A stretch of DNA of 64,000 nt from Thermohalobacter berrensis (GTDB lineage: Bacteria > Bacillota > Clostridia > Tissierellales > Thermohalobacteraceae), in the NCBI RefSeq assembly GCF_003609645.1, contig NZ_MCIB01000034.1, positions 1 through 64,000 on the forward strand. The letters run 5' to 3'. The notes beneath the pieces are model-generated. The model saw only the letters and a list, made by a program, of their open reading frames with translations. It did no database searches and was not told the DNA's origin. The translations under genes and the position numbers were made by a program. How positions within the stretch are numbered: the stretch's first letter is position 1; every line of letters begins with the position of its first letter. Below, piece after piece: positions 1 through 64,000 of the stretch.

Positions 1-165
1 CTAGGGATTCCAGAGTACAAGGCATGGCAATTCGCCAATACCCGTAAGGGTTATTGGCGAATATCCAATAGTCCAATATTAAGTAAGACCCTGGATAACC
101 AATACTGGATAAACCAAGGTCTTAAAACGCTTTCCATGCAGTACAGAAAACTGAACTTAGCCTAA
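1..165 (+). CDS. ltrA: Group II intron reverse transcriptase/maturase, C-terminal end (partial)
   Basis: Open from the first base to TAA at 163-165, giving the last 54 residues of a protein whose start lies before the window. The residues include ANTRKGYWRISNSPIL and end QYRKLNLA, which is the usual C-terminus of bacterial LtrA-type intron-encoded proteins (maturase X / DNA-binding region). The stop is followed directly by intron domain V, the normal arrangement for an ORF sitting in domain IV. The protein would promote splicing and retrohoming of its own intron. Whether the complete element is intact cannot be judged here. Confidence 0.88.
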   Translation, partial: LGIPEYKAWQFANTRKGYWRISNSPILSKTLDNQYWINQGLKTLSMQYRKLNLA

Positions 166-244
166 TGAACCGCCGTATACCGGACGGTACGTACGGTGGT
201 GTGAGAGGACGGTAGATGAAATAATCATCTACCTCCTACTCGAT
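1..244 (+). mobile_element. Group II intron, 3' end (ORF tail, domains V and VI)
   Basis: A 34-nt domain V lies at 167-200: its arms begin GAACCGCCGTA and end TACGTACGGTGGT around a small GGAC-containing tip. Domain VI follows at 201-244, with a stem GGTAGATGA (211-219) / TCATCTACC (225-233) and the typical tail CTCCTACTCGAT ending near 244. The layout is that of a mobile retroelement inserted just upstream of the CRISPR-associated gene at 450. The exact 3' splice site is inferred from the conserved tail; the 5' end is outside the window. Bases 245-449 are AT-rich exon sequence with no convincing gene. Confidence 0.85.
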
Positions 245-449
245 TTATAATTTTGCAAAATTTAAAAATTGGATATAGTTTAATAACAAATCTTGAAAAT
301 ACTGTGTAAAAATTTAGGAGTGAGCAATAAATGTCCTTATTGTTAAATGGTATGCACAGCTTAATGTACATTTTATTATGTAAAATTTTACAAGGGAATT
401 TAAGGATAAATATAGAATATATAACTAAAACATTAAAAGGAGGTTTAGA

Positions 450-1745
450 ATGGGTAGGAAATTTTTAAGCTTTTTAGGTGCTAGTCCATATAAAGAATGC
501 TGTTACGTATATGATGATGGAAATAATCTTGACCGAGTAACCACAAAATATATTCAGGAAGCTCTTATAAAAATACTCTGTAAGGATTGGAATAAAGATG
601 ACAAAGCAATAATATTTTTAACTGACTTTGCGAGAAAGGAAAATTATTGGAATAAAGAAGATGAAACAAGAAGACTTAAAGACAAACTTTTAAATCTTAA
701 TATTTCGATAAAAGATATATCAATACCAAATGGAAAAAATCAAGATGAAATATGGGAAATATTTAATACAATTTTAAATGAAATAGAGGAAGGAGACGAG
801 ATAATATTTGACTTAACGCACAGTTTTAGATCAATACCAATGCTTGCATTAGTTATATTAAACTATGCAAAAGTACTAAAGAATGTAAAATTAAAAGGTA
901 TATATTACGGAGCATATGAAGCTAGATGGACAGAGAATAGTAAAGAAATAGCTCCAATTTTTAATTTGATAACTTTTGATGAATTATTAGAATGGGCACA
1001 AGCAGTCAACTCATTTACAAGATATGGAAATAGTAGACATCTTAAGGAATTGGCCTCTAGAGTGCTAAGTAGTAAGTTAAGGGAAAGGGACCAGTCAGCT
1101 ATTTTAGTTAAGAATTTCGTAGAAAAACTAGATGATTTTATAAATACAATATATAACTGTAGAGGAAAAGGAATATTTAATGAAAAAAATAGTGATAAAA
1201 AATCAATAAGTTGTGCTTATAAGTCTATGAGAAAAAACTTAGACAATTTAATAGAAGATAAAAACGATACTTTAAAACCTTTAGTTCCTCTATTTAATAA
1301 AGTTAAAGAAACTACTAAAGATTTTGAAAAGGGAGATAATTTGACTACAGGGATAGCAGTGATTAAATGGAGTATAGATAATAACTTAACTCAACAAGCC
1401 TACACCGCATTAGATGAAACTATAAAAACTTATGTATGTGTAAAATTTGGATTAGATGAAACAGATAAAAATAATAGAGAAGAGATTGTAGCAAAGGCTT
1501 TAAGAGTACGGGCTCAAAAGATTCCTAAAGAAAAATGGAAGATAAAAGAAGAATATAGAAATAAAATTGAAGAGATAGTTGTTAATCTAGATAATAAATT
1601 AGTCCAGCTTTCAGATAAAGTAAATAACTTAAGGAATGATATAAACCATTTTGGATATACAGTAGATGTAATGGATTACAAAAAGCTTAACTCTAGAATA
1701 AAGAATTTATATGAGGAATTTAGAAAACATTTAGAAAAAGAATAA
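450..1745 (+). CDS. csx1: CRISPR-associated CARF-HEPN ribonuclease, Csx1/TM1812 (TIGR02221) type
   Basis: A 431-residue protein preceded by AAAGGAGG. The N-terminus (SFLGASPY, residues 7-14) and DLTHSFRS (121-128) are the ligand-fold motifs of the TM1812-type CARF domain, which binds cyclic oligoadenylate made by type III Cas10. The C-terminal region carries R-N-D-I-N-H (about residues 395-400), the Rx4H active site of HEPN RNases. By family knowledge it should be an RNase switched on by cyclic oligoadenylate during type III interference. It sits 473 bp before a CRISPR array in the same direction, but no cas10, effector-complex or adaptation gene is in view, so its signal source must be elsewhere or lost. 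A group II intron ends 200 bp upstream. Confidence 0.88.
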   Translation: MGRKFLSFLGASPYKECCYVYDDGNNLDRVTTKYIQEALIKILCKDWNKDDKAIIFLTDFARKENYWNKEDETRRLKDKLLNLNISIKDISIPNGKNQDEIWEIFNTILNEIEEGDEIIFDLTHSFRSIPMLALVILNYAKVLKNVKLKGIYYGAYEARWTENSKEIAPIFNLITFDELLEWAQAVNSFTRYGNSRHLKELASRVLSSKLRERDQSAILVKNFVEKLDDFINTIYNCRGKGIFNEKNSDKKSISCAYKSMRKNLDNLIEDKNDTLKPLVPLFNKVKETTKDFEKGDNLTTGIAVIKWSIDNNLTQQAYTALDETIKTYVCVKFGLDETDKNNREEIVAKALRVRAQKIPKEKWKIKEEYRNKIEEIVVNLDNKLVQLSDKVNNLRNDINHFGYTVDVMDYKKLNSRIKNLYEEFRKHLEKE

Positions 1746-2024
1746 GTTTTTTAGATATGAAGGTTATTGTTTCTAAAGTTAGGGTATCAGGTCTATTAAA
1801 TCTAAGAAGAAATTAGTTAAATTAAGAACATAAGAAATTTCAAAAACTGTATGGTGAATTTTTAAAGTAGATATAGATAAAAATTAATAAATAAATATAC
1901 GCAACAAAAACTTGAAACTTTAGATGAAACAAATTGTTTGTTGAAATTAAAAGACTAATAAATTGATATTAATAAAGATGAGTATGTATTTTTGAGAAAA
2001 TAATGATGCACCTAAAGTAAGCTT

Positions 2025-2076
2025 AAAAGTCGTCGACCTCCAGTAGTGCAAAAACCCCTGGGGATCGACGACTTTT
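2025..2076 (+). terminator. Inverted repeat with T-run, terminator or conserved leader element
   Basis: Arms AAAAGTCGTCGA (2025-2036) and TCGACGACTTTT (2065-2076) are perfect 12-bp complements followed by T residues. The 28-nt loop contains CCTCC and CCCCTGGGG. It could end transcription from csx1. Its GC-rich loop is unlike the surrounding AT-rich DNA and lies about 140 bp before the first repeat, so it may instead be a conserved piece of the CRISPR leader. Confidence 0.5.
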
Positions 2077-2174
2077 TGTTTTTGAAGGTAAAAGTAGCTG
2101 TAATATAGTGTTTTAAAGGGATTGAAGGATATTTATATGGAAGATGGTCATAGAAAAAAGTGGAAAAAACTAAA

Positions 2175-2203
2175 TTGACAAAAAATAGTAAACCTGATAA
2201 AAT
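2175..2203 (+). promoter_or_regulatory. CRISPR array promoter (sigma-A type)
   Basis: TTGACA (2175-2180), a 17-bp spacer, then TAAAAT (2198-2203). Transcription would begin near 2210, about nine bases before the first repeat, so nearly the whole primary transcript would be pre-crRNA. Confidence 0.75.
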
Positions 2204-2218
2204 CAATATATGTAATGG

Positions 2219-3930
2219 GTTACTAGACTACCTATAAGGAATTGAAACTATCTATATCAACAAATTCAGGTATTTGTTTAGTGTCAGTTACTAGACTACC
2301 TATAAGGAATTGAAACTAAATATCTTTAATTGCACTGCCTGATGTATCTGTTACAGTTACTAGACTACCTATAAGGAATTGAAACTGGATATAGCTTGAG
2401 ATTATCGATGCCACCTGGATTAAGGTTACTAGACTACCTATAAGGAATTGAAACAGTCCTATAACAGTTGGTATATTAGCTTTAATTCTACGTTACTAGA
2501 CTACCTATAAGGAATTGAAACAAATGGGTGGCAATTTTATATTTGCCACCCAAATAATTGTTACTAGACTACCTATAAGGAATTGAAACTTTCTTCTGCC
2601 AATATCTCCTCTAATTTTCCATCTGGTTACTAGACTACCTATAAGGAATTGAAACTAGCGTGGTCTAATCCATCGAATAAATCGTCATGTTCGGTTACTA
2701 GACTACCTATAAGGAATTGAAACTTGGTAGCCAATGCACTATTAAGCATTAAAATTTCAATGTTACTAGACTACCTATAAGGAATTGAAACAATTTTGAT
2801 GATGCCGAGGTTGATTATTATGACCAAGTTACTAGACTACCTATAAGGAATTGAAACATGTATTTTGTTATATCAGGGAATATACTAGTAAAATGTTACT
2901 AGACTACCTATAAGGAATTGAAACCTTTATCCCAATTTACCACGCACTTGCCTGCCTCGTCATCGTTACTAGACTACCTATAAGGAATTGAAACCTGAAA
3001 GAACGAATAATACAACTAGCTTTGAACCTAGTTACTAGACTACCTATAAGGAATTGAAACTTTGATGGCTGGGAAAATAAAAAAATCGTAGGTCATTTGT
3101 TACTAGACTACCTATAAGGAATTGAAACTTCCAGCTTCCAAAACGACTAATAATTGCTGCATTTTGGTTACTAGACTACCTATAAGGAATTGAAACTTGG
3201 TAGAAGGGTAAAGAAAATGGCAATATACTATGAGTTACTAGACTACCTATAAGGAATTGAAACGAGAATTACAAGAAAAATTAATTAAACTAGGATATGG
3301 GTTACTAGACTACCTATAAGGAATTGAAACTTTAAAAGCATAGTCCAAAAATATGAAGATGAAGAGTTACTAGACTACCTATAAGGAATTGAAACACCTG
3401 AGAGATGATTTTTTCCCAATCTGGTGTAAATATGTTACTAGACTACCTATAAGGAATTGAAACTGGACTTTATTTCAAAATAAAAAACCGTCTCAATCTG
3501 TTACTAGACTACCTATAAGGAATTGAAACTTATATTGTCGCTGTTATATCTAAATGTTACAGTACAAGGTTACTAGACTACCTATAAGGAATTGAAACTT
3601 CCAATGCGTACAATCTAACCCTGATACTGTAACGGTTACTAGACTACCTATAAGGAATTGAAACACGTGGGACGGAACTTATTTATGGAATACAGACAGT
3701 AGGTTACTAGACTACCTATAAGGAATTGAAACTATACACATACCTTAAGATTACTGTCAATAGATAGGTTACTAGACTACCTATAAGGAATTGAAACCAG
3801 CTTGCAAACAAAAAGGTAATGGCTGGCATTTAATGTTACTAGACTACCTATAAGGAATTGAAACTCTTCATCTAAATACAGATACCTAAGCATGCCCATT
3901 GTTACTAGAGTACCTATGAGGAACGTAAGT
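2219..3930 (+). CRISPR. CRISPR array, 26 repeats of 30 bp and 25 spacers of 35-40 bp
   Basis: The repeat begins GTTACTAGACTACC and ends GGAATTGAAAC. Twenty-five copies are identical, starting at 2219 and recurring to 3835. The 26th (3901-3930) has decayed (GTTACTAGAGTACCTATGAG, then diverging), marking the leader-distal end. The repeat ends in ATTGAAAC, the usual 5' handle of mature crRNAs in type I-B and type III systems, so transcription is on the plus strand. All spacers differ. The leader promoter at 2175 and the degenerate end at 3901 agree on the direction. No Cas6, Cas1, Cas2 or effector genes are present in the window; the only associated gene is the CARF-HEPN nuclease at 450. Confidence 0.98.
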
Positions 3931-4023
3931 AACTCAAAATTCAAAATGTAAAATGAAAATAAAATAATGTTGAAAGATGAATAATACTGTAAGGAATGGA
4001 TAAAAGAATTAAAAAGCCTTCTT

Positions 4024-4052
4024 AAAAGCAATCTCAGGATTGCTTTTTTATT
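4024..4052 (+). terminator. Terminator after the CRISPR array
   Basis: AAAAGCAATC (4024-4033), loop TCAG, GATTGCTTTT (4038-4047), then more T. It would end the pre-crRNA transcript. It also lies beyond the stop of the minus-strand gene at 4159 and could work in both directions. Confidence 0.75.
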
Positions 4053-4158
4053 TGCTTTAGTAGCTATCTATATCAATTGACTTCATGAAATACTAATTTA
4101 CATTTGAAACTAGTCCTAAAAGATATAACACACCACAACCCATTACCATTTTATACCA

Positions 4159-4773
4159 TTACGTACATATAGCTTCTGCTATATCATGTGTTACCATCAG
4201 TGCAGTTTTCTTTTCTTTTTTAAGAATTGTTCCTATTTCATCGGCTATCCTTAATCTAGTTTGATAGTCAAGGGCAGAAAAAGGTTCATCAAGTAAAAGT
4301 ATTTCTGGTTGTAATGCAAGGGTTCTTATAAGGGCTGCCCTTTGTCTCATTCCTCCAGAAAGCTGTCTAGGGTAATGATTTTTAAACTCACCTAATCCAT
4401 AGGTTTCAAGGAGATTTTCAACAAAGGCTATAGTTTCGTCATTTACCTTATTTTGAATTTCAAGTCCAATTAAGGCATTTTGTAATATAGTCCTCCATTC
4501 AAATAGGTGGTCTCTTTGAAACATATAGCCTACATCTTTATTTGTGCCTTTTACTTCTTTACCATTTATCAGTACTTTTCCACTAGATGGTTTTAAGAGT
4601 CCAGCAACTATAGAAAGTAAAGTAGACTTACCACATCCGCTAGGGCCTACTAATACGACAATTTCACCCTCATATATATCAAGGCTAATATCTTTAAGTG
4701 CTTCAGTTTCACCATCTAAAGTATGATATATCATACTTACGTTTTTTATTTCCATTACTTTTCTTTGCTCCAT
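4159..4773 (-). CDS. ABC transporter ATPase, nitrate/sulfonate/taurine type, C-terminally truncated
   Basis: 204 residues starting at the ATG of MEQRKVME, eight bases after AAGGAGG; an ATG 48 bases upstream has no ribosome site. Walker A GPSGCGKST, Q-loop, signature LSGGMRQRAA, Walker B ILLLDEPFSALD and the H-loop VTHD are all present, as in SsuB/TauB-type ATPases that energise import of sulfonates, nitrate or thiamine precursors. The protein stops at DIAEAICT, just past the H-loop, where relatives continue for roughly 30-50 residues. No permease or binding-protein gene is adjacent. It is probably a remnant of a transport operon cut off next to the CRISPR array, and may be non-functional. Confidence 0.8.
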   Translation of the reverse strand: MEQRKVMEIKNVSMIYHTLDGETEALKDISLDIYEGEIVVLVGPSGCGKSTLLSIVAGLLKPSSGKVLINGKEVKGTNKDVGYMFQRDHLFEWRTILQNALIGLEIQNKVNDETIAFVENLLETYGLGEFKNHYPRQLSGGMRQRAALIRTLALQPEILLLDEPFSALDYQTRLRIADEIGTILKKEKKTALMVTHDIAEAICT

Positions 4774-4993
4774 CAGTATGCCTCCTTTAGGGTATAAGTA
4801 AGGATATTTTATGATATTCAACTTGCTAAGATATTGTGAGAGAAAAGGGATTAGTAGAGTTAATAGGATACATAGTCAAATAATTCCTTTGAAACTAAAT
4901 TGCTTATTTCCTTATAAAAAAGATTTAAAGAATATATAAACTAAAAATCTATAATACTAACATTAAGAAATCTTTTTATAGGAGATGATTTTT

Positions 4994-5239
4994 ATGGGAA
5001 CTTTAGAAAATTGGCATAAATGGAAACAACAGCTTAATAAGGCAGTGCAGTTAGGTGAAACAGTAGGAATGTCAGATGAAACAATAAATAACATTGCTGA
5101 AAGGGTAGGAACATTTTTAGCAAATAATGTAGAACCTCAAAATGATGAAGAAAGACTATTAAAAGAGTTATGGGATGTGGCAGATGAGGAAGACAGAAAG
5201 GTATTGGCTAAATTAGTAGTAAGGCTTACAGATAAGTAA
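4994..5239 (+). CDS. DUF3243 family protein (YmfJ-like)
   Basis: 81 residues with the pattern NWHKWKQQL...GMSDETI...RVGTFLANNVEPQNDEERLLKELWDVADEEDR, which matches the small soluble DUF3243 proteins of spore-forming Firmicutes. Its function is unknown. The start is the second ATG (GGGAACTTTAG follows): the first ATG at 4985 directly abuts GGAG, leaving no spacing, while 4994 has nine bases. It is monocistronic and followed by a terminator. Confidence 0.85.
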   Translation: MGTLENWHKWKQQLNKAVQLGETVGMSDETINNIAERVGTFLANNVEPQNDEERLLKELWDVADEEDRKVLAKLVVRLTDK

Positions 5240-5256
5240 ATATTTCATTACATATA

Positions 5257-5294
5257 AAGGATACCGGGTAGGTATCCTTTAAATATTTTTTGAT
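5257..5294 (+). terminator. Terminator after DUF3243 gene
   Basis: AAAGGATACC (5257-5266) / GGTATCCTTT (5271-5280) with loop GGGTA, followed by an AT-rich tract ending in TTTTTT. Confidence 0.75.
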
Positions 5295-5450
5295 TGAATA
5301 AATAACCATGACAGTGAGACGTTTCATTTGTTATATTTTTAAATTCTTAACTAAAGAAATTACAAAATTATGGTAAAATATGTATAACCATATAAATATA
5401 ATTATTAATAGTTTAAGGTTTTATCCTGATATAAATAGGAGAAAAGATGT

Positions 5451-6071
5451 ATGAAAACTATAGAGCAATTTAAAAAGGTTAATTTAATTTTAATGTTATT
5501 ACTAGTATTTCTCTTGTCTAGCTGTACTCCTAAAAACTTAGAAACAGATATTAGTAAAATTAAATTTAATGATATTGAGTTTGTTGAACAATACAACAAT
5601 ATAAGGAAAAGATTAAACCTAACCAATAATGCTAAGCTCCAAAATCTTTATATAACCTTCGATAAAGATTATTACATAACCCTTTTACAGTATGAATTAA
5701 TTGATTTTGGAGTAGAAGACAAATTTAAAATCTATCATATAACTTTAAATGGAAAAGGTAATAAATATGAAATACAGACAACAGAAAGTGATACTTGGCT
5801 ACAGTTTGACCAACTAATAAGTGCAGAAGAATTTTTTCATATTGTTAAAAACATTGATATAACAAACATTATAGGGGATAATAATGCATCATATTATGAT
5901 ATTTTTGCAACAGGAAAATATGAAATTGATGCCACAAACTCAAGCAAAAGATATATTATTGAAAAGAGCAAAATAATAAATGTAGAAAGTAAAGAAACTG
6001 TTAAAGGATATTATATTGATGTAATTGATGATAAAAGTATAAGGATAGGTAGATTTTTCTTTGGTAAGTGA
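5451..6071 (+). CDS. Predicted lipoprotein of unknown function
   Basis: 206 residues with a short basic N-terminus, a hydrophobic segment (about residues 12-24) and a lipobox LLSSC, so it should be exported and lipid-anchored at Cys. The mature part is hydrophilic, rich in Lys, Asp, Ile and Tyr, and has no motif I recognise. AGGAG lies nine bases before ATG. It stands alone. Just after the stop, a 22-base segment occurs twice (6071-6092, 6094-6115: AAGAAGT then TATTGTATATAA). Confidence 0.65.
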   Translation: MKTIEQFKKVNLILMLLLVFLLSSCTPKNLETDISKIKFNDIEFVEQYNNIRKRLNLTNNAKLQNLYITFDKDYYITLLQYELIDFGVEDKFKIYHITLNGKGNKYEIQTTESDTWLQFDQLISAEEFFHIVKNIDITNIIGDNNASYYDIFATGKYEIDATNSSKRYIIEKSKIINVESKETVKGYYIDVIDDKSIRIGRFFFGK

Positions 6072-6165
6072 AGAAGTGTATTGTATATAAACAAAGAAGT
6101 CTATTGTATATAACTATATATGTAAATGTAATATTTATTATTTAAAACAATAAAAGATGGTTATT

Positions 6166-6207
6166 ATGATAATAAGAAGAATTGAAGAAAGTGATGCAAT
6201 ATGCTAA
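6166..6207 (+). pseudogene. N-terminal remnant of a GNAT-like acetyltransferase
   Basis: Reads M-I-I-R-R-I-E-E-S-D-A-I-C then stop. This opening resembles that of many GNAT proteins (MIIR..EESDA). The rest of the gene is missing. It is too short for certainty. Confidence 0.25.
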
Positions 6208-6218
6208 ATAAATGTATC

Positions 6219-6243
6219 ATGGGGTCATAAGACCCCATTTGTT
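6219..6243 (+). terminator. Bidirectional terminator hairpin
   Basis: ATGGGGTC (6219-6226) / GACCCCAT (6231-6238), loop ATAA, followed by TTTGTTT. It lies between converging transcription units, the lipoprotein side and the minus-strand GNAT gene. Confidence 0.7.
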
Positions 6244-6261
6244 TACAAGAAATATAAAAAT

Positions 6262-6807
6262 TTATCCTGTACTTAAATTAATGTTTTTATCAATAAACTT
6301 AGCAAAGTAAACTGTACTAATGTTATCTCCTCTATCATTTTCAAGCTTATGGATAAGTTTATATCCGTATTTTTCGAGTAATTTCAACTGAGGTATATTT
6401 GAGCTCCAAGTTCTTCTTACTATATAAGGTAGAACTAATTCAGATGGAAGTTCATTTTCAATAAAATTATTAAGCATTGAAGCAATTCCTAACCCACGAA
6501 AAGATGGATGAACACATGCAATTTTAACATAGTTACATGGAGTAAATTGGGATATTAATTCTTCATAATAATCATGGAAGAAGATTGAAAATCCTACAAG
6601 TTGTTCTTCAATAAAAGCAAGAACATACTTGGTATTTTCTAAAAACAGACCTTCAAAATATTTTACTGGACCATTAGTGCTATTTTCTCTAGATGATAAG
6701 GTAGGATAAAAATCCTTATCACACATGCAAAGAAGGTCCCACATTTGGTCTTTATAAGCTAAAATATCCTTATTATTGTCAACAAATAAAATTTTTATTT
6801 TGTCCAC
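6262..6807 (-). CDS. GNAT family N-acetyltransferase
   Basis: 181 residues. The acetyl-CoA loop is VHPSFRGLGIASML, with the R/Q-x-x-G-x-G/A signature, followed by a C-terminal beta strand region with Tyr. The protein should transfer an acetyl group from acetyl-CoA to an amine; the substrate is not predictable. The start is GTG (6805-6807); an overlapping ATG at 6812 is out of frame and no strong ribosome site is seen, so the start is uncertain. It stands alone with a shared terminator downstream. Confidence 0.75.
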   Translation of the reverse strand: MDKIKILFVDNNKDILAYKDQMWDLLCMCDKDFYPTLSSRENSTNGPVKYFEGLFLENTKYVLAFIEEQLVGFSIFFHDYYEELISQFTPCNYVKIACVHPSFRGLGIASMLNNFIENELPSELVLPYIVRRTWSSNIPQLKLLEKYGYKLIHKLENDRGDNISTVYFAKFIDKNINLSTG

Positions 6808-7056
6808 CCCATTTAATTAAAATTGTATTTATAATCAAAATTTTATAGTCTATTCCTAGTCCTGCTGCACCTCCTTTAGGTAAGGTTAGGAATCTAAAAT
6901 AATTATATACTAAAACAAACAAAAGAACAATAGAAAAATACAGAGTATTTTAGATATATTTTTATCAAACTATGATATATGGTAAATAATCGCTAATAAT
7001 TGTCGTAAATCGTTGAATATAACAAAAAAGAATATGTTTTGTAAGGGGGATAATAA

Positions 7057-8220
7057 ATGGGGAATAATAGTAAATCAATAAATGAAAATAAAAGTTTTAG
7101 AAAAGTAGCAGTTTCACCAATAGAAGAATTTTTAGGCTTTGACCCAAACATTAAGAAGTACATGATCATGCACTTAATAGGGGGAGGATTATTAATCTAT
7201 TCAACCCTTACTCCAATTTTTATGAATAGATTGGGTATTAGCCTAATTAATGCTGGATTAATTTTTAGTATAGCATCAATAATTGATATAGTTTTTACAT
7301 ATATTTTGAGTAGGTTTTTAGATAGAATTTCACCAAATGTGGGAATGATTATAGATTGGCTAACAGAAAGCATTCCACCTTTAATATATTCATTTGCTAC
7401 CACAAGCTTTCATATGTTTTTAGGTATATTTTCTACAAAGATAACAAATATATTAAATCCAGTTTACAAGGTTTATGAAAATGAAATATTCCCTGAAAAG
7501 GAAAGGGACTTAATCTATACTTACCACTTAATGCTTCCAGAAGTTTTTACTATTATCTTTTATCCTATAATTGGATTTTTATTGACATATAAGTTCACAT
7601 CATTAAAGGCCTTTAGGACTGTTTTTTTTATATGTGCAGTAGGATATATTTTTGTTGCAATTATTCCATACAAAACTCTAAAATGGGTAAAGCCAACAAA
7701 AATTTCTAAGGAGAACCTATCAATTTCTATACCTAAAGATTTAATAAATGTTGCAATAGCACAAATTTGTGTCTTAGCAGCTATAAGTTTTACTTCACCA
7801 CTAATTACAAGCTATTTTATTCTAGAGAAAATGGGAGGAACCGTTTTAAATGTATTACTATTAGAAGTTATTTCTGCAGTATTTGTAATAATTACCGGGT
7901 TATTAAGTAAAAACTTAAACTCAAAAATTTCTAGACAAAAAATAGCACAATATGGAGTTATATTCTTTATTGTTTATGCTTTTCTTTTAATGATAGCTAA
8001 AAACTATATTTACGTTTTAATAGCTTTTATTTTTTACGCAATAGGACATACTGTTTGGTTTCCACATCATTACTCTTTACTTATGGAATTTGTTCCAAAG
8101 GAAAATAGAGGGCAGTTTTTTGGTAGCATGAGTGCAATTAATAAACTATTAGGAGTTTGTGTACCTGCTATTTCTGGTGTATTAGCTAGTAAATTCGGCT
8201 TTTTGTACCCTTTGGCTTAG
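7057..8220 (+). CDS. MFS transporter, frame broken near the C-terminus
   Basis: 387 residues, hydrophobic, with about eleven membrane segments and MFS-like organisation (two halves, loop RFLDR after helix 2-3). GGGGG precedes ATG. The frame ends ...SKFGFLYPLA, inside what should be the last membrane helix. If one T is added to the T5 run at 8200-8204 the reading becomes GFFVPFGLVF and runs on through a hydrophobic helix to TAG at 8277-8279. So a one-base deletion, genuine or a sequencing error, has removed the last helix. Substrate unknown. Confidence 0.75.
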   Translation: MGNNSKSINENKSFRKVAVSPIEEFLGFDPNIKKYMIMHLIGGGLLIYSTLTPIFMNRLGISLINAGLIFSIASIIDIVFTYILSRFLDRISPNVGMIIDWLTESIPPLIYSFATTSFHMFLGIFSTKITNILNPVYKVYENEIFPEKERDLIYTYHLMLPEVFTIIFYPIIGFLLTYKFTSLKAFRTVFFICAVGYIFVAIIPYKTLKWVKPTKISKENLSISIPKDLINVAIAQICVLAAISFTSPLITSYFILEKMGGTVLNVLLLEVISAVFVIITGLLSKNLNSKISRQKIAQYGVIFFIVYAFLLMIAKNYIYVLIAFIFYAIGHTVWFPHHYSLLMEFVPKENRGQFFGSMSAINKLLGVCVPAISGVLASKFGFLYPLA

Positions 8221-8457
8221 TTTTTATTTTATTTGTAACTGTATATATTATTTATCAATTACTATTAAGGAATAATTAGAAGCTGGAGCAACATTTTAAG
8301 GATATGGATATTCTATTTAAGCAAAATAGAATGCTATTTTTATACTTCCTCTTTGCTATTTACATTAAATTTATTGACTTAAATAATATTGGTGAATACC
8401 GGTAAAGATTAAGGGACATAATATACTTTGATACAAGTGAGAAGAGGAGGTAATAAT

Positions 8458-8811
8458 GTGAATAGAACTGCTATGGCATTAATTTTTAAATTCTTAGTGA
8501 CACTTGCAGGTGCATGGATTGCTTTTTATGTTATAGGAAATGCTGATTTTACATGGGTACTTGTAGTTGCTTTACTGGGAACTGTATTAAATTATTTAAT
8601 AGGAGATTTGTTTGTACTACCTAAATTTGGTAATATAATAGCATCTATAGGTGATGGGGCACTGGGTGCATTGACAGCTTATATAGTTAGTCAAATTGTT
8701 TATGGTTTTGAACCAACTGCAACAAGTCTTGCAGTCTTTGCAGTGTTAGTTGCAGTAAGTGAATACCTTTTTCATATTTACCTTCGAAATTCAAAAAAAG
8801 TTGCTCCTTAA
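8458..8811 (+). CDS. DUF2512 family membrane protein (YndM-like)
   Basis: 117 residues with four predicted membrane helices and an internal GDLFVLPKFGN motif, as in the YndM/DUF2512 proteins of spore formers; function unknown. The start is GTG at 8458, seven bases after GAGGAGG; a TTG 30 bases upstream is in frame but includes the ribosome site. It is monocistronic, followed by a strong terminator. Confidence 0.8.
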   Translation: MNRTAMALIFKFLVTLAGAWIAFYVIGNADFTWVLVVALLGTVLNYLIGDLFVLPKFGNIIASIGDGALGALTAYIVSQIVYGFEPTATSLAVFAVLVAVSEYLFHIYLRNSKKVAP

Positions 8812-8885
8812 AGTCCCAATAGATAGAAGTAGTATAGTAATGAAATAAAAATTAACTAGTAGTACAAGTTATATGAAATTTTAAG

Positions 8886-8931
8886 GCAGTGTATTTGTTG
8901 TTTAGGCGATCAACAAATACACTGCTTTTAT
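8886..8931 (+). terminator. Strong rho-independent terminator
   Basis: A perfect 15-bp stem GCAGTGTATTTGTTG (8886-8900) / CAACAAATACACTGC (8911-8925), a 10-nt loop, then TTTTA. Confidence 0.9.
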
Positions 8932-9018
8932 ATTTGCTCTATATTTATCAAAGTTTATATAAAAAAATAATATACATAAGAAAATATAACTATAAAATTT
9001 AATACATTAACAAAAATG

Positions 9019-9047
9019 TTGACAGAGAATTATAAGTAATATATAAT
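9019..9047 (+). promoter_or_regulatory. Consensus sigma-A promoter of the siderophore operon
   Basis: TTGACA (9019-9024), 17 bp, TATAAT (9042-9047): a perfect match to consensus. The start point, near 9054, lies just before the Fur box. Confidence 0.85.
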
Positions 9048-9059
9048 TGTTAATGTCGC

Positions 9060-9078
9060 GATAATGAAAATCATTATC
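9060..9078 (+). promoter_or_regulatory. Fur box
   Basis: GATAATGAAAATCATTATC differs at one position from the classical 19-bp Fur consensus. It lies immediately after the predicted transcription start, so iron-loaded Fur would block the operon. Confidence 0.9.
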
Positions 9079-9107
9079 ATTAATATGAATAAAGTGGAGG
9101 TTAATTT

Positions 9108-9953
9108 ATGAGTCGCCTATATACAAAGAATATAAATATTGGTTATGATGAGAAGGTAATTGTGAAGAATTTAAATATAAAAATTCCAGATGGAAAAATT
9201 ACAGCTATCATTGGGCCCAATGGGTGTGGAAAATCTACATTATTAAAAGCAATTACCCGTATTATTTCACCTAAATCTGGTACAGTTATTTTAGATGGTA
9301 AAGACATTTTAAAAGAAAATACAAAGAAGCTAGCTAGAAAAATGGCGATACTTCCACAAACTCCAGAAGGTGCAACTGGATTAACAGTTGGCGAATTAGT
9401 TTCCTATGGGCGATTTCCTTATCAGAAAGGGTTTGGAAGATTAACAAAAAAGGACTATGAAGTGATTGATTGGGCATTGGAAGTGACAGGTACAAAAGAT
9501 TATAAGTTTCGAAGTATAGATGCCCTTTCAGGTGGACAGCGTCAACGTGTTTGGATTGCTATGGCTTTAGCTCAAGAAACAGAAATTATTTTTCTTGATG
9601 AACCTACTACATATTTAGATATAGCCCATCAACTTGAAGTTTTAGAACTATTACAAAAGTTAAATCTTGAGCAAGAACGAACAATAGTTATGGTACTTCA
9701 TGACTTGAATCAAGCTGCACGATTTGCTGACTATATAATTGCATTAAAGGATGGGCAAGTGGTGAAAGCTGGAAGTTGTGAAGAGGTTATTAATCAAGAG
9801 GTGCTTAAGGAAGTATTTAATATTGATGCTAAAATTAGTAGAGATCCTAGAACAAACAAGCCAATATGTGTTACATACAATTTATTGAAAGGAGTGTCCA
9901 ATAATGAAAAAAATAATAATTTTAGCTCTAATAGTATTTGCGTTAATTACTAG
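9108..9953 (+). CDS. Siderophore/ferric-chelate ABC importer ATPase (FecE/FhuC/YusV-like)
   Basis: 281 residues with Walker A GPNGCGKST, signature LSGGQRQRVW, Walker B IIFLDEPTTYLD and H-loop VLHD. The TTYLDIAHQLEVL segment is typical of iron-siderophore ATPases. It would energise the two permeases encoded downstream. The expected C-terminus (CVTYNLLK) is followed by about 17 extra residues that read into the next gene, overlapping it by 50 bp. The start has GGAGG nine bases upstream. It is the first gene of the Fur-controlled operon. Confidence 0.93.
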   Translation: MSRLYTKNINIGYDEKVIVKNLNIKIPDGKITAIIGPNGCGKSTLLKAITRIISPKSGTVILDGKDILKENTKKLARKMAILPQTPEGATGLTVGELVSYGRFPYQKGFGRLTKKDYEVIDWALEVTGTKDYKFRSIDALSGGQRQRVWIAMALAQETEIIFLDEPTTYLDIAHQLEVLELLQKLNLEQERTIVMVLHDLNQAARFADYIIALKDGQVVKAGSCEEVINQEVLKEVFNIDAKISRDPRTNKPICVTYNLLKGVSNNEKNNNFSSNSICVNY

Positions 9954-10845
9954 TGCTTGCAGTAATGAGACTATAACTAACGAAACTTCATCAAATGATA
10001 AGCCTTCAAATACAGAATCAAATGAATTACACACAATTACATACGAATCAGAAAATGGACCAATTGAGGTTCCGGCAGATCCACAACGTATTGTTGTATT
10101 AAACTCATTTGTATCTGGAAGTGTTATGGCATTTGATGAAGATATAGTTGGCGTAGATACTTGGACTAAAGGTAATCCTCGTTATGAAAAATATATAGAG
10201 GATGCCGTAGAAGTATCTGATCAAGACTTAGAGAAAATCATTGAGTTAGAACCTGATCTTATTATTGCAGCATCAACAAATAATAATCTAGATAAATTAA
10301 GTAAGATTGCTCCAACTGTAACTTTTACTTATGGTAAAGTAGATTATCTTACACAAATTTTAGAAGTTGGCAAGCTATTAAACAAAGAGCAGGAAGCAAG
10401 AGAATGGATTGATAATTTTAAAACTAGAGCTAAAGAGGCAGGAGAAAAAATAAAAGAAAAGATTGGAACTAATAAAACTGTTTCTGTAATAGAAAGCTTT
10501 AACAAACAGCTTTACGTTTTCGGAGATAACTGGGGTAGGGGAACAGAAATCCTTTATCAGGAAATGAAGCTAAAAATGCCAGAAAAAGTTAAGGAAATGG
10601 CTTTAGAAGCAGGTTATTATGCGATATCACCTGAAGTGCTTCCAGAATATGCTGGGGACTATGTGATATTTAGTAAAAACTCTGCTGCAGATAATTTTTT
10701 CCAAGAAACAGAGACATATAAGAATATTCCTGCTGTAAAGAACAATAGAGTACTTGAAGTTAATGCCAAAGAATTTTATTTTAATGGTCCAATTACCTTA
10801 GAATATCAATTAGAATTATTTACAGACTTCTTCCTTGGTGAATAG
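9904..10845 (+). CDS. Iron-siderophore ABC transporter substrate-binding lipoprotein
   Basis: 313 residues with signal peptide and lipobox ITSAC at about residue 20, then a Ser/Asn/Thr-rich linker. The mature part follows the class III (FhuD/FeuA/YfiY) binding-protein plan: PADPQRIVVLNS, LEPDLIIA, and a connecting helix. It captures ferric siderophore outside the membrane and passes it to the FecCD permeases downstream. AAAGGAG lies nine bases before ATG, inside the end of the ATPase gene. The next genes follow after a hairpin that probably lowers permease expression relative to this protein. Confidence 0.93.
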   Translation: MKKIIILALIVFALITSACSNETITNETSSNDKPSNTESNELHTITYESENGPIEVPADPQRIVVLNSFVSGSVMAFDEDIVGVDTWTKGNPRYEKYIEDAVEVSDQDLEKIIELEPDLIIAASTNNNLDKLSKIAPTVTFTYGKVDYLTQILEVGKLLNKEQEAREWIDNFKTRAKEAGEKIKEKIGTNKTVSVIESFNKQLYVFGDNWGRGTEILYQEMKLKMPEKVKEMALEAGYYAISPEVLPEYAGDYVIFSKNSAADNFFQETETYKNIPAVKNNRVLEVNAKEFYFNGPITLEYQLELFTDFFLGE

Positions 10846-10860
10846 AATTACAAGTATTAT

Positions 10861-10895
10861 GAGGGGAACTCCTATTTGAAGGGTTCCTCTTCTTT
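10861..10895 (+). terminator. Intercistronic hairpin, partial attenuator
   Basis: GAGGGGAAC (10861-10869) pairs with GTTCCTC (10883-10889) with one bulged G, followed by TTCTTTAATTT. It lies between the binding-protein gene and the permease genes, a common place for a leaky terminator that sets expression ratios. Confidence 0.55.
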
Positions 10896-10915
10896 AATTT
10901 GTAAAGGATGGTGAG

Positions 10916-11929
10916 ATGTTGAATATGAAAGAGATACAACCTAGGGTTCCCTTTGAAATTAAGTTGCTTATAGCTTTGCTAGGGTTTATAGGAATGTTTG
11001 TTATTGCAATGGTATTGGGAGCAGCAGATATCTCAACTAAAGACGTTTGGCTGGCGTTAACTTCTAACATATCAAATGATAAAATCTTGGTTATCAGGGA
11101 AATTCGCTTACCTCGTATAATTGCCGCTATTTTTGTGGGAGCCGCATTGTCTGTATCTGGGGCTATCATGCAAGGAATAACTAAAAATCCCCTTGCTGAC
11201 CCAGGATTATTAGGATTAACCGCTGGAGCAAATGCTGCATTGGCAGTAACAATAGCACTTATTCCTTCAGCTAATTATTTTGTAATTATTACAGCCTGTT
11301 TTATAGGTGCAGCTTTAGGGGTTATTTTAGTTTTTGGGATTAGTTCAATAAAAAAAGGTGGATTTAATTCCATTAGAATTGTTTTGGCAGGAGCAGCAGT
11401 TTCAACATTTCTATATGCAATAGCAGAAGGGGTTAGCATATTGTATAAGATATCAAAGGATGTTACAATGTGGACTTCAGGTGGAATGGTAGGTACTTCA
11501 TGGACTCAGTTAAAAGTTATTATCCCTTTTATTTTAATTGGATTACTTACTGCACTATTTCTTTCAAGACAGCTAACCATACTAAGCTTAAGTGAAGAAC
11601 TTGCAGTTGGATTAGGACAAAAGACAACACAAATAAAGATAATTCTCTTCATTGTAATTACATTGTTAACGGGAGCTTCGGTGGCACTTGTTGGTAATAT
11701 GACTTTTATTGGATTAATGGTTCCCCATATGGTACGTGGCATTGTTGGAACAGATTATAGATTTATAATACCTATGTCAGTGGTTACAGGGGGGGCATTT
11801 ATGCTCTTTGCTGATACCCTTGGTCGTACAATAAATGCACCATATGAAACTCCTGTTGTAGCTATTGTAGCAATAATGGGATTACCATTCTTCTTGTTTT
11901 TGGTTCATAAAGGGGGTAAAGCACTCTAA
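10916..11929 (+). CDS. FecCD family siderophore permease, first subunit
   Basis: 337 residues, about ten membrane helices. Characteristic FecCD motifs are RLPRIIAAIFVGAALSVSGAIMQ, NPLADPGLLGL and GNMTFIGLMVPHMVRGIVG (coupling to the ATPase). It forms the heterodimeric membrane channel with the product of the next gene. The ATG at 10916 follows GGTGAG closely; an alternative ATG at 10925 is possible. Its stop overlaps the next start by one base (TAATG). Confidence 0.93.
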   Translation: MLNMKEIQPRVPFEIKLLIALLGFIGMFVIAMVLGAADISTKDVWLALTSNISNDKILVIREIRLPRIIAAIFVGAALSVSGAIMQGITKNPLADPGLLGLTAGANAALAVTIALIPSANYFVIITACFIGAALGVILVFGISSIKKGGFNSIRIVLAGAAVSTFLYAIAEGVSILYKISKDVTMWTSGGMVGTSWTQLKVIIPFILIGLLTALFLSRQLTILSLSEELAVGLGQKTTQIKIILFIVITLLTGASVALVGNMTFIGLMVPHMVRGIVGTDYRFIIPMSVVTGGAFMLFADTLGRTINAPYETPVVAIVAIMGLPFFLFLVHKGGKAL

Positions 11930-12936
11930 TGATACAATCAGAGTTAATAAAAAAACAACGATTGATTTTCCTTGCTTTATCAGCACTAACTATTATAACC
12001 ATTATTATAGGAATGGGGATGGGATTCTCATCTTTATCCTATGATAGACTTCTACCAACTATTTTAGGTAAGGGATCATTTAAAGAGGAATTTGTACTAT
12101 TTTCTATAAGATTACCAAGAATAATTATTACACTACTGGCAGGCATGGCACTTTCTTTATCAGGTGCTATTTTACAAGGAATTACAAGAAATGACCTAGC
12201 CGATCCTGGAATTATAGGTATTAATTCTGGAGCTGGTGTTGCCATAACTATATTTTTCTTATTTGTACCTGTTAATTCAGTGTCATTTGCTTACTTAATA
12301 CCCTTAATTGCATTTGCTGGTGCCTTCATTACAGCTTGTTTAATATATGGACTTTCATATCGCAAAGGTGAAGGACTGAAAACTAAAAGACTGATTCTTA
12401 TAGGGGTAGGATTTTCAATGGCACTTTCTGGATTAATGATTGTACTTATTTCATCTACTGAGAGAATAAAGGTACAATTTATAGCCAAATGGTTAGCAGG
12501 AAATATATGGGGGACAGATTGGCCCTTTATTCTTGCTATTATACCATGGCTAGTTGTCTTAATTCCATTTATCTTATACAAAGCAAATCGCTTAAACATT
12601 CTTAGACTTAGTGAACCTGTGGCAGTAAGTGTTGGAATATCAGTTAACAAAGAACGTATTCAGCTACTATTAGCTGCCGTTGCCTTGGCAGCCTCAGCAG
12701 TTTCTGTTACAGGAGGAATTTCATTTATTGGTCTAATGGGACCTCATATTTCTAAATCTTTAGTAGGGCCTAGAAATCAGCTATCTATCCCCATTTCTAT
12801 TTTGGTAGGTGGCTGGCTATTATTACTTGCAGATACGATTGGGCGTAATTTAATTGAACCCCAAAGTATACCAGCAGGAACTATTGTTGCTTTAATTGGA
12901 GCACCATACTTTGTATATTTGTTAATAAAAAAATAA
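11929..12936 (+). CDS. FecCD family siderophore permease, second subunit
   Basis: 335 residues with the same fold as the preceding gene: RLPRIIITLLAGMALSLSGAILQG, NDLADPGIIGI and GGISFIGLMGPHISKSLVG. It starts at the base that ends the previous gene, so translation is probably coupled. It is the last gene of the Fur operon, followed by a strong terminator. Confidence 0.93.
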   Translation: MIQSELIKKQRLIFLALSALTIITIIIGMGMGFSSLSYDRLLPTILGKGSFKEEFVLFSIRLPRIIITLLAGMALSLSGAILQGITRNDLADPGIIGINSGAGVAITIFFLFVPVNSVSFAYLIPLIAFAGAFITACLIYGLSYRKGEGLKTKRLILIGVGFSMALSGLMIVLISSTERIKVQFIAKWLAGNIWGTDWPFILAIIPWLVVLIPFILYKANRLNILRLSEPVAVSVGISVNKERIQLLLAAVALAASAVSVTGGISFIGLMGPHISKSLVGPRNQLSIPISILVGGWLLLLADTIGRNLIEPQSIPAGTIVALIGAPYFVYLLIKK

Positions 12937-12967
12937 ATTTTGTAACTTTATTCAAGAATTATTATTT

Positions 12968-13002
12968 AAGGCTAAGGTTTAGTTACCTTAGCCTTAATTT
13001 TT
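12968..13002 (+). terminator. Terminator of the siderophore operon
   Basis: AAGGCTAAGGT (12968-12978) / ACCTTAGCCTT (12985-12995), loop TTAGTT, followed by AATTTTTTA. Confidence 0.88.
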
Positions 13003-13097
13003 TATTAGCTTTTTGTCAATAGAAGGAATTCTTTTTTAGTGCTTTAATCTTATTATTACATTTGTAATTAAAAATTACCAAAAAATATAAAAACATG

Positions 13098-13126
13098 TTG
13101 ACAATGGGGAAATATTATAATATGAT
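13098..13126 (+). promoter_or_regulatory. Promoter of the flavodoxin-tetR-FMN_bind operon
   Basis: TTGACA (13098-13103), 17 bp, TATGAT (13121-13126). It lies directly before the two palindromic operator sites. Confidence 0.8.
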
Positions 13127-13133
13127 TAACGTA

Positions 13134-13172
13134 GTTAATAATATTAACAATGTTAATTAAATTAACATTGTT
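13134..13172 (+). promoter_or_regulatory. Two overlapping palindromic operators, likely for the TetR protein at 13680
   Basis: GTTAATAATATTAAC (13134-13148) is an inverted repeat with a three-base centre. It overlaps a perfect 27-bp palindrome at 13146-13172, arms AACAATGTTAATT / AATTAACATTGTT around one base. Both sites are just downstream of the -10 box, where repressor binding would block the promoter. The second gene of the operon encodes a TetR regulator, so autorepression is the simple explanation. Confidence 0.72.
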
Positions 13173-13194
13173 AAATTAAAAGGGAGATGATTTT

Positions 13195-13665
13195 GTGAAA
13201 AGCTTAATTGTTTATGGAAGTAAATATGGTTTTACTGGGGAGTGTGCAGGGATTTTAGCTAAGAAAATATCCGGGAAGGTAGATGTTATAAATCTTGAAA
13301 AGGAAAAAGTTAATAATTTAAACCAGTATGACAACATTATAATTGGCACTTCAATATATGCTGGTAGAATACGTAAGGTTGTAGGAAAATTCTGTAATGA
13401 AAATCTAGATACATTATTGACTAAAAGAATAGGTTTATTTATATGCTGTGGTCAAACTGAGAAGGCAGAAGAACAGCTAGATATGGCTTATCCTGAAGAA
13501 TTAAAAAGACATGCTTTAGCAAGAGAGCATTTAGGATATGAATTTAATTTTAATAAAATGGGTTTTATAGATAAAAAAGTAGTTAAGATGATTGCTAAAA
13601 TAAAAGAAAATAAAAGGGAAATACTAGAGGATAATATTGATAAATTAGCATCTTTTTTTAATTAG
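13195..13665 (+). CDS. Flavodoxin domain protein (HemG/flavodoxin-like)
   Basis: 156 residues. The N-terminus MKSLIVYGSKYGFTGECA is the FMN phosphate loop; YDNIIIGTSIYAGRIRK and GLFICCG are the later flavin-contacting loops of the flavodoxin_5 (protoporphyrinogen oxidase HemG) group. It should be a soluble FMN electron carrier or oxidoreductase. The start is GTG with GGGAG eight bases before. It is followed by a TetR repressor and a membrane FMN-binding protein, so the operon looks like a regulated flavin redox module. Confidence 0.85.
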   Translation: MKSLIVYGSKYGFTGECAGILAKKISGKVDVINLEKEKVNNLNQYDNIIIGTSIYAGRIRKVVGKFCNENLDTLLTKRIGLFICCGQTEKAEEQLDMAYPEELKRHALAREHLGYEFNFNKMGFIDKKVVKMIAKIKENKREILEDNIDKLASFFN

Positions 13666-13679
13666 AAAGGAGTTAAAAG

Positions 13680-14273
13680 GTGGATAAGAAAGAGATTCAA
13701 AGACAACGAAGGAGGAAATATTTTATTGATGCTGCAAAACATATTTTAAAAACTAAGGGAATAGATGATATAACTGTTAGAAAGGTAGCAGAATTAGCGG
13801 GGTACTCTTATGGAACAATTTATAATTATTTTAAAGATCTAAATGAGCTTTTATGGTATGTGGTAGGGGAAATATTTCAAGATATTTTACAATTTATTGA
13901 TAACAATTTAGATGATAACAACAAAGCTTTAGAAGGAATGAAAAATGCATATAGACTATACACAAGTTATTTTATAGATAATCCAAATTTTTATAGACTT
14001 TTATTCTTTTCTCAATTAGGTAAGCCACCTGAAGAGATTGAAGAAAAAATAAGAAAGCCAATTTTTGCTCAAAGACAGATTAAACTTTTAAAACAGTGTG
14101 CTGATGAGGGATTAATTAAAGAAGAGGATATAGAAAGGATAAGTGAGATATTAACGGGGATGGTCCATGGACTTATGCTGTTTCATTTTTCAAACAAAGA
14201 GTTGTTATCAGAAGAGGAGTTTTTTAAAAAAATTGAGGACAACATTGATTTTATATTAAACAGCAAAGAGTGA
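13680..14273 (+). CDS. TetR/AcrR family transcriptional regulator
   Basis: 197 residues. N-terminal TetR helix-turn-helix: ITVRKVAELAGYSYGTIYNYFKDLNELL (about residues 31-58). The C-terminal helical domain would bind an unknown ligand. The start is GTG, seven bases after AAAGGAG, 14 bp after the flavodoxin stop. It probably acts on the palindromes at 13134-13172 in its own promoter. Confidence 0.9.
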   Translation: MDKKEIQRQRRRKYFIDAAKHILKTKGIDDITVRKVAELAGYSYGTIYNYFKDLNELLWYVVGEIFQDILQFIDNNLDDNNKALEGMKNAYRLYTSYFIDNPNFYRLLFFSQLGKPPEEIEEKIRKPIFAQRQIKLLKQCADEGLIKEEDIERISEILTGMVHGLMLFHFSNKELLSEEEFFKKIEDNIDFILNSKE

Positions 14274-14299
14274 AATGAAATTTTTTAGGAGGCTAATAA

Positions 14300-14677
14300 A
14301 TGAAAAAAATAGTTTTTGCTATTCTATTTTTAATTATAATTGGGGGAGTATTTGTAAGCTTATCTATTAACAAATCATTAAATGAAATAGAAGAGGTTAC
14401 ATTAGAAAATATTGACTTTTCTAAATTAAAAGATGGTGTATACGAAGGTAGCTATGAAACTGCTTTAATATCGGTAGCTGTTGAGGTTACAGTTGAAGAT
14501 AAAAAGATTAAAAAAATAGATATTTTAGAACATAAAGAGGGAAAAGGAAAACCAGCAGAAAAGATAATTAATCTTATTATAAAAGAACAGTCATTAGATG
14601 TAGATAATATATCTGGAGCTACTTATAGTAGTAAAGTTATAAAAAAGGCAATTGAAAGGGCTTTACTAAGAGAATAA
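14300..14677 (+). CDS. Membrane-anchored FMN-binding domain protein
   Basis: 125 residues: one N-terminal membrane helix (residues 3-24), then a single FMN_bind domain with DGVYEGSYE and DNISGATYSS. The SGAT motif is the site where ApbE attaches FMN covalently to Thr in NqrC/RnfG-type proteins. It should be an extracytoplasmic electron carrier. It is the third gene of the flavodoxin operon, with AGGAGG before ATG. Confidence 0.88.
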   Translation: MKKIVFAILFLIIIGGVFVSLSINKSLNEIEEVTLENIDFSKLKDGVYEGSYETALISVAVEVTVEDKKIKKIDILEHKEGKGKPAEKIINLIIKEQSLDVDNISGATYSSKVIKKAIERALLRE

Positions 14678-14692
14678 AAAATATTCAAAACC

Positions 14693-14722
14693 TTGATAAA
14701 ATTGGCTAAAATGTGCTATAAT
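14693..14722 (+). promoter_or_regulatory. Promoter of the ABC-F leader
   Basis: TTGATA (14693-14698), 18 bp, TATAAT (14717-14722), followed by the leader ORF with its strong ribosome site. Confidence 0.75.
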
Positions 14723-14751
14723 ACATTTATTAGCAAATAGGAGGTGTAAAG

Positions 14752-14874
14752 GTGAAAACTCAGCTTTTAGTTGATGTTATTTTAGACAGACTACCAGCTT
14801 CTAACTCAGCAATAACTTTTACTTTAATTAACCCTAGGGGTAGTGTGTCTAAAAACAAATATTATGTCAACTAA
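14752..14874 (+). CDS. Leader peptide upstream of the ABC-F gene
   Basis: A 40-residue ORF beginning GTG, six bases after GGAGGTGT, one of the best ribosome sites in the region. It starts M-K-T-Q-L-L-V-D-V-I-L-D-R-L and ends KNKYYVN. It has no relation to any known protein domain. The stop codon lies two bases before the antiterminator segment of the attenuator, exactly where a leader peptide that senses ribosome stalling is expected. Coding status is inferred from the ribosome site and position. Confidence 0.68.
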   Translation: MKTQLLVDVILDRLPASNSAITFTLINPRGSVSKNKYYVN

Positions 14875-14876
14875 AA

Positions 14877-15004
14877 GCAAGTAAATCATCTTTATATATA
14901 GATTTAGCTAGTTAGCCTAGGTAATGATTACTTGCCTAGGCTTTTTTTGTTCATTTTTAAGTTTAAGTCTAGGCGATGATTTAGTTGCCTAGGCTTTATT
15001 TTTT
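14877..15004 (+). promoter_or_regulatory. Transcription attenuator with two tandem terminators
   Basis: Terminator 1: AGCCTAGGTAA (14914-14924) / TTGCCTAGGCT (14932-14942) then T7. Terminator 2: AAGTCTAGGC (14965-14974) / GCCTAGGCTT (14987-14996) then a T-rich run. The segment GCAAGTAAATCAT (14877-14889) can pair with ATGATTACTTGC (14924-14935) in terminator 1 (one bulged A), and GCAAGTAAATCATC can pair with GATGATTTAGTTGC (14975-14988) in terminator 2 (one mismatch). A ribosome finishing the leader would cover this segment and allow termination; one stalled upstream would free it and allow read-through into the ABC-F gene. Confidence 0.78.
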
Positions 15005-15031
15005 TTGAACATTAATAAAGGAGTGATTTTT

Positions 15032-16927
15032 ATGATAGAGTTATCGTTAAATGAAATAAAAAAATATTACGGTGCTAACTTAGTGCTTGAAAATATTACA
15101 TTTGAGGCCAAAACTGGTGAAAAGATAGGAATAATAGGTGGGAATGGGACTGGTAAGACTACAATATTTAGAATTATTGCTGGAATAGAGGAATATGATG
15201 GTGGTGTTTTAGCTATAAGAAAGGGAGCAAGTATAGGGTATTTAAATCAAATACCTAATTATCCTAAGGACTATAAAGTAATAGATGTTTTAAAAACAGC
15301 ATTTAAAAAGGTATTAAGTATAAGGGAAGATATGGTAAAGTTAGAGGAAAAAATGTCTAAAGCTAATGAAGATGAACTCAATAAAATAATGAAAAAATAT
15401 GGAGAACTACAAAATAAATTTGAACATATGGGAGGCTATGAAATAGAAGAAAAATTAAGTAAGATATGCTCAGGTTTTAAGTTTACTGATAAGTTTGTGA
15501 AAAGAAGGTTTATGACTTTAAGTGGTGGTGAAAAAACTACAGTTGTTTTAGCTAAAATTTTGTTGCAAAATCCTGACATTTTACTCTTAGATGAGCCTTC
15601 TAATCATCTGGATATTGAATCAGTTGAATGGCTTGAGGATTATTTAAAAGAATATAGGGGAACAGTTTTAATAATATCCCATGATAGATATTTTTTAGAT
15701 AGGGTAGTAAACAGAATAGTTGAAATAGAGGATAAAAAATCAAGTATTTATGATGGTAACTATTCGTACTATGTAGAAGAAAAGGAAAGAAGGCTTTTAG
15801 CCCAATATCAGGAATACCAAAATCAACAGAAAAAAATAAAGGCTATGGAGGAAGCAATTAATCGATTTAAACAATGGGGAAATGTAGGGGATAACGATAA
15901 GATGTTTATTAAAGCACGTAATATGCAAAGAAGAATAGAACGAATGGAAAAAGTAGATAAGCCAATTTTAGAGAAAAAGAAGATACAGCTAAATTTTTCG
16001 GTAGATAGTAGATCAGGAAAGGATGTAGTAAAGGTAGAGGGGTTAAAAAAGTCCTTTGGTAATAAAGTGGTACTTGATAATCTTAATTTACATGTCAGGT
16101 ATTCAGAAAAGGTTGCGGTTTTAGGAAAAAACGGTAGTGGAAAATCTACATTAATTAAAATTTTGTTAAATCAATATAAATGGGACAAGGGAGAAGTTAA
16201 GTTAGGCTCAAATGTAAAGATAGGGTATTTACCTCAGAATATAGCCTTTGAGGATGAAAATACTACTGTACTTGAAACCTTTATGAGAAGTTGCAATGTG
16301 ATAGAAGGGGTTGCAAGGGGAATATTAGCAAAATTTCTATTTTATGATGAAGATGTATTTAAAAAGGTAGCTAACTTATCTGGAGGTGAAAAGAGTAGAC
16401 TAAAGCTTTGTCAGTTAATGCATCAGGATATAAACCTATTAATACTTGATGAGCCTACAAATCATTTAGATATTGATTCAAGGGAAATGTTAGAAGAGGC
16501 ATTAGAAAATTTTAAAGGAACTTTAATTTTTATATCACACGATAGATACTTTATTAATAAACTAGCAACGAGAATTGTAGAAATACAAAATAAAAGATTA
16601 AAGGAATACTTAGGTAACTATGATTACTATAAAGAAAAAAAGAGTGAGGAATATTTTAAAGAAGATAAAAAGCCTAAGGAAGTTAAAAAGAATAAGAAGA
16701 AAAAAATAAAAAAGAAAAAAGTGGCTAAAAAAGATAATAGTAAGCTCATAAAGAAACTTGAAAGGGAGATAGAAGATACAGAAGATTTAATTAAACAAAA
16801 AGATAAGGAAATGGAGGAATTTGCTTCAGATTATGAAAAATTAAATGAACTATACAAAGAAAAGGATAAGTTGCAACAAAAGCTTGACTCATTATTAGAG
16901 GAATGGGTAAGTTTACAAGGAAACTAG
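15032..16927 (+). CDS. ABC-F family ATPase (ribosome-associated; possible antibiotic resistance)
   Basis: 631 residues, no membrane segments, two ABC domains: Walker A GGNGTGKTT (about 36-44) and GKNGSGKST, signatures LSGGEK twice, Walker B LLLDEPSNHLD and LILDEPTNHLD, separated by the ABC-F linker that reaches the ribosomal P-site/peptidyl-transferase region. The C-terminus has a Lys-rich stretch and then a coiled coil, as in YdiF- and CplR-like proteins. It should bind the ribosomal E site; the attenuator upstream suggests induction by ribosome-targeting drugs. ATG at 15032 has AAAGGAG eight bases before; an in-frame TTG at 15005 lies in the terminator tail. The exact subfamily, resistance or housekeeping, is unresolved. 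Confidence 0.9.
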   Translation: MIELSLNEIKKYYGANLVLENITFEAKTGEKIGIIGGNGTGKTTIFRIIAGIEEYDGGVLAIRKGASIGYLNQIPNYPKDYKVIDVLKTAFKKVLSIREDMVKLEEKMSKANEDELNKIMKKYGELQNKFEHMGGYEIEEKLSKICSGFKFTDKFVKRRFMTLSGGEKTTVVLAKILLQNPDILLLDEPSNHLDIESVEWLEDYLKEYRGTVLIISHDRYFLDRVVNRIVEIEDKKSSIYDGNYSYYVEEKERRLLAQYQEYQNQQKKIKAMEEAINRFKQWGNVGDNDKMFIKARNMQRRIERMEKVDKPILEKKKIQLNFSVDSRSGKDVVKVEGLKKSFGNKVVLDNLNLHVRYSEKVAVLGKNGSGKSTLIKILLNQYKWDKGEVKLGSNVKIGYLPQNIAFEDENTTVLETFMRSCNVIEGVARGILAKFLFYDEDVFKKVANLSGGEKSRLKLCQLMHQDINLLILDEPTNHLDIDSREMLEEALENFKGTLIFISHDRYFINKLATRIVEIQNKRLKEYLGNYDYYKEKKSEEYFKEDKKPKEVKKNKKKKIKKKKVAKKDNSKLIKKLEREIEDTEDLIKQKDKEMEEFASDYEKLNELYKEKDKLQQKLDSLLEEWVSLQGN

Positions 16928-17038
16928 ATTAGTTGAGGTAGAGTAAGTTTTAAGTTTCTATTTAACATTAAGGAAGAAAGTGGTAAAATAAGAGTGTGTA
17001 AACAAGATAATATTGGACTTTTTAAGGAGGCATTATAA

Positions 17039-17629
17039 ATGGCAAGTAAAAGACTAAAAAAACAGCTTGATTTTATAGTTGAAATAGACAAGCTTAAGAA
17101 AATTATAAGACAGACTGATTTAATCCATACATCAAGGAGAGAAAATGATGCTGAACATTCATGGCATCTTGCAGTTATGACTATGATACTTTCTGAATAT
17201 GCTAATAAAGAGATAGATGTATTAAAGGTAATGAAAATGGTACTTATCCATGATTTAGTTGAAATAGATGCAGGTGATACCTTCTGCTATGATGAAAAAG
17301 GTAATGAAGATAAGGCAGAACGCGAAGAAAAGGCAGCAGATAGAATCTTTAATATTCTTCCTGAAGACCAAGCAAAGGAAATAAGAAATCTATGGGAAGA
17401 GTTCGAAGAAATGACAACAGATGAAGCAAGGTTTGCCGCTGCTTTAGACAGAATGCAACCTTTAATCCACAATTATATGACAGAGGGAGGAAGCTGGAAG
17501 CGACATAGTATTAGGAAGGAACAAGTAATTAAAAGGGCTAAACCTATTTTAGAAGGTTCAGAAGAGCTATGGGATTTTGTTAAAAATCTTATTGAAGATT
17601 CAGTTAAAAAAGGATATCTTAAAGAATAA
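17039..17629 (+). CDS. HD domain phosphohydrolase (YfbR/HDDC2-like 5'-deoxynucleotidase)
   Basis: 196 residues. Metal-binding HD motifs: AEHSWHLA (first His), LIHDLVEIDAGD (His-Asp) and the later Asp in ALDRMQPL. The pattern is that of HDDC2/YfbR proteins, which dephosphorylate dNMPs. AGGAGG lies before ATG. It stands alone; a GC-rich hairpin follows. Confidence 0.85.
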   Translation: MASKRLKKQLDFIVEIDKLKKIIRQTDLIHTSRRENDAEHSWHLAVMTMILSEYANKEIDVLKVMKMVLIHDLVEIDAGDTFCYDEKGNEDKAEREEKAADRIFNILPEDQAKEIRNLWEEFEEMTTDEARFAAALDRMQPLIHNYMTEGGSWKRHSIRKEQVIKRAKPILEGSEELWDFVKNLIEDSVKKGYLKE

Positions 17630-17637
17630 TATATACT

Positions 17638-17660
17638 AAGGCAGCCGTAATGGCTGCCTT
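17638..17660 (+). terminator. Hairpin after the HD-domain gene
   Basis: AAGGCAGCC (17638-17646) / GGCTGCCTT (17652-17660) with loop GTAAT. The T-run is lacking, so it may terminate poorly. Confidence 0.55.
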
Positions 17661-17736
17661 GAAACTGTTATAACTAGATAAAATATATGAATAAAATAAA
17701 TATTTATTAGTCTTTTATGTATAGGAGGATAGAAAA

Positions 17737-18168
17737 ATGGTTTGGGGAGTAGTTTTTTCAATATTAGCTGGAATTTTAATTTCATTTCAAGGAATTTTTA
17801 ATGCAAGGGCAAGTGAAAAAATAGGTTTTTGGTTTACTAATACTTTTGTCCATGGAAGTGGGTTTTTATTGGCTTTAATAATTCTAATTATTGTTGAACA
17901 AGTTGATTTCGTAAAAATTAAAAATGTTAATCCATTATACCTAATAGGAGGATTTTTAGGAGTAGCAATTATTTATAGTGTAACTAAGGGAATTACTGAT
18001 TTAGGGGCTACTTATGCAGTAACAATATTAATCGTTACCCAAATTATTGTTAATGCTGTTATAAATTATTTCGGTTTTTTTGGTGAAGAAATAATATTAT
18101 TTTCAGGTTATAAAATATTAGGTTTACTGCTTATGTTAAGTGGACTTATTTTATATCAACTGGCATGA
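17737..18168 (+). CDS. DMT-type membrane protein, YdcZ/DUF606 family
   Basis: 143 residues with four to five membrane helices: GILISFQGIFNARAS at the first helix, LIGGFLGVAIIYSVTKGITDLGA, and a C-terminal GLLLMLSGLILYQ helix. This matches the half-size DUF606 (YdcZ) members of the drug/metabolite transporter superfamily, thought to work as dimers. The substrate is unknown. AGGAGG precedes ATG. Confidence 0.82.
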   Translation: MVWGVVFSILAGILISFQGIFNARASEKIGFWFTNTFVHGSGFLLALIILIIVEQVDFVKIKNVNPLYLIGGFLGVAIIYSVTKGITDLGATYAVTILIVTQIIVNAVINYFGFFGEEIILFSGYKILGLLLMLSGLILYQLA

Positions 18169-18214
18169 TAGATTATTTATGAATAATTTAAAAATTATCG
18201 TGGAGGAATAGCTA

Positions 18215-18679
18215 ATGATAAAGGTTAGAAGGGCTAATATGTCTGATATAAAAGAAATAATGGAGCTGTTTTATGATACTGTACATAACATTAATATAAA
18301 AGATTATTCTAAAGAACAAGTAAATGCTTGGGCTCCAAAGAATTTTGAAGTTGCAAAATTTCAAAAGTTTGTAAAAGAAAATATCTTCTTTGTTGCTGAA
18401 CATAAAGGTAGAATTGTTGGTTTTGGTGACTTAGATAAAGATGGATATCTTAACTGTCTTTATACCCATAAGGATTTTCAAAATAGGGGAGCTGGGTCAA
18501 AGATTGTAAATATTATAGAGGAGAAAGCAAAAAAATTAGGTTTTACTGAGATTATTACAGAAGCAAGTATAACTGCAAAATCCTTTTTTCAACGAAAAGG
18601 ATTTAAGTGTTTGAAGAAACAAAATAAAGAACACAATGGAGTAAGTTTTATAAATTATAAGATGAAAAAACAATTGTAA
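18215..18679 (+). CDS. GNAT family N-acetyltransferase
   Basis: 154 residues. N-terminal VRRANMSDIKEIMELF, acetyl-CoA loop DFQNRGAGSKIV (Q/R-x-x-G-x-G/A), and FFQRKGFKCLKKQ near the end are the usual motifs of small YafP-like GNAT enzymes. The acceptor is unknown. TGGAGG precedes ATG; 46 bp after the DUF606 gene, possibly cotranscribed. Confidence 0.85.
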   Translation: MIKVRRANMSDIKEIMELFYDTVHNINIKDYSKEQVNAWAPKNFEVAKFQKFVKENIFFVAEHKGRIVGFGDLDKDGYLNCLYTHKDFQNRGAGSKIVNIIEEKAKKLGFTEIITEASITAKSFFQRKGFKCLKKQNKEHNGVSFINYKMKKQL

Positions 18680-18762
18680 AATGAAATTAAGTGAACTACT
18701 TAGTAAATTAGATATTTATTTAAAATGTGAAAAAATATTCAAGTTTTCATATAAAAAAACTA

Positions 18763-18809
18763 TTGTAAAAATTAGATAAATATGGTATTCTACAACTAAC
18801 CAGTTAGTT
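18763..18809 (+). promoter_or_regulatory. Promoter and palindromic operator of the hydrolase operon
   Basis: TTGTAA (18763-18768), 17 bp, TATTCT (18786-18791), followed by the perfect inverted repeat AACTAAC-CA-GTTAGTT (18794-18809). A related GTTAGTT with upstream AACC occurs near 18840-18857. These look like operators of a TetR- or MarR-type repressor, but no regulator gene is adjacent. Confidence 0.6.
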
Positions 18810-18922
18810 AAAAAATTCAAGAAAAATTTTTAGAAGAAGTTAACCAAATAGTTAGTTACATGTATTTTGGGTATTACTTTATTGTAAAAAAGGATTATTA
18901 ATCTTGAAAGGATGTGAAAAGT

Positions 18923-19714
18923 ATGTATTTTACAGCAAGTGATGGGGCTAAAATATATTATGAGACATATGGAGAGGAAAATAATCCGTCAATTTTTCTT
19001 CTCCATGGAATTGGTGGAGACCATGCTATGTGGAAACCACAGGTAAGAAAATACGCTGATGAGGGATTTTTTGTTGTGGCTATGGATTTACGTGGACATG
19101 GATCATCAGAAAAAGTGGATAAGCTTACGCTAGATGATTGGAATAGAGATATATTAGATTTAGCGAAAAAACTTGATATTGATAGGATACATTGTTTAAT
19201 AGGGGTTAGCATGGGAGGAGTAATTTCTCAAAGCTTTGCAGCTAATTACCCGGAAAAAATCAATAAATTAGTATTGTGTGACACTTTTGGAGAATTAAAA
19301 ACTTTTAAGGAGAAGCTTTTAGGATATTCACAGGTTATTGGATTTAGGATTTTTAGTCTACTAGGAAATAAAACTTTTGCAAAGGCTATGTCTTCCTATT
19401 ATAAAGAAGATCATGCACAAAAAGCCAAAAAATATTTTTATGATGTTTCTTTAAAGGCCCACTTTAACCAACTAATATTAGCAAGAAAGGCTATTAATAA
19501 TGTTAAAGTACTAGAAAAATTAAAAAAAGTAGATGTAGAGTCTTTAGTATTGGTAGGGGATTTAGCTGGAGAAAATTTTGTTAATATTAATAGGAAAATA
19601 AGTGATTCATTAAAAAATTCTATATTTAAGATAATAAGAAATTCAAAAGATCCATCAAATTTAGTAAATCAAAGGGAATTTGATAATAATGTGCTTCAAT
19701 TTATAAAAAACTAA
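18923..19714 (+). CDS. Alpha/beta hydrolase fold protein lacking the usual catalytic His
   Basis: 263 residues. HGIGGDHAMW is the oxyanion-hole loop, GVSMGG carries the nucleophile Ser, and VLVGDLAG carries the expected Asp strand. The final block, normally G-x-GH-x-x-NL, reads NSKDPSNL, so the catalytic His seems replaced by Asp. The protein may be inactive, use another His, or do a different reaction. The start is ATG (18923), ten bases after AAAGGA; an in-frame GTG at 18914 is too close to that site. It is followed by a small DUF1648-like membrane protein. Confidence 0.8.
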   Translation: MYFTASDGAKIYYETYGEENNPSIFLLHGIGGDHAMWKPQVRKYADEGFFVVAMDLRGHGSSEKVDKLTLDDWNRDILDLAKKLDIDRIHCLIGVSMGGVISQSFAANYPEKINKLVLCDTFGELKTFKEKLLGYSQVIGFRIFSLLGNKTFAKAMSSYYKEDHAQKAKKYFYDVSLKAHFNQLILARKAINNVKVLEKLKKVDVESLVLVGDLAGENFVNINRKISDSLKNSIFKIIRNSKDPSNLVNQREFDNNVLQFIKN

Positions 19715-19765
19715 TATTATTAATCAAATATTGTAAAGGATAATTAATTTAAGGAGACAGAAAAT

Positions 19766-20056
19766 ATGAATTTACAAAAATTAGGTTTTAAGCTTTTCTA
19801 TGGTATAGTTATAGCAACAATTCTTATTAATATTATTGTATACCAGTATTTACCTAATAGAGTAGGTATGCAAATTACATTATCTGGACGGTTAGATAAC
19901 TATGTACCTAAGTTTATTTTTGTAATTATTGCTCCTTTAATTTTAATTGCAAGTACAGTTTTAGCAAAAAATTTAAAAGAAGAATATAAAAAAGTTTTAT
20001 TAGTTAATATTGTAATATTCATTGCTAATATTATTATGATACTAGCTAATATATAA
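19766..20056 (+). CDS. Small DUF1648-like membrane protein
   Basis: 96 residues, three membrane helices. The segment YQYLPNRVGMQITLSGRLDNYVPK is close to the DUF1648 pattern (LP..IP.H....G..D.Y..K) seen at the N-terminus of SdpI-type proteins. Function unknown. AAGGAG precedes ATG, and it lies 51 bp after the hydrolase with which it is likely cotranscribed. Confidence 0.65.
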   Translation: MNLQKLGFKLFYGIVIATILINIIVYQYLPNRVGMQITLSGRLDNYVPKFIFVIIAPLILIASTVLAKNLKEEYKKVLLVNIVIFIANIIMILANI

Positions 20057-20061
20057 TTTAC

Positions 20062-20100
20062 AAAGTCAAAGGATAATAAGTTATTCCTTTGACTTTTTTA
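20062..20100 (+). terminator. Terminator of the hydrolase operon
   Basis: AAAGTCAAAGG / CCTTTGACTTT with a partly paired 14-nt centre, then TTTT. Confidence 0.85.
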
Positions 20101-20182
20101 ATAAACTAAATGTTTACAAATAAAGGGATATATTAATATATCAAGAAATATAAATAAAAGAAATTATTATGGGGGGATAAAA

Positions 20183-21388
20183 ATTAATAAAATTAAATTA
20201 ACCAAAGAACAGGCAAGACAATTTATTTTAATACATCAAGGTTTATTACCACCTCGTAAACTTAAAGGAAAAAATGGTATATTAGACTTTATTAGAAAGG
20301 TTGGATGTATTCAATTTGACCCATTGAATAGAGTTGGCCAGAATCCTGATCTTGTACTTCAGTCTCGAATAAAGGATTACAAGCCAACCCTTCTCCAAGA
20401 ACTTTTATATACTGACAGGAAACTACTAGATGGATGGGATAAAAACATGTCCATATATTCTATTGAAGATTGGCCTTATTTTGAAAGATATAGGATGAAT
20501 GCATATAAAAAATATAAAAGAAAATCTAAAGATTTAAATAAAATACTACCAGAAGTAAGAAAAGTACTTAAGGAAAAAGGTCCATTATCATCTATTGATT
20601 TAAAATTTGATACAAAAATAGATTGGGCATGGGCACCTACTAGAGTATCAAGGGCTGCATTAGAGAGTATGTATTCATGGGGGGAATTAATAGTACATCA
20701 TAAGGTAGGTACGAGGAAATATTACGATTTTACCGAAAAATATCTTCCAGATAACTTACTTTCAACCCCTGACCCTAACACTTCCGATAAAGAATACTAT
20801 AAATGGCATATTAAAAGAAGAATAAGAGGGATAGGTATGTTATGGGCCCTTTCTGGGGGATCATGGTTAGGTATTAAAGGATTAAAGAAAGGGATACGTA
20901 CTGAAATACTTTCAGAACTTGTTAAAAATGATGAAGTTATATTAATTAAAGTAGAAAACATTGAAAATCCTTTTTATATTCTAAAGGAAGATGAAGAATT
21001 ACTACATAGGGTTTTAAATGGAGTTTGTATTGAACCACAAGTATCATTTATTGCACCATTAGATAATATTTTGTGGGATAGAAAATTAGTAAAGAAGATA
21101 TTTGATTTTGAATATGTTTGGGAGGTCTACAAGCCAGTTAAAGAAAGAAAATATGGATATTATGTCTTACCGATTTTATATGGTGATAAGTTTATTGGAC
21201 GGTTTGAACCTGTATTAGATAAAAAATCAAACCAACTTGTGATAAAAAATTGGTGGTGGGAACCGGAAGTTTCTATAACAGATAATTTACATTATGCTTT
21301 AATTAGTGCTTTAAAAGATTTTTTAAATTATCTAGGTGCAGATAAAGTGAAAATAAGTAATAATAAAAATTTTCCATCAATATTATAA
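20183..21388 (+). CDS. Winged-helix DNA-binding protein, AlkZ/YcaQ-like (HTH_42), apparent ATT start
   Basis: About 401 residues. IQFDPL (codons around 20312) matches the catalytic Q-phi-D motif of AlkZ/YcaQ DNA glycosylases, followed by QSRI and three winged-helix-like blocks; IDWAWAPTRVSRAALESMYSWGEL is typical of the family. Relatives repair bulky or cross-linked alkylated DNA. Homology-like sequence runs upstream to KLTKEQARQF, but no ATG, GTG or TTG in this frame occurs there. The only codon well placed after GGGGGG (20171-20176) is ATT at 20183. The first TTG start, at 20324, would cut off the Q-phi-D motif. So the start is either a rare ATT or the gene is damaged. Confidence 0.78.
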   Translation: MNKIKLTKEQARQFILIHQGLLPPRKLKGKNGILDFIRKVGCIQFDPLNRVGQNPDLVLQSRIKDYKPTLLQELLYTDRKLLDGWDKNMSIYSIEDWPYFERYRMNAYKKYKRKSKDLNKILPEVRKVLKEKGPLSSIDLKFDTKIDWAWAPTRVSRAALESMYSWGELIVHHKVGTRKYYDFTEKYLPDNLLSTPDPNTSDKEYYKWHIKRRIRGIGMLWALSGGSWLGIKGLKKGIRTEILSELVKNDEVILIKVENIENPFYILKEDEELLHRVLNGVCIEPQVSFIAPLDNILWDRKLVKKIFDFEYVWEVYKPVKERKYGYYVLPILYGDKFIGRFEPVLDKKSNQLVIKNWWWEPEVSITDNLHYALISALKDFLNYLGADKVKISNNKNFPSIL

Positions 21389-21535
21389 TTAAAGTATATA
21401 ATAACTAAATAGAAATAGTGTTAAAAAGAGGAATCTGTAGATATTTAAGGAAATATATATAGTATTTAAGTAACATGAATACAATATTTTCATAAGTATA
21501 ATGGGAAGAATTTTAATATTTAGGAGGAGAATGTT

Positions 21536-21904
21536 ATGGCTAGCTTAAATGAAATTATGTCTTGGACCTTTGTTAAAGAAACAAAACCACCTTCTGAAGT
21601 CAATGAAATATTAGTAGACGGTGAATATGTTGAAGCTGCCTATAAAACAATTCGTGATGTAGCTGTTATAACTAACAAGAGAATCATAATAGCAGATAAG
21701 CAAGGCATAACTGGAAAGAAAGTAGAAGTATATACTATACCATTTAAATCTATAATTATGTATTCAAGCGAAAACTCACGTGGAGTTCTTGATTTTAATG
21801 CTGAGTTGGAGTTATGGACTAGAGTTGGTAAGTTAAAGCTTAATCTTAAAAAGGGTATTGATATTCGCAAATTAGATAGGATTATCGGTAAATACATTTT
21901 GTAA
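21536..21904 (+). CDS. Bacterial PH domain protein (YvbH-like, bPH_1)
   Basis: 122 residues. NEILVDGEYVEAAYKTIRDVAVITNKRIIIADKQGITGKKVEVYTIPF is the standard bacterial PH-domain pattern (PF08000), a seven-strand fold with no membrane segment. Function is unknown. AGGAGG precedes ATG. Confidence 0.82.
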   Translation: MASLNEIMSWTFVKETKPPSEVNEILVDGEYVEAAYKTIRDVAVITNKRIIIADKQGITGKKVEVYTIPFKSIIMYSSENSRGVLDFNAELELWTRVGKLKLNLKKGIDIRKLDRIIGKYIL

Positions 21905-21930
21905 TGGTCTAATATTAAGGAGGAAAATGA

Positions 21931-22193
21931 GTGCGAATACCTAAATACTTTAGAAATAAAATTATACGTACATTTGGAGATAAAGGTGAGAGGTGGTTAT
22001 TAGATTTACCAGAAATATTTAAAATGTGTAAAGAAAAATGGAGATTAGAAAAAGGATAATAGCTACATGCTTGTTTATAGATAAGGTACTTAGCACATGT
22101 TGGTTATTTGAGGATAATGCTAATCCAGATAAAATAGAAAATACAATTAATGATTGCCAATTTTTTCTTGACTATCTTGTAAATCTTTTATAA
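21931..22193 (+). pseudogene. Decayed aminoglycoside phosphotransferase (APH(6)/hydroxyurea kinase type)
   Basis: AAGGAGG then GTG opens RIPKYFRNKIIRTFGDKGER..LDLPEIF, an N-terminal end typical of PF04655 streptomycin/hydroxyurea phosphotransferases; it stops at 22057-22059 after 42 residues. In another frame, starting at the same point, the DNA continues RIIATCLFIDKVLSTCWLFED to a stop at 22191, which looks like the family's C-terminus. The whole kinase core (about 200 residues) is missing. An internal deletion with frame shift has left only the two ends. Confidence 0.7.
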
Positions 22194-22313
22194 GGTTAAG
22201 CACGTTAAGTTATTATTATCCATAGCTTAACATAGAAATAGGATTAAAATGAAATATAAAATTAGCAAAATTGTACTTTTTATAATTAAATATTAAATTT
22301 TACAATATAATAT

Positions 22314-22352
22314 AAAATCCTCTTTGGTTTAAACTACCAAAGAGGATTTTAT
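22314..22352 (+). terminator. Terminator hairpin, works in both directions
   Basis: AAAATCCTCTTTGGT (22314-22328) / ACCAAAGAGGATTTT (22336-22350), a perfect 15-bp stem with a 7-nt loop. It separates the phosphotransferase remnant from the PTS regulatory region. Bases 22194-22313 hold nothing recognisable. Confidence 0.85.
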
Positions 22353-22408
22353 ATTGTTAGTATATCTTTTAGTATGATAAATTGAAAAATTTATTTTTGA
22401 ATTATTTT

Positions 22409-22442
22409 TATGCACTTATTTAATTAATTAAATAAGTGCATA
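22409..22442 (+). promoter_or_regulatory. 34-bp perfect palindrome, probable upstream activator site
   Basis: Arms TATGCACTTATTTAATT (22409-22425) / AATTAAATAAGTGCATA (22426-22442). It lies 52 bp before the sigma-54 promoter, a normal position for the binding site of an enhancer-binding activator. The cluster encodes such an activator of LevR type at 28113. Confidence 0.65.
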
Positions 22443-22493
22443 AATGTGATGTAAAATGTAGTAAATTCAATATTAAAAAGATTATGCACAAAA

Positions 22494-22510
22494 TTGGCAC
22501 AGATTTTGCG
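22494..22510 (+). promoter_or_regulatory. Sigma-54 (-24/-12) promoter of the PTS operon
   Basis: TTGGCAC (22494-22500), five bases, TTGCG (22506-22510), matching the TGGCAC-N5-TTGC consensus. The GG and GC elements are ten bases apart as required. Confidence 0.88.
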
Positions 22511-22555
22511 ATTAATATATAGCAAACATAAAATATGACAGAAGAGGTGTTAAAA

Positions 22556-23029
22556 ATGGAGATTACTCAAGTTTCAACACTATTTAATCCAGAGTTAATA
22601 CTTTTCGATGTGACAGCCAATGATAGGACTGAATTACTGAAAAAATTATCTCAGAAATTAAAAGAAAAAGGATATGTAAGAGAGTCATTTGAAGAGGCTG
22701 TAATTGAAAGAGAAAAGGTATATCCTACAGGTCTACCTACACCTGGTGTTTCTGTAGCTTTGCCACATACTGATTCAATACATGTTTTAAAACCTGTTAT
22801 ATTAATAGCTAACTTGAAAAGACCAGTAGCCTTTAAAGAAATGGGAAATGGTATAAGAGATATTCTAGCTGAATTAGTTTTTATGCTCGCAATAAATCAA
22901 CCAGAAAAACAAATAGAAGTGCTTAAAAAACTAATGAGTATATTTAGTAAAAAAGATGTATTACTAGCAATTAAAGAAGCTAAAAATCCAAGCAAAGTAT
23001 TAGAAATACTTAAAGAACAAATGAACTAA
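22556..23029 (+). CDS. gatA: PTS IIA component, galactitol/fructose-nitrogen type
   Basis: 157 residues from the ATG of MEITQVS, which follows GAGGTG; an ATG 21 bases earlier lacks a ribosome site. The phosphorylated His is His71 in VALPHTD, in the PTS_EIIA_2 fold. It accepts phosphate from HPr and passes it to the IIB product of the next gene. It is the first gene after the sigma-54 promoter. Confidence 0.92.
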   Translation: MEITQVSTLFNPELILFDVTANDRTELLKKLSQKLKEKGYVRESFEEAVIEREKVYPTGLPTPGVSVALPHTDSIHVLKPVILIANLKRPVAFKEMGNGIRDILAELVFMLAINQPEKQIEVLKKLMSIFSKKDVLLAIKEAKNPSKVLEILKEQMN

Positions 23030-23079
23030 AAAATATTTAAATTTGAACCTTGATATATGCTATGAAAGGAGGTGGAAAA

Positions 23080-23364
23080 ATGAAAAGAATTATTGTTGCA
23101 TGTGGTTCAGGAGTAGCAACTTCACAAACAGTAGCTTCTAAAGTTGCTGAATTATGTGAGCAAAGGGGAATTATGGCAGAAGTTGAAGCAGTTGATATTA
23201 AGTCATTAGATGCTCATATTAAAAATTGTGATTTATACATATCAATAACTCCTTATGTGAAAGAAGATTACGGTGTACCTACAATAAGTGGAATACCATT
23301 TTTAACAGGAGTAGGGATGGAAGAAGCTATGAAGGAAGTAGAAAGAATACTAAAAGTTAAATAA
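23080..23364 (+). CDS. gatB: PTS IIB component, galactitol family
   Basis: 94 residues. Phosphorylated Cys8 in IIVACGSGVATSQTVA, the Gat-type P-loop. It relays phosphate from IIA to the sugar bound in IIC. The start is the ATG after AAAGGAGGTGG. Confidence 0.93.
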   Translation: MKRIIVACGSGVATSQTVASKVAELCEQRGIMAEVEAVDIKSLDAHIKNCDLYISITPYVKEDYGVPTISGIPFLTGVGMEEAMKEVERILKVK

Positions 23365-23400
23365 TTCTATTGAATGCAAGGAATAAAAGGGGGAAAGAGA

Positions 23401-24765
23401 ATGTTAAAAAGTATAATAAATTATATTTTAGATTTAGGGCCTGCTGTGTTCTTACCTGCATTGATGATAATAATTGGGCTTATTATTAGAATGAAATTTA
23501 GGAAAGCCTTTACATCTGCTCTTACTCTAGGTGTCGCTTTCTTAGGAATGAGTGTAGTATTAGATTTCATGTTTTCAGCTATTGGACCTGCTTCTGAAGC
23601 GTTTGTAAAAAATACCGGATTGCAATTAAAGGCAATTGATTTAGGGTGGACTCCATTAGCTGCTATAGCTTGGGCATGGCCATATGCCTTTCTTATCTTT
23701 CCTATTCAAATAGCCATAAACTTAATAATGTTAGCTTTTGGTTGGACAAATTGCTTGAACGTGGATATGTGGAATGTTTGGAATAAAATATTAACAGCTG
23801 TTTTAGTTGCTGGAGTGACTGGTAGTTTACCAGCAGCTTTTATAGTAGCTGGGATTCAGGTAATATTTGAATTGAAAAATGCAGATATAACACAAAAGCA
23901 AGTATACCAAATTACAAGAATTCCTGGAATAGCGTTACCGCACTCAATGTCAATGTTTGCTGTAGTTTTAGCTCCATTAAATAGATTATTGGATTTTATA
24001 CCAGGATTAAAAAATGCAGATGTTGATGCAGCAAAATTAAAGGAGAAAATAGGTATATTTGGCGAAAATCATGTAATGGGATTTATTATTGGAATTTTGA
24101 TAGCTTTATTTGCTAAGTATGATTTTAAACAGACTCTTACATTAGGAGTACAAGCAGCAACAGCTTTAACTCTATTCCCAATGGTAGCTAAATTATTTAT
24201 GCAAGCTTTAGCACCTATTTCTGATGCAGCTGGAGAATTTATGAAAAAGAGATTTCCTGGCAGGGAATTTTATATTGGATTAGATTGGCCTTTCCTTGCT
24301 GGTCAACCAGAATTATGGGTTGCTGCTATAATACTTGTTCCTTTTATCTTGCTTATGGCAGTAATACTTCCTGGAAATGCAGTACTACCTTTTGGAGGAA
24401 TAATCAACATATGTTTTGTTGTACCTGCTTTAATAGTGACTGGGAAAAATTTAGTGAGAATGGTTATTCTAGGAGTTATTACCACACCAGTATTCTTGTA
24501 TATTGCAACTACATTCGCACCTATTATTACAGATTTAGGTAAAAAAGTAGGAACTGTAGAAATTCCAGCTAATCAATTAATAACCTGGAATGGGATGGAA
24601 ATGCCAGTATTTAGATGGGTTTTCTCACAGGGGGCAGATATAATAAATGGTAATTTCCTTGGATTCGCAATTTTAGTTGGCTGGCTAGCTATATATGTAT
24701 GGTATTACAAACATATGAAAAAGAGAGAAGAAATAGCTGAAAAAGAGTTAAGTGCTAATGCTTAA
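23401..24765 (+). CDS. gatC: PTS IIC component, galactitol family permease
   Basis: 454 residues, about nine to ten membrane helices, with LGPAVFLPALMIIIGLIIRMKF at the N-terminus and GIALPHSMSMFAVVLAPLNRLLD, as in GatC. It moves the sugar or polyol across the membrane while phosphorylating it. The galactitol family handles several polyols and ketoses, so the substrate cannot be read off. ATG at 23401 follows AGGGGGAAAG. Confidence 0.92.
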   Translation: MLKSIINYILDLGPAVFLPALMIIIGLIIRMKFRKAFTSALTLGVAFLGMSVVLDFMFSAIGPASEAFVKNTGLQLKAIDLGWTPLAAIAWAWPYAFLIFPIQIAINLIMLAFGWTNCLNVDMWNVWNKILTAVLVAGVTGSLPAAFIVAGIQVIFELKNADITQKQVYQITRIPGIALPHSMSMFAVVLAPLNRLLDFIPGLKNADVDAAKLKEKIGIFGENHVMGFIIGILIALFAKYDFKQTLTLGVQAATALTLFPMVAKLFMQALAPISDAAGEFMKKRFPGREFYIGLDWPFLAGQPELWVAAIILVPFILLMAVILPGNAVLPFGGIINICFVVPALIVTGKNLVRMVILGVITTPVFLYIATTFAPIITDLGKKVGTVEIPANQLITWNGMEMPVFRWVFSQGADIINGNFLGFAILVGWLAIYVWYYKHMKKREEIAEKELSANA

Positions 24766-24782
24766 ATTAATCTTTTAAATAA

Positions 24783-24809
24783 TTGTGAGGAGCAGTTTGC
24801 TCCTCACAA
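24783..24809 (+). terminator. Intercistronic hairpin after the PTS genes
   Basis: TTGTGAGGAGCA (24783-24794) / TGCTCCTCACAA (24798-24809) with a three-base loop and no T-run. It is more likely an mRNA-processing or stability element than a full terminator. Confidence 0.5.
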
Positions 24810-24832
24810 AGATACTTAAAAGAGGTGAGTAT

Positions 24833-25465
24833 ATGTTAGAAAGATTAAAGCAAAAGTTAGTTGAAATAGCACAAAAAGCAGATAAAAGTGGCTTATGTAG
24901 ACATAAGTCAGGGAATTTTAGTATTAGAGACTCTAAAACTGGCTTTATTGTAATAACTCCTTCAGGTATCTCTAGAGAAACACTTGAAACAAAACATATA
25001 GTAATTGTTGATATAGATGGCAATGTTATTGAAAAAAAATCTAATGTTAAACCTTCAAGTGAAATGAAAATGCACTTAAAGGCGTACAAAGTCAGAAAAG
25101 ATATTTTTGGAATAGCTCATACTCATTCACCCTATGCTACAGCATTTGCTGTTCAGGCTATGGAAATAAAACCAGTAGTTTTTCAAGCATTAGCTTATGG
25201 AGGCAGAGTGCCAGTAGCCAAATATCAAAGACCTGGGACAAAAGAATTAGCAGATAGTATTATTAAACCTTTGCAGGTTTCTGATGCTTGTTTACTTGAA
25301 AAACATGGAGTACTTACAGTAGGGAAAGATTTAGATGATGCTTACCTAAAAGCACATTACGTTGAAGATGTTGCAAAAATAGTTATATTTGCTAAGGTGC
25401 TTGGGAATGGAATATTACCTGATGAGATACCAAATGAAGATTTTAAAGCAGTCATAAATCCCTAA
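24833..25465 (+). CDS. Class II aldolase, L-fuculose-phosphate aldolase/AraD type (first copy)
   Basis: 210 residues. GNFSIRD substrate loop, KPSSEMKMHLKAY with the catalytic Glu, HTHSPYA with two Zn-binding His, and LEKHGVLTVG with the third. Relatives cleave ketose 1-phosphates to DHAP and an aldehyde, or epimerise ribulose 5-phosphate. Given the PTS upstream, cleavage of an imported phosphorylated sugar is likely. ATG at 24833 follows AGAGGTGAG. Confidence 0.88.
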   Translation: MLERLKQKLVEIAQKADKSGLCRHKSGNFSIRDSKTGFIVITPSGISRETLETKHIVIVDIDGNVIEKKSNVKPSSEMKMHLKAYKVRKDIFGIAHTHSPYATAFAVQAMEIKPVVFQALAYGGRVPVAKYQRPGTKELADSIIKPLQVSDACLLEKHGVLTVGKDLDDAYLKAHYVEDVAKIVIFAKVLGNGILPDEIPNEDFKAVINP

Positions 25466-25480
25466 AAGGAGAATTAGAAA

Positions 25481-26194
25481 ATGAATTTAATTGGTGATTT
25501 TCATATACATACAATTGCAAGTGGAGATGCTTTTGGTACTATTAGAGAAATTGTTAATGTAGCTAAAAAAAAGAAGTTAAAATGTATTTCCATAACGGAA
25601 CATGGTCCTAAAATGGAAGCTTCGGCTCATTATTATTATTTTGAAAGTTTAATTGATAATGTAAAGGAAGATTCAGGACTAATTATATATTCAGGTGTAG
25701 AAGCAAATATAATTGATGATAAAGGAACTTTAGATTTACCAGATTCAATTCTTGAAAAACTTGAGTTCATAATAGTTTCTTTTCATGACTTTTCTTGGGA
25801 GGATAAAGGGATAATAAAGAACACTAAAGCACTAAAATCGGCGTTATTAAAATATAATGTGAAGTGTATTGCTCATTTAAATCATCCACTTTATCCAATT
25901 CATATTCAGGAAATTATTCCTATTTTAATAGATAGAAATATTACAATAGAAATCAATAATAAATCTCTCAAAAAAGAAAAAAACAATTGGCTAAATTTTA
26001 AAGATATTATATTGAAATGCAGGAACAAAGGGGTTAAATTTTTAGTCAATTCTGATGCACATTATCCTTTACAAGTTGGAGAATTTAGGACTGCTTTAGA
26101 ATTTGCTAATTATGCTGGACTGAAAGAAGATGATATTATAAATACTCACTTTGATAGATTAATTGAATATTTTAACTTACGTAAAAATTGCTGA
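25481..26194 (+). CDS. PHP domain phosphoesterase (YcdX-like)
   Basis: 237 residues. Metal-binding motifs in order: DFHIHTIASGDAFGT, ITEHGP, GVEAN, HLNHP, NSDAHYP. This is the YcdX/histidinol-phosphatase-like PHP group, which hydrolyses phosphate esters with a trinuclear metal site. In this cluster it may act on a sugar phosphate. It is 15 bp from the aldolase, with AAGGAG before ATG. Confidence 0.85.
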   Translation: MNLIGDFHIHTIASGDAFGTIREIVNVAKKKKLKCISITEHGPKMEASAHYYYFESLIDNVKEDSGLIIYSGVEANIIDDKGTLDLPDSILEKLEFIIVSFHDFSWEDKGIIKNTKALKSALLKYNVKCIAHLNHPLYPIHIQEIIPILIDRNITIEINNKSLKKEKNNWLNFKDIILKCRNKGVKFLVNSDAHYPLQVGEFRTALEFANYAGLKEDDIINTHFDRLIEYFNLRKNC

Positions 26195-26220
26195 TCTTTA
26201 TATTTTTGAGGAGGAATTCC

Positions 26221-27153
26221 ATGATTATTACAGTTACATTAAACCCTGCATTAGACAAAATTATATTTATAAATAAGCTAATTAAAAACCACAATAATAG
26301 GTCACAAAAAATAGTTTATGACATAGGAGGAAAAGCAACACATGTTTCAGTGGTATTATCAGCATTAGGCATTGAAAATATTGCTACAGGCATTTTGGCA
26401 GGTCAAAATGGTGAACATGTTCAAAAACTATTAGAAAATAAAAAAGTGAAATGTGACTATATATGGCAAAAAGGAAATGAAACCAGAGAAAGTTTAATAA
26501 TAGTACCTCAAGAAGAGGAAGGTAGTTATATGATTACCCAAAGGGGGTTTGGTATAAACAAGAGTACTTTTGACAAGATTAAACAAAAGTTGAAAGCATT
26601 AATTAAGCCCGATGATATAGTTGTATTTTCTGGAGGTCCCCCTCCTAAAATTACAGTAAAAATGTATAGAGAATTATTGGAAATCGTAAAAGATAAAAAA
26701 GCTAAATTGATTGTTGATGTAAGTAGAGATTATTTAAAAGAGGCTATTGATGTTAAACCATATCTAATTAAACCAAATGAAACAGAATTTAAAGAAATTA
26801 TAGGAAAAAATATTAATTCTGAAGAAGAATACATTAACGAGCTGAAAAAATTGAATGAAAAAGGAGTAAGTACTGTCGCTTTATCTTTAGGAAGAAAAGG
26901 AAGTATTATTAGTACGAAAGAAAAAGTATTAAGAATATATCCACCTAAAGTAAGAGAGGTGAACGATACAGGTTGTGGAGACGTTTTTTTAGGTGGTGCA
27001 GTTGCGCAAATTTCAAAGAATAAAGGAATAAAAGAAATTTTTAATTTTGCAACAGCTATAAGCGCTTCAAAAGCCACTAAGGAAGGAAGTTCAGAGTTTT
27101 GTTTGAAACAAACTTACAAATTAATGAAGGAAGTTAAAATAGATTTAGTTTAG
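26221..27153 (+). CDS. PfkB family kinase, 1-phosphofructokinase/tagatose-6-phosphate kinase type
   Basis: 310 residues. N-terminus ITVTLNPALDKIIFI and GGKATHVSVVLSALG (substrate site), VFSGGPPP, and NDTGCGDVFLGG with the catalytic Asp; the usual TGAGDAF reads TGCGDVF. Family members phosphorylate fructose 1-phosphate or tagatose 6-phosphate. The product would be a bisphosphate suited to an aldolase. ATG at 26221 follows GAGGAGG; an earlier in-frame ATG at 26188 overlaps the PHP gene. Confidence 0.88.
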   Translation: MIITVTLNPALDKIIFINKLIKNHNNRSQKIVYDIGGKATHVSVVLSALGIENIATGILAGQNGEHVQKLLENKKVKCDYIWQKGNETRESLIIVPQEEEGSYMITQRGFGINKSTFDKIKQKLKALIKPDDIVVFSGGPPPKITVKMYRELLEIVKDKKAKLIVDVSRDYLKEAIDVKPYLIKPNETEFKEIIGKNINSEEEYINELKKLNEKGVSTVALSLGRKGSIISTKEKVLRIYPPKVREVNDTGCGDVFLGGAVAQISKNKGIKEIFNFATAISASKATKEGSSEFCLKQTYKLMKEVKIDLV

Positions 27154-27168
27154 GGGGAGTTGATATAG

Positions 27169-27786
27169 ATGATGTTTTTAGAGGAAAGAAAACAAATTTG
27201 TGAAGTAGCAAGAATTATGTTTGATAGAAAACTTACAAATGCAGCAGGAGGAAATATCTCTTTACGCATAAATAAAGAATATATTTTAATGACCCCAACT
27301 CTAATGTCTCAAAGAAAGTTTTGCAGATTAACTCCAGAAGAAATATTAGTATTAGATTATAATCTGAATAAGATTGAAGGTGAAGGGAGAGTTACTAGAG
27401 AAGCTAATATGCATTTAAGTGTTTTAGAAAATGTCCCCTTAGCTAACGCTATTATACATGCTCATCCAAATCACTCTACGGTTTTTGCTTGTCTAGGTAT
27501 TGATATGCCTATTTATTATGAGGCTTGTGAGAAACTGAAAGAAATTAAAACTTTACCTTATGCAAAAGCTTGCAGTGTAGAGTTAGCACAAAAAACTGCT
27601 AAATATATGAAAAACAGAAAAAATGAAATAAAAAGACATGGAATAGTTGTATTATTGAGAAAACATGGTATTCTTGTAGTAGACCAAGATTTATATAAGG
27701 CTTATGACTTATTGGAAAGGGTAGAAACAAATGCTTATGTAAGTTTGCAAGCAAAAAAGTTTGAGGAACTTGAATATGCAAGATAA
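27169..27786 (+). CDS. Class II aldolase (second copy)
   Basis: 205 residues. AAGGNISLR, REANMHLSVLENVPLANAIIHAHPNHS (Glu and two His), and LLRKHGILVV (third Zn His). It is clearly a different branch from the aldolase at 24833: shared motifs but little other similarity. Two class II aldolases in one sugar operon suggest either two substrates or one acting as an epimerase. GGGGGAG precedes ATG. Confidence 0.87.
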   Translation: MMFLEERKQICEVARIMFDRKLTNAAGGNISLRINKEYILMTPTLMSQRKFCRLTPEEILVLDYNLNKIEGEGRVTREANMHLSVLENVPLANAIIHAHPNHSTVFACLGIDMPIYYEACEKLKEIKTLPYAKACSVELAQKTAKYMKNRKNEIKRHGIVVLLRKHGILVVDQDLYKAYDLLERVETNAYVSLQAKKFEELEYAR

Positions 27787-27799
27787 TAGGGGGAAGTAT

Positions 27800-28018
27800 A
27801 TGAAAGTATGGCAATGGTATTTTCTTGTATTTGTTTCTACATGTTTATTAATAACTACTTTTTTTACTAAAAATATTGTTGTAACTATAGGAACATTTAT
27901 ATTAGTTATGCATCTTAATAGACATACTGAAAAAATACCTTTACCTAAGCAATTTAGAAAGTATAATATTCTGTCACAGAAAACCAAAAAAATTTTTAAA
28001 GCTGATATAAAAGAATAG
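27800..28018 (+). CDS. Small membrane protein of unknown function
   Basis: 72 residues beginning MKVWQWYFLVF, with two membrane helices, then HLNRHTEKIPLPKQFRKY and a basic tail. ATG follows AGGGGGAAG, 13 bp after the aldolase stop, so it is the last gene of the sugar operon. No family recognised. Confidence 0.6.
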   Translation: MKVWQWYFLVFVSTCLLITTFFTKNIVVTIGTFILVMHLNRHTEKIPLPKQFRKYNILSQKTKKIFKADIKE

Positions 28019-28112
28019 AACAAGAAATATATATTATATAGGAGATTATAATATATAAAAGCATTATGATAGGTAGATTTTATATAATATTTTTTCTTAA
28101 GTGGTGGTTAAA

Positions 28113-29777
28113 TTGAAAAAGATAGAAGAAGTATATTTGTATGTTAAAGAAAATAATTCAATAGAAAAAATAAAACAAGAAATTATGAAAGGAAACAATG
28201 TAGGAATACATGCTAAAGAAATAGAAGATAATTTAGGTATTATACGAAATAACGCAAGTACATTGTTAAATACATTAAATAAAAATGGAAAATTAATTAA
28301 GATTCGAGGAAGACCCGTTAGGTTTATACCTAAATATATTTTAGAAAAATTCCTTCCACAATCCGATATTTTACATGAATATAATTTAAAGGATTTGAAA
28401 GAGATAATTGTATCCGAAAAGGATAGTAATAGTTCATTAATACAGGATCCATTTGATAATCTTTTTTGTAGCAACACAAGTTTAAAGAAGCAAATTGATC
28501 AAGCTAAAGCTGCAGTTATGTATCCCCCTAACGGTTTGCATACTCTTATTGTTGGACCTAGTGGAGTTGGTAAGACGACTTTTGCTAATAAGATGTATCA
28601 ATATGCTAAAATACTGAGGGAAAAAACTAAAGATGATTTTCCTTTTGTTTCTTTTAATTGTTCTGATTATTATAACAATCCACAATTATTACTCTCACAA
28701 CTTTTTGGTCATGTAAAAGGAGCTTTTACTGGAGCAGAATCCAATAAAATTGGATTAGTAGAAAAAGCTAATGGAGGTATACTCTTCTTAGATGAAGTAC
28801 ATAGATTACCACCAGATGGACAAGAGATGCTCTTTTACTTAATGGACAATGGCGAATACCATAGGTTAGGAGAAACTGAAAACAAAAGAAAAAGTAATGT
28901 TTTAATAATAGCAGCAACTACAGAAGAACCTCAAAAAGTGCTTTTAAAAACTTTTTTAAGAAGGATACCTGTTATTATTTCACTACCTTCTTTATCTCAA
29001 ATAAACATTAGAGAACGTGCTAATATAGTTGAAAATTTGTTTATGGAGGAAGCCGTTAGAATTAATAAAAAAATATTAATTTCTCCTGAAGTTTTTAAAG
29101 CACTTTTAATTTATAAATGTAAAGGTAATATAGGACAATTAAAATCAGATATTAAATTTATGTGTGCTAAATCTTTTTTGAAGTATATAAATAGTAAAGG
29201 TGATTTAAAAGTAGAATTTGATATGCTTCCCAAATCTATAAAAAATTCAATTTTTAAATTTAACAAATTAGACTGGGAAACTCAAGAGTACCTAAATACT
29301 TTTAATGAAAGTTTAGTTGTATATCCATCAAAAGAAAAAAAGATTAATAGTAGAAATACAAGTAGAGAAAGTATTTATAAAAAAATTGTGGAACGGCTAG
29401 AAGAACTTAAGAAAAAGGGATTATCACAAAGTGAAATTAATTTAGAAATAGGTAAAGAAATTGAAAATTATTTTAAAACAATGATAAGAAAAATTACTTA
29501 CAAAACCCTTAATATAAGAGAGTTGTATAAAGTTTTAGATAAAGAAATTGTTGATTTTACTTTTGAATTGGTAAGATATGCATCTGAAAAATTAAATAGG
29601 GATTACGATAATAAAATATTATTTGGTTTAGCTTTTCATATTAATTCTCTAATAAAAAGAGTTAAGCTTAAAAAACCTATAGTTAATCAACAACTGTCAG
29701 AAATAAAAGAAATATATAGTAAAGAATACGAGGTTGCTTCTGCAATTGTTAAAAAAATTGAAAAAAATTTAATTTAA
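28113..29777 (+). CDS. levR: LevR-type sigma-54 activator, N-terminal part (frame broken)
   Basis: About 554 residues: winged helix (GIHAKEIEDNLGIIRNN), AAA+ domain with Walker A GPSGVGKTT (about 148-156), sigma-54 contact GAFTGA (about 204-209), Walker B GGILFLDE, then PRD1 ending EYEVASAIVKKIEKNLI. LevR proteins drive sigma-54 promoters of PTS operons and are controlled by PTS phosphorylation. Here the frame stops in an A7 tract (29761-29767); one more A would give IEKKFNLSIPVDENGF, a normal PRD end, and join the next ORF. The start is probably TTG at 28113; GTG at 28101 is the alternative. Confidence 0.87.
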   Translation: MKKIEEVYLYVKENNSIEKIKQEIMKGNNVGIHAKEIEDNLGIIRNNASTLLNTLNKNGKLIKIRGRPVRFIPKYILEKFLPQSDILHEYNLKDLKEIIVSEKDSNSSLIQDPFDNLFCSNTSLKKQIDQAKAAVMYPPNGLHTLIVGPSGVGKTTFANKMYQYAKILREKTKDDFPFVSFNCSDYYNNPQLLLSQLFGHVKGAFTGAESNKIGLVEKANGGILFLDEVHRLPPDGQEMLFYLMDNGEYHRLGETENKRKSNVLIIAATTEEPQKVLLKTFLRRIPVIISLPSLSQINIRERANIVENLFMEEAVRINKKILISPEVFKALLIYKCKGNIGQLKSDIKFMCAKSFLKYINSKGDLKVEFDMLPKSIKNSIFKFNKLDWETQEYLNTFNESLVVYPSKEKKINSRNTSRESIYKKIVERLEELKKKGLSQSEINLEIGKEIENYFKTMIRKITYKTLNIRELYKVLDKEIVDFTFELVRYASEKLNRDYDNKILFGLAFHINSLIKRVKLKKPIVNQQLSEIKEIYSKEYEVASAIVKKIEKNLI

Positions 29778-29803
29778 GTATACCTGTAGATGAAAATGGA
29801 TTT

Positions 29804-30913
29804 ATGTCTGTATTGTTAGCTAATAGATCAACTGAAACTACTAACGATAGAAAGGTCGGCATATTAATAATTGCTCATGGGGCTAGTACAGCTACTAGTA
29901 TAGCTAACGTTTGTAATAGGTTACTTAATTCAGATTTTGTTAAAGCTATAGATATGCCATTAGATAAAGATGTAAATGAAACTTATGAAAAGGCTCGTGA
30001 TATGGTAAAAGTAATAGATAAAGGCAAAGGTGTTATAATTTTAGTTGATATGGGTTCATTGAAAAGTTTTGGAAAGAAAATTACAGAAGAAACTGGTATA
30101 ATGACTAGAACAATAGACAAAGTTTCTACACCTATTGTACTTGAAGTACTAAGAAGAGTGATGTATAAGAATGAAAGCATTGATGAGATTTATATTTCTA
30201 TTACTGGTCAAAAAAATGAGGAACCTTACTGTGAAAAAACAAAAGCAATTATAACTGTTTGTTCAACAGGCAAAGCAACAAGCTTAATGTTAAAAAATAT
30301 GTTATCTAACATTTTACAGGAAATAGGCAACAATCAAATTAAGATAATACCTGTTAATTATATGTCTATTGAGAAAAATTCTAAAGAATATTTAGATATA
30401 TGTAAAAAATATCATATAATTGCTTGTGTAGGTAATGTAAAACCAAATATAAATGTTCCGTTTTTTTCTCTTGATCAAATTATTAAGAAAGAGAGTAGAT
30501 ACCAACTGTATAGATTTATAGAAAACCAACTAATTGATGAAAATGTTAAATGTAAAAATTCTAGTTATCAAGATGCAAAAGAAATGTTAGAGGAATTTTC
30601 TTTGTATATAAATCCCAAAAAAGCAATAAATTACATAAGAGAGTTTGTTGAAGACTTAAATTTTTATGAGTTAAAAGATAACGAATCCTTAAAGACCAAT
30701 TTAGCAGTACATATTGGATTTATGATAGAAAGAATAATTACTGGTAAAAGGGCTGTATTTGAAGAAATTGAACTGTTTAAAAAGAAACATAAAGAGCAAT
30801 TTAGAAAAATTAGAGAATCAATAAAAATATTAGAAGAAGCATATAAGCTTAGGGTATATGATGATGAAATATGTTATATTTTACAAGTAATTAATGGAGG
30901 AAGTAAAGAATAA
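29804..30913 (+). CDS. LevR-type activator, C-terminal part (EIIA-Man, EIIB-Gat, PRD2)
   Basis: 369 residues from the first ATG; the true protein probably continues from 28113 through a one-base frameshift. Domains in order: EIIA-Man-like (LIIAHGAST, His25; VDMGSLKSFG), EIIB-Gat-like (TVCSTGKATS, Cys153), then PRD2 (LAVHIGFMIERI). Together with the preceding ORF this makes the usual LevR length of roughly 940 residues. No good ribosome site precedes 29804, so without frame restoration this half is unlikely to be made. Confidence 0.85.
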   Translation: MSVLLANRSTETTNDRKVGILIIAHGASTATSIANVCNRLLNSDFVKAIDMPLDKDVNETYEKARDMVKVIDKGKGVIILVDMGSLKSFGKKITEETGIMTRTIDKVSTPIVLEVLRRVMYKNESIDEIYISITGQKNEEPYCEKTKAIITVCSTGKATSLMLKNMLSNILQEIGNNQIKIIPVNYMSIEKNSKEYLDICKKYHIIACVGNVKPNINVPFFSLDQIIKKESRYQLYRFIENQLIDENVKCKNSSYQDAKEMLEEFSLYINPKKAINYIREFVEDLNFYELKDNESLKTNLAVHIGFMIERIITGKRAVFEEIELFKKKHKEQFRKIRESIKILEEAYKLRVYDDEICYILQVINGGSKE

Positions 30914-30916
30914 ATT

Positions 30917-30965
30917 AATGAACCAATGGGACTGTTCATTTTGTTGTACCATTGGTTCATTTATG
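30917..30965 (+). terminator. Terminator after the LevR-type gene
   Basis: AATGAACCAATGG (30917-30929) / CCATTGGTTCATT (30949-30961), 13 bp perfect, 19-nt loop, weak T tract. Confidence 0.75.
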
Positions 30966-31082
30966 TTTATATAAAAATCTACTATCTTAGAGGAAGTGTA
31001 TAGAAATATTTACATATTTTACGTAAATGAGGTTTTGATGTATAATTTAAGAAAATAAAATATTTTAATGGGGGAAAGTAGA

Positions 31083-31460
31083 TTGAAAAGTAAAGGATTA
31101 ATATTTATCTTTATTACAATTATTGTATTACTAGTAGGATGTTCATCAGTAAAGATTGGATGGGTAGGAACTAATGTTCCAGGGCATATAAAGGCTAAGT
31201 TTAAGAGCTTTACTGGTGAAGAGTCAGGAGGTTTTATTGCTAAAAAGGGGCAGAAGGTAGTATTAGAGTATGAAATAAATATTTCTGAAGGTGGATTTTC
31301 AATTAGTGTTCAAGGTCCCGATGATAATAAAGTTTTTAGTGAGTCAAAGGGAAAGGGTAAAGAAGAGATAACAATAGAAAAGGACGGAATGTATAAAGTA
31401 ATAGTTAAAGGCAATAAGGCAGAAGGTAATTTTGATATAAAATGGGAAGTTAAGAAATAA
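31083..31460 (+). CDS. Predicted small lipoprotein
   Basis: 125 residues with signal peptide and lipobox LLVGC. The mature part is a beta-rich domain (KAKFKSFTGEESGGFIAKKGQKVVLEYE ... DGMYKVIVKGNKAEGNFDIKWEV), reminiscent of extracytoplasmic beta-sandwich domains. No family recognised. The start is probably TTG at 31083 after GGGGGAAAG; ATG at 31068 includes the ribosome site. Confidence 0.65.
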   Translation: MKSKGLIFIFITIIVLLVGCSSVKIGWVGTNVPGHIKAKFKSFTGEESGGFIAKKGQKVVLEYEINISEGGFSISVQGPDDNKVFSESKGKGKEEITIEKDGMYKVIVKGNKAEGNFDIKWEVKK

Positions 31461-31467
31461 TCTTAGG

Positions 31468-31502
31468 AAAGACCAGTGGGATTTATCCATTGGTCTTTTG
31501 TT
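31468..31502 (+). terminator. Terminator after small lipoprotein gene
   Basis: AAAGACCAGTGG (31468-31479) / CCATTGGTCTTT (31487-31498), one G-T pair, then T. Confidence 0.85.
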
Positions 31503-31590
31503 GTTTTACTGTGTCTCACCAATAATCTATAATAATGGTAAAAATGATAGTAGGACTAAAAAAGTAATACAGCTAAATTTTATAAGTTTG

Positions 31591-31635
31591 AATTGAACCG
31601 GGTACTGAACCGGGTACCGGGTTCGTGTTTCAATT
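31591..31635. repeat. GC-rich inverted and direct repeat cluster
   Basis: TGAACCGGGTAC occurs twice in tandem (near 31594 and 31606), followed by CGGGTTC; the whole is flanked by AATTGAA and TTCAATT, so it can fold into a long hairpin. It is a GC island in AT-rich DNA, 45 bp upstream of the thi promoter. Function unknown. Confidence 0.5.
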
Positions 31636-31678
31636 ATGTAAATAAATGTAATCTATCTATAATTTAATGACTTTACAG

Positions 31679-31707
31679 TTGTAAAAGCATTTATATTATG
31701 GTAGAAT
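31679..31707 (+). promoter_or_regulatory. Promoter of the thi operon
   Basis: TTGTAA (31679-31684), 17 bp, TAGAAT (31702-31707); start near 31714, just before the TPP riboswitch. Confidence 0.65.
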
Positions 31708-31738
31708 TATATTTGGAAATTAAAAAAGAGAATATTTC

Positions 31739-31829
31739 GATTAGGGGAGCCTATAGTGATAGGCTGAGAAAGAGATGTTATCTCTGACCCTCATAACCTG
31801 ATGTGGTTAGTACCACCGTAGGGAAATCT
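31739..31829 (+). ncRNA. TPP riboswitch (THI element)
   Basis: The conserved core reads GGGGAGCC ... GGCTGAGA ... GACCCTCATAACCTGAT ... GGTTAGTACC ... CGTAGGGAA, closed by a GATT/AATC P1 helix. It binds thiamine pyrophosphate and controls thiSFGHCE through the terminators downstream. Confidence 0.97.
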
Positions 31830-31845
31830 GTATTAGTGTATATGT

Positions 31846-31880
31846 ATCGCAAATTCTCTATGGGGATTTGCGATTTTTTA
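31846..31880 (+). terminator. Riboswitch expression-platform terminator
   Basis: ATCGCAAAT (31846-31854) / ATTTGCGAT (31866-31874), then T6. It is positioned to form when TPP is bound. Confidence 0.85.
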
Positions 31881-31905
31881 TTACTATACACTTATTACGA
31901 TTATG

Positions 31906-31936
31906 AGGGAAGCAGATAATGCTTCCCTTTTTGTTT
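31906..31936 (+). terminator. Second terminator before thiS
   Basis: AGGGAAGCA (31906-31914) / TGCTTCCCT (31920-31928), loop GATAA, then TTTTTG. A tandem back-up to the riboswitch terminator. Confidence 0.8.
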
Positions 31937-31976
31937 TACAATTTAAATTTTATTAGTAAAAAGAAAGGAGGATAAG

Positions 31977-32171
31977 ATGTTAGTTAACGGAAGGGAAATG
32001 GAATATAAAGGTGGGATAACGATTTCAAGTTTATTAAATGATTTAAATCTAGATGAAGACAAAGTTGTTGTTGAAGTTAATCGTGAGATAGTCCTAAAGA
32101 AAAATTACTCAAGCTATACTCTTCATAAAGAGGATAAAGTTGAAATAGTTAGCTTTGTAGGAGGTGGTTAA
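31977..32171 (+). CDS. thiS: Sulfur carrier protein ThiS
   Basis: 64 residues, ubiquitin-like fold, ending in VGGG; the C-terminal Gly is adenylated by ThiF and converted to a thiocarboxylate that donates sulfur to the thiazole ring. AAAGGAGG precedes ATG. Its last codons overlap the thiF start by eight bases. Confidence 0.93.
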   Translation: MLVNGREMEYKGGITISSLLNDLNLDEDKVVVEVNREIVLKKNYSSYTLHKEDKVEIVSFVGGG

Positions 32172-32979
32172 AATTAAGATATTTTTAAATGAAAGGCCTT
32201 TAGATGTTAAAGATGGTACTACTGCATTTGAGATAAAAAATAAATTTAAAAGGGATGCAGATATAGTTGTCCTAAATGGATTTATAATATCTGAAGATAC
32301 TGTACTTAAACAAAATGACAAATTGACCCTTATAAAAAGAGGGGAAATTCCATCAAAGGATGAATTAGAGGCTTTAATGATAGCAAGACATACTCCTGGA
32401 GTTCATGAAAAGGTTAAGAAGGCAAAAGTAGGTATTGCAGGACTAGGGGGGTTAGGTTCAAATGTTGCCATTTCTCTTGCAAGAATAGGTGTTGGAAAAT
32501 TACTCTTAGTAGATTTTGATATTGTTGAACCTAGTAATTTAAACAGACAACAGTATTTTGTAAAACATATTGGTATGGCTAAAACAGATGCTATGAAAGA
32601 ATTAATTTCTTTAATTAATCCTTTTATTAAGGTTGAGACCGAAAAAGTATATATTGATGAAAATAATATAGAAGATATTTTTGATGATGTTGATATTATT
32701 GTAGAAGCCTTTGATAATCCAAAGGCAAAGGCAACATTAATAAATACAGTATTAAAAAGGATGCCAAACAAGACTATTGTGGCTGCTTCAGGAGTAGCTG
32801 GTTATTTTTCAAATAATGCAATAGTTACCAAAAAGATTAGAGAGAACTTTTACTTAATTGGTGATGAAGTATCTGAAGCTAAACCTGGTTGTGGCTTAAT
32901 GGCACCAAGGGTGTCTATAGCTGCAAATCATCAGGCTAATACAGTGTTAAGAATTATCATGGGAGAAAGGGAGGTTTGA
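32164..32979 (+). CDS. thiF: ThiS adenylyltransferase ThiF with N-terminal ThiS-like domain
   Basis: 271 residues. Residues 1-60 look like a second ThiS/MoaD fold ([21 protein letters not shown]...) without a terminal Gly-Gly. Then the E1-like domain: [11 protein letters not shown] (about 92-102, nucleotide binding), [14 protein letters not shown], and a C-terminal GCGLMAPR. It activates ThiS. The start is GTG inside the end of thiS, implying translational coupling. Confidence 0.92.
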
Positions 32980-32983
32980 TATT

Positions 32984-33751
32984 ATGGATAAATTAAAAAT
33001 TGGTGGAGTAGAGCTTCAAAATAGATTATTTATTGGCACAGGGAAATTCCCAAACAAAAAAATAATACCTGATGTTATAAAAAGCTCTGGTTCTAAGGTT
33101 ATTACAATGGCCTTAAGAAGAGTTGATTTAAATAGTAAAGAAGAGAATATAATTGAATACATTCCTAAAGACTGTATTCTTCTTCCTAATACATCAGGTG
33201 CAAGAAATGCTGAAGAAGCGGTAAGGATAGCTAGGCTTGCTAGGGCTATGGGATGTGGTAACTGGGTAAAAATCGAGGTAATATCTGATAATAAATATCT
33301 TTTACCTGATAATTATGAAACTATAAAAGCTACTGAGATTTTAGCTAAAGAAGGCTTTGTAGTTCTTCCATATATGAGTCCAGATTTAATGGCGGCAAAA
33401 AGCCTTGTAGATGCTGGAGCTGCTGCTGTAATGCCTCTTGGAGCTCCTATTGGTACAAATAGAGGTTTACAGACAAAGGAGCTTATAAGAATAATGATAG
33501 ACGAAATAGACCTTCCAACAATAGTAGATGCAGGTATAGGAAAGCCATCCCATGCTGCTGAAGCTATGGAGATGGGAGCGGCAGCTGTATTAGTTAATAC
33601 TGCTATAGCTACTGCTGGAGATCCAGTTAAAATGGCTCAAGCCTTTAGTTTAGGGGTTAAGGCTGGAAGGCTTGCTTATCTTGGAAAGTTTGGACCAGAA
33701 AGGAAATATGCTGAAGCATCATCTCCTTTAACAGGATTTCTTAATGAATAA
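32984..33751 (+). CDS. thiG: Thiazole synthase ThiG
   Basis: 255 residues, TIM barrel: [73 protein letters not shown]. It condenses deoxyxylulose 5-phosphate, dehydroglycine and ThiS thiocarboxylate into the thiazole. Four bases after thiF. Confidence 0.96.
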
Positions 33752-33783
33752 ACTATTATTTATAACTATAAAGGCGGGATATA

Positions 33784-34887
33784 ATGAGTTTTTACGAGAT
33801 TTACTGTAAATATAAGGGGTTTAATTTTAAGAATTTTTTTAAAAATGTTACTAAAACTGATGTATTAAGAGTACTAAACAAAGAAAGGATTCATGAAGGA
33901 GATTTTTTAACTCTTCTATCCCCATTTGCTCAAGGTTTTATTGAAGAGATGGCTCAAAAATCCCATAAAGTTACAATAAAAAATTTTGGTAAAACAATAC
34001 TTTTATATACACCAGTGTATTTATCAAACTACTGTGTAAATAAGTGTAGCTATTGTGGATTTAATATTGAAAACAAAATAAAAAGAAAAAAATTAACATT
34101 AAAAGAAATTGAGGATGAAGCTAAAGCTATTTCTTCAACAGGTTTAAGGCATATTTTGATTTTGACAGGAGAATCTAGAAAAGAAACCCCTGTTTCTTAT
34201 ATTATTGATGCCATAAAAGTGGTAAAAAAATATTTTGATTCTATTTCCATAGAGATATATCCATTAACGAAAGATGAATATAAAAAGGTTATAGAAGCAG
34301 GAGTTGACGGATTAACAATTTATCAAGAAGTATATAATGAAGAAATTTATGATAGGGTTCATATTTTAGGACCAAAGAAAGATTATAAGTTTAGACTAGA
34401 TGCACCTGAGAGGGCCTGTAAAGCTAAAATTAGAAATGTAAATATTGGTTCACTTTTAGGTTTAGATGATTGGAAAAAAGAAGCCTTTTTTACAGGACTC
34501 CATGCAAAATATTTGCAGGATAAATATCCTGATGTAGAAATAAGTGTATCTTTACCCAGAATTAGACCCCATGTGGGAATGTTTAATGATATTTATCCAG
34601 TAGGTGATAGGGCTTTAGTCCAAATATTATTAGCCATGAGAATTTTTCTTCCAAGGGTTGGAATTACCCTTTCAACTAGAGAAAATAAAAAACTGAGGGA
34701 TAATCTTATTCCCCTTGGGGTTACTAAAATGTCAGCAGGTGTTTCTACTGAAGTAGGTGGACATACATCTAAAGGAAATACTGAAAGTCAATTTGAGATA
34801 TCTGATACAAGAAGTATAAGTGAAATAAAAGAAGCTATATTATCTAAGGGATATCAGCCTATATTTAAAAATTGGATGGAGTTTTAG
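33784..34887 (+). CDS. thiH: 2-iminoacetate synthase ThiH (radical SAM)
   Basis: 367 residues. [10 protein letters not shown] is the CxxxCxxC cluster that binds the 4Fe-4S and [20 protein letters not shown] and the C-terminal [11 protein letters not shown] region are typical of ThiH. It makes dehydroglycine from tyrosine under anaerobic conditions, consistent with an anaerobe. Confidence 0.95.
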
Positions 34888-34910
34888 AATTTTTATTAAA
34901 AGGAGAAAGG

Positions 34911-36233
34911 ATGAATATTATGAATTACACTACTCAAATGGATGCTGCTAAAAAAGGTATTATTACTAAAGAAATGGAAATAGTTTCTGAAAAAGAACAG
35001 ATAGATATAGAATTATTAAGACAAAGTATTGCAGAGGGTAAGGTGGTTATACCTGCAAATAAAAATCATAAATCATTAGACCCTGAAGGAGTTGGACAAG
35101 GGCTTAGAACTAAAATAAATGTTAACCTTGGTATTTCTAAAGATTGCTGTAATATAGATTTAGAACTTCAAAAGGTAAGGAAAGCCTTAGAATTAAAGGT
35201 AGAATCTATAATGGATTTAAGCTCCTATGGGAAAACAGAAGAATTTAGAAAAAAGTTAATTGATATGTCACCAGCTATGATTGGTACTGTACCTATATAT
35301 GATGCAGTAGGTTTTTATGATAAAGAGTTAAAGGATATTTCAGCTGATGAATTTTTAAAAGTAGTTGAAAAACATGCTGAAAATGGAGTAGACTTTATGA
35401 CTATACATGCAGGTATAAATAGAGAAACTGCTAAAATTTTCAAAAGAAATCCTAGACTTACTAATATAGTTTCTAGAGGTGGCTCACTTATATATGCTTG
35501 GATGGAATTAAATGATAAAGAAAATCCATTTTATGAACACTTTGATAAGGTACTAGATATATGTGAAAAATATGATGTTACTATAAGTTTAGGAGATGCA
35601 TGTAGACCTGGAAGTATAAACGATTCTACAGATGCTAGTCAAATTAAGGAGCTAATAGTTCTTGGTGAACTTACAAAGAGAGCTTGGGAAAGAAATGTAC
35701 AGGTAATGATAGAAGGTCCAGGGCATATGGGAATAAATGAAATAGAGACAAATATGATATTAGAGAAGAAATTATGCCATGGAGCACCTTTTTATGTGTT
35801 AGGACCTATTGTAACAGATATTGCTCCAGGATATGACCACATAACTAGTGCCATTGGCGGAGCTATTGCTGCCTCAAGTGGAGCAGACTTTTTATGCTAT
35901 GTTACTCCAGCAGAACACCTTAGATTACCGACAATTGAAGATATGAAGGAAGGGATTATTGCATCTAAAATAGCAGCCCATGCAGCAGACATAGCAAAAG
36001 GAATTAAAGGGGCTAAAGAGTGGGATTATAAGATAAGTGAAGCTAGGCAAAACCTAGATTGGGAAAGGATGTTTCAGCTGGCAATTGACCCAGAAAAGGC
36101 TAGAAGATATAGAAATGAATCTAAACCTGAGCATGAGGATAGTTGTACAATGTGTGGAAAAATGTGCTCAATGAGAAATATGAATAAGGTTATGAAGGGA
36201 AAGAATATTAATATCTTAAGAGAGGACGACTAA
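34911..36233 (+). CDS. thiC: Phosphomethylpyrimidine synthase ThiC
   Basis: 440 residues. [62 protein letters not shown] and the C-terminal cluster CTMCGKMC are diagnostic. A radical SAM enzyme that converts AIR into the pyrimidine of thiamine. ATG at 34911 follows AAAAGGAG; an upstream in-frame ATG overlaps thiH. It is the short ThiC form without the N-terminal extension of proteobacterial enzymes. Confidence 0.96.
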
Positions 36234-36234
36234 T

Positions 36235-36834
36235 ATGCTCTACCTTATTACAAATAGAAAACTAATTAAAAAGGGAGATATATATAGTGTTGTAGAAAAA
36301 GCAGTATTAGGTGGTGTTGATAGGGTAATTTTAAGGGAGAAGGATTTATCTTTTAAGGAGCTTTTTTTCATTGCTAATAAATTAAAATTGATATTAGATA
36401 AATATAATGTACCACTTATAATTAATTCAAATATAGAGGTAGCAAAATCCTTAAATAGTCAAGGCTTTCATATTGGGTTTAGAAATGTAAAAAATAATAA
36501 AGTAAAATATGACGGACTTTTAGGCATTTCTGTACATAGCCTAAAAGAGGGAATATTAGCAGAAAAGTATGGAGCAGATTATCTACTTGCAAGCCATATT
36601 TTTGAAACTAATTGTAAGAAAGGATTAAAACCAAAGGGAGTTGGGTTAATTAGAAGAATTAAGGCTAATGTAAATATACCAGTAATAGCTTTAGGAGGAA
36701 TTAATGAAGAAAATGTAAAAATAGTAATGAATGCAGGTGCTGATGGAATTGCTGTTATGTCATATATAATGGCATCGGATAATCCATATATTTCTGCAAA
36801 AAAGCTAAAAGAAAAGCTAGAAGGTCTAAATTAG
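36235..36834 (+). CDS. thiE: Thiamine phosphate synthase ThiE (ThiE/TenI family)
   Basis: 199 residues, TIM barrel: YLITNRKL, VILREKDLSFKEL, NVPLIINSNIEVA, GADYLLASHIFETNCKKG, PVIALGGI, GADGIAVMSYIM. It joins the thiazole and pyrimidine phosphates. Some ThiE signature positions are weak (HIGFRN where HLGQ-D is usual), so a TenI-like role is possible, but as the last gene of a full thi operon ThiE is preferred. One base after the thiC stop. Confidence 0.85.
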   Translation: MLYLITNRKLIKKGDIYSVVEKAVLGGVDRVILREKDLSFKELFFIANKLKLILDKYNVPLIINSNIEVAKSLNSQGFHIGFRNVKNNKVKYDGLLGISVHSLKEGILAEKYGADYLLASHIFETNCKKGLKPKGVGLIRRIKANVNIPVIALGGINEENVKIVMNAGADGIAVMSYIMASDNPYISAKKLKEKLEGLN

Positions 36835-36848
36835 GCCTTCTTATTTTA
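36819..36848 (+). terminator. Terminator of the thi operon
   Basis: AGAAGGTC (36819-36826) / GGCCTTCT (36834-36841) with one G-T pair, then TATTTTAATT. The 5' arm lies in the last codons of thiE. Confidence 0.7.
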
Positions 36849-36968
36849 ATTTATATAAAAAATATGTTAAAATATATTAACAGAAATAAACAATTAATGT
36901 AATATAAAGGAATTTGATAAATGGTATAGAAATAATAATTTATGACTTTCACAAACAGGGGGATAAAA

Positions 36969-37460
36969 ATGAATTACAAAAACTTAGCTAAAATATCATG
37001 TAAAATTATTTCTATTTATGTTTTTATTAAGTTTATTTCTTTTATACCTACAACTATATTTATGTTTAAATTAAACAATAACAGGAGTATATTACCTATA
37101 TTAACTTCAGCAATTTTATATTTTATGTTAAGCATTTTACTTTGGAGTTTTGCAGATAAGCTGTCATATTATATGGTAGGTAATAAGCATAAAGAAGTAG
37201 AACATAAAAGAGTAGAAATTGACTATAATAAATTACATTATATTGCATTTTCCGTAGTAGGTTTAGTAATGATTGCTTTTTCTATATCTAATGTTATAAC
37301 AGATATAATTCAAATGTATAAAATGGCTGAATCAAATCCTAATTTAAATCTATACAAAGCTGAAATAATAGGTGAATTATTTAAGTTATTGATAGGTTTA
37401 TGGTTATTATTAGGAGCTAAAGGAATTGTAAATGGAATAAAAGCATTAAGAAAGGCTTAA
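36969..37460 (+). CDS. Membrane protein of unknown function
   Basis: 163 residues with four predicted membrane helices in two pairs, separated by a charged loop (VGNKHKEVEHKRVEIDYNK). AGGGGG precedes ATG at 36969; an in-frame ATG 27 bases upstream has no ribosome site. No recognisable family. Confidence 0.6.
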   Translation: MNYKNLAKISCKIISIYVFIKFISFIPTTIFMFKLNNNRSILPILTSAILYFMLSILLWSFADKLSYYMVGNKHKEVEHKRVEIDYNKLHYIAFSVVGLVMIAFSISNVITDIIQMYKMAESNPNLNLYKAEIIGELFKLLIGLWLLLGAKGIVNGIKALRKA

Positions 37461-37467
37461 ATAAGAA

Positions 37468-38043
37468 TTAATAATTAAGAGAATCTACAATATAGAAACT
37501 ATTACCTATATTTATTGTCTTCTTAACCTTAAAACCAACATCTATAACAAATTTTTTAGTAGTTTCAATATCTATTCTTTTATGTATTGGTGGCCCTATT
37601 TTTTCTTCTATCTTATTCCATTCTAATATAAAAAGCTTCCCATTACCCATCAAAACCCTTTTACATTCCTTTAAAAACTTGCTTGGTGAATCTACTTCAT
37701 GGAGCACTGTTGATGTAAAGACAATATCAACAGATTTGCCTTTTAATCTAAAATTATTTTCAGCTGAATGAATTATTTCTACATTAGTTATATTTTCCTT
37801 ATCTACTCTTTTCTTAATTTCATTTAACATTATGGGGTTTATATCAATAGCGTAGACTTTCCCTTTTTCGCCTGTTTGTTCTGCAAGTGGAATAGTAAAA
37901 TATCCTATACCACATCCAACATCAGCTATATGTAAGCCACCTTGAATACCCAGCTCCTTTATAATCTTTTTAGGCGGTAAAACCTTCCTTCTTAAAGGAT
38001 TGTCAAGCTTTTCAATATTTTTAGCTTTAAATTTCTTACCCAT
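37468..38043 (-). CDS. Class I SAM-dependent methyltransferase (UbiE/Methyltransf_11 type)
   Basis: 191 residues. Motif I VADVGCGIGYF-like (HIADVGCGIGYFTIPLA), motif II AIDINPIMLNEIKKR, and post-I HSAENNFRLKGKSVDIVFTSTVLHEV. The acceptor is unknown. GGAGG precedes ATG. Convergent with the plus-strand membrane gene; eight bases separate the stops. Confidence 0.87.
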   Translation of the reverse strand: MGKKFKAKNIEKLDNPLRRKVLPPKKIIKELGIQGGLHIADVGCGIGYFTIPLAEQTGEKGKVYAIDINPIMLNEIKKRVDKENITNVEIIHSAENNFRLKGKSVDIVFTSTVLHEVDSPSKFLKECKRVLMGNGKLFILEWNKIEEKIGPPIHKRIDIETTKKFVIDVGFKVKKTINIGNSFYIVDSLNY

Positions 38044-38129
38044 TTTATCCTCCTTGTCTTTAGTAAAACTTTTCTATTATTATAATTTTATTATATATTA
38101 AAAATAAATAAAAGATTGATAAAAAACTA

Positions 38130-38153
38130 ACCCTCTAGTTTTTACTAGAGGGT
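38130..38153 (-). terminator. Terminator of the LysM gene
   Basis: ACCCTCTAGT (38130-38139) / ACTAGAGGGT (38144-38153) with T-rich flanks on both sides; on the minus strand it follows the LysM stop directly. Confidence 0.8.
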
Positions 38154-38157
38154 ATTT

Positions 38158-38676
38158 TTACCTTTGTGGTATACAAATTTTTTGTCCAATTAATAATGCA
38201 TTTGGATTTATGTTAGGATTAGCCTCTCTTAATTCTCTAACTGTAATACCGTATCTTCTTGCAATTGAGTAGAAAGTATCTCCCCTTTGAATAGTATATG
38301 TTGTTGTACCTTCAGGACAGGTTACTGGAGGTGTAGCTAATGGGATACATATAACCTGACCTACACTTAATCTATTTGGGTCGATTCCTGGGTTAGCTTC
38401 TATTAAATCAGCTAAGGATACATTATAGAATCTAGCTATAGAATAAAGTGTATCCCCTGATTTTATGAAATAATAATTTCCTTCAGGACATGCAGGGTAT
38501 ATTGGCTGTGTAGGTATACATATTCTTGAACCTACCCTAAGTGCTCTAGGATCTATGAAAGGGTTAGCTGAAACAATAGCTGGTACAGTTGTGTTATATC
38601 TTATAGCTAATCTATAAAGAGTATCACCAGGTCTAATTGTATATGGTATGGTTCTGGGAGGACATCCATTTGGCAT
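38158..38676 (-). CDS. Triple LysM-domain protein (spore/cell-wall type)
   Basis: 172 residues made almost wholly of three LysM repeats: YTIRPGDTLYRLAIRYN, YFIKSGDTLYSIARFYN, YTIQRGDTFYSIARRYG, each ending in GxxICIP, with Pro/Cys linkers (CPEG). There is no signal peptide, as in spore-coat or cortex LysM proteins such as SafA and YaaH, which reach peptidoglycan from the mother cell. The start is the ATG of MPNGCPP, after AGGAGTTG. LysM binds N-acetylglucosamine. Confidence 0.88.
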   Translation of the reverse strand: MPNGCPPRTIPYTIRPGDTLYRLAIRYNTTVPAIVSANPFIDPRALRVGSRICIPTQPIYPACPEGNYYFIKSGDTLYSIARFYNVSLADLIEANPGIDPNRLSVGQVICIPLATPPVTCPEGTTTYTIQRGDTFYSIARRYGITVRELREANPNINPNALLIGQKICIPQR

Positions 38677-38839
38677 AAAATCAACTCCTAAAAAATATGG
38701 TCTATCTACTAATATCACTATTCAAGCTAGTACAAAAAAGTTACTAAATATGCTAAAACAGATTATTTAAAAGTAACAATACCTATTCCCATGAATATCT
38801 TATAAGTGAAGAGGGACAACTTCTAAGGAGGGAATTATT

Positions 38840-39160
38840 ATGGATAGTTATAGAGGAAGATATCCTTATAGAAGGAATCATATTCATGAATATGAGGGAG
38901 CTACTACTTTCAATGATGGTCATATTCACAGATATAAAGGGTATACTGGTAGACCTATACCCACTGGAGCAGGGCATGTACACTATTATAGAGGATATAC
39001 TACTTTAAATGATAGGCATAGACATGAGTATTACGGATATACAAGTGTACCAATACCAGTTCCAGGAGGTCATATCCACTATATAAACGGTAGAACAACC
39101 TATGTTGATGGTCATATTCATAGATATGAAGATAGGGTATCACAACAGATTTATAGATAA
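38840..39160 (+). CDS. ymaF: YmaF family His-rich repeat protein
   Basis: 106 residues made of repeats of the form H-(I/V/R)-H-x-Y-x-G-x-T (HIHEYEGAT, HIHRYKGYT, HVHYYRGYT, HRHEYYGYT, HIHYINGRT, HIHRYED). This matches YmaF of Bacillus, function unknown. The paired His could bind metal. AGGAGG precedes ATG. Confidence 0.85.
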   Translation: MDSYRGRYPYRRNHIHEYEGATTFNDGHIHRYKGYTGRPIPTGAGHVHYYRGYTTLNDRHRHEYYGYTSVPIPVPGGHIHYINGRTTYVDGHIHRYEDRVSQQIYR

Positions 39161-39168
39161 TTTACAAA

Positions 39169-39196
39169 ATGGACAGCCTTTTATCTGGCTGTCCAT
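39169..39196 (+). terminator. Hairpin after ymaF
   Basis: ATGGACAGCC (39169-39178) / GGCTGTCCAT (39187-39196), 8-nt loop, AT-rich tail. Confidence 0.7.
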
Positions 39197-39292
39197 TATA
39201 TATTTATTCATATGTAACAAAAATTTGAACAAGCTTCATAAAATCAATGAATTAAAAATACATATAAAAATAAAAAGAAAAGGGGGAATTTA

Positions 39293-40831
39293 ATGCCGAG
39301 TACTAAAGTCTCCACTAAAAAGAAATCAGGATTTTACAGATTTTTAGATTTTGTTGAGAGAGCTGGTAATCGTCTTCCACATCCATTTACTTTATTCGTA
39401 ATTCTAACTTTACTTATGGTTGTTATATCATTTGTGACAGCAATGGCAGGAGTAAGTGTAGACCATCCAACTAAAGATACAGTTGTTGAAGCAAAAAATC
39501 TTTTAAGTACAGAAGGAATACGCTATATGCTATTAAATCTAATAAGTAATTTTACAGGATTTAGGCCATTAGGATTAGTATTATCAATGATGATAGGTAT
39601 TGGCTTGGCAGAACAGGCAGGGCTTATGTCAGCATTTATGAAGAAATTCATGCTAGGTGCACCAGAGAAGCTTCTTTTAGCAGCTGTTTTCCTTATAGGT
39701 ATTTGTGGAAATATTGCATCAGATGCTGCAATAATTATAGTTCCACCTTTAGCTGGTGCATTATTTTATGGTACAGGAAGAAATCCATTGGTAGGGGTAG
39801 CAGCTGGATATGCAGCAGCATGTGCTGGATTTACAGCTAACTTACTTATTGCTGGAACAGATGCTTTACTTGCAGGAATTACAGAAGAAGCTGCCAAGGT
39901 TATGGATTCAGGAATAACTGTGGCTCCAACAGTTAATTACTATTTTATGGTAGTATCAACAATTATACTTACATTTGTAGGTGCATGGGTAACTAAAAAG
40001 TTTGTTGAGCCACAAGCGGGAGAATACGTTCAAAAGACCGATATATCTACTGATGAAGATGAATTTAAAGTAACAGCATTAGAGACGAAGGGACTTAAAA
40101 AGGCAGGTATAGTTACTCTAATTTATTGGGGAATTGTTGTATTGGCACTTTTACCTTCTAATTCACCCTTTAGAAATGCTAATGGAGGCTTAATCCCTTC
40201 TCCATTTTTAAAGGGAATAGTTCCATTTATATTATTCTGGTTTATAGCAATAGGTATAGCCTATGGTAAGACAGTAGGTAAAATTAAGTCTGAATCAGAT
40301 GTTCCTAAACTTATGACTAAAGCAATGGAAGGTATGGCAGGCTATATAGTATTAGTATTCGTAATTGCCCAATTTGTAAGCTACTTTAACTGGACTAACT
40401 TAGGAATGATAATAGCTGTTAAACTAGCAGATATTTTAAAAATGTTAAACATTACAGGACTTCCTATGATTATAGGGGTTGTTTTAGTAAGTACATTTAT
40501 AAACATATTTATAGGAAGTGGATCGGCAAAGTGGGCCCTTTTAGCTCCTGTATTTGTACCTATGTTTATGATGCTTGATTATTCACCTGCTTTTGCACAA
40601 TTAGCTTATAGGATTGGGGATTCTACAACAAATGCAATAACACCATTAATGCCTTACTTTCCTATCTTATTAGGATTTATGAAAAAGTATGATGAAAAAT
40701 CAGGAATAGGAACTGCTATATCCTATATAATGCCATATACAATAGCCTTTGGAATAGTTTGGATTATAATGTTGGCTGTGTGGTATTTCTTTGCATTACC
40801 ACTAGGACCAGGTGCAGGAATTTATATGTAA
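39293..40831 (+). CDS. abgT: AbgT family transporter (p-aminobenzoyl-glutamate type)
   Basis: 512 residues, about twelve membrane segments. RLPHPFTLFVILTLLMVVISF, GLVLSMMIGIGLAEQAGL, GNIASDAAIIIVPPLAGALFY and GSGSAKWALLAPVFVPMFM are AbgT signatures. Members import p-aminobenzoyl-glutamate or export antifolates. Two M20 peptidases follow, an arrangement like E. coli abgAB-abgT, which supports import and cleavage of aminoacyl-aromatic compounds. Confidence 0.92.
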   Translation: MPSTKVSTKKKSGFYRFLDFVERAGNRLPHPFTLFVILTLLMVVISFVTAMAGVSVDHPTKDTVVEAKNLLSTEGIRYMLLNLISNFTGFRPLGLVLSMMIGIGLAEQAGLMSAFMKKFMLGAPEKLLLAAVFLIGICGNIASDAAIIIVPPLAGALFYGTGRNPLVGVAAGYAAACAGFTANLLIAGTDALLAGITEEAAKVMDSGITVAPTVNYYFMVVSTIILTFVGAWVTKKFVEPQAGEYVQKTDISTDEDEFKVTALETKGLKKAGIVTLIYWGIVVLALLPSNSPFRNANGGLIPSPFLKGIVPFILFWFIAIGIAYGKTVGKIKSESDVPKLMTKAMEGMAGYIVLVFVIAQFVSYFNWTNLGMIIAVKLADILKMLNITGLPMIIGVVLVSTFINIFIGSGSAKWALLAPVFVPMFMMLDYSPAFAQLAYRIGDSTTNAITPLMPYFPILLGFMKKYDEKSGIGTAISYIMPYTIAFGIVWIIMLAVWYFFALPLGPGAGIYM

Positions 40832-40843
40832 GTAAATTATATT

Positions 40844-40869
40844 TTAGCGGAGGTTTAAACCTCCGCTAA
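40844..40869 (+). terminator. 26-bp perfect palindrome between abgT and the first peptidase gene
   Basis: Arms TTAGCGGAGGTTT / AAACCTCCGCTAA, no loop and no adjacent T-run. It may be a weak intercistronic terminator or mRNA stabiliser. Confidence 0.55.
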
Positions 40870-40913
40870 AGTGTATTTTATCTTTAATTTAATAATTTGC
40901 AAGGGGGAATTTA

Positions 40914-42125
40914 ATGTTTAATGATAAAATTAATAGACTAGTAGCTGATATTGAAGATTGGATGATAGAACATAGAAGAAATATACATAAATATCCAGAG
41001 CCTAGTAGAAAAGAATACAAAACATCTAGTAAAGTAGTATCAGTATTAGAAAGTTTAGGTTTAGAAGTTGAAAAAGGATATTATACTACAGGAGTAGTGG
41101 GAATTATAAGAGGCAAAGAAGGTGGTAGAACATTAGGATTAAGATTTGATATGGATGCTTTAGAAATGGATGAGTTAACTAATCTTCCATTTGCTTCTAA
41201 AAACAAAGGAGTAATGCACGCATGTGGTCATGATGGGCATACAGCAATAGGTTTAGGGGTTGCAAAACTATTAATACAATTGAGGGATGAGATAAAAGGA
41301 AATATTAAATTGATATTTCAACCTGCAGAAGAAGATGCACCAAATGGAGGCGGTGCTAAATATATGATAGAAGATGGTGTCCTTAAAAACCCTAATGTGG
41401 ATGCTATGGTTGGATTACATTTATGGCCTGCTTTAAAATTAGGGACTGTTGGTACAAAGGTTGGACCAATAATGGCATCATCTGATCCTTTTACCATTGA
41501 AATTATAGGTAAGGGAGCCCATGCTTCTTTACCACAGGAAGCAGTCGACCCAATAGTTATTGGTTCACAGATTGTAAATAACTTGCAGACTATAGTAAGT
41601 AGAAATGTTGACCCCTTTGAACAGGCAGTATTAACAATAGGGAAGTTTATAGGAGGAACAAGGTATAATACTATACCAGAGAAAGTTACACTTGAAGGTA
41701 CTGTTAGAACATATAATGAAAAAATTAGGAAAAAGGTATATACTAGAATAAAAGAAATAGTAGAAAAAACAGCAGAATTGATGGGAGGTAAAGCTACTTT
41801 AAATTATAATTTCGGATATCCAGCAACAATTAATGACGAAAAAATGGTAGAGTTAGCTAGAAAAGCTATTAAAGATATATTAGGTGAAAATAATTATGTA
41901 GAAATAGAAAGACCTGCAACTGGAGGAGAGGATTTTGCTTATTTTGCCAAAGAAGTTCCATCAGTATATATGTGGGTAGGGTATGGAAAGGAAAATGAGG
42001 ATGTATATCCTCCACATAGTCCAAGATTTGATTTTGATGAAAAAGCTTTATCCATAGCTGTAAAAGTTCTTGTTAAATTGGCTTTAAAATGGGGGAAGGT
42101 GAAAGAAAATGATAAATGTAATTAA
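40914..42125 (+). CDS. M20 family amidohydrolase (AbgB/hippurate hydrolase-like)
   Basis: 403 residues. Metal-site motifs: LRFDMDALEM, MHACGHDGH, IFQPAEED, and a C-terminal GEDFAYF. This is the M20D group that removes acyl groups from amino acids. It is likely a partner of the AbgT transporter. It overlaps the next gene by 17 bp. Confidence 0.9.
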   Translation: MFNDKINRLVADIEDWMIEHRRNIHKYPEPSRKEYKTSSKVVSVLESLGLEVEKGYYTTGVVGIIRGKEGGRTLGLRFDMDALEMDELTNLPFASKNKGVMHACGHDGHTAIGLGVAKLLIQLRDEIKGNIKLIFQPAEEDAPNGGGAKYMIEDGVLKNPNVDAMVGLHLWPALKLGTVGTKVGPIMASSDPFTIEIIGKGAHASLPQEAVDPIVIGSQIVNNLQTIVSRNVDPFEQAVLTIGKFIGGTRYNTIPEKVTLEGTVRTYNEKIRKKVYTRIKEIVEKTAELMGGKATLNYNFGYPATINDEKMVELARKAIKDILGENNYVEIERPATGGEDFAYFAKEVPSVYMWVGYGKENEDVYPPHSPRFDFDEKALSIAVKVLVKLALKWGKVKENDKCN

Positions 42126-43413
42126 TGAATTTGTAGATAAAATTGAGAACAAAATTATAGGATATAGAAGGGATTTTCATAAATATCCTGAAGCAGGATG
42201 GACTGAATTTAGAACTGCATCAATAATAGCAAGAAAATTATATGAGCTAGGATATGATATTAGGTTAGGCAAAGAAGTAATAAAAGATGATGTAAGATTA
42301 GGACTTCCTTCCAAAAGTTCATTAAATAACCATTATGAAAGGGCAATAAAGCAAGGAGCAGATAAAGAATTTGTTAAACATTTCAAAGGTGGATATACAG
42401 GTGTAGTTGGAGTCTTAAAAAATGGAGAAGGTCCAACGATAGGATTAAGATTTGATATTGATGCAGTTCAAGTTAAAGAGAGTGAAGGGAAAGAACATTT
42501 TCCTTATAGAGAGGGATTTTCATCGGTTAATGAAGAAGTAATGCACTCATGCGGTCATGATGGACATATTGCTATAGGATTAGGAGTAGCAGAGGCATTA
42601 ATGAAATTTAATGATAAATTTAGGGGAACAGTAAAATTAATATTTCAACCGGCTGAAGAAGGAGTAAGAGGGGCAAAAGCAATGGTTGAGTCAGGAGTAG
42701 TTGATGATGTAGATTTTTTATTTGGTATACATATTGGACTTAAAGCTAAAAAATCCGGTGAGCTTGTCCCAGGGACAAAGGGATTTTTAGCTACTTCAAA
42801 ATTTGATGCATATTTTACGGGTAAGCCTTCACATGCAGGAGCTGAACCAGAAGCAGGGAAAAATGCCTTGCTTGCTGCTTCTAGTGCTGTTTTAAACCTT
42901 TATAGTATTTCTAGACATAGCAAGGGTGCTACAAGGATAAATGTAGGCAAATTTGTAGCAGGTACAGGAAGAAATGTAATTCCTTCTAATGCACATCTTG
43001 TTATTGAGACAAGGGGAGATACCTCAGAATTAAATGATTATATGAAAGAAAGGGCATACAAAATTTTAAAATCATCTGCTGATATGTATGATGTCAGCCT
43101 AAGAATTGAAGGAATGGGTGAAGCTGAAAGTGGTACGAGTGATAAAGAATTAATAAAACTAATAAGAAGAAACGCATTAAAACTTAACTCTTTTAACAAT
43201 GTTTATAAAAAGGAAAAAGACCTAGGTGGAAGTGAAGATTTTACTTATATGATGAAAAGAGTTAAGGAAAAAGGTGGAAAGTCAGCATTTATTATGCTCG
43301 GTAGTGATTTAAAAGGAAGTCACCATTCAGCAGAGTTCGATTTTAATGAGTCAGATTTAAAAAATGGAGTAAAATTGTTAGTATTATCTATCATTGATAT
43401 ATCAAACAAATAA
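42109..43413 (+). CDS. M20 family amidohydrolase (AbgA-like)
   Basis: 434 residues. MHSCGHDGHIAI, IFQPAEEGVRGA and GSEDFTYM are the metal motifs. The insert after the N-terminus (GLPSKSSLNNHYERAIKQGADKEFV...) matches AbgA, the second subunit of p-aminobenzoyl-glutamate hydrolase. So the two peptidases may form an AbgA/AbgB heteromer. Starts inside the preceding gene. Confidence 0.9.
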   Translation: MINVINEFVDKIENKIIGYRRDFHKYPEAGWTEFRTASIIARKLYELGYDIRLGKEVIKDDVRLGLPSKSSLNNHYERAIKQGADKEFVKHFKGGYTGVVGVLKNGEGPTIGLRFDIDAVQVKESEGKEHFPYREGFSSVNEEVMHSCGHDGHIAIGLGVAEALMKFNDKFRGTVKLIFQPAEEGVRGAKAMVESGVVDDVDFLFGIHIGLKAKKSGELVPGTKGFLATSKFDAYFTGKPSHAGAEPEAGKNALLAASSAVLNLYSISRHSKGATRINVGKFVAGTGRNVIPSNAHLVIETRGDTSELNDYMKERAYKILKSSADMYDVSLRIEGMGEAESGTSDKELIKLIRRNALKLNSFNNVYKKEKDLGGSEDFTYMMKRVKEKGGKSAFIMLGSDLKGSHHSAEFDFNESDLKNGVKLLVLSIIDISNK

Positions 43414-43445
43414 GGCTATTGGGAACTTTCCCAGTAGCCTTATAT
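43412..43445 (+). terminator. Terminator of the abg-like operon
   Basis: AAGGCTATTGGGA (43412-43424) / TCCCAGTAGCCTT (43429-43441), one G-T mismatch pair, loop ACTT. Confidence 0.8.
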
Positions 43446-43464
43446 TATGGGGAGAGGCTATATT

Positions 43465-44148
43465 TTAAAGACAGAAGTTTCTAGGATTTAAATCTGCATA
43501 GTGGGCTATTACCTTTACAAATACTCTTCTTTTGTGGCATATATTATTGTCAGGCAATACAAAGCATAATTCATTAACATTAACATTAGTACACTTAGGC
43601 GTATTACCATCATTAGGTACCTCAATTAAAGCACTTCTTAGGCCTCTAGGTCTTAAAATTCCTTCACTGTCAAATTCACAAAGTAGAACACCTAAAGCTA
43701 TTTTTCTTCCTTTACAAACATTTTTTAGTCTAACCCTTAAATTTAATAGTCTTGCTTGGCATTTTATTACTATACCATCCCTATCAGGTCCTAAAAGTGT
43801 AATATCTTTATTATCTTCACACGGTTCAAATGTAACCTGTTCTCTATCATCTATAGAGCAGTCAATAGTTACATTATTATTATCACATCGTTCCTCTACA
43901 ACTTCTTTAAAATTGTTAAGGTCTTCTACTGCTTCTACTTTATTATCTTCTTTTTGCTTTTCTTCTTTGGGATCTTCTTTAATTTCAGTTACAGGCTCTT
44001 CAACTTCTGCTTCTACTTCCTCTTCGCCATCTACAGCCACTTCTAAATTTAAATCCTCAAGTTCTTCTAATCCTACTTCTTTCATACTGTTTATTTCGTT
44101 TTTCTTCATATTAATTAGTTTCATTAGGTTTTCATTTAACTTTTTCAT
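43465..44148 (-). CDS. Acidic two-part protein of unknown function, possibly surface or spore
   Basis: 227 residues. The first half is very acidic and Lys-rich (VAVDGEEEVEAEVEEPVTEIKEDPKEEK). The second half is a Cys-containing beta-type domain (VRLKNVCKGRKIALGVLLCEFDSEGILRPRGLRSALIEVP ... FVKVIAHY). No signal peptide. No family recognised; the C-terminal domain looks like a coat or exosporium protein, but this is a guess. ATG at 44148 follows GGAGG. Divergent from the DUF4397 gene. Confidence 0.6.
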   Translation of the reverse strand: MKKLNENLMKLINMKKNEINSMKEVGLEELEDLNLEVAVDGEEEVEAEVEEPVTEIKEDPKEEKQKEDNKVEAVEDLNNFKEVVEERCDNNNVTIDCSIDDREQVTFEPCEDNKDITLLGPDRDGIVIKCQARLLNLRVRLKNVCKGRKIALGVLLCEFDSEGILRPRGLRSALIEVPNDGNTPKCTNVNVNELCFVLPDNNICHKRRVFVKVIAHYADLNPRNFCL

Positions 44149-44307
44149 TAAAAAACCTCCATTAATTATTAATAAAAAATTCCACAATTCTATTTTCTAT
44201 TTATAATATTCACATATTTTAAATGTGTTACTTTTAACGTATATATAGACTAAAATTAATTTAAATTTACCTTAATTTACTTATAAAAATAGAATACCCT
44301 TTTATTA

Positions 44308-44334
44308 ACAAATTTTGGACAACAGCATATATTA
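44308..44334 (+). promoter_or_regulatory. Possible sigma-K (mother-cell) promoter of the DUF4397 gene
   Basis: AC (44308-44309), 16 bp, CATATATTA (44326-44334), matching AC-N16-CATANNNTA. It is 34 bp before ATG. The motif is short, so chance occurrence is possible. Confidence 0.4.
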
Positions 44335-44367
44335 TAGTAGCAGCTTTAAAAGGAGTTGAGTTAAGTT

Positions 44368-45015
44368 ATGTATGATTACTATGACTATTATCCCAGTGAT
44401 ATATACGGAGTACAGAGAAATGTTTCATATGCAAGAGTTCTTCACGCATCTCCAGATGCCCCTGCAGTTGATGTTTATGTAAATAATAGAAAAATTGCAT
44501 CAAATTTAGCCTATAAAAATTTTACTCAGTATATACAGCTTAATCCTGGAAATTATAATGTAAGGGTATTTCCAGCAGGAAGAACTACTAATCCAGTTAT
44601 AAACCAAGATATAAATATTCAACCAAATTCAATATTTACTGTTGCTGCAACAGGGAAACTTAATAATATTAGTTTATATCCAATATCTGAGCCACGTTTA
44701 ACCATACCTCCAGGAAGAGTTTATGTTAGATTTGCTCATTTATCTCCAGGTGCACCAAATGTAGACATAAGGTTACCAGATGGAACTACATTATTTAGAA
44801 ATGTAGGGTATAGACAAGCAACAAATTATATACCAGTAACCCCTGGAACATACACACTGGAAGCATATCCTACAGGAGCTGACCAAAGAGTATTATATGT
44901 TCCAAACATGACACTTAAGCCAAATAGATTCTATACTGTATACGCTGTTGGTCTTGCAGAAGGAGAACCACCTTTACAGGTACTAATTCCTCTAGATGGT
45001 AATTCTTACTTGTAA
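44368..45015 (+). CDS. Tandem DUF4397 domain protein
   Basis: 215 residues: an N-terminal Tyr/Asp-rich tail (MYDYYDYYPSD) and two copies of the beta-sandwich DUF4397 domain (ARVLHASPDAPAVDVYVN and VRFAHLSPGAPNVDIRLPDG). DUF4397 proteins are often surface-exposed. There is no signal peptide, and a candidate sigma-K promoter precedes it, so a spore-surface location is plausible. Confidence 0.85.
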   Translation: MYDYYDYYPSDIYGVQRNVSYARVLHASPDAPAVDVYVNNRKIASNLAYKNFTQYIQLNPGNYNVRVFPAGRTTNPVINQDINIQPNSIFTVAATGKLNNISLYPISEPRLTIPPGRVYVRFAHLSPGAPNVDIRLPDGTTLFRNVGYRQATNYIPVTPGTYTLEAYPTGADQRVLYVPNMTLKPNRFYTVYAVGLAEGEPPLQVLIPLDGNSYL

Positions 45016-45070
45016 TTCTATACAAAAGGTGGTATACTGAACATGCTTATTTGTTAAGATATAAGTATAT

Positions 45071-45129
45071 AAGGGGGCGAACCTATAATTTAGTTGAAGA
45101 ATAACTAAATTATGAGTTTCGCTCCCCTT
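45071..45129 (+). other. Long imperfect stem-loop upstream of the cation exporter gene
   Basis: AAGGGGGCGAA (45071-45081) pairs imperfectly with TTTCGCTCCCCTT (45117-45129); an inner stem ATAATTTAGTT / AACTAAATTAT flanks a 7-nt loop. It has no T-run and ends 23 bp before ATG of the Gdt1-like gene. It may be the terminator of the DUF4397 gene or a 5'-UTR control element. Confidence 0.5.
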
Positions 45130-45152
45130 CTTAGATATTAGGAGGTTTAAGC

Positions 45153-46268
45153 ATGTTCAGAGAATTTGTTGAGGCACTTTTTCTAATTTTTATGGCAGAA
45201 ATGGGAGATAAAACTCAGATATTAGCTATGACCTTTGCTACTCAGTTTACAGTAAGTAAGGTTTTATTAGGTGTTTTTATTGGTTCATTTCTTAATCATG
45301 GTATAGCAGTACTCGTTGGTTCTTATCTTTCAAGGCTTATACCAATAAATTTAATTCAAATTATTGCAGGATTTTTATTTATTGGCTTTGCATTATGGAC
45401 ATTAAAGGATGATGATGAAGAGAAAGATGAGAATAATAATAAAAATTTGGGCCCCGTTTTAACAGTATCTATGGCCTTTTTTATTGGAGAATTAGGTGAT
45501 AAAACACAGCTTACGGCTATAACCCTTTCAATTGATAGTGCATATCCTTTCTTTGTATTGATAGGAACAGTTACAGGTATGATATTAACAAGTGGGTTAG
45601 GAATATTTATAGGTAGCAAAATTGGAAATAGAATACCAGAATTTACACTTAAGATATTATCAGCAGCCATATTCATGTTCTTTGGAATTTCAAAACTTTA
45701 TAATACATTACCAGATCAATATATAAATATACAAAATGTGTTAATATTCTTTTCTGTTTTAAGTTTTGTTACATATTTAATTATTAAACCTACTTTGAGA
45801 AAACGAAAAGAAACAGTTTCACTATATAAAGAAGTGGCAGCTGATTTATATGAATATACGCATTTATTAAAAAAGACAATAGCAGATATTTGTTTAGGAG
45901 AAAAACAATGTGGTGATTGTAAAGGAGATAAATGTGTTATAGGATATATTAAGTCATTATTAAATGGTGCAAATATAAGAGAAATTGAAGGAGTAAAAGA
46001 GATAAAAGAAAGCTTAGGTAAAAATTTTTCTAAAAATAGAGTTGTTGAAGCTTTAAGTATAGCTATATACTACCTTACAATACATAACAAAAATAAAGAA
46101 GACTTCAGGGTCATAAATAAAATAAGGGAGGCTTTAGAAACTATACTATTTGATGAGAAATTAATTTACAATGGAGATATTAATGATTATTTTAAATTAT
46201 TAAAAACAAAGGATAAGAATGTTGCTAAAAGGATAAAAAAGCGAATAGAATATTTAAAAAGGGCTTAA
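45153..46268 (+). CDS. Gdt1/TMEM165 (UPF0016) cation exporter with C-terminal extension
   Basis: 371 residues. The N-terminal 200 hold six to seven helices and the two diagnostic motifs EMGDKTQ and ELGDKTQ, which bind Mn2+/Ca2+ in this family. Beyond residue 215 is a hydrophilic, helical extension of about 150 residues with a Cys cluster C-x4-6-C-x2-C-x4-C (CLGEKQCGDCKGDKC). Bacterial members are usually about 90-200 residues, so this extension is unusual. AGGAGG precedes ATG. Confidence 0.88.
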   Translation: MFREFVEALFLIFMAEMGDKTQILAMTFATQFTVSKVLLGVFIGSFLNHGIAVLVGSYLSRLIPINLIQIIAGFLFIGFALWTLKDDDEEKDENNNKNLGPVLTVSMAFFIGELGDKTQLTAITLSIDSAYPFFVLIGTVTGMILTSGLGIFIGSKIGNRIPEFTLKILSAAIFMFFGISKLYNTLPDQYINIQNVLIFFSVLSFVTYLIIKPTLRKRKETVSLYKEVAADLYEYTHLLKKTIADICLGEKQCGDCKGDKCVIGYIKSLLNGANIREIEGVKEIKESLGKNFSKNRVVEALSIAIYYLTIHNKNKEDFRVINKIREALETILFDEKLIYNGDINDYFKLLKTKDKNVAKRIKKRIEYLKRA

Positions 46269-46271
46269 TTT

Positions 46272-46312
46272 AAAGAAACAGTACATTTACGATTGTACTG
46301 TTTCTTTATTTA
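46272..46312 (+). terminator. Terminator between converging genes
   Basis: AAAGAAACAGTAC (46272-46284) / GTACTGTTTCTTT (46295-46307), perfect 13-bp stem; its 3' arm lies in the end of minus-strand agrB. Confidence 0.85.
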
Positions 46313-46859
46313 GAATTTTACCTAATGGCAAAGTTAAAGTTTGAAGTAGTATAGTAATTATTGCAATATTACTTAATAACTTAGGAAGTAGAAAACTTAT
46401 AGACCAAAGGCTGATTACAACAATAATAGAAACATATTTTAAAATTTTTCTCCTTTTTGCACTTAATATAGGTTTATTAGGATGATCTACAGGGGCTAAA
46501 ATTGCTGCAATTATTATTGAAATAGCTATAACAAATACTTTAAAATACATAGGTAAAGAAAAAGAAACCCCTAATAATATACTTGTAGAGAAGATTCCAA
46601 GGGTTAAAAAGAAACACCCCCAATAAGTATTTGCATGATAACCTCCAGAAAAAGCCCTTATAATACAGAAAAAAAGTAGGGCTACAAAAAAATGTTCTAA
46701 TAAGTCAAAAAAGGCGAAAATAAAAATATATATTATAATTTTTGAAAGCTCATTTAATAAGCACTCTAAACCATATCTTATCTTTAATATTTGTATCCTG
46801 TCTAAATTAGGGTTGTTTTCTTTTATTGATTTTGAGATTATTTCAGCTAATCTTCCCAT
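46287..46859 (-). CDS. agrB: AgrB membrane endopeptidase
   Basis: 190 residues, about five to six membrane helices. The catalytic pair is His75 and Cys82 in RAFSGGYHANTYWGC, matching the His77/Cys84 of the S. aureus enzyme. AgrB cuts the C-terminus of AgrD and closes the ring of the autoinducing peptide. ATG at 46859 follows AAAGGATG; an in-frame ATG 30 bases upstream lacks a site. It follows agrD directly on the minus strand. Confidence 0.93.
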   Translation of the reverse strand: MGRLAEIISKSIKENNPNLDRIQILKIRYGLECLLNELSKIIIYIFIFAFFDLLEHFFVALLFFCIIRAFSGGYHANTYWGCFFLTLGIFSTSILLGVSFSLPMYFKVFVIAISIIIAAILAPVDHPNKPILSAKRRKILKYVSIIVVISLWSISFLLPKLLSNIAIITILLQTLTLPLGKILNKETVQS

Positions 46860-46887
46860 AAAATCATCCTTTTTAATAAACTTAAAC

Positions 46888-46908
46888 AAGGGATGAAAAC
46901 CATCCCTT
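46888..46908 (-). terminator. Hairpin at the agrD stop, between agrD and agrB
   Basis: AAGGGATG / CATCCCTT with a 5-nt loop, overlapping the agrD stop codon. It may set the AgrD:AgrB ratio. Confidence 0.5.
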
Positions 46909-47050
46909 ATTTAAGTAATTCTTTTGGACACTTAACCTGTTGTGAAAGTAGTAAAGAACCTGTTGTTGTTACACTTGTTCCCACTAAAAGACCAGCTAAT
47001 GATAAAATTTTTAAACCATTTCTTTTAATAAAGATAGTAAGTTTTTTCAT
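46907..47050 (-). CDS. agrD: AgrD autoinducing-peptide precursor with Ser in place of ring Cys
   Basis: 47 residues, MKKLTIFIKR...GLLVGTS then TTTGSLLLSQQVKCPKELLK. It has the AgrD plan: a basic amphipathic N-terminal helix, a small core, and a C-terminal charged tail with CPKELLK as in clostridial AgrDs. In relatives the core is T-x-A-C-x4; here the position reads Ser, so AgrB would make a lactone ring (likely Ser-Leu-Leu-Leu-Ser), not a thiolactone. The only Cys is in the tail that is removed. AAAGGAGG lies nine bases before ATG. The gene precedes agrB, the reverse of the usual agrB-agrD order. Confidence 0.8.
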   Translation of the reverse strand: MKKLTIFIKRNGLKILSLAGLLVGTSVTTTGSLLLSQQVKCPKELLK

Positions 47051-47100
47051 TTATAGCCCTCCTTTAAAATTTTTATATAGCTTGTCCTTAACATATTTAT

Positions 47101-47128
47101 AACATATATTATTTGAAAAAAATGTCAA
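47101..47128 (-). promoter_or_regulatory. Probable promoter of agrD-agrB
   Basis: On the minus strand: TTGACA (47128-47123), 16 bp, TATGTT (47106-47101), about 50 bp before the agrD ATG. Confidence 0.55.
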
Positions 47129-47179
47129 AAAATGTGTATTGATTCAATTTCATAAAATTAATGTAAAGATATTGATATA

Positions 47180-48562
47180 CTAAAAAGTTGTATGTAGAAT
47201 TTTGCTATTAGATTTAATATTATTAAATTTATTTTGGTTAAGTTTGAACTTTATTAAAAAGTTTGTTTCCTCTTCAGTACTTGTAACTTTAATTTCTCCA
47301 TTATTTTTTTCTATTAAACTTTTTACTATATTTAAACCATAACCATGGTCCTTTTTATTTTCCTTTTTGGTAGAAAATCCTTTCTCAAAAATTTTATCTA
47401 AATCTTCATTAGAAATTTTAGGACCAGTATTCGCAATTGATATATTATACATACCATTTTCAATATATGTATATATTGATACTATCTTTTGTTCATTGAC
47501 ATCTTTAGACATTATAGCTTCAAAGGCATTATCTATAATGTTACTTAATATACTTATTAATTCACTATTATCTATAGATATTAATTCTAAGGGAGCTTCA
47601 TCAAAGTCAGCCTCAAAATGAATATTATTTTCAAATGCATAATTACTTTTAACTAATAACAGTCCATCTACATAGTCATTACCAGTATCGAAATATTGAT
47701 ATGATGATTTTAATTTATTTGTTATTTTTTCTAAATATGTACGTATTCTTTCTAGAGAATTAGGTTTATTTAATAAGCACATTGCATATATAGTATTTAT
47801 ATGGTTAGCAAAATCATGCTTTTCTTTTCTTATTAGACTTATAACAGTTTCAAGATTCTTAATATGTTCTTTTTGTGATTCAAGCTTATTTTTTATTTTT
47901 AATGATTGTGTTTTTTCCTTAAAAATTATATATCCAAATATTACAAAAACTATGTATATTAATAATAATAGAGATTCGTATAAAATTATATTTACTTTAC
48001 TAGCCACAACATAATTTAAACTAAAAATAAATATGCCCATTAGGAATATTCCTAATACTAAGAAAAATATTATTCCATTTTGTGAATATGTAGTAAGATT
48101 AGGGAAGAAACTTTTTTTCATTCTATATATTAAAAAGGTTATTAAAAATTGAACTCCCTTAACAATTAAAGAATACTGCAACTTTATATCAGGGTTATTC
48201 GCTATTGTAGCAGTATCATAATTAGTAAGCATAGAAAATAAAGCTAAAACAGCAAATTCAGTAACTATAAAATACATTATTGTAAGTATTTCAGATATTA
48301 AAGAAATATACAATTTTGATGATGTAATAAGAGAAAGGGATATAATTATAAATATAGAAATAAGAATAGTATGGTACCCCATAGGTAAACTTAAAGAAGC
48401 CCAAAATGAAAATAACATATATGTAAATACAAATAGGAAGGATTTCAGTTTTTGTTTTTTGACAAACTCCCTTCTATTAATTACAACTAAATATATTAAA
48501 AGGATATTTAATCCTTCTAAAAGGGGTATTAAAACCTCGTTAAACATTAAATAAATGTTCAT
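47180..48562 (-). CDS. agrC: AgrC-like GHKL sensor histidine kinase (HPK10)
   Basis: 460 residues. Six to seven membrane helices (1-220), a coiled-coil linker, the HPK10 phosphoacceptor region IRKEKHDFANHINTIYAM (His about 250), N-box SNIIDNAFEA, and G-box GYGLNIVKSL. It matches AgrC-type receptors, and lies directly upstream of agrD-agrB on the same strand, so it is probably the receptor of the peptide. No AgrA-type response regulator is in the window. AAAGGAG precedes ATG. Confidence 0.87.
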   Translation of the reverse strand: MNIYLMFNEVLIPLLEGLNILLIYLVVINRREFVKKQKLKSFLFVFTYMLFSFWASLSLPMGYHTILISIFIIISLSLITSSKLYISLISEILTIMYFIVTEFAVLALFSMLTNYDTATIANNPDIKLQYSLIVKGVQFLITFLIYRMKKSFFPNLTTYSQNGIIFFLVLGIFLMGIFIFSLNYVVASKVNIILYESLLLLIYIVFVIFGYIIFKEKTQSLKIKNKLESQKEHIKNLETVISLIRKEKHDFANHINTIYAMCLLNKPNSLERIRTYLEKITNKLKSSYQYFDTGNDYVDGLLLVKSNYAFENNIHFEADFDEAPLELISIDNSELISILSNIIDNAFEAIMSKDVNEQKIVSIYTYIENGMYNISIANTGPKISNEDLDKIFEKGFSTKKENKKDHGYGLNIVKSLIEKNNGEIKVTSTEEETNFLIKFKLNQNKFNNIKSNSKILHTTF

Positions 48563-48698
48563 ATGTATTCTCCTTTTTTAAAATTTAAAATCAAATAATG
48601 GTATAAAAATTAAATATATCCGTCTTTAATATTTTATCAAATTATGACAAATTTTTTAATATGTATAGTAAAACAATTTACTAAGAGAGGGTGTAGCA

Positions 48699-50069
48699 AT
48701 GGGAAAACACAGAGAAATTGTCGAAAAACAGAAAAATTTTTTTGAAAAGGGAATAACAAAAAATATTTCCTTTCGTATGGAGATGTTAAAACATTTAAAA
48801 AAGGTAATATTAGAAAATGAAAAATTAATATTAAAAGCTTTAAAGGATGATTTAAATAAACCACCCTTTGAAGCCTATGCAACAGAAATAGGGATAGTTT
48901 TAGATGAAATTGATTATGTAATAAAAAACCTAAAAAATTGGACTAAACCGAAAAAGGTAAAAACTCCAATTTTCCACTTTTTATCAAAGAGTTTTATTTA
49001 CCCTGAGCCCTATGGGGTTGTCCTTATAATTGCACCATGGAACTATCCATTTCAGCTTGTTTTATCACCTCTAATTGGAGCAATTGCTGGAGGTAATTGT
49101 GCAATTATAAAACCATCTGAGTATTCTTCAAACACTTCTAAGATATTATCTAAAATAATAAATGAAAATTTTAAAAGTGATTTTATTACTGTAATTGAAG
49201 GTGGATCAGAAGTAAACAAGTCTTTATTAGAACAAAAATTTGACTATATATTTTTTACAGGTAGTGTAAGGGTGGGGAAGATAGTAATGGAAGCTGCATC
49301 AAAGCACCTTACTCCTATAACCCTTGAGCTTGGTGGAAAAAGTCCTTGTATAGTGGATGAAGAAGCTAATATAGATTTGGCAGCAAAGAGAATTACTTGG
49401 GGAAAATTCTTAAATGCAGGCCAGACCTGTGTTGCACCAGATTATTTATTAGTACATAAAAATATTAAGGAAGGGCTTATAAAAAATATAATAAAATATA
49501 TTAAAGAATTTTACGGGGATGATCCTAGAAAAAGTCCCGATTATCCACGTATTATTAATAAGAAGCATTTTATAAGATTATCAAAATTATTAGAAGATGG
49601 AGAAATAGTTTATGGTGGAGAGGTAGATGAAGATGATTTATATCTTTCACCTACTATTATAGATAATATAGATTGGAATTTTGAGATCATGAAGGATGAA
49701 ATATTTGGTCCTTTACTTCCAGTGTTGGAATATAAAGATTTAGATGAAGTAATAAATAAGGTTAATGGTAAGCCTAAGCCACTAGCACTATACTTTTTTT
49801 CAAATAATAAAGAAAAGGAGAAAAAAGTATTAGAGGATATTCCTTTTGGTGGAGGTTGTATTAATGATACTATAGTACATGTTGCATCTAGTTACCTTCC
49901 ATTTGGTGGTGTTGGCAATAGTGGAATGGGTAGTTATCATGGTAAGGCAAGCTTTGACACCTTTACCCACTATAAGAGTATACTTAAAAAATCTAATATG
50001 TTTGATATAAATCTTCGATACCCACCATATAGAAATAAGATTAAAGCTTTGAAGAAAATTTTAAAATAA
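48699..50069 (+). CDS. Class 3-type aldehyde dehydrogenase (YwdH/AlkH-like)
   Basis: 456 residues. APWNYPFQL and TGSVRVGK (NAD binding), LELGGKSPCIV (general base Glu), NAGQTCVAPDY (catalytic Cys near 245), DEIFGPLLPV, and PFGGVGNSGMGSYHG at the C-terminus. These are the motifs of membrane-associated fatty or aromatic aldehyde dehydrogenases that lack the N-terminal extension. It oxidises an aldehyde with NAD(P). It stands alone, followed by a terminator. Confidence 0.93.
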   Translation: MGKHREIVEKQKNFFEKGITKNISFRMEMLKHLKKVILENEKLILKALKDDLNKPPFEAYATEIGIVLDEIDYVIKNLKNWTKPKKVKTPIFHFLSKSFIYPEPYGVVLIIAPWNYPFQLVLSPLIGAIAGGNCAIIKPSEYSSNTSKILSKIINENFKSDFITVIEGGSEVNKSLLEQKFDYIFFTGSVRVGKIVMEAASKHLTPITLELGGKSPCIVDEEANIDLAAKRITWGKFLNAGQTCVAPDYLLVHKNIKEGLIKNIIKYIKEFYGDDPRKSPDYPRIINKKHFIRLSKLLEDGEIVYGGEVDEDDLYLSPTIIDNIDWNFEIMKDEIFGPLLPVLEYKDLDEVINKVNGKPKPLALYFFSNNKEKEKKVLEDIPFGGGCINDTIVHVASSYLPFGGVGNSGMGSYHGKASFDTFTHYKSILKKSNMFDINLRYPPYRNKIKALKKILK

Positions 50070-50183
50070 ATTTTATGTTGTAGAGGAACATACAAAACCT
50101 TGACTTTGTTATTGTCTAATAAAGTATATTTCTATGAATTGTTGAAACAAAGACAAATACTATATTTAAGGTTCCCCTAGCGG

Positions 50184-50208
50184 AAGCGAGCTTTGCTCGC
50201 TTTTTTTA
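50184..50208 (+). terminator. Terminator after aldehyde dehydrogenase
   Basis: AAGCGAGC (50184-50191) / GCTCGCTT (50195-50202), loop TTT, T7 run. Confidence 0.9.
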
Positions 50209-50291
50209 TGTTATAATTAAGTTATTATAAATGGAACAAAAAAGTAATCTATGAGTCTAATATATTAATTGATAAAGACAGGAGGATAAGT

Positions 50292-52658
50292 ATGAGTATT
50301 TACAAAAAAGTTGCTAAAATCATTGTAATAGCATTTATATTTTTAACATTTACTAACATATTCTGTAATACATCCCATGCTATAGAAGATTTTGAAGTTA
50401 AAGTAAGCATAGGTTTTAATGGATATTATAAATTGGGAAAGGTTATTCCTTTAAAGGTAGAGGTTAAAAATAATTACAAGGATATAGATGGGAAGGTTCA
50501 GGTCTTTTTTAGAACCCCAAGGGGAAATGATAGTTTATATACTTTTTATAGTAAAAAATTAAATATATCTAAAGGAACAACAAAGGAAATAAACATGAAT
50601 GTACTACTTAACGAACATTATATTTATAATCTATTAAAGGTAAGAATAATTGATAATGATGGACAGTTTCTCTGGGAAGATGAAGTTAATGTAGGTCCAT
50701 TAAAGGTTATGGATACAGGAGCAATAGGTATAATTAGTGATGATTATGATAGTCTTAGATACTTTAGCAACTTATACTATAAAATCATGAATGGTGAAAA
50801 AAGGTTTTATTATATTTTAAATTTAAATAATCTTTTACCAGAAAACACATACATGCTAGAGAGTTTTGATGTTTTAGTTATAAACAACTATAACACAGAA
50901 AAATTTAGCACTAATCAGGTATTGGCAATAAAAAATTGGGTAAAAAGAGGTGGTACCCTTATAATTGGTACAGGCCCTAATTACCAACAGACTTTAAAGG
51001 GATTAGAAAGTATTCAGGATATAGATGTTTTAGAAAGGGATAAAACAAACAGATTTTTTAATTATAAAAGTGAAATTCCACTTGAGATAGCAAAACTAAA
51101 AATAGATGGGGCTAAAAAACAGAATAATGAATTAATCTATAAAAAGAAAATAGGAAAGGGAAATATTATTGTTACAGCCTTTGATTTAGGATTAAAGCCT
51201 TTTACTGAGTTTAACAGAAGAAATGAAGTAATGAATAATATTGTTAATGAAAGTATAGGCATTAAAAATCTAATAAAATACGAATCGAAAGGACCTACAA
51301 GTATATACAATACAGAATACTTAGTAGGATATGTTCCAAAGGATAGATTACCTTCATTTAAATTAGTAATTGGAATAATAAGTATTTTTATAATAATGGT
51401 TGGTCCTCTAAATTATATTATTTTAAAAAGACTAGATAAAAGGGAATTTGGTTGGGTTACTGTTCCAATAATAGTTTTAGTCTTTTCCAGTTTAATTTAT
51501 TTTTGGGGAACAAGTACACAGTTTAGAGCCTCAATTGTAAATAGTGTAAATGTTATTAATGTAAAACCAGATGCAGATATAGCAGAGATAGAAAGTACTA
51601 TAGGTATCATGCCATTTAAAAAGGGAGATATTGATGTAAGTCTTTCTGATGATATTTATATATCGCATGACAATAATATGTACAGATATCAGAGTGCTAA
51701 TTTGCAAGATGGTGATATTATTTTAGAAAATTATCAAGGAAAAGAAAACCATTTAGTATTTAGAGAAAGTGGATTATGGGATGTAAAGACAATATCATTA
51801 AAAAAGTTTATTAATCTAAATAATGGGATTCAACAGGATATAACCTTTAGTGAAGATAGACTAATTGGTACGATTAAAAATTTAACAGATATGGATGTTG
51901 AGGATGCTGTCTTAATATATGGAGATAGCTTTGAAAAGATAGGAGATATAAAAAAGGGAGCTACTAAAAATATAAATGTGCAGCTTACAGGTACAAAGAG
52001 TCAAATTAACAAAATAAAATCATATCATTATTTGATTACTAAATTATATCCTTACAATGGAACTCAACAAGGTAATCAAGATAATAAAATAGATATAAGA
52101 ACTAAAAGAAGAATATTAGAACAATATTACGAAACTAAAAGGAATGACATGGAAGATATTATGATTATTGGATGGAATACAAAGCCTTTAATAAAAGAAA
52201 TAAAGGTTAATGGAGCATATGCAAATAGAAACGTAAAAAGTTTAGTAGTTATTCCTGTAGAAGTTAAATATGAAAAAGGACAAGAAGTAAAAATCCCCTA
52301 TGGAATGTTAGAACCTAAAATTGTGGATGTAACTAATTTAACCTATGATGATAGAATGAAGCAATTCTTTGGCGAGGGAGAAGTTGTCCTTAGTTATAAA
52401 CTAAATACAGATATAAAGCTAAATAAAATGACTATAGACTTAGGAAGTGCAAATATTACAAGAAATGAAAATGTATATGTTTACAACTATAAAACTGATA
52501 AATGGGATAAGTATGATAGTAGAATGATTGTTATAGATAGTGAAAATAAAGAGGTATATTATAACAATTCTGAAGGTACAAAGGTAACAATTGCTATAGA
52601 TGGTAGAAAAGATAGAATATTAATTCCAGAGTTTTCAGTAGAAGGGGTTGTTAGATAG
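50292..52658 (+). CDS. Exported membrane protein of the VWA/MoxR operon
   Basis: 788 residues: signal peptide, a large extracytoplasmic region with a Rossmann-like GATase1-type segment (IGIISDDYDSLRYF ... VLVINNYN ... NWVKRGGTLIIGTGP, residues 150-240), two membrane helices (about 355-410), then a second soluble region. It heads an eight-gene run that includes an ABC exporter, MoxR ATPase and three VWA/DUF58 proteins. Similar proteins accompany MoxR operons; function unknown. AGGAGG precedes ATG. Confidence 0.75.
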   Translation: MSIYKKVAKIIVIAFIFLTFTNIFCNTSHAIEDFEVKVSIGFNGYYKLGKVIPLKVEVKNNYKDIDGKVQVFFRTPRGNDSLYTFYSKKLNISKGTTKEINMNVLLNEHYIYNLLKVRIIDNDGQFLWEDEVNVGPLKVMDTGAIGIISDDYDSLRYFSNLYYKIMNGEKRFYYILNLNNLLPENTYMLESFDVLVINNYNTEKFSTNQVLAIKNWVKRGGTLIIGTGPNYQQTLKGLESIQDIDVLERDKTNRFFNYKSEIPLEIAKLKIDGAKKQNNELIYKKKIGKGNIIVTAFDLGLKPFTEFNRRNEVMNNIVNESIGIKNLIKYESKGPTSIYNTEYLVGYVPKDRLPSFKLVIGIISIFIIMVGPLNYIILKRLDKREFGWVTVPIIVLVFSSLIYFWGTSTQFRASIVNSVNVINVKPDADIAEIESTIGIMPFKKGDIDVSLSDDIYISHDNNMYRYQSANLQDGDIILENYQGKENHLVFRESGLWDVKTISLKKFINLNNGIQQDITFSEDRLIGTIKNLTDMDVEDAVLIYGDSFEKIGDIKKGATKNINVQLTGTKSQINKIKSYHYLITKLYPYNGTQQGNQDNKIDIRTKRRILEQYYETKRNDMEDIMIIGWNTKPLIKEIKVNGAYANRNVKSLVVIPVEVKYEKGQEVKIPYGMLEPKIVDVTNLTYDDRMKQFFGEGEVVLSYKLNTDIKLNKMTIDLGSANITRNENVYVYNYKTDKWDKYDSRMIVIDSENKEVYYNNSEGTKVTIAIDGRKDRILIPEFSVEGVVR

Positions 52659-53585
52659 ATGTTAAGAATAGAAAATTTAACTAAAAAATATGGAAATATC
52701 AAAGCTGTAGATAACTTATCATTTCAAGTAAAAGAAGGAGAAATATTTGGATTGGTTGGCCCTAATGGGGCAGGTAAAACAACTACTTTTAAAATGATAG
52801 CAACCCTACTTAAACCAACTTCAGGAAGAATCTATATTGATGATATTGAAGTTTCTAACAATTTAAAAGAAGTAAGAACAAAAATAGGATATATGCCAGA
52901 TTTTTTTGGAGTATATGATAATCTTAAAGTGGAAGAATATCTAGAGTTTTATGGAGATATTGGAGGAGTATCTAAAAAAGAAATTAAAGATATTATTGAA
53001 GATTTGCTCCATCTTGTAAATTTAACACATAAAAAAGGGGAATATGTGGATTCACTTTCAAGGGGTATGAAACAAAGGCTATGTCTTGCAAGAAGTCTTA
53101 TCCATAATCCAAAGCTATTAATATTAGATGAGCCTGCCTCTGGATTAGACCCTAGGGCAAGGATTCAGATGAAGGAGATATTAAGGGAATTAAAAAGCAT
53201 GGGAAAAACAATTATAATTAGTTCACATATTTTGCCTGAGTTATCTGAGCTATGTACAAGTATTGGCATAATGGAAAAGGGTAAGTTGGTTATAAGTGGA
53301 CCAGTTGATAAAATAATGAGAAAGATTAATAAAACAAATATAATAAGAATAAGGGTATTAGATTTAAAGAAAAAGGCAATAAAGTTACTTAAGGAAGAAC
53401 CAAATATAGATTCAGTCTACGAAAATGATAGGTTTATTGAGATATCTTTTAACGGAGAAGAAGATCAGATGGTACAATTAATAAAGAAACTCATAAATAA
53501 TGGTATTCCAGTTGTATCATTTAATCCAGTTGATGGTAATTTAGAGGAAATATTTATGAAAGTGACAAAGGGTGATGAAGAGTGA
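52659..53585 (+). CDS. ABC transporter ATPase (ABC-2 exporter type)
   Basis: 308 residues. Walker A GPNGAGKTT, signature LSRGMKQRL, Walker B LLILDEPASGLDP, H-loop SSH. The signature has LSRGM where LSGGQ is usual, common in gliding/Na-type ABC-2 ATPases. It pairs with the next gene's permease. It starts at the base after the preceding stop; the end overlaps the next gene by four bases. Confidence 0.92.
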   Translation: MLRIENLTKKYGNIKAVDNLSFQVKEGEIFGLVGPNGAGKTTTFKMIATLLKPTSGRIYIDDIEVSNNLKEVRTKIGYMPDFFGVYDNLKVEEYLEFYGDIGGVSKKEIKDIIEDLLHLVNLTHKKGEYVDSLSRGMKQRLCLARSLIHNPKLLILDEPASGLDPRARIQMKEILRELKSMGKTIIISSHILPELSELCTSIGIMEKGKLVISGPVDKIMRKINKTNIIRIRVLDLKKKAIKLLKEEPNIDSVYENDRFIEISFNGEEDQMVQLIKKLINNGIPVVSFNPVDGNLEEIFMKVTKGDEE

Positions 53586-54448
53586 TAAATCCTGTGTTAA
53601 AAAAAGAAATAAAAACCAGAATGAGAACATGGAAAACACCTGCTATGATTTCGATATATGTTTTGCTTTTATCAGTATTGGTTGTCTTTGTTTTTCTTGA
53701 GGCATATAATTTACTATCACCATATAGTATGGGGATTAGACCAAGTGATATAAAGGGACTTTATTACGTTCTTACTGTATTCCAGATGATACTAATAGTT
53801 TTTATTGTTCCAGCAACAACATCAAGTAGTATATCAGGAGAAAGGGAAAGAAGAACATTTGACTTATTAATCTGTAGTAGACTTTCAAGCTTTTCTATTG
53901 TATTTGGAAAACTTACAGCTTCTTTAGCCCAGATTCTACTGTTACTAATAGTGTCTTTACCAATTTTAAGCATTTTATATTTATTTGGTGGCGTTTCCCC
54001 GGGAAATATTTTAATCCTTTTTAGTTTTTATATTATTAATGCATTTTACTTTGGCAGTATTGGGCTTTTTACATCAGCTTATTTTAGAAAAACTACCACA
54101 TCAACTATAGTAAGTTATTTAATAACTCTTTTCTTAACAGCTGGTACCTTTGTATTATTTGTATTTTCAATGGAATTATTACGAAATACAGGCAACAATG
54201 ATATAACATTTTTTCAAAGATTTTTACTTTATTTAAATCCATTATCAGGCCTATCTTCTATTTTAACAGAACAGGTAGGGGAAATTTTTATTCCTTCCCA
54301 ATGGCTTAAGAAAGATACTTGGGATACTTTAGTTCCATTATATATAAATCTAGGTTTAGATATTGTTATTTCAAGCATACTTTTATTTTTAGTATCAATA
54401 AAAATAAATCCAATGGGGAGCTTTAAACGTAAGTCTAAAGCTAAATAA
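53582..54448 (+). CDS. ABC-2 type permease
   Basis: 288 residues, six membrane helices. The SGERERRTFDLLICSRLSSFSIVFGKL segment is the conserved cytoplasmic loop of ABC-2 permeases. GTG start overlaps the ATPase stop (GTGA), implying coupled translation. Confidence 0.9.
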   Translation: MINPVLKKEIKTRMRTWKTPAMISIYVLLLSVLVVFVFLEAYNLLSPYSMGIRPSDIKGLYYVLTVFQMILIVFIVPATTSSSISGERERRTFDLLICSRLSSFSIVFGKLTASLAQILLLLIVSLPILSILYLFGGVSPGNILILFSFYIINAFYFGSIGLFTSAYFRKTTTSTIVSYLITLFLTAGTFVLFVFSMELLRNTGNNDITFFQRFLLYLNPLSGLSSILTEQVGEIFIPSQWLKKDTWDTLVPLYINLGLDIVISSILLFLVSIKINPMGSFKRKSKAK

Positions 54449-54463
54449 AAGGGTGAAATATTA

Positions 54464-56017
54464 ATGTTAGAAAAAAATTTATTTAAATATTTAAAACCCA
54501 TACGATTTAGGATATATCTAAAAAGGTTGATACATTATCTTTCTTATGCAACAACTTTATGGTCTATAATGTCGTTAATCCTTATGATAATATCTAGGTT
54601 TATACCTATTACCTTTTTATTTGAAAAGATAATGTTATTAGCTTTGATGTTTTTATTTTTAGGGATATTATATTCTTTTTATAAAAGACCATCCTATAGG
54701 GAAGTTGCCCTTATAGTGGATAGTATGGGGCTTAAGGAAAGGGTAGTAACAGCACTAGAATTAAGCAAAGATAATTCAGTGATTGCAAAGCTTCAAAAGG
54801 AGGATGCAATAGAATACTTGAAAAAAATTAATTATAAAGAAGGTATTTCTATAAAACCACCCGTTACAATAGTCCTTTTATCCTTCGTTTTAATTCTTAC
54901 TGGGGTTTTAGTGTCTTTTATTCCTACAAAATCATATATAACAGCCCAGGAGATTGAAGAAAACTTAGAAGAAATAGAAGATAAGAAAAAAGAGATTGAA
55001 AAGGTTGAAAAATTGATAGAAAAAGATAATTTGTTAACCAAAGAGGAAAAGGAAGAGATAAAAAGGGCTTTAGAAAGGTTAAGGAAAAAAATAGATAATC
55101 AAAAAGAATTTAAAGATATAACCAAAGAAGCTATAAAGACCAATAAAAAAATTAATGAAATAGCCAAAGAGATTCAAGACAAAAAAATAAAAAAGCTGGC
55201 TAAAGAATTAGGAAGTGAAGAATTTACTAGAAATTTATCTAAACACTTAAATAATAAAGATTATAAGGGCTTGATGGAAGAAATAGCAAAAATGGAAGAA
55301 CAACTAAAAAGAATGGATAAAGAAGAAATAAAAGAATTGTCGAAAAAATTAAAAGAGCTGTCAAGTAGAATCGAAAATCCAAAGGTTTCTAATGTATTAA
55401 ATAATATTGCTTCAACAATAAGTGGTAATATGTCAGATAGTACACTAATAAGTCAGAATATGAATAATTTAGGTGAAACACTTAGTAATATTATGAATGG
55501 AGAAAATATATCAGTGGGATTAAATAAAGCTATTAGCGTAACAGAAGGACTAAAGAATACTACTTCTGAAGCTGTGGCATTAGGAAACAGTAATAGTAAT
55601 CAATCATCTAGTGGTAATCAGAATAGTTCAACAGGGGGAAATAATGGGCAAGGTGAAGGTACAGGGAATGGTACAAGTAATGGTTCAAACTATGGAAATA
55701 GTGGATCTACAGGACAGGGTGGTAATGGTGCAAGTATACCATCAGAAAAAACGGTAGAGAATTATGAGAAAGTATTTGCTCCTAGTAATCTAGGGGTTGA
55801 AGGGAAAGAAAGTGGACTAAAGGGTACCTTAAATAAATCAGGTAGTGAAGATATTATTAAAGTAAAAAAAATGGGTGATATTACAGGTGAATCTGTTCCA
55901 TATAATGAAGTTATAAATACTTATAAAAAACAGGCTTATGAGGAAATAGATAGTAAGGTAATACCTGAAAGTATGAAGGAAATAGTGAAAAAATATTTTG
56001 CAGAAATAGCCTATTAA
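54464..56017 (+). CDS. Membrane-anchored coiled-coil protein, DUF4175-like
   Basis: 517 residues: three membrane helices (about 18-70 and 130-150), a long coiled coil (residues 165-310, Glu/Lys heptads), an Asn/Gly/Ser-rich low-complexity stretch (about 370-425), and a C-terminal tail ending KYFAEIAY. The plan matches the large membrane proteins that accompany MoxR/VWA operons (DUF4175 type); function unknown. It probably holds an assembly at the membrane. Confidence 0.7.
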   Translation: MLEKNLFKYLKPIRFRIYLKRLIHYLSYATTLWSIMSLILMIISRFIPITFLFEKIMLLALMFLFLGILYSFYKRPSYREVALIVDSMGLKERVVTALELSKDNSVIAKLQKEDAIEYLKKINYKEGISIKPPVTIVLLSFVLILTGVLVSFIPTKSYITAQEIEENLEEIEDKKKEIEKVEKLIEKDNLLTKEEKEEIKRALERLRKKIDNQKEFKDITKEAIKTNKKINEIAKEIQDKKIKKLAKELGSEEFTRNLSKHLNNKDYKGLMEEIAKMEEQLKRMDKEEIKELSKKLKELSSRIENPKVSNVLNNIASTISGNMSDSTLISQNMNNLGETLSNIMNGENISVGLNKAISVTEGLKNTTSEAVALGNSNSNQSSSGNQNSSTGGNNGQGEGTGNGTSNGSNYGNSGSTGQGGNGASIPSEKTVENYEKVFAPSNLGVEGKESGLKGTLNKSGSEDIIKVKKMGDITGESVPYNEVINTYKKQAYEEIDSKVIPESMKEIVKKYFAEIAY

Positions 56018-56062
56018 TAAGAAATAATGATGCTATTTAACCTAAAAAATCGGAGGGCTAAT

Positions 56063-57040
56063 ATGAGTAATTTAGAATTACAGATTGAAAAAACTATTGA
56101 AAAAATAAAAAAGATTAGAGATGAGATAGGTAAGGGAATTATTGGTCAAAAAGAAATAATAGATAAAACTATAATTGCAATATTATCTGGAGGAAATGTA
56201 CTTTTAGAAGGTGTTCCAGGACTAGGTAAAACTCAATTAGTAAAAACAATAGGACAAGTTTTAGATTTGGAATTTTCGAGAATACAGTTTACTCCAGATT
56301 TAATGCCAGCAGATATAGTCGGAACGAATATTATTACAAATGAAAAAGGAAAAAGTACATTTAGCTTTCAAAGGGGACCAATATTTAGTAATATAGTCCT
56401 TGCAGATGAAATAAATAGGGCAACACCAAAAACACAAAGTGCAATGCTTGAAGCGATGCAAGAAAAAAGTGTAACTGTAGGAAATAAAACATATAAGTTA
56501 GAAGAACCCTATTTTGTTATTGCTACACAAAACCCAATAGAAATGGAAGGAACCTATCCTTTACCAGAGGCACAAATGGATAGATTTTTGTTTAAATTAG
56601 ATATAAAATTTCCAAGTAAAGATGAATTAACAGAAATAGTAAATTTAACAACAGGGAAAGAAAAAGATAGAATTGAAAAGGTTACTGATAGAAAAGAGAT
56701 AATTGAAATGATTAACCTAGCAAAGGAAATACCAATAGCAAAACCTGTTATGGATTATGCAATGAAACTTATATTGTTTACACATCCTGAAAATGAAGGT
56801 AGTCCAGAAATTACTAAAAAATATGTAAGGTTTGGGTCTAGTCCTAGGGGTGCACAAGCAATTGTCAAAGCCTCAAGGGTTAAAGCATTAATGGAGGGCA
56901 GACTTAATGTAGCCTTTGAAGATATTAACTATGTGGTATATCCTGCACTATGCCACAGAATTATTCTAAACTTTGAGGCAGTTTCAGAGGGAATAACTAG
57001 TAAAGATATAATAAGTGAAATAATTAATGAAATTAATTAA
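56063..57040 (+). CDS. MoxR family AAA+ ATPase
   Basis: 325 residues. Walker A GVPGLGKTQ, Walker B VLADEINRATPKTQSAMLEAMQE, sensor ATQNPIEMEGTYPLPEAQMDRF. MoxR ATPases act as chaperones that insert metals or mature complexes together with VWA proteins encoded beside them. ATG at 56063 follows CGGAGGG; an in-frame ATG at 56027 lacks a site. Confidence 0.94.
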   Translation: MSNLELQIEKTIEKIKKIRDEIGKGIIGQKEIIDKTIIAILSGGNVLLEGVPGLGKTQLVKTIGQVLDLEFSRIQFTPDLMPADIVGTNIITNEKGKSTFSFQRGPIFSNIVLADEINRATPKTQSAMLEAMQEKSVTVGNKTYKLEEPYFVIATQNPIEMEGTYPLPEAQMDRFLFKLDIKFPSKDELTEIVNLTTGKEKDRIEKVTDRKEIIEMINLAKEIPIAKPVMDYAMKLILFTHPENEGSPEITKKYVRFGSSPRGAQAIVKASRVKALMEGRLNVAFEDINYVVYPALCHRIILNFEAVSEGITSKDIISEIINEIN

Positions 57041-57073
57041 TGAGGCAGGAGATGGGTTTCTGTCTCATTTTTT
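57039..57073 (+). terminator. Internal terminator between moxR and the DUF58 gene
   Basis: AATGAGGCAG (57039-57048) / CTGTCTCATT (57060-57069), one G-T pair, then T6. It may reduce expression of the downstream VWA genes. Confidence 0.7.
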
Positions 57074-57103
57074 GATACAAACTATAAAAAAGGATTGGTA
57101 ATA

Positions 57104-57973
57104 ATGGCAAATTCCAAAATTAATATTTCTCTATTAAAAAAATTAGAAACCTTAAAGTTAAATTCTAACTTTATATTAAATAAGGGATATAGTGGAAGTA
57201 GAAAATCTAAGGCCAAAGGGTCATCAATAGAGTTTTCAGATTATAGGGAATATGTTCCAGGAGATGATTTTAGGAAAATAGATTGGAATGCCTATGGAAG
57301 ATTTCAAAAGCTTTTTGTAAAACTTTTTATGGAAGAAAGGGAAGCCTCAATTAATATATTTTTAGATACTTCAAAATCAATGGCCTTTGGTTCTCCAAAG
57401 AAATCATATATTGCTCTAAATTTATCTATGGTTTTTGCCTATTTAAGCCTAGCTAATCTTGATAGGATTAATTTATATACTATTAACAATGGCAAACTTG
57501 ATAATACAGGATATTTGAAAGGAAAAAATATGACATCTAGAGTAATAAACTTTTTAGAAAAAGTTAAATTTGAAAGTAGAGAGGACATGTTAAACCTTAT
57601 TCCTGAAAATCAGTATAAACAGGGAATATCGATTATTATATCTGATTTATTTAGTGATAATTTTGAAGAAGTAATAAAGTATTTATCTTATTTGAAACAA
57701 AATATTATAGTTTTACAAATCTTAAGTAAGGAAGAACTTAATCCAACAATTAGGGGGGACGTTAAACTAATAGATAGCGAAACAGAAAATGAGATTGATA
57801 TTTCAGGTAGCAATTCTATTTTAAAGGCATATGAAAAAAACCTTAATAAATTTTTAAACAATATAAATGAAATATGTAAAAAGTATGGTTGTTATTATAC
57901 ATTTTTATCCAATGAAACACCTTTAGAAAAAATTATTTTTGATAGCCTTATTAAGGCTGGTATTTTGAGGTGA
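57104..57973 (+). CDS. DUF58 domain protein
   Basis: 289 residues. SSIEFSDYREYVPGDDFRKIDWNAYGRF is the DUF58 signature, followed by a VWA-like fold with FLDTSKSMAFG. DUF58 proteins are regular partners of MoxR ATPases. ATG at 57104 follows AAAAAGGA; an in-frame TTG at 57095 is too close to it. Confidence 0.92.
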   Translation: MANSKINISLLKKLETLKLNSNFILNKGYSGSRKSKAKGSSIEFSDYREYVPGDDFRKIDWNAYGRFQKLFVKLFMEEREASINIFLDTSKSMAFGSPKKSYIALNLSMVFAYLSLANLDRINLYTINNGKLDNTGYLKGKNMTSRVINFLEKVKFESREDMLNLIPENQYKQGISIIISDLFSDNFEEVIKYLSYLKQNIIVLQILSKEELNPTIRGDVKLIDSETENEIDISGSNSILKAYEKNLNKFLNNINEICKKYGCYYTFLSNETPLEKIIFDSLIKAGILR

Positions 57974-57977
57974 TACA

Positions 57978-59777
57978 ATGAATTTCTATTCTCCAATATC
58001 CTTTCTATTTTTACTTGGAATAATTCCTATAATTTTAATGTATTTACTAAAAAAGAAGCATGAAAGGATTGAAATATCTAGTACCTATCTTTGGAAAAAA
58101 GCAATAAAAGATATGGAAGCCAATACTCCTTGGCAAAAACTAAAAAAGAATTTACTTCTTTTATTACAGATTTTAATATTTACCTTAATAGTGTTAGCCC
58201 TTACAGAACCTTATATCATATCAGAAAGTATGAATGTTGAAAACTTAATTATAGTGCTAGATAAATCTACCAGTATGCAGAGTACAGATATTAAAGAAAG
58301 TAGATTTAATATGGCAAAAGAAGAAATAGAAAAAATTGTTGACAATCTAAGAAAAGAGTCTTATGTAACCTTAATAACTATGGGAAATAAACCGGAAATA
58401 TTATTAAATAAGGGTAATGATAAAGGATTAATTAGAAAAAAACTAAGAAACATACAGGTAGGCAATAGCAGTGATAATATAGAAGATACTTTATCATTAA
58501 TTAGAGCAATGACAAAAGGGATGAAAAATTATAGAGTAATTTTTTATACAGATAAAGGTATAGAAGAAGAGCTAAAGAATATAACAGTAAAAAATATAAA
58601 AAAAGATAAAAGCCAAAATATAGCTATTGAAAAATTAACACATGCTGTAGATAATGGAAAAATGAGTGTATTAATTACTGTAACAAATTATTCAAACTTA
58701 GAAAAGACTGGAGACTTAACCCTCTATGTAGATAATGAAATATATGATGTGAAGGAAGTAACTATCAAAGGAAAAAATAGTAGAAATATATATTTTGATG
58801 TACCTTCCAATTCTGGGTTATTAGAGGCAGAAATAGATATAAATGATGATTTAAAAATTGATAATAAGAGATATCATGTTATTAAAAATACATTATATAA
58901 AAAAGTTTTACTTACTACTAAGGGAAATCTATTTTTAGAGAAGGCTATATCATTAAATAATAATGTTGAACTTTATAAGTCAAATAAAATCTTAGAAGAT
59001 ATAAGAGGTTATGATTTATATGTTTATGATGGAATGATACCTGATAAATTACCTTTGGATGGAAATATTGTAATATTTGACCCACCTAAAAATAATGGAA
59101 TAATCAATGTAAAGGGTAAGGTAATGGAAGGTGAATTAAAAATAAAGGAAGATGAATTGTTTAATTATGTAGATATGGATTTTGCTTCAAGGGGAATGAA
59201 AGTGTTTGAAACACCTAAGTGGGGAGTTCCAATTCTGTTATTAAATGATTATCCAGTTATGGTAAAAGGAATGAAAGACAAACAAAAGTTTATTATAGCA
59301 GGGTTTGATTTACATGAAACAGATTTTCCACTTAAGACTGATTTTCCGATTTTTATTAGTAATATATTAGATTACACATTAAATATAAAGGGGCAAGAAA
59401 ACATAAAAATATTTTCTGGAGAAGAGATAAATATTGAAATTTTACCTAAAACTGAGATAGCTTATGTTATTACCCCTAGTGGATTAAAGAAAAAAATAGC
59501 TCCGCCATTTCCAGTAGCACCTTATACTGATACAAATGAAACAGGTATATACAAAATAATCCAGGAGTCTGCTAGTGGAGATATTATAAGTTATTTCGCT
59601 ACAAATATAAATACCAAACAGGAATCTAATATTAACTTTGAATATACTTTAAAAGGTACTACAACTGAGTTAGGTGATAATAAAGGTGAAGTCTATAGCA
59701 GTTTACAAAGTTTATTTATTTGGTTAGCACTTATTTTTCTGGCATTAGAGTGGGTGGTGTATAATCGTGGATATTAG
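57978..59777 (+). CDS. BatA/VWA domain membrane protein
   Basis: 599 residues. N-terminal BatA segment (SPISFLFLLGIIPIILMYLLKKKHER), a second helix, a VWA domain with LDKSTSMQS (DxSxS MIDAS), a beta-rich region, and a C-terminal helix. It probably works with the MoxR ATPase. Its last ten bases overlap the next gene. Confidence 0.88.
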   Translation: MNFYSPISFLFLLGIIPIILMYLLKKKHERIEISSTYLWKKAIKDMEANTPWQKLKKNLLLLLQILIFTLIVLALTEPYIISESMNVENLIIVLDKSTSMQSTDIKESRFNMAKEEIEKIVDNLRKESYVTLITMGNKPEILLNKGNDKGLIRKKLRNIQVGNSSDNIEDTLSLIRAMTKGMKNYRVIFYTDKGIEEELKNITVKNIKKDKSQNIAIEKLTHAVDNGKMSVLITVTNYSNLEKTGDLTLYVDNEIYDVKEVTIKGKNSRNIYFDVPSNSGLLEAEIDINDDLKIDNKRYHVIKNTLYKKVLLTTKGNLFLEKAISLNNNVELYKSNKILEDIRGYDLYVYDGMIPDKLPLDGNIVIFDPPKNNGIINVKGKVMEGELKIKEDELFNYVDMDFASRGMKVFETPKWGVPILLLNDYPVMVKGMKDKQKFIIAGFDLHETDFPLKTDFPIFISNILDYTLNIKGQENIKIFSGEEINIEILPKTEIAYVITPSGLKKKIAPPFPVAPYTDTNETGIYKIIQESASGDIISYFATNINTKQESNINFEYTLKGTTTELGDNKGEVYSSLQSLFIWLALIFLALEWVVYNRGY

Positions 59778-62475
59778 TTTGAAAAATCCATTTTTACTAT
59801 TTTTGATTCCGTTAAGTACAATATTTATTTTTTATACATCAAATAACTTAAATAGAATGTCTAAAGCAAAAAAGAGAGCTATATTAGGAATTAGAACTCT
59901 TATTTTCATACTACTGATCCTATCAATAAGTGGTTTGACATTAAAATCATATGTAGATACAGTTACAACAATATTTGCAGTTGATTTATCGGAAAGTACT
60001 ACAAAAAATCATAATGATTTTATAAATTTTATAAATGATTCTTTAGAATACACAACTAAAAAGGACAGAGTAGGGATAGTTACCTTTGGTGAAGAGGGGG
60101 AAGTGGAAAATACTTTAACAGATAGATTAGATTTAACGGAATTTCAGACTAATCCAGGTAATAATTTTACTAATATAGAAGATGGACTAAGGCTTTCAAG
60201 ATTGTTAATTCCTAATGGAACAAAAAAGAGAATAGTTTTATTTACAGATGGAGAGGAGAATATAGGAAATAGCATTAAAGAGGGAAGCCTAATAAAATAT
60301 AATGATATTGACTTTAAGATCTATAGAGTGGATAGTGAATTGAAAAGTGAAGTTCAAATTAAAAAAATTGAGGTTCCAGACAAATTATATGAAAATCAGA
60401 AATTTGATATAAATGTTCACATATGGAGTAATGTCAAAACAAGGGGAAAGCTTACCCTTTATTCAGATAGAGTAAAAATTGGTGAAGAAGAAGTTGTTAT
60501 TGAAAAAGGAGAAAATAGGTTTGTTTTTAAGGATAAAGCAACTAGTAGTGGGTTAAAATCATATAGAGCATTAATAACTCCAGAGGATGATACAAAAACT
60601 GTAAACAATTCATACTCTACCTTTTCCGAAGTTAAAGGTAGACCTAGAATACTTTTAGTGGATGATACAAGTAATGGTGGTAGGGAAATAAATAAAATAT
60701 TAAAACAATCCAATATAGGTGTAGATTATATAAAGGCAAGGGAAGCTCCACATTCATTAAGTGAATTATTGAAATATAAATCTATTGTTATGTGTGATGT
60801 ATCCTTAGAAAATCTAAATAACGATTTTATTAATGCCTTAAAGATTTATGTTAGAGACTATGGAAGAGGTCTTTTTGTAACAGGAGGAGAAAACAGCTAT
60901 GCTTTAGGGGGATATTATAAAACTCCTTTGGAAGAAATCCTTCCAGTTAATATGGAAATGAAAATAGATGGAAAAGTTCCTAATTTAGCTTTAATGTTAA
61001 TTATAGATAAATCAGGTAGTATGGGTTCAGAACAATATGGAGTAAGTAAAATTGAATTAGCTAAAGAAGCTGCTATTAAAGCATTAGATTCACTAAAAAT
61101 AAAAGATAAAATAGGTGTTATCGCCTTTGATGATAGCACAGAGAGGGTAGTAAAATTAAGAAATACTGATGATAGAGAAAAAATAAAAGAACTTATTGGG
61201 ACCTTAAGGGCAGAGGGAGGAACAAGTATAATACCAGCCCTAGAAGAAGCATATAACTCTTTAAAGGATGCAGATACTAAGCTTAAGCATATTATATTGC
61301 TTACAGATGGACAAGCTGAAAAGCATGGATATGAAAAACTTATAAATGATATGAAAAAAGTAGGGATAACTATATCAACTGTAGCAGTAGGACAGGGTGC
61401 AGATACTTACCTTTTAGAAGATTTAGCTAACAAGGGAAAGGGAAGATATTATTATGTAGATGAGGCTTCAAATATACCAAAAATATTTACAAAGGAAGCT
61501 TTTTTAGCATCAAAGGCATATATAAACAATAGAACATTTACACCTTTAATTGGACAGTATCATGAAGTATTAGATGTTTTTAGCAAGGGATTGTTAAACC
61601 TAGACGGATATATAGGTACATCTCCTAAAGGGAGGGCAGAGGTCATTTTATGGAGTGATAAAGAGGATCCTATCCTTGCTATATGGCAATATGGATTAGG
61701 AAAATCTGCTGCATGGATGTCAGATATGAATGGAAAGTGGACAATGGAATATCTTAATTCTAATGAAGGTATAGAGTTTTTTAAGAGAATAGTAGAATGG
61801 ACCTTTTCTAATCTAGAGAATAACAAGGGGTTATCAATAACCTCTAATTTAGAAGGAAATAAAGTTAAAATTTCAGCTAAAGATAGAAATAATTTTAATC
61901 AGGAATATGAAACTAAGGCTTTAATTATAACTCCAAATCTTGAAAAAAGACAGATAAATTTGGACTTATCTAAACCAGGAGAATATTATGGTGAAATAAC
62001 TATTGATAAAAAGGGAGTATATTTAATAAAAGTTAATCAATCTAAAGAAGGTAAGAGAGTAAAAACTGCAAATCATGCTATAGCTGTAAATTATTCAAAG
62101 GAATATGATTATAGTACTTCAAGGAACATATTAAAACAACTTTCAGTTACCTCAGGTGGTAAGTTTATTACAGATCCTAAGGAGGTTTTTAAGGGTAACT
62201 TAAAGGAAGTGTACGGTATAAAGGATTTATCAAGGGCTTTTCTAATTATAGTTTTAGTACTATTTATTTTAGATATTGCAATAAGGAGACTAAATATTAG
62301 CATTAGATTTAATCCCTTAGACAATAGGAAAAAAGATGAGTCAAAGAAAACTAAGAATATAAGTAAGAAAAAAGTAGAAAGTAAAAAGGAATTAAATAAA
62401 ACTGAGGGTCAAAGGGAAAAACAAAAACTAGACACCTCTAGGCTTATAAAGGCTAAAAATAAGAGGAAAAGATAG
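59767..62475 (+). CDS. Large double-VWA membrane protein with GATase-like domain
   Basis: 902 residues. Two N-terminal helices, a first VWA-like domain (AVDLSESTTKNH), a GATase1-like block (RILLVDDTSNGG ... GRGLFVTGGENSYALGGYYKTPLEEILPV), then a complete VWA domain with MIDAS IIDKSGSMGS and TDG, an extracytoplasmic part, a C-terminal helix (about 830-850) and a Lys-rich cytoplasmic tail. The plan resembles the large VWA proteins of MoxR operons. GTG start within the preceding gene. Confidence 0.87.
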   Translation: MDISLKNPFLLFLIPLSTIFIFYTSNNLNRMSKAKKRAILGIRTLIFILLILSISGLTLKSYVDTVTTIFAVDLSESTTKNHNDFINFINDSLEYTTKKDRVGIVTFGEEGEVENTLTDRLDLTEFQTNPGNNFTNIEDGLRLSRLLIPNGTKKRIVLFTDGEENIGNSIKEGSLIKYNDIDFKIYRVDSELKSEVQIKKIEVPDKLYENQKFDINVHIWSNVKTRGKLTLYSDRVKIGEEEVVIEKGENRFVFKDKATSSGLKSYRALITPEDDTKTVNNSYSTFSEVKGRPRILLVDDTSNGGREINKILKQSNIGVDYIKAREAPHSLSELLKYKSIVMCDVSLENLNNDFINALKIYVRDYGRGLFVTGGENSYALGGYYKTPLEEILPVNMEMKIDGKVPNLALMLIIDKSGSMGSEQYGVSKIELAKEAAIKALDSLKIKDKIGVIAFDDSTERVVKLRNTDDREKIKELIGTLRAEGGTSIIPALEEAYNSLKDADTKLKHIILLTDGQAEKHGYEKLINDMKKVGITISTVAVGQGADTYLLEDLANKGKGRYYYVDEASNIPKIFTKEAFLASKAYINNRTFTPLIGQYHEVLDVFSKGLLNLDGYIGTSPKGRAEVILWSDKEDPILAIWQYGLGKSAAWMSDMNGKWTMEYLNSNEGIEFFKRIVEWTFSNLENNKGLSITSNLEGNKVKISAKDRNNFNQEYETKALIITPNLEKRQINLDLSKPGEYYGEITIDKKGVYLIKVNQSKEGKRVKTANHAIAVNYSKEYDYSTSRNILKQLSVTSGGKFITDPKEVFKGNLKEVYGIKDLSRAFLIIVLVLFILDIAIRRLNISIRFNPLDNRKKDESKKTKNISKKKVESKKELNKTEGQREKQKLDTSRLIKAKNKRKR

Positions 62476-62538
62476 TTTATCTGTTATTTTACTGGGTAAA
62501 AGATGAGTAAATAGTATTATAAAAGAGGTGTAAATTAT

Positions 62539-63156
62539 ATGAAAGATTTAAAAGAGATATTTGAAAGCAGAAGATCAGTTAACTATTTTGACCCAAATAA
62601 ACAAATAGACAATAAAGTATTAAAGGAAATTATTGAATTATCAACATTAGCTCCTTCATGCTTTAATCTTCAACCATGGGAGGTCTTAGTAATAAAGTCT
62701 GAAGAATGGAAGAAAAAACTATATAATGAGGCTTGTAAACAGGATAAGGTATTAGAGGCTCCGGTAGTATTAGCTATTATAGGAAATACAAGGGGCTTCC
62801 TTAGAGAAAATCCTATTTGGGATGAAAAAATAGACAAAGGAGCTACTGAAGAAGAAATACAAGGATATATAAATTATTCTAAAACAAAGCTTTTTCCATC
62901 TGAAGAGAAGAAAGTTGCTTTTGCAGCAAGAAATAGTTCTCTGCTTGCCATGTCAATAATGTATGCAGCAAAATACTATGGATTAGATACCCATCCAATG
63001 ATAGGATTTGATGAAGATAAAGTAAAGGAAGTTTTTTCAATTGATGAGGATAAAATAGTTACAATGCTTATAGCCTTAGGGTATCATGATGAGAGTAAAG
63101 AGTTAAAGCCGAGGGGAAAAAGATTGGGATATAATGATATAGTAAAAGAGTTTTAA
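62539..63156 (+). CDS. Nitroreductase family protein
   Basis: 205 residues. IFESRRSVNYFDPNKQI at the N-terminus and LAPSCFNLQPWEV (FMN phosphate contacts) mark the nitroreductase fold, with AIALGYHDE-like LIALGYHDESKELKPRGKRL near the end. It binds FMN and uses NAD(P)H; substrate unknown. AGAGGTG precedes ATG. Confidence 0.9.
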   Translation: MKDLKEIFESRRSVNYFDPNKQIDNKVLKEIIELSTLAPSCFNLQPWEVLVIKSEEWKKKLYNEACKQDKVLEAPVVLAIIGNTRGFLRENPIWDEKIDKGATEEEIQGYINYSKTKLFPSEEKKVAFAARNSSLLAMSIMYAAKYYGLDTHPMIGFDEDKVKEVFSIDEDKIVTMLIALGYHDESKELKPRGKRLGYNDIVKEF

Positions 63157-63165
63157 ACTCATATC

Positions 63166-63199
63166 AAAAAGGATAATGGGATATCCCATTATCCTTTTT
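63166..63199. terminator. Bidirectional terminator, 34-bp perfect palindrome
   Basis: Arms AAAAAGGATAATGGGAT / ATCCCATTATCCTTTTT with T on both ends. It separates the nitroreductase gene from the minus-strand redox genes. Confidence 0.9.
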
Positions 63200-63438
63200 T
63201 AAATAACTTCTTTTAATTTTTCAATAACCTCATCAAGGGAAGGAATTCTGCCTTCAAATAATATTTTGTCATTAACTACTAAAGCAGGAGTTTGTTTTAC
63301 CCTCATTTTTGCAATAGTAGGAACATCGCCAATAATTTCAAAATCTTCATCAGAACCTAATCTGTTTAAGGCCTCATCAACGATGGGCGCTAGTTTACTT
63401 CCTCCTCAGCAAACCATTTCTAGAATTTTAATATCCAT
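63199..63438 (-). CDS. Thioredoxin-like protein with in-frame TGA, likely selenocysteine
   Basis: 79 residues if TGA (63406-63408) is read as selenocysteine: MDIKILEMVC-U-GGSKLAPIVDEALNRLG ..., then VKQTPALVVNDKILFEGRIPS, a thioredoxin-fold pattern that keeps the cis-Pro (TPALV). AAGGAGG lies at the right distance before ATG, and the frame is open on both sides of TGA. The TGA sits beside Cys at the N-terminal end of the first helix, the redox site. A stem-loop fitting a bacterial SECIS begins 17 bases after TGA. The gene lies 12 bp after a CxxC thioredoxin-like gene and a permease, on the same strand. If TGA were a stop, a 10-residue peptide would result. Confidence 0.78.
63371..63388 (-). 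promoter_or_regulatory. Candidate bacterial SECIS element
   Basis: On the minus strand GCCCATC (63388-63382), loop GTT, GATG-A-GGC (63378-63371): a 7-bp stem with one bulged A. The loop is about 24 bases after TGA and begins with G, within the known limits for a SelB-binding bSECIS. Confidence 0.6.
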
Positions 63439-63450
63439 TTTAATACCTCC

Positions 63451-63690
63451 TTATAGGTTTTTATTAATTAATTCTTTAACTTCTTTTTTAGATGGAACCC
63501 TTCCAGAAACTTGAACTTTTTCGTTTATTACTATACCAGGTGTTTTCATAATACCATAACTTGCTATATCTTTAAATTCTGTCACTTTTTCAATTTTAGC
63601 ATCAATTCCTAATTCCTCTACTATCTCATTAGCCATATCATAAAGTTTTTGACAGTTTTTACAGCCGGGTCCTAGGATTTTAATATTCAT
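63451..63690 (-). CDS. Thioredoxin family protein (redox-active disulfide protein 2, TIGR00412 type)
   Basis: 79 residues: MNIKILGPGCKNCQKLYDMA with the C-x-x-C active site (Cys10, Cys13), KVTEFKDIASYGIMKTPGIVINEKVQVSGRVPS with the cis-Pro. This family often sits beside permeases of the DUF318/ArsP group, as here. GGAGG precedes ATG. It is the CxxC partner of the putative selenoprotein next to it; the two share the layout M-x-I-K-I-L and TP-(A/G)-(L/I)-V. Confidence 0.92.
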   Translation of the reverse strand: MNIKILGPGCKNCQKLYDMANEIVEELGIDAKIEKVTEFKDIASYGIMKTPGIVINEKVQVSGRVPSKKEVKELINKNL

Positions 63691-63700
63691 AATATCCCTC

Positions 63701-64000
63701 CTATAAAATTATATTAAATAAATATCCTACTAAAATTATTGACACTCCAGTTATTGATACAAAGATACCAATCAATTTTGGTTTTATAACCTTTTTTAAT
63801 AATATCATTTCAGGTAAAGATAGAGCAACTACTGACATCATAAAAGCTAAAGCTGTACCAACACCAACTCCCTTTCCTATAAGTGCCTCTACTACAGGGA
63901 TTGTTCCAACAGCATTTGAATAAAGAGGTATTCCTAGTATTACAGCTACGAAAACTGCAAAGGGATTGTTTGGTCCTGCATATCTTACTAGATAATCTGA
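63701..64000 (-). CDS. Permease, DUF318/ArsP-like (partial, start outside window)
   Basis: The last 99 residues, with three membrane helices. The segment GIPLYSNAVGTIPVVEALIGKGVGVGTALAFMM...SLPEMILLKKVIKP is typical of the C-terminal half of PF03773-type permeases. Some family members export organoarsenicals; others have no known substrate. It ends ten bases before the thioredoxin-like gene, so the three form an operon. Confidence 0.88.
   Translation of the reverse strand, partial: SDYLVRYAGPNNPFAVFVAVILGIPLYSNAVGTIPVVEALIGKGVGVGTALAFMMSVVALSLPEMILLKKVIKPKLIGIFVSITGVSIILVGYLFNIIL

Follow-up and report, generated by a model that had tools for sequence, protein, structure and literature searches.

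A candidate ribosome-responsive attenuator with one antiterminator segment and two tandem terminators upstream of an ABC-F gene in Thermohalobacter berrensis

How is an ABC-F gene controlled when a translatable reading frame and two terminator-like hairpins separate it from its putative promoter? The question arises in a 64,000-nucleotide stretch of the Thermohalobacter berrensis genome (contig NZ_MCIB01000034.1; hereafter the window), where a first-pass annotation had proposed a leader-peptide attenuator in which a single antiterminator serves two terminators. The parts that it named, a consensus-like promoter, a 40-codon ORF with a strong ribosome-binding site, and two stem-loops with T-runs ahead of the ABC-F start, are all present (Table 1), with the RNA start expected near position 14729. 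Comparative evidence supports the leader-ORF attenuator with its single antiterminator and two terminators, and we consider it probable that the locus is a ribosome-responsive attenuator in which ribosome occupancy of the leader start is sensed, and in which an antiterminator segment (A) has three competing partners: the leader start region (S) and the two terminators (T1 and T2).

Table 1. Features of the attenuator locus and other elements noted in the window
Feature	Position	Strand	Remarks
Promoter-like site TTGATA-18-TATAAT	14693–14722	+	11/12 consensus matches, TG before −10; consensus match alone
Whole switch (leader ORF, A, two intrinsic terminators)	14739–15006	+	
S (leader SD, start codon and first codons)	14739–14760	+	Predicted anti-antiterminator
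Leader SD AGGAGG	14739–14744	+	
Leader start codon GTG	14752–14754	+	
Leader ORF, 40 codons plus stop	14752–14874	+	Peptide MKTQLLVDVILDRLPASNSAITFTLINPRGSVSKNKYYVN; halves of the ORF pair with each other
Leader stop codon TAA	14872–14874	+	Leader codons end at 14871
Conserved core GGGGTAGTGTGTCTAAAAACAAATATTATGTCAAC	14837–14871	+	3′ strand of leader hairpin
A, antiterminator segment AAGCAAGTAAATCATCTTTATAT	14875–14897 (about)	+	Predicted to pair with S, T1 or T2, one at a time
Terminator T1	14914–14949	+	Hairpin 14914–14942, then T-run
Terminator T2	14965–15006	+	Hairpin 14965–14996, then T-run
ABC-F ATPase gene, 631 aa	15032–16927	+	SD AAAGGAG at about 15017
Flavodoxin, TetR and FMN-binding genes	13195–14677		Directly upstream, same direction
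Promoter-like site of these upstream genes	13098–13126		Strong; their own
CRISPR array	2219–3864	−	25 repeats matching Rfam CRISPR-DR2
Group II intron domain match	168–244		Rfam RF00029
TPP riboswitch	31733–31841		

Distribution of the leader element and its downstream genes

Covariance-model, DNA, protein and pattern searches place the element in about 40 non-redundant Bacillota loci. About 41 non-redundant copies are real, with about 28 before an ABC-F gene and 13 before an MFS gene, and wherever the downstream gene is readable it is always one of these two, with no other type seen. Of 150 related genomes searched at the DNA level, about a dozen carry the leader before the orthologous ABC-F gene, and two covariance models (R1 and the improved R2) identified further copies in the order, class and phylum, including five element-bearing genomes outside the class (L109–L113). 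Scanning about 85,000 species genomes for the exact core returned 17 loci, nearly all titled Clostridia or Bacillota, with carriers such as Lutispora, Haloimpatiens, Anaerosolibacter, Anaeromonas, Clostridium sp. KNHs214 and one Pelosinus MAG. By the covariance models, T. berrensis has just two copies, one with ABC-F and one with MFS; the latter is diverged, lies on the minus strand before an MFS transporter (G000:C6:45741-45912; L002, L062), and has a single terminator.

Some copies have unusual contexts. In the Pelosinus MAG UBA6563 (L067) the leader is intact and no long ABC-F ORF follows, with ABC-F motifs lying in broken frames, and in L074 the contig ends ahead of the downstream gene. 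A decayed leader copy (L055, 1501-1675) has stops inside, and no resistance-like gene was read downstream of it. Weak model matches inside coding regions (L061 and L101) were dropped, as were antisense matches in L048, L049, L075, L076, L077 and L108. No Rfam family matches the leader at its gathering score, with only chance matches at E<=10, and a search of plasmid records at blastn sensitivity gave no leader match.

The gene downstream in the window codes for an ABC-F protein, with two ABC domains and the ABC-F linker (NF000355, PF12848) and a score of 493.9 bits against the general model NF000355 (cut-off 380). None of the NCBIfam exception models for antibiotic resistance (ARE) proteins (Vga, Lsa, Sal, Msr, OptrA, CplR and others) reaches its cut-off, the best scores and cut-offs being 354/1450 for OptrA, 353/725 for Vga and 333/780 for CplR; the closest solved structures are YbiT, EttA, YheS, VmlR2 and PoxtA, with similar scores. 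The NF000355 match was set aside as a sign of resistance function, since a second ABC-F protein of the same genome, whose gene does not have a leader of the present kind, passes that model too. Because the protein falls outside every curated ARE subfamily, it is the type of control that makes its gene a probable antibiotic-protection gene. The MFS protein has weak similarity to named efflux families.

Pairing of segment A with three partners

The first-pass annotation had pointed to a segment, 14877–14890, that begins two bases past the leader stop and complements the inner part of each terminator. We reproduced both observations, with the segment (GCAAGTAAATCATC) pairing with inner T1 at −12.9 kcal/mol and with inner T2 at −17.6 kcal/mol. 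T1 and T2 are the sole plus-strand terminator-like sites between 13000 and 18000, an interval that has five such sites on its two strands compared with 1.0 +/- 1.0 in shuffles. Among 20 non-redundant ABC-F loci, 16 have two terminators with matching insides; all nine MFS loci have one (an extra site listed for L056 is inside the gene).

When each locus's own pairing energies are compared with those of swapped partners, A:T1, A:T2 and A:SD have z values of −4.8, −5.2 and −4.0 in the ABC-F loci, and A:T and A:SD have −3.5 and −3.6 in the MFS loci. Controls with reversed partners, in which composition and relatedness are kept, gave +0.5, −2.5 (T2), −0.2, −1.8 and −0.7, and it is only through these controls that the swap (permutation) test takes kinship into account, with the T2 control reaching −2.5. 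In one locus (L018), A (GCTTATAAATCTATC) and both terminators are all altered and complementarity is kept. On these sequence comparisons A is matched to both terminators beyond chance, with T1, T2 and A having changed together across loci. Another candidate pairing, between a CCTAGG in the window leader and the terminator arms, was ruled out, with CCAAGG at that place in other loci.

Two features went unremarked in the first reading: A also pairs with the leader SD and start (14744–14755 and 14758–14760 of S), and the entire leader ORF forms one long hairpin. Folding had been suggested as a check, and the leader region does fold strongly (z = −8.6 relative to dinucleotide shuffles). The fold predicted for the first loci is a single long hairpin running from the SD to about 25 nt beyond the stop, built of bases that differ from locus to locus and closed at its base by A paired with the leader SD/start region. 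Folded singly, some MFS loci (L056, L057, L059 and L063) depart from the long leader hairpin, and A pairs weakly with the start region in some MFS loci (L056, L057, L059).

A lack of conserved pairing in relatives was to have counted against the attenuator reading; such pairing is found, and favors it. An early alignment had 43 double-change cells compared with 22.7 +/- 3.8 after shuffling, and the A3 alignment of 29 loci has 95 compensatory double-change cells compared with 41.6 +/- 5.4 after shuffling and at most 69 in slid controls, with 79.7% of cells paired compared with at most 43.7% in the slid controls. Both sides change at 8 of the 11 pairs of helix 1 (S:A) in A3, and loci outside model building show 63 double changes compared with 26.8 +/- 4.2. 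Because A3 and the alignment of outside loci were both fitted to the covariance model's structure, we give the within-locus and swap tests more weight than these counts. Compensatory changes thus accompany the mutually exclusive pairings expected of an antiterminator and an anti-antiterminator, as judged from the aligned sequences.

Ribosome position, the conserved core and other readings

We then folded the nascent transcript as far as the T1 loop, keeping the bases under a ribosome footprint unpaired. With no ribosome, the ABC-F loci have on average 16.0 A:S pairs and 1.8 A:T1 pairs. A ribosome on the start codon raises the A:T1 mean to 14.7, one six codons on leaves 11.8, and one fourteen codons on leaves 2.1; with A shuffled there are 4.8 A:T1 pairs, and A:S and A:T1 are both lost. 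In these folds A is on T1 when the ribosome is within about the first seven codons and on S from about codon 14, and with a ribosome at the leader stop it is either masked or on S. Four loci (L006, L018, L059 and L063) are predicted to form A:T even without a ribosome, and two others (L015 and L056) have weak A:T. Computation gives the parts, their conservation, their covariation and complementarity, and the way in which folding depends on where the ribosome sits; we infer termination and read-through in the cell, and likewise the identity of the inducer.

In the mechanism that we propose, a leader without a ribosome would form the long hairpin with A:S at its base, so that A would be locked and T1 and T2 would stop transcription (OFF). 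Unhindered translation would carry the ribosome past S to the stop beside A, where it would partly cover A, and A:S could re-form (OFF). A ribosome held at about codons 1–7 would cover S and leave A free to pair with the nascent T1 loop before the 3′ arm of T1 emerges. Once the polymerase had moved beyond T1, T1 would close and release A, A would pair likewise with T2, and the ABC-F gene would be transcribed (ON). Likely inducers would be drugs that halt ribosomes at or just after initiation, and an ON state at the first codons is predicted to fit lincosamides, pleuromutilins and streptogramin A better than macrolides. The idea that a terminating ribosome covers A survives in a secondary role, with the predicted OFF state arising mainly from pairing of A with the leader SD and start.

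The energies bear on the steps of this mechanism to different degrees. When S is covered and RNA polymerase still encloses the final 6 nt of T1, A:T1 is favored in all 20 ABC-F loci, by 1.6–12.7 kcal/mol. A fully emerged T1 or T2 hairpin usually exceeds A:T in stability, and antitermination would therefore have to be kinetic; a kinetic win for read-through is something that folding energies cannot prove. At T2, the fold of the window locus and of three relatives (L007, L009 and L010) has T1 closed and A on T2, which is why we propose serial use of A. The energy comparison at T2 is mixed, with A:T2 unfavored in several loci, and the passage of A from T1 to T2 would be the least secure step.

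The most conserved part of the leader is the core, and several readings of it compete. The first-pass annotation had suggested that conservation of the leader peptide be checked. The C-terminal peptide is indeed in frame in 21 of 29 non-redundant loci, where it reads S-x-S-K-I-K-Y-Y-V-N or similar, and it is out of frame in the other eight (L005, L018, L051, L052, L053, L056, L058 and L070). A drug-bound ribosome might recognize nascent SKIKYYVN and stall late, as in erm or msrD leaders, with antitermination following. The in-frame loci are consistent with such an arrest, with codon position 3 varying most (0.19, compared with 0.085 and 0.053 at positions 1 and 2), yet the out-of-frame loci keep the RNA sequence, and most of them the hairpin, and in most loci A does not pair with T when the footprint sits at a late codon or on the stop. 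Since the sequence persists when the frame changes, the C-terminal peptide is unlikely to be the sensor; ribosome position is the likely one, and we regard peptide-specific arrest as improbable. A macrolide +X+ arrest motif (K-I-K) in the core peptide was ruled out, as SKIIYYVN, SKFNNYVN and SKNMNYVN also occur. Out-of-frame copies (L005, L018, L051, L052, L056, L070, L098, L105 and L107) have the core mostly in one alternative frame (VCPKLNIMLT-like), which is commoner among them than the other wrong frame.

Alternatively, A could be controlled by translation rate, solely through coverage by a terminating ribosome and with no role for the leader start region. A terminating ribosome would reach A, which starts 2 nt past the stop in the window; nearly all loci have the leader stop between 5 nt before and 34 nt after the end of the core. 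We nonetheless think this quite unlikely, in that A:S pairing covaries in both gene classes, and the prediction for a leader without any ribosome is that A is locked rather than free.

The strong conservation of the core, the 3′ strand of the hairpin, appears not to be fully explained by pairing. The core sequence (GGGNNNAGTNYG, at the same place in relatives) resembles the elemental RNA polymerase pause consensus. Of 39 loci, 38 have G-10 and 34 have G+1, and all have T-3 and a pyrimidine at -1; we take these to be the key positions of that consensus. Chance alone yields many instances of the pattern in the window, whose own site departs from the full pattern at one base, so the argument for a pause signal comes from conservation alone, and we treat it as a lead only. 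We can offer, as a tentative elaboration that may well be wrong, that A is handed from T1 to T2 within one transcript and that the frame-independent leader 3′ strand (GGGNNNAGTNYGTC) makes RNA polymerase pause until a ribosome loads on the leader start. The same excess of conservation, beyond what pairing or reading frame explains, would suit a protein or small molecule that binds the leader hairpin or core and sets termination in place of the ribosome. This seems very unlikely to us, as a well-placed SD and start codon are kept inside the switching helix, the downstream genes are related to translation or efflux, and no candidate binding protein was seen traveling along. A reading in which T1 and T2 just mark the end of the operon upstream, with the ORF a chance occurrence, would suit the co-directional flavodoxin, TetR and FMN-binding genes, but it has next to no probability, being already contradicted by covariation and by the recurrence of leader and terminators, with compensatory changes, beside ABC-F or MFS genes across Bacillota.

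Relation to known attenuators

The ribosome-responsive switch that we favor has the layout of an attenuator, with a translatable leader ORF and its SD between promoter and terminator and one or more intrinsic terminators before the structural gene. Arrest at the start of an upstream ORF (uORF) that opens an anti-antiterminator would resemble what is described for vmlR and cplR. In Bacillus subtilis vmlR, the uORF lies within the anti-antiterminator hairpin ahead of an ABC-F gene and an intrinsic terminator, and an initiation-arrested ribosome opens the hairpin so that the antiterminator forms; the inducers are lincosamides and pleuromutilins, and within a hairpin of this type the uORF has pause sites opposite it (PMC9226507). 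The vmlR uORF has three codons (MIN), there is a single terminator, and sequestration extends to the vmlR SD (PMC9226507), whereas the present switch has a uORF of about 40 codons, whose second half supplies the other strand of the hairpin, and an antiterminator common to two terminators. The clostridial cplR genes (Clostridioides difficile and Clostridium) likewise code for ABC-F proteins and have a uORF inside a 5′ hairpin, with transcription attenuation relieved by retapamulin or lincomycin; their uORF has three codons (MR[I/M]), and the terminator hides the cplR SD (PMC10201436). The present ABC-F belongs to another subfamily than CplR, given its score against that model, and the leader ORFs here, at 34–52 codons, are unlike the three-codon uORFs (MR[I/M] or MIN) of the cplR/vmlR leader family.

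B. subtilis bmrB-bmrCD has a long leader ORF (162 bp) with terminator, antiterminator and anti-antiterminator in a drug-dependent transcription attenuation of a transporter, its own features being a terminator inside the ORF, an ABC exporter downstream and one terminator (PMC4191407). Streptococcal msrD/mef and Bacillus ermK share a leader ORF and transcription attenuation of ABC-F, MFS or methylase genes (PMC10314930, PMC4335068, PMC5418344); msrD depends on macrolide-dependent stalling on a short leader peptide, whereas the C-terminal peptide here is not always in frame. Our literature searches found no paper with a KYYVN leader peptide (one match is unrelated), no tandem-terminator ABC-F attenuator, with the number of ermK terminators left out of this comparison, and no earlier description of the present switch. 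Because uORF length, the self-folding ORF, the shared antiterminator and the two gene families all differ, we file it as a variant of ribosome-mediated transcription attenuation outside the vmlR/cplR leader families.

The switch thus appears to be an undescribed and widespread one in Bacillota, with one design before ABC-F and MFS genes and sometimes both in one genome. It would read ribosome occupancy of the leader start by pairing with the very bases of the ribosome-binding site, and since one antiterminator appears to be matched to two terminators in tandem, serial antitermination can be put to a direct test. It also marks out ABC-F and MFS genes that are unclassified as probably induced in response to drugs that target the ribosome.

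Follow-up and report, generated by a model that had tools for sequence, protein, structure and literature searches.

In the 2026 catalogue of prokaryotic selenoproteins, the thioredoxin-like domain PF13192 is listed for the Sec.1 and Sec.2 proteins of Brachyspira only (PMC13188914), and in both of these the selenocysteine (Sec) precedes the thioredoxin domain, in an N-terminal extension (PMC5330540). A UxC form is recorded there for the SO_0444 transporter as well (PMC13188914). In the metallochaperone ArsD, a vicinal pair of cysteines forms the conserved As(III) site (PMC12607644). The small protein analyzed here, in which an in-frame TGA is predicted to code for Sec, or the permease of its operon has points in common with each of these systems. 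It resembles the Brachyspira proteins in having a PF13192 domain, a Sec encoded by UGA, and a gene cluster with a Cys paralogue, but its Sec occupies position 2 of the former CxxC, within the domain itself, and there is no extension.

Both by sequence and by fold, the closest solved structure is that of MTH895 (1ILO), from the MTH895/ArsE family (TIGR00412, PF13192), which has the same fold and aligns over the full length. However, members of this family carry C-x-x-C where the Sec protein has C-U-G-G, and the latter reaches only 49.8 bits with TIGR00412, under the cut-off of 62, whereas the CxxC paralogue from its operon belongs fully to the family. The CxxC proteins are also split in the tree from the Sec proteins and their single Cys homologue, with a support of 100/99; the grouping of the Sec genes as one clade is weakly supported (80/57), and the placement of the Cys homologue, with long branches, is unsure. 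Comparative sequence analysis shows a distinct Sec family and an operon structure for the locus.

The likeness to ArsD (PF06953, NF033727) includes the thioredoxin fold, a vicinal pair in the same place, a GRYP-like C-terminal part, and operons of the arsenic type. AMCCSTGVC in ArsD is comparable to SLCUSTSMS in family members, and HMMER pairs the C-U of one member with Cys12-Cys13, although weakly. The differences are that Sec replaces one Cys, the third Cys is missing, and the operon has no ArsA. Neither ArsD model matches the Sec protein itself. Several family members match the Pfam model under its gathering cut-off of 27 bits (best seen, 22.9 bits) and two match the NCBIfam model weakly, and with scores below the cut-off, direct membership in ArsD was rejected.

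The SaoT/Sao system and TsoC (NF040730, NF045708) also involve thioredoxin-like selenoproteins, in the case of SaoT together with an efflux transporter. SaoT, however, is a UxxC protein, and the Sec protein matches neither model; the CxxC paralogue has a weak match to NF040730. The permease of the operon scores 126.5 bits with SaoE (cut-off, 325) and 95.5 bits with the SO_0444 family Cu/Zn efflux transporter (NF033936; cut-off, 300), below the threshold in both cases. The GenBank-annotated selenoprotein form of SO_0444 has a UxC motif (PMC13188914), and our permease has U-S-C in a protein of the related ArsP_1 family. The Sec form of this Cys-Sec (CU) family is described neither by an NCBIfam or Pfam model nor by any entry of the 2026 catalogue, in a survey that covered sources outside the subscription literature. 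With this locus, the selenoproteins gain a widespread family in which Sec is the rule and Cys a rare exception, and near-Sec-only families like this one may be discarded by homology-filtered predictors, a limit stated in the deep-Sep paper (PMC12013277). The best overall explanation, which we regard as quite probable, is a genuine selenoprotein encoded by the last gene of a Sec-permease operon, with an inferred role related to metal(loid)s.

The Sec gene and predicted decoding of its TGA

The window, that is, the whole stretch of 64,000 nucleotides analyzed (positions 1 to 64000 of contig C34), belongs to a genome of 2.76 Mb in 40 contigs rated 100% complete. Its relevant features are collected in Table 1. 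The sequence-only reading had given the right coordinates for the gene but left the strand unsaid. It is the minus strand, the plus-strand frame over the same positions being riddled with stops. The open frame with a good ribosome site that had been described running through the TGA is there, with the ATG and 9 codons, the TGA, and then 68 codons up to the TAA. The Shine-Dalgarno sequence overlaps the 3' end of the upstream CxxC thioredoxin-like gene, and translational coupling of both genes is likely. The predicted product is MDIKILEMVCUGGSKLAPIVDEALNRLGSDEDFEIIGDVPTIAKMRVKQTPALVVNDKILFEGRIPSLDEVIEKLKEVI, with an N terminus around Sec of MDIKILEMVC-U-GGSKLAPIVDEAL, and the Pfam domain Thioredoxin_3 (PF13192) covers residues 1 to 75 (E value, 4.7e-15) across the TGA, in agreement with the thioredoxin-like protein with Cys-TGA recognized earlier. 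We searched all six reading frames of the window for a TGA read through from a start codon with a Shine-Dalgarno sequence in front, requiring 10 or more codons ahead of the TGA and 60 or more behind it. The Sec gene was the sole return, so its read-through goes beyond what is expected by chance. At its 3' end, the perfect palindrome listed in Table 1 is likely a bidirectional terminator between this gene and the nitroreductase-family gene (62539-63156).

Table 1. Coordinates of the features of the Sec gene and its operon in the window
Feature	Position	Strand	Details
Sec thioredoxin-like gene (predicted)	63199..63438	-	79 aa; Sec is residue 11, in C-U-G-G; ATG 63438-63436, TAA 63201-63199
In-frame TGA, predicted to be decoded as selenocysteine	63406..63408 (63408-63406)	-	Codon is TGA in 35 homologues and Cys in 1
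Shine-Dalgarno sequence AAGGAGG	63446..63452 (63452-63446)	-	7 nt before the ATG; from the sequence
SECIS-like hairpin GCCCAUC-GUU-GAUG-A-GGC	63371..63388 (63388-63371)	-	7 bp, one bulged A; loop GUU at 63381-63379; covariation
CxxC thioredoxin-like protein, paralogue of the Sec protein	63451..63690	-	79 aa; GCKNC; MTH895/ArsE family; TIGR00412, 104.8 bits (cut-off, 62); PF13192, 1.6e-30
ArsP_1 permease, C-terminal part	63701..64000	-	Gene runs past the window to ~64684 of contig C34
Perfect inverted repeat with T run, likely terminator	63166..63200		AAAAAGGATAATGGGATATCCCATTATCCTTTTT; shared with the convergent nitroreductase-family gene; from the sequence

The genome contains the whole machinery that had been proposed as a check, with selB (376 bits), selA (646 bits), selD (406 bits), and a tRNA-Sec (78 bits; cut-off, 47), all on contig C11. 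The selD gene has an in-frame TGA of its own, in GUAAK, which we take to be the known selenoprotein position of SelD, and it provides an internal control, a known selenoprotein within the host genome. We are close to certain, from comparison of sequences, that Sec is inserted at the TGA of the 79-residue protein. UGA codon 11 would be decoded by SelB and tRNA-Sec, directed by a hairpin just downstream. A general change of code or a suppressor, by which UGA would be read as Trp, Cys, or another residue, has nothing in its favor except the open frame, and we give it a negligible probability, as it is opposed by the full Sec machinery, the ordinary genes that end with TGA, the Cys found as replacement residue in the homologue described below, and the position-specific hairpin.

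TGA is found at exactly the Sec codon of 35 homologous genes from many genera of Clostridia, none of which has TAA or TAG there, and the family has at least 35 genes. In the taxonomic family of the host, four of four genomes have a TGA gene, and two of them carry two tandem copies. At the level of the order, each of the 14 best matches (at least 75 bits) has a single TGA, and those that follow, below 61 bits, are mostly CxxC thioredoxins that lack it; a lower-scoring TGA match (G240) is a further member, with S-U-G-G. A wider profile search added TGA genes from the class and from the order of genome G451. Other candidates were set aside: the TGA of G159 is at the C terminus of a CxxC protein, and several other matches with internal stops had TAA or TAG. 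A search of plasmids gave seven matches, all below 60% identity and annotated as thioredoxin family or redox-active disulfide proteins. The one named public relative is Caloranaerobacter azorensis, and cultured anaerobes such as Caloranaerobacter offer small, testable proteins of this kind.

The only Cys homologue (VVCCKGGKL, with C-C-K-G and the second Cys at the Sec position) comes from the complete genome G553. Its best tRNA-Sec match has 46.4 bits, in three identical copies under the cut-off, and we read it as another tRNA. Genome G451, of the same taxonomic family, has both the Sec gene and a tRNA-Sec of 74 bits. The CU family is nearly Sec-only, with the Cys form rare. Within the order, selA is found in 13 of 13 genomes with a TGA gene versus 163 of 249 overall (P of ~0.003 by our own hypergeometric arithmetic, in which relatedness is ignored). 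Less in keeping with Sec decoding, two fragmented assemblies (G206 and G210) have the TGA gene and selA without a tRNA-Sec above the Rfam cut-off, perhaps because of an assembly gap or a divergent tRNA.

If the TGA were instead a true stop, the gene would be a pseudogene, the product of a sequencing error, or a case of translation restart. TGA is indeed able to end genes in the host, a GGAGG is present after it, and some relatives have an ATG soon behind. Yet the Sec gene itself has no start codon close behind its TGA, and the same codon is TGA in 35 genes from many genera, never TAA or TAG. The dN/dS ratio downstream of it is 0.08 to 0.19 (11 pairs of close relatives), which shows that purifying selection acts on the part beyond the TGA. 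Together with the Cys in the genome without a tRNA-Sec match above the cut-off and the compensated hairpin, these data make a true stop very improbable. The homologues do not end or diverge at the TGA, which would have spoken against the original proposal; 35 keep it and 1 has Cys.

The stem of 7 bp with a 3-nt loop starting with G, noticed earlier as a possible bacterial SECIS, lies 20 to 37 nt past the TGA and keeps a fixed place in the frame across the family. It is absent from the Cys homologue, and the Rfam search at the locus gave chance matches only. Its folding energy is unremarkable (z score, -0.11; mean of -0.49 over the 32 genes folded), so we tested covariation instead. Among 27 distinct sequences, whose relatedness inflates the counts, 88.4% of the cells were paired, versus 81.7% in shuffles and 24 to 47% when the stem was slid, and 13 cells had changed on both sides, versus 2.0 in shuffles, with none of 500 shuffles reaching the observed score.

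It could be argued that this is mere conservation of the protein and that Sec is inserted through another signal, as the hairpin sits in a conserved peptide (APIVDEA) and its energy is no lower than that of shuffles. However, ATC encodes the Ile of the stem in 23 of 26 instances, compared with 60 of 314 in other parts of these genes. In the Pro codon, the third base varies together with the base that directly follows the Asp codon (C-G in 22, T-A in 4, A-T in 1, and G-C in 1), and a change from Ile to Val is matched by a silent change from GAT to GAC. Such compensatory changes cut across codon logic, several of them through silent positions, and conservation of the protein is a highly unlikely explanation. 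The folding check proposed beforehand was thus not significant in energy but positive in a conserved stem with compensatory changes. The predicted Sec insertion is consequently backed by the Sec genes, the 35 TGA genes, the one Cys homologue, and the compensated hairpin.

Operon organization and the ArsP_1 permease

An operon with a permease and a CxxC thioredoxin had been described, and both are present, but the picture was incomplete. The gene order is an ArsR/SmtB regulator (with an ELCVC motif), the ArsP_1 permease, the CxxC thioredoxin, and last the CU protein, and the permease has a Sec codon of its own. The permease, a member of PF03773 (ArsP_1; 255 bits), has a second in-frame TGA beyond the end of the window (contig C34, 64396-64394, minus strand), in the context SPF-U-SCST. 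Within the order there are six such permeases, 80 to 100% identical, and the remaining matches (up to 65% identity) have no stop; in all 14 stop-free homologues that were inspected, the codon is TGC or TGT. Three further TGA permeases (in G1023, G1096, and G1081) make nine genomes in all. In the hairpin that follows the TGA, substitutions at silent positions compensate each other and maintain the pairs (UCCGAU/AUCGGA, UCCUAU/AUAGGA, and GCCUAU/AUAGGC), although the usual G is missing from the loop. Judged from these comparisons, the permease is a selenoprotein, and with its in-frame TGA the operon would code for two. A standard gene caller would break the permease gene in two at the TGA, and such software would probably end the small Sec gene prematurely at its own TGA.

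In eight of the nine cases, a CU protein adjoins the CxxC thioredoxin. A strict link between Sec permease and CU protein was rejected, as G246 combines a Sec permease with a CxxC thioredoxin but lacks a CU gene. Many bacteria have a member of the family next to a probable export pump of the metal or arsenic type, and in some of them the pump contains Sec as well. The role of selenium in metal(loid) export needs further investigation according to a 2026 review (PMC13188914), and the CU family, with the Sec permease in the operon, points to selenium chemistry in that process.

Active site and proposed role

The Cys-Sec pair that had been singled out is present here, in C-U-G-G, but does not define the family. 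Of the 35 TGA genes, 25 have Cys ahead of Sec, and the other ten have G, F, or S there (Gly in 8, Phe in 1, and Ser in 1), while the Sec column is invariant except for the lone Cys homologue. This indicates a single-selenol thioredoxin fold rather than a CxxC thioredoxin. The CxxC of the paralogue would have become C-U-G-G, with Sec as the one essential reactive residue, and the Sec protein has no resolving Cys at the fourth position of the former CxxC. By this comparison, a thioredoxin fold can rely on a lone selenol as its reactive residue, placed where the second residue of the old CxxC was. The AlphaFold2 model, built with 21 family members, is a confident thioredoxin fold (pLDDT, 94; pTM, 0.83) whose best PDB match is MTH895 (TM score, 0.75; E value, 1.7e-3), with ArsD at rank 39.

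Among the 31 loci with readable surroundings, where the losses of Cys amount to few independent events, 15 lie next to a gene for a CxxC thioredoxin, an ArsP_1 permease, or ArsR, and every one of these retains the Cys ahead of Sec. The other 16, which are stand-alone, retain it in 8 cases. About half of the stand-alone relatives lack a Cys beside Sec, so a two-ligand site cannot be the function of the whole family.

A metalloid or redox function had been inferred for the operon in the sequence-only reading. Export of a soft metal(loid) or organometal(loid) seems to us the somewhat likelier purpose; ArsR and ArsP_1 relatives occur in Cu/Zn as well as in organoarsenical systems. The Cys-Sec pair would bind the substrate and then hand it over or release it reductively, like Cys12-Cys13 of ArsD, and the reductant would be the CxxC paralogue or cellular thioredoxin. 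This hand-over, drawn by analogy with ArsD, is a tentative proposal. More speculative is the complete scheme of a two-selenoprotein efflux system, in which an ArsR-regulated PF(C/U)SCS permease would work with a near-obligate Sec carrier whose Cys-Sec replaces the vicinal Cys pair of ArsD, handing over soft metalloids or organometalloids.

The main rival is a purely redox selenoprotein, whose selenol would engage either the adjacent Cys or a client in a selenenyl-sulfide and recycle oxidised thiols (of the CxxC thioredoxin, the permease, or peroxides) without binding metal(loid)s. The thioredoxin fold, the tandem CxxC thioredoxin of many loci, the many stand-alone members without an operon, and the single-selenol members (G-U, F-U, and S-U) fit with this role, to which we assign a real though minor chance. 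It accounts less well for the lack of a resolving Cys at CxxC position 4, the recurrent linkage to metal(loid) genes (ArsR with ELCVC and ArsP_1), and the Sec that the permease has within its own PFCSCS motif. We favor a role as a selenol-based carrier or partner, with a soft metal(loid) or organometal(loid) as substrate, on the basis of the weak ArsD alignment of the C-U pair and the As(III) site that this pair forms in ArsD.

Several other loci of the family differ in composition. In L025 and L024 (genomes G002 and G003), a tandem second Sec thioredoxin has a two-residue insertion after Sec, and its C-U-S-T-S-M-S-K resembles C-C-S-T-G-V-C of ArsD. In L167 (G1052), a pair of Sec thioredoxins is found near genes for an ArsA-like ATPase, an ArsD-like protein with PCCCGPSDNCG, and an ArsP_1-type permease, surroundings that by inspection are an arsenic-type island. 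Last, in L177, L178, and L179 (G1076, G1142, and G570), the Sec gene is divergent from genes similar to FecB/FecCD/FepC-type ABC importers, which suggests another substrate context.
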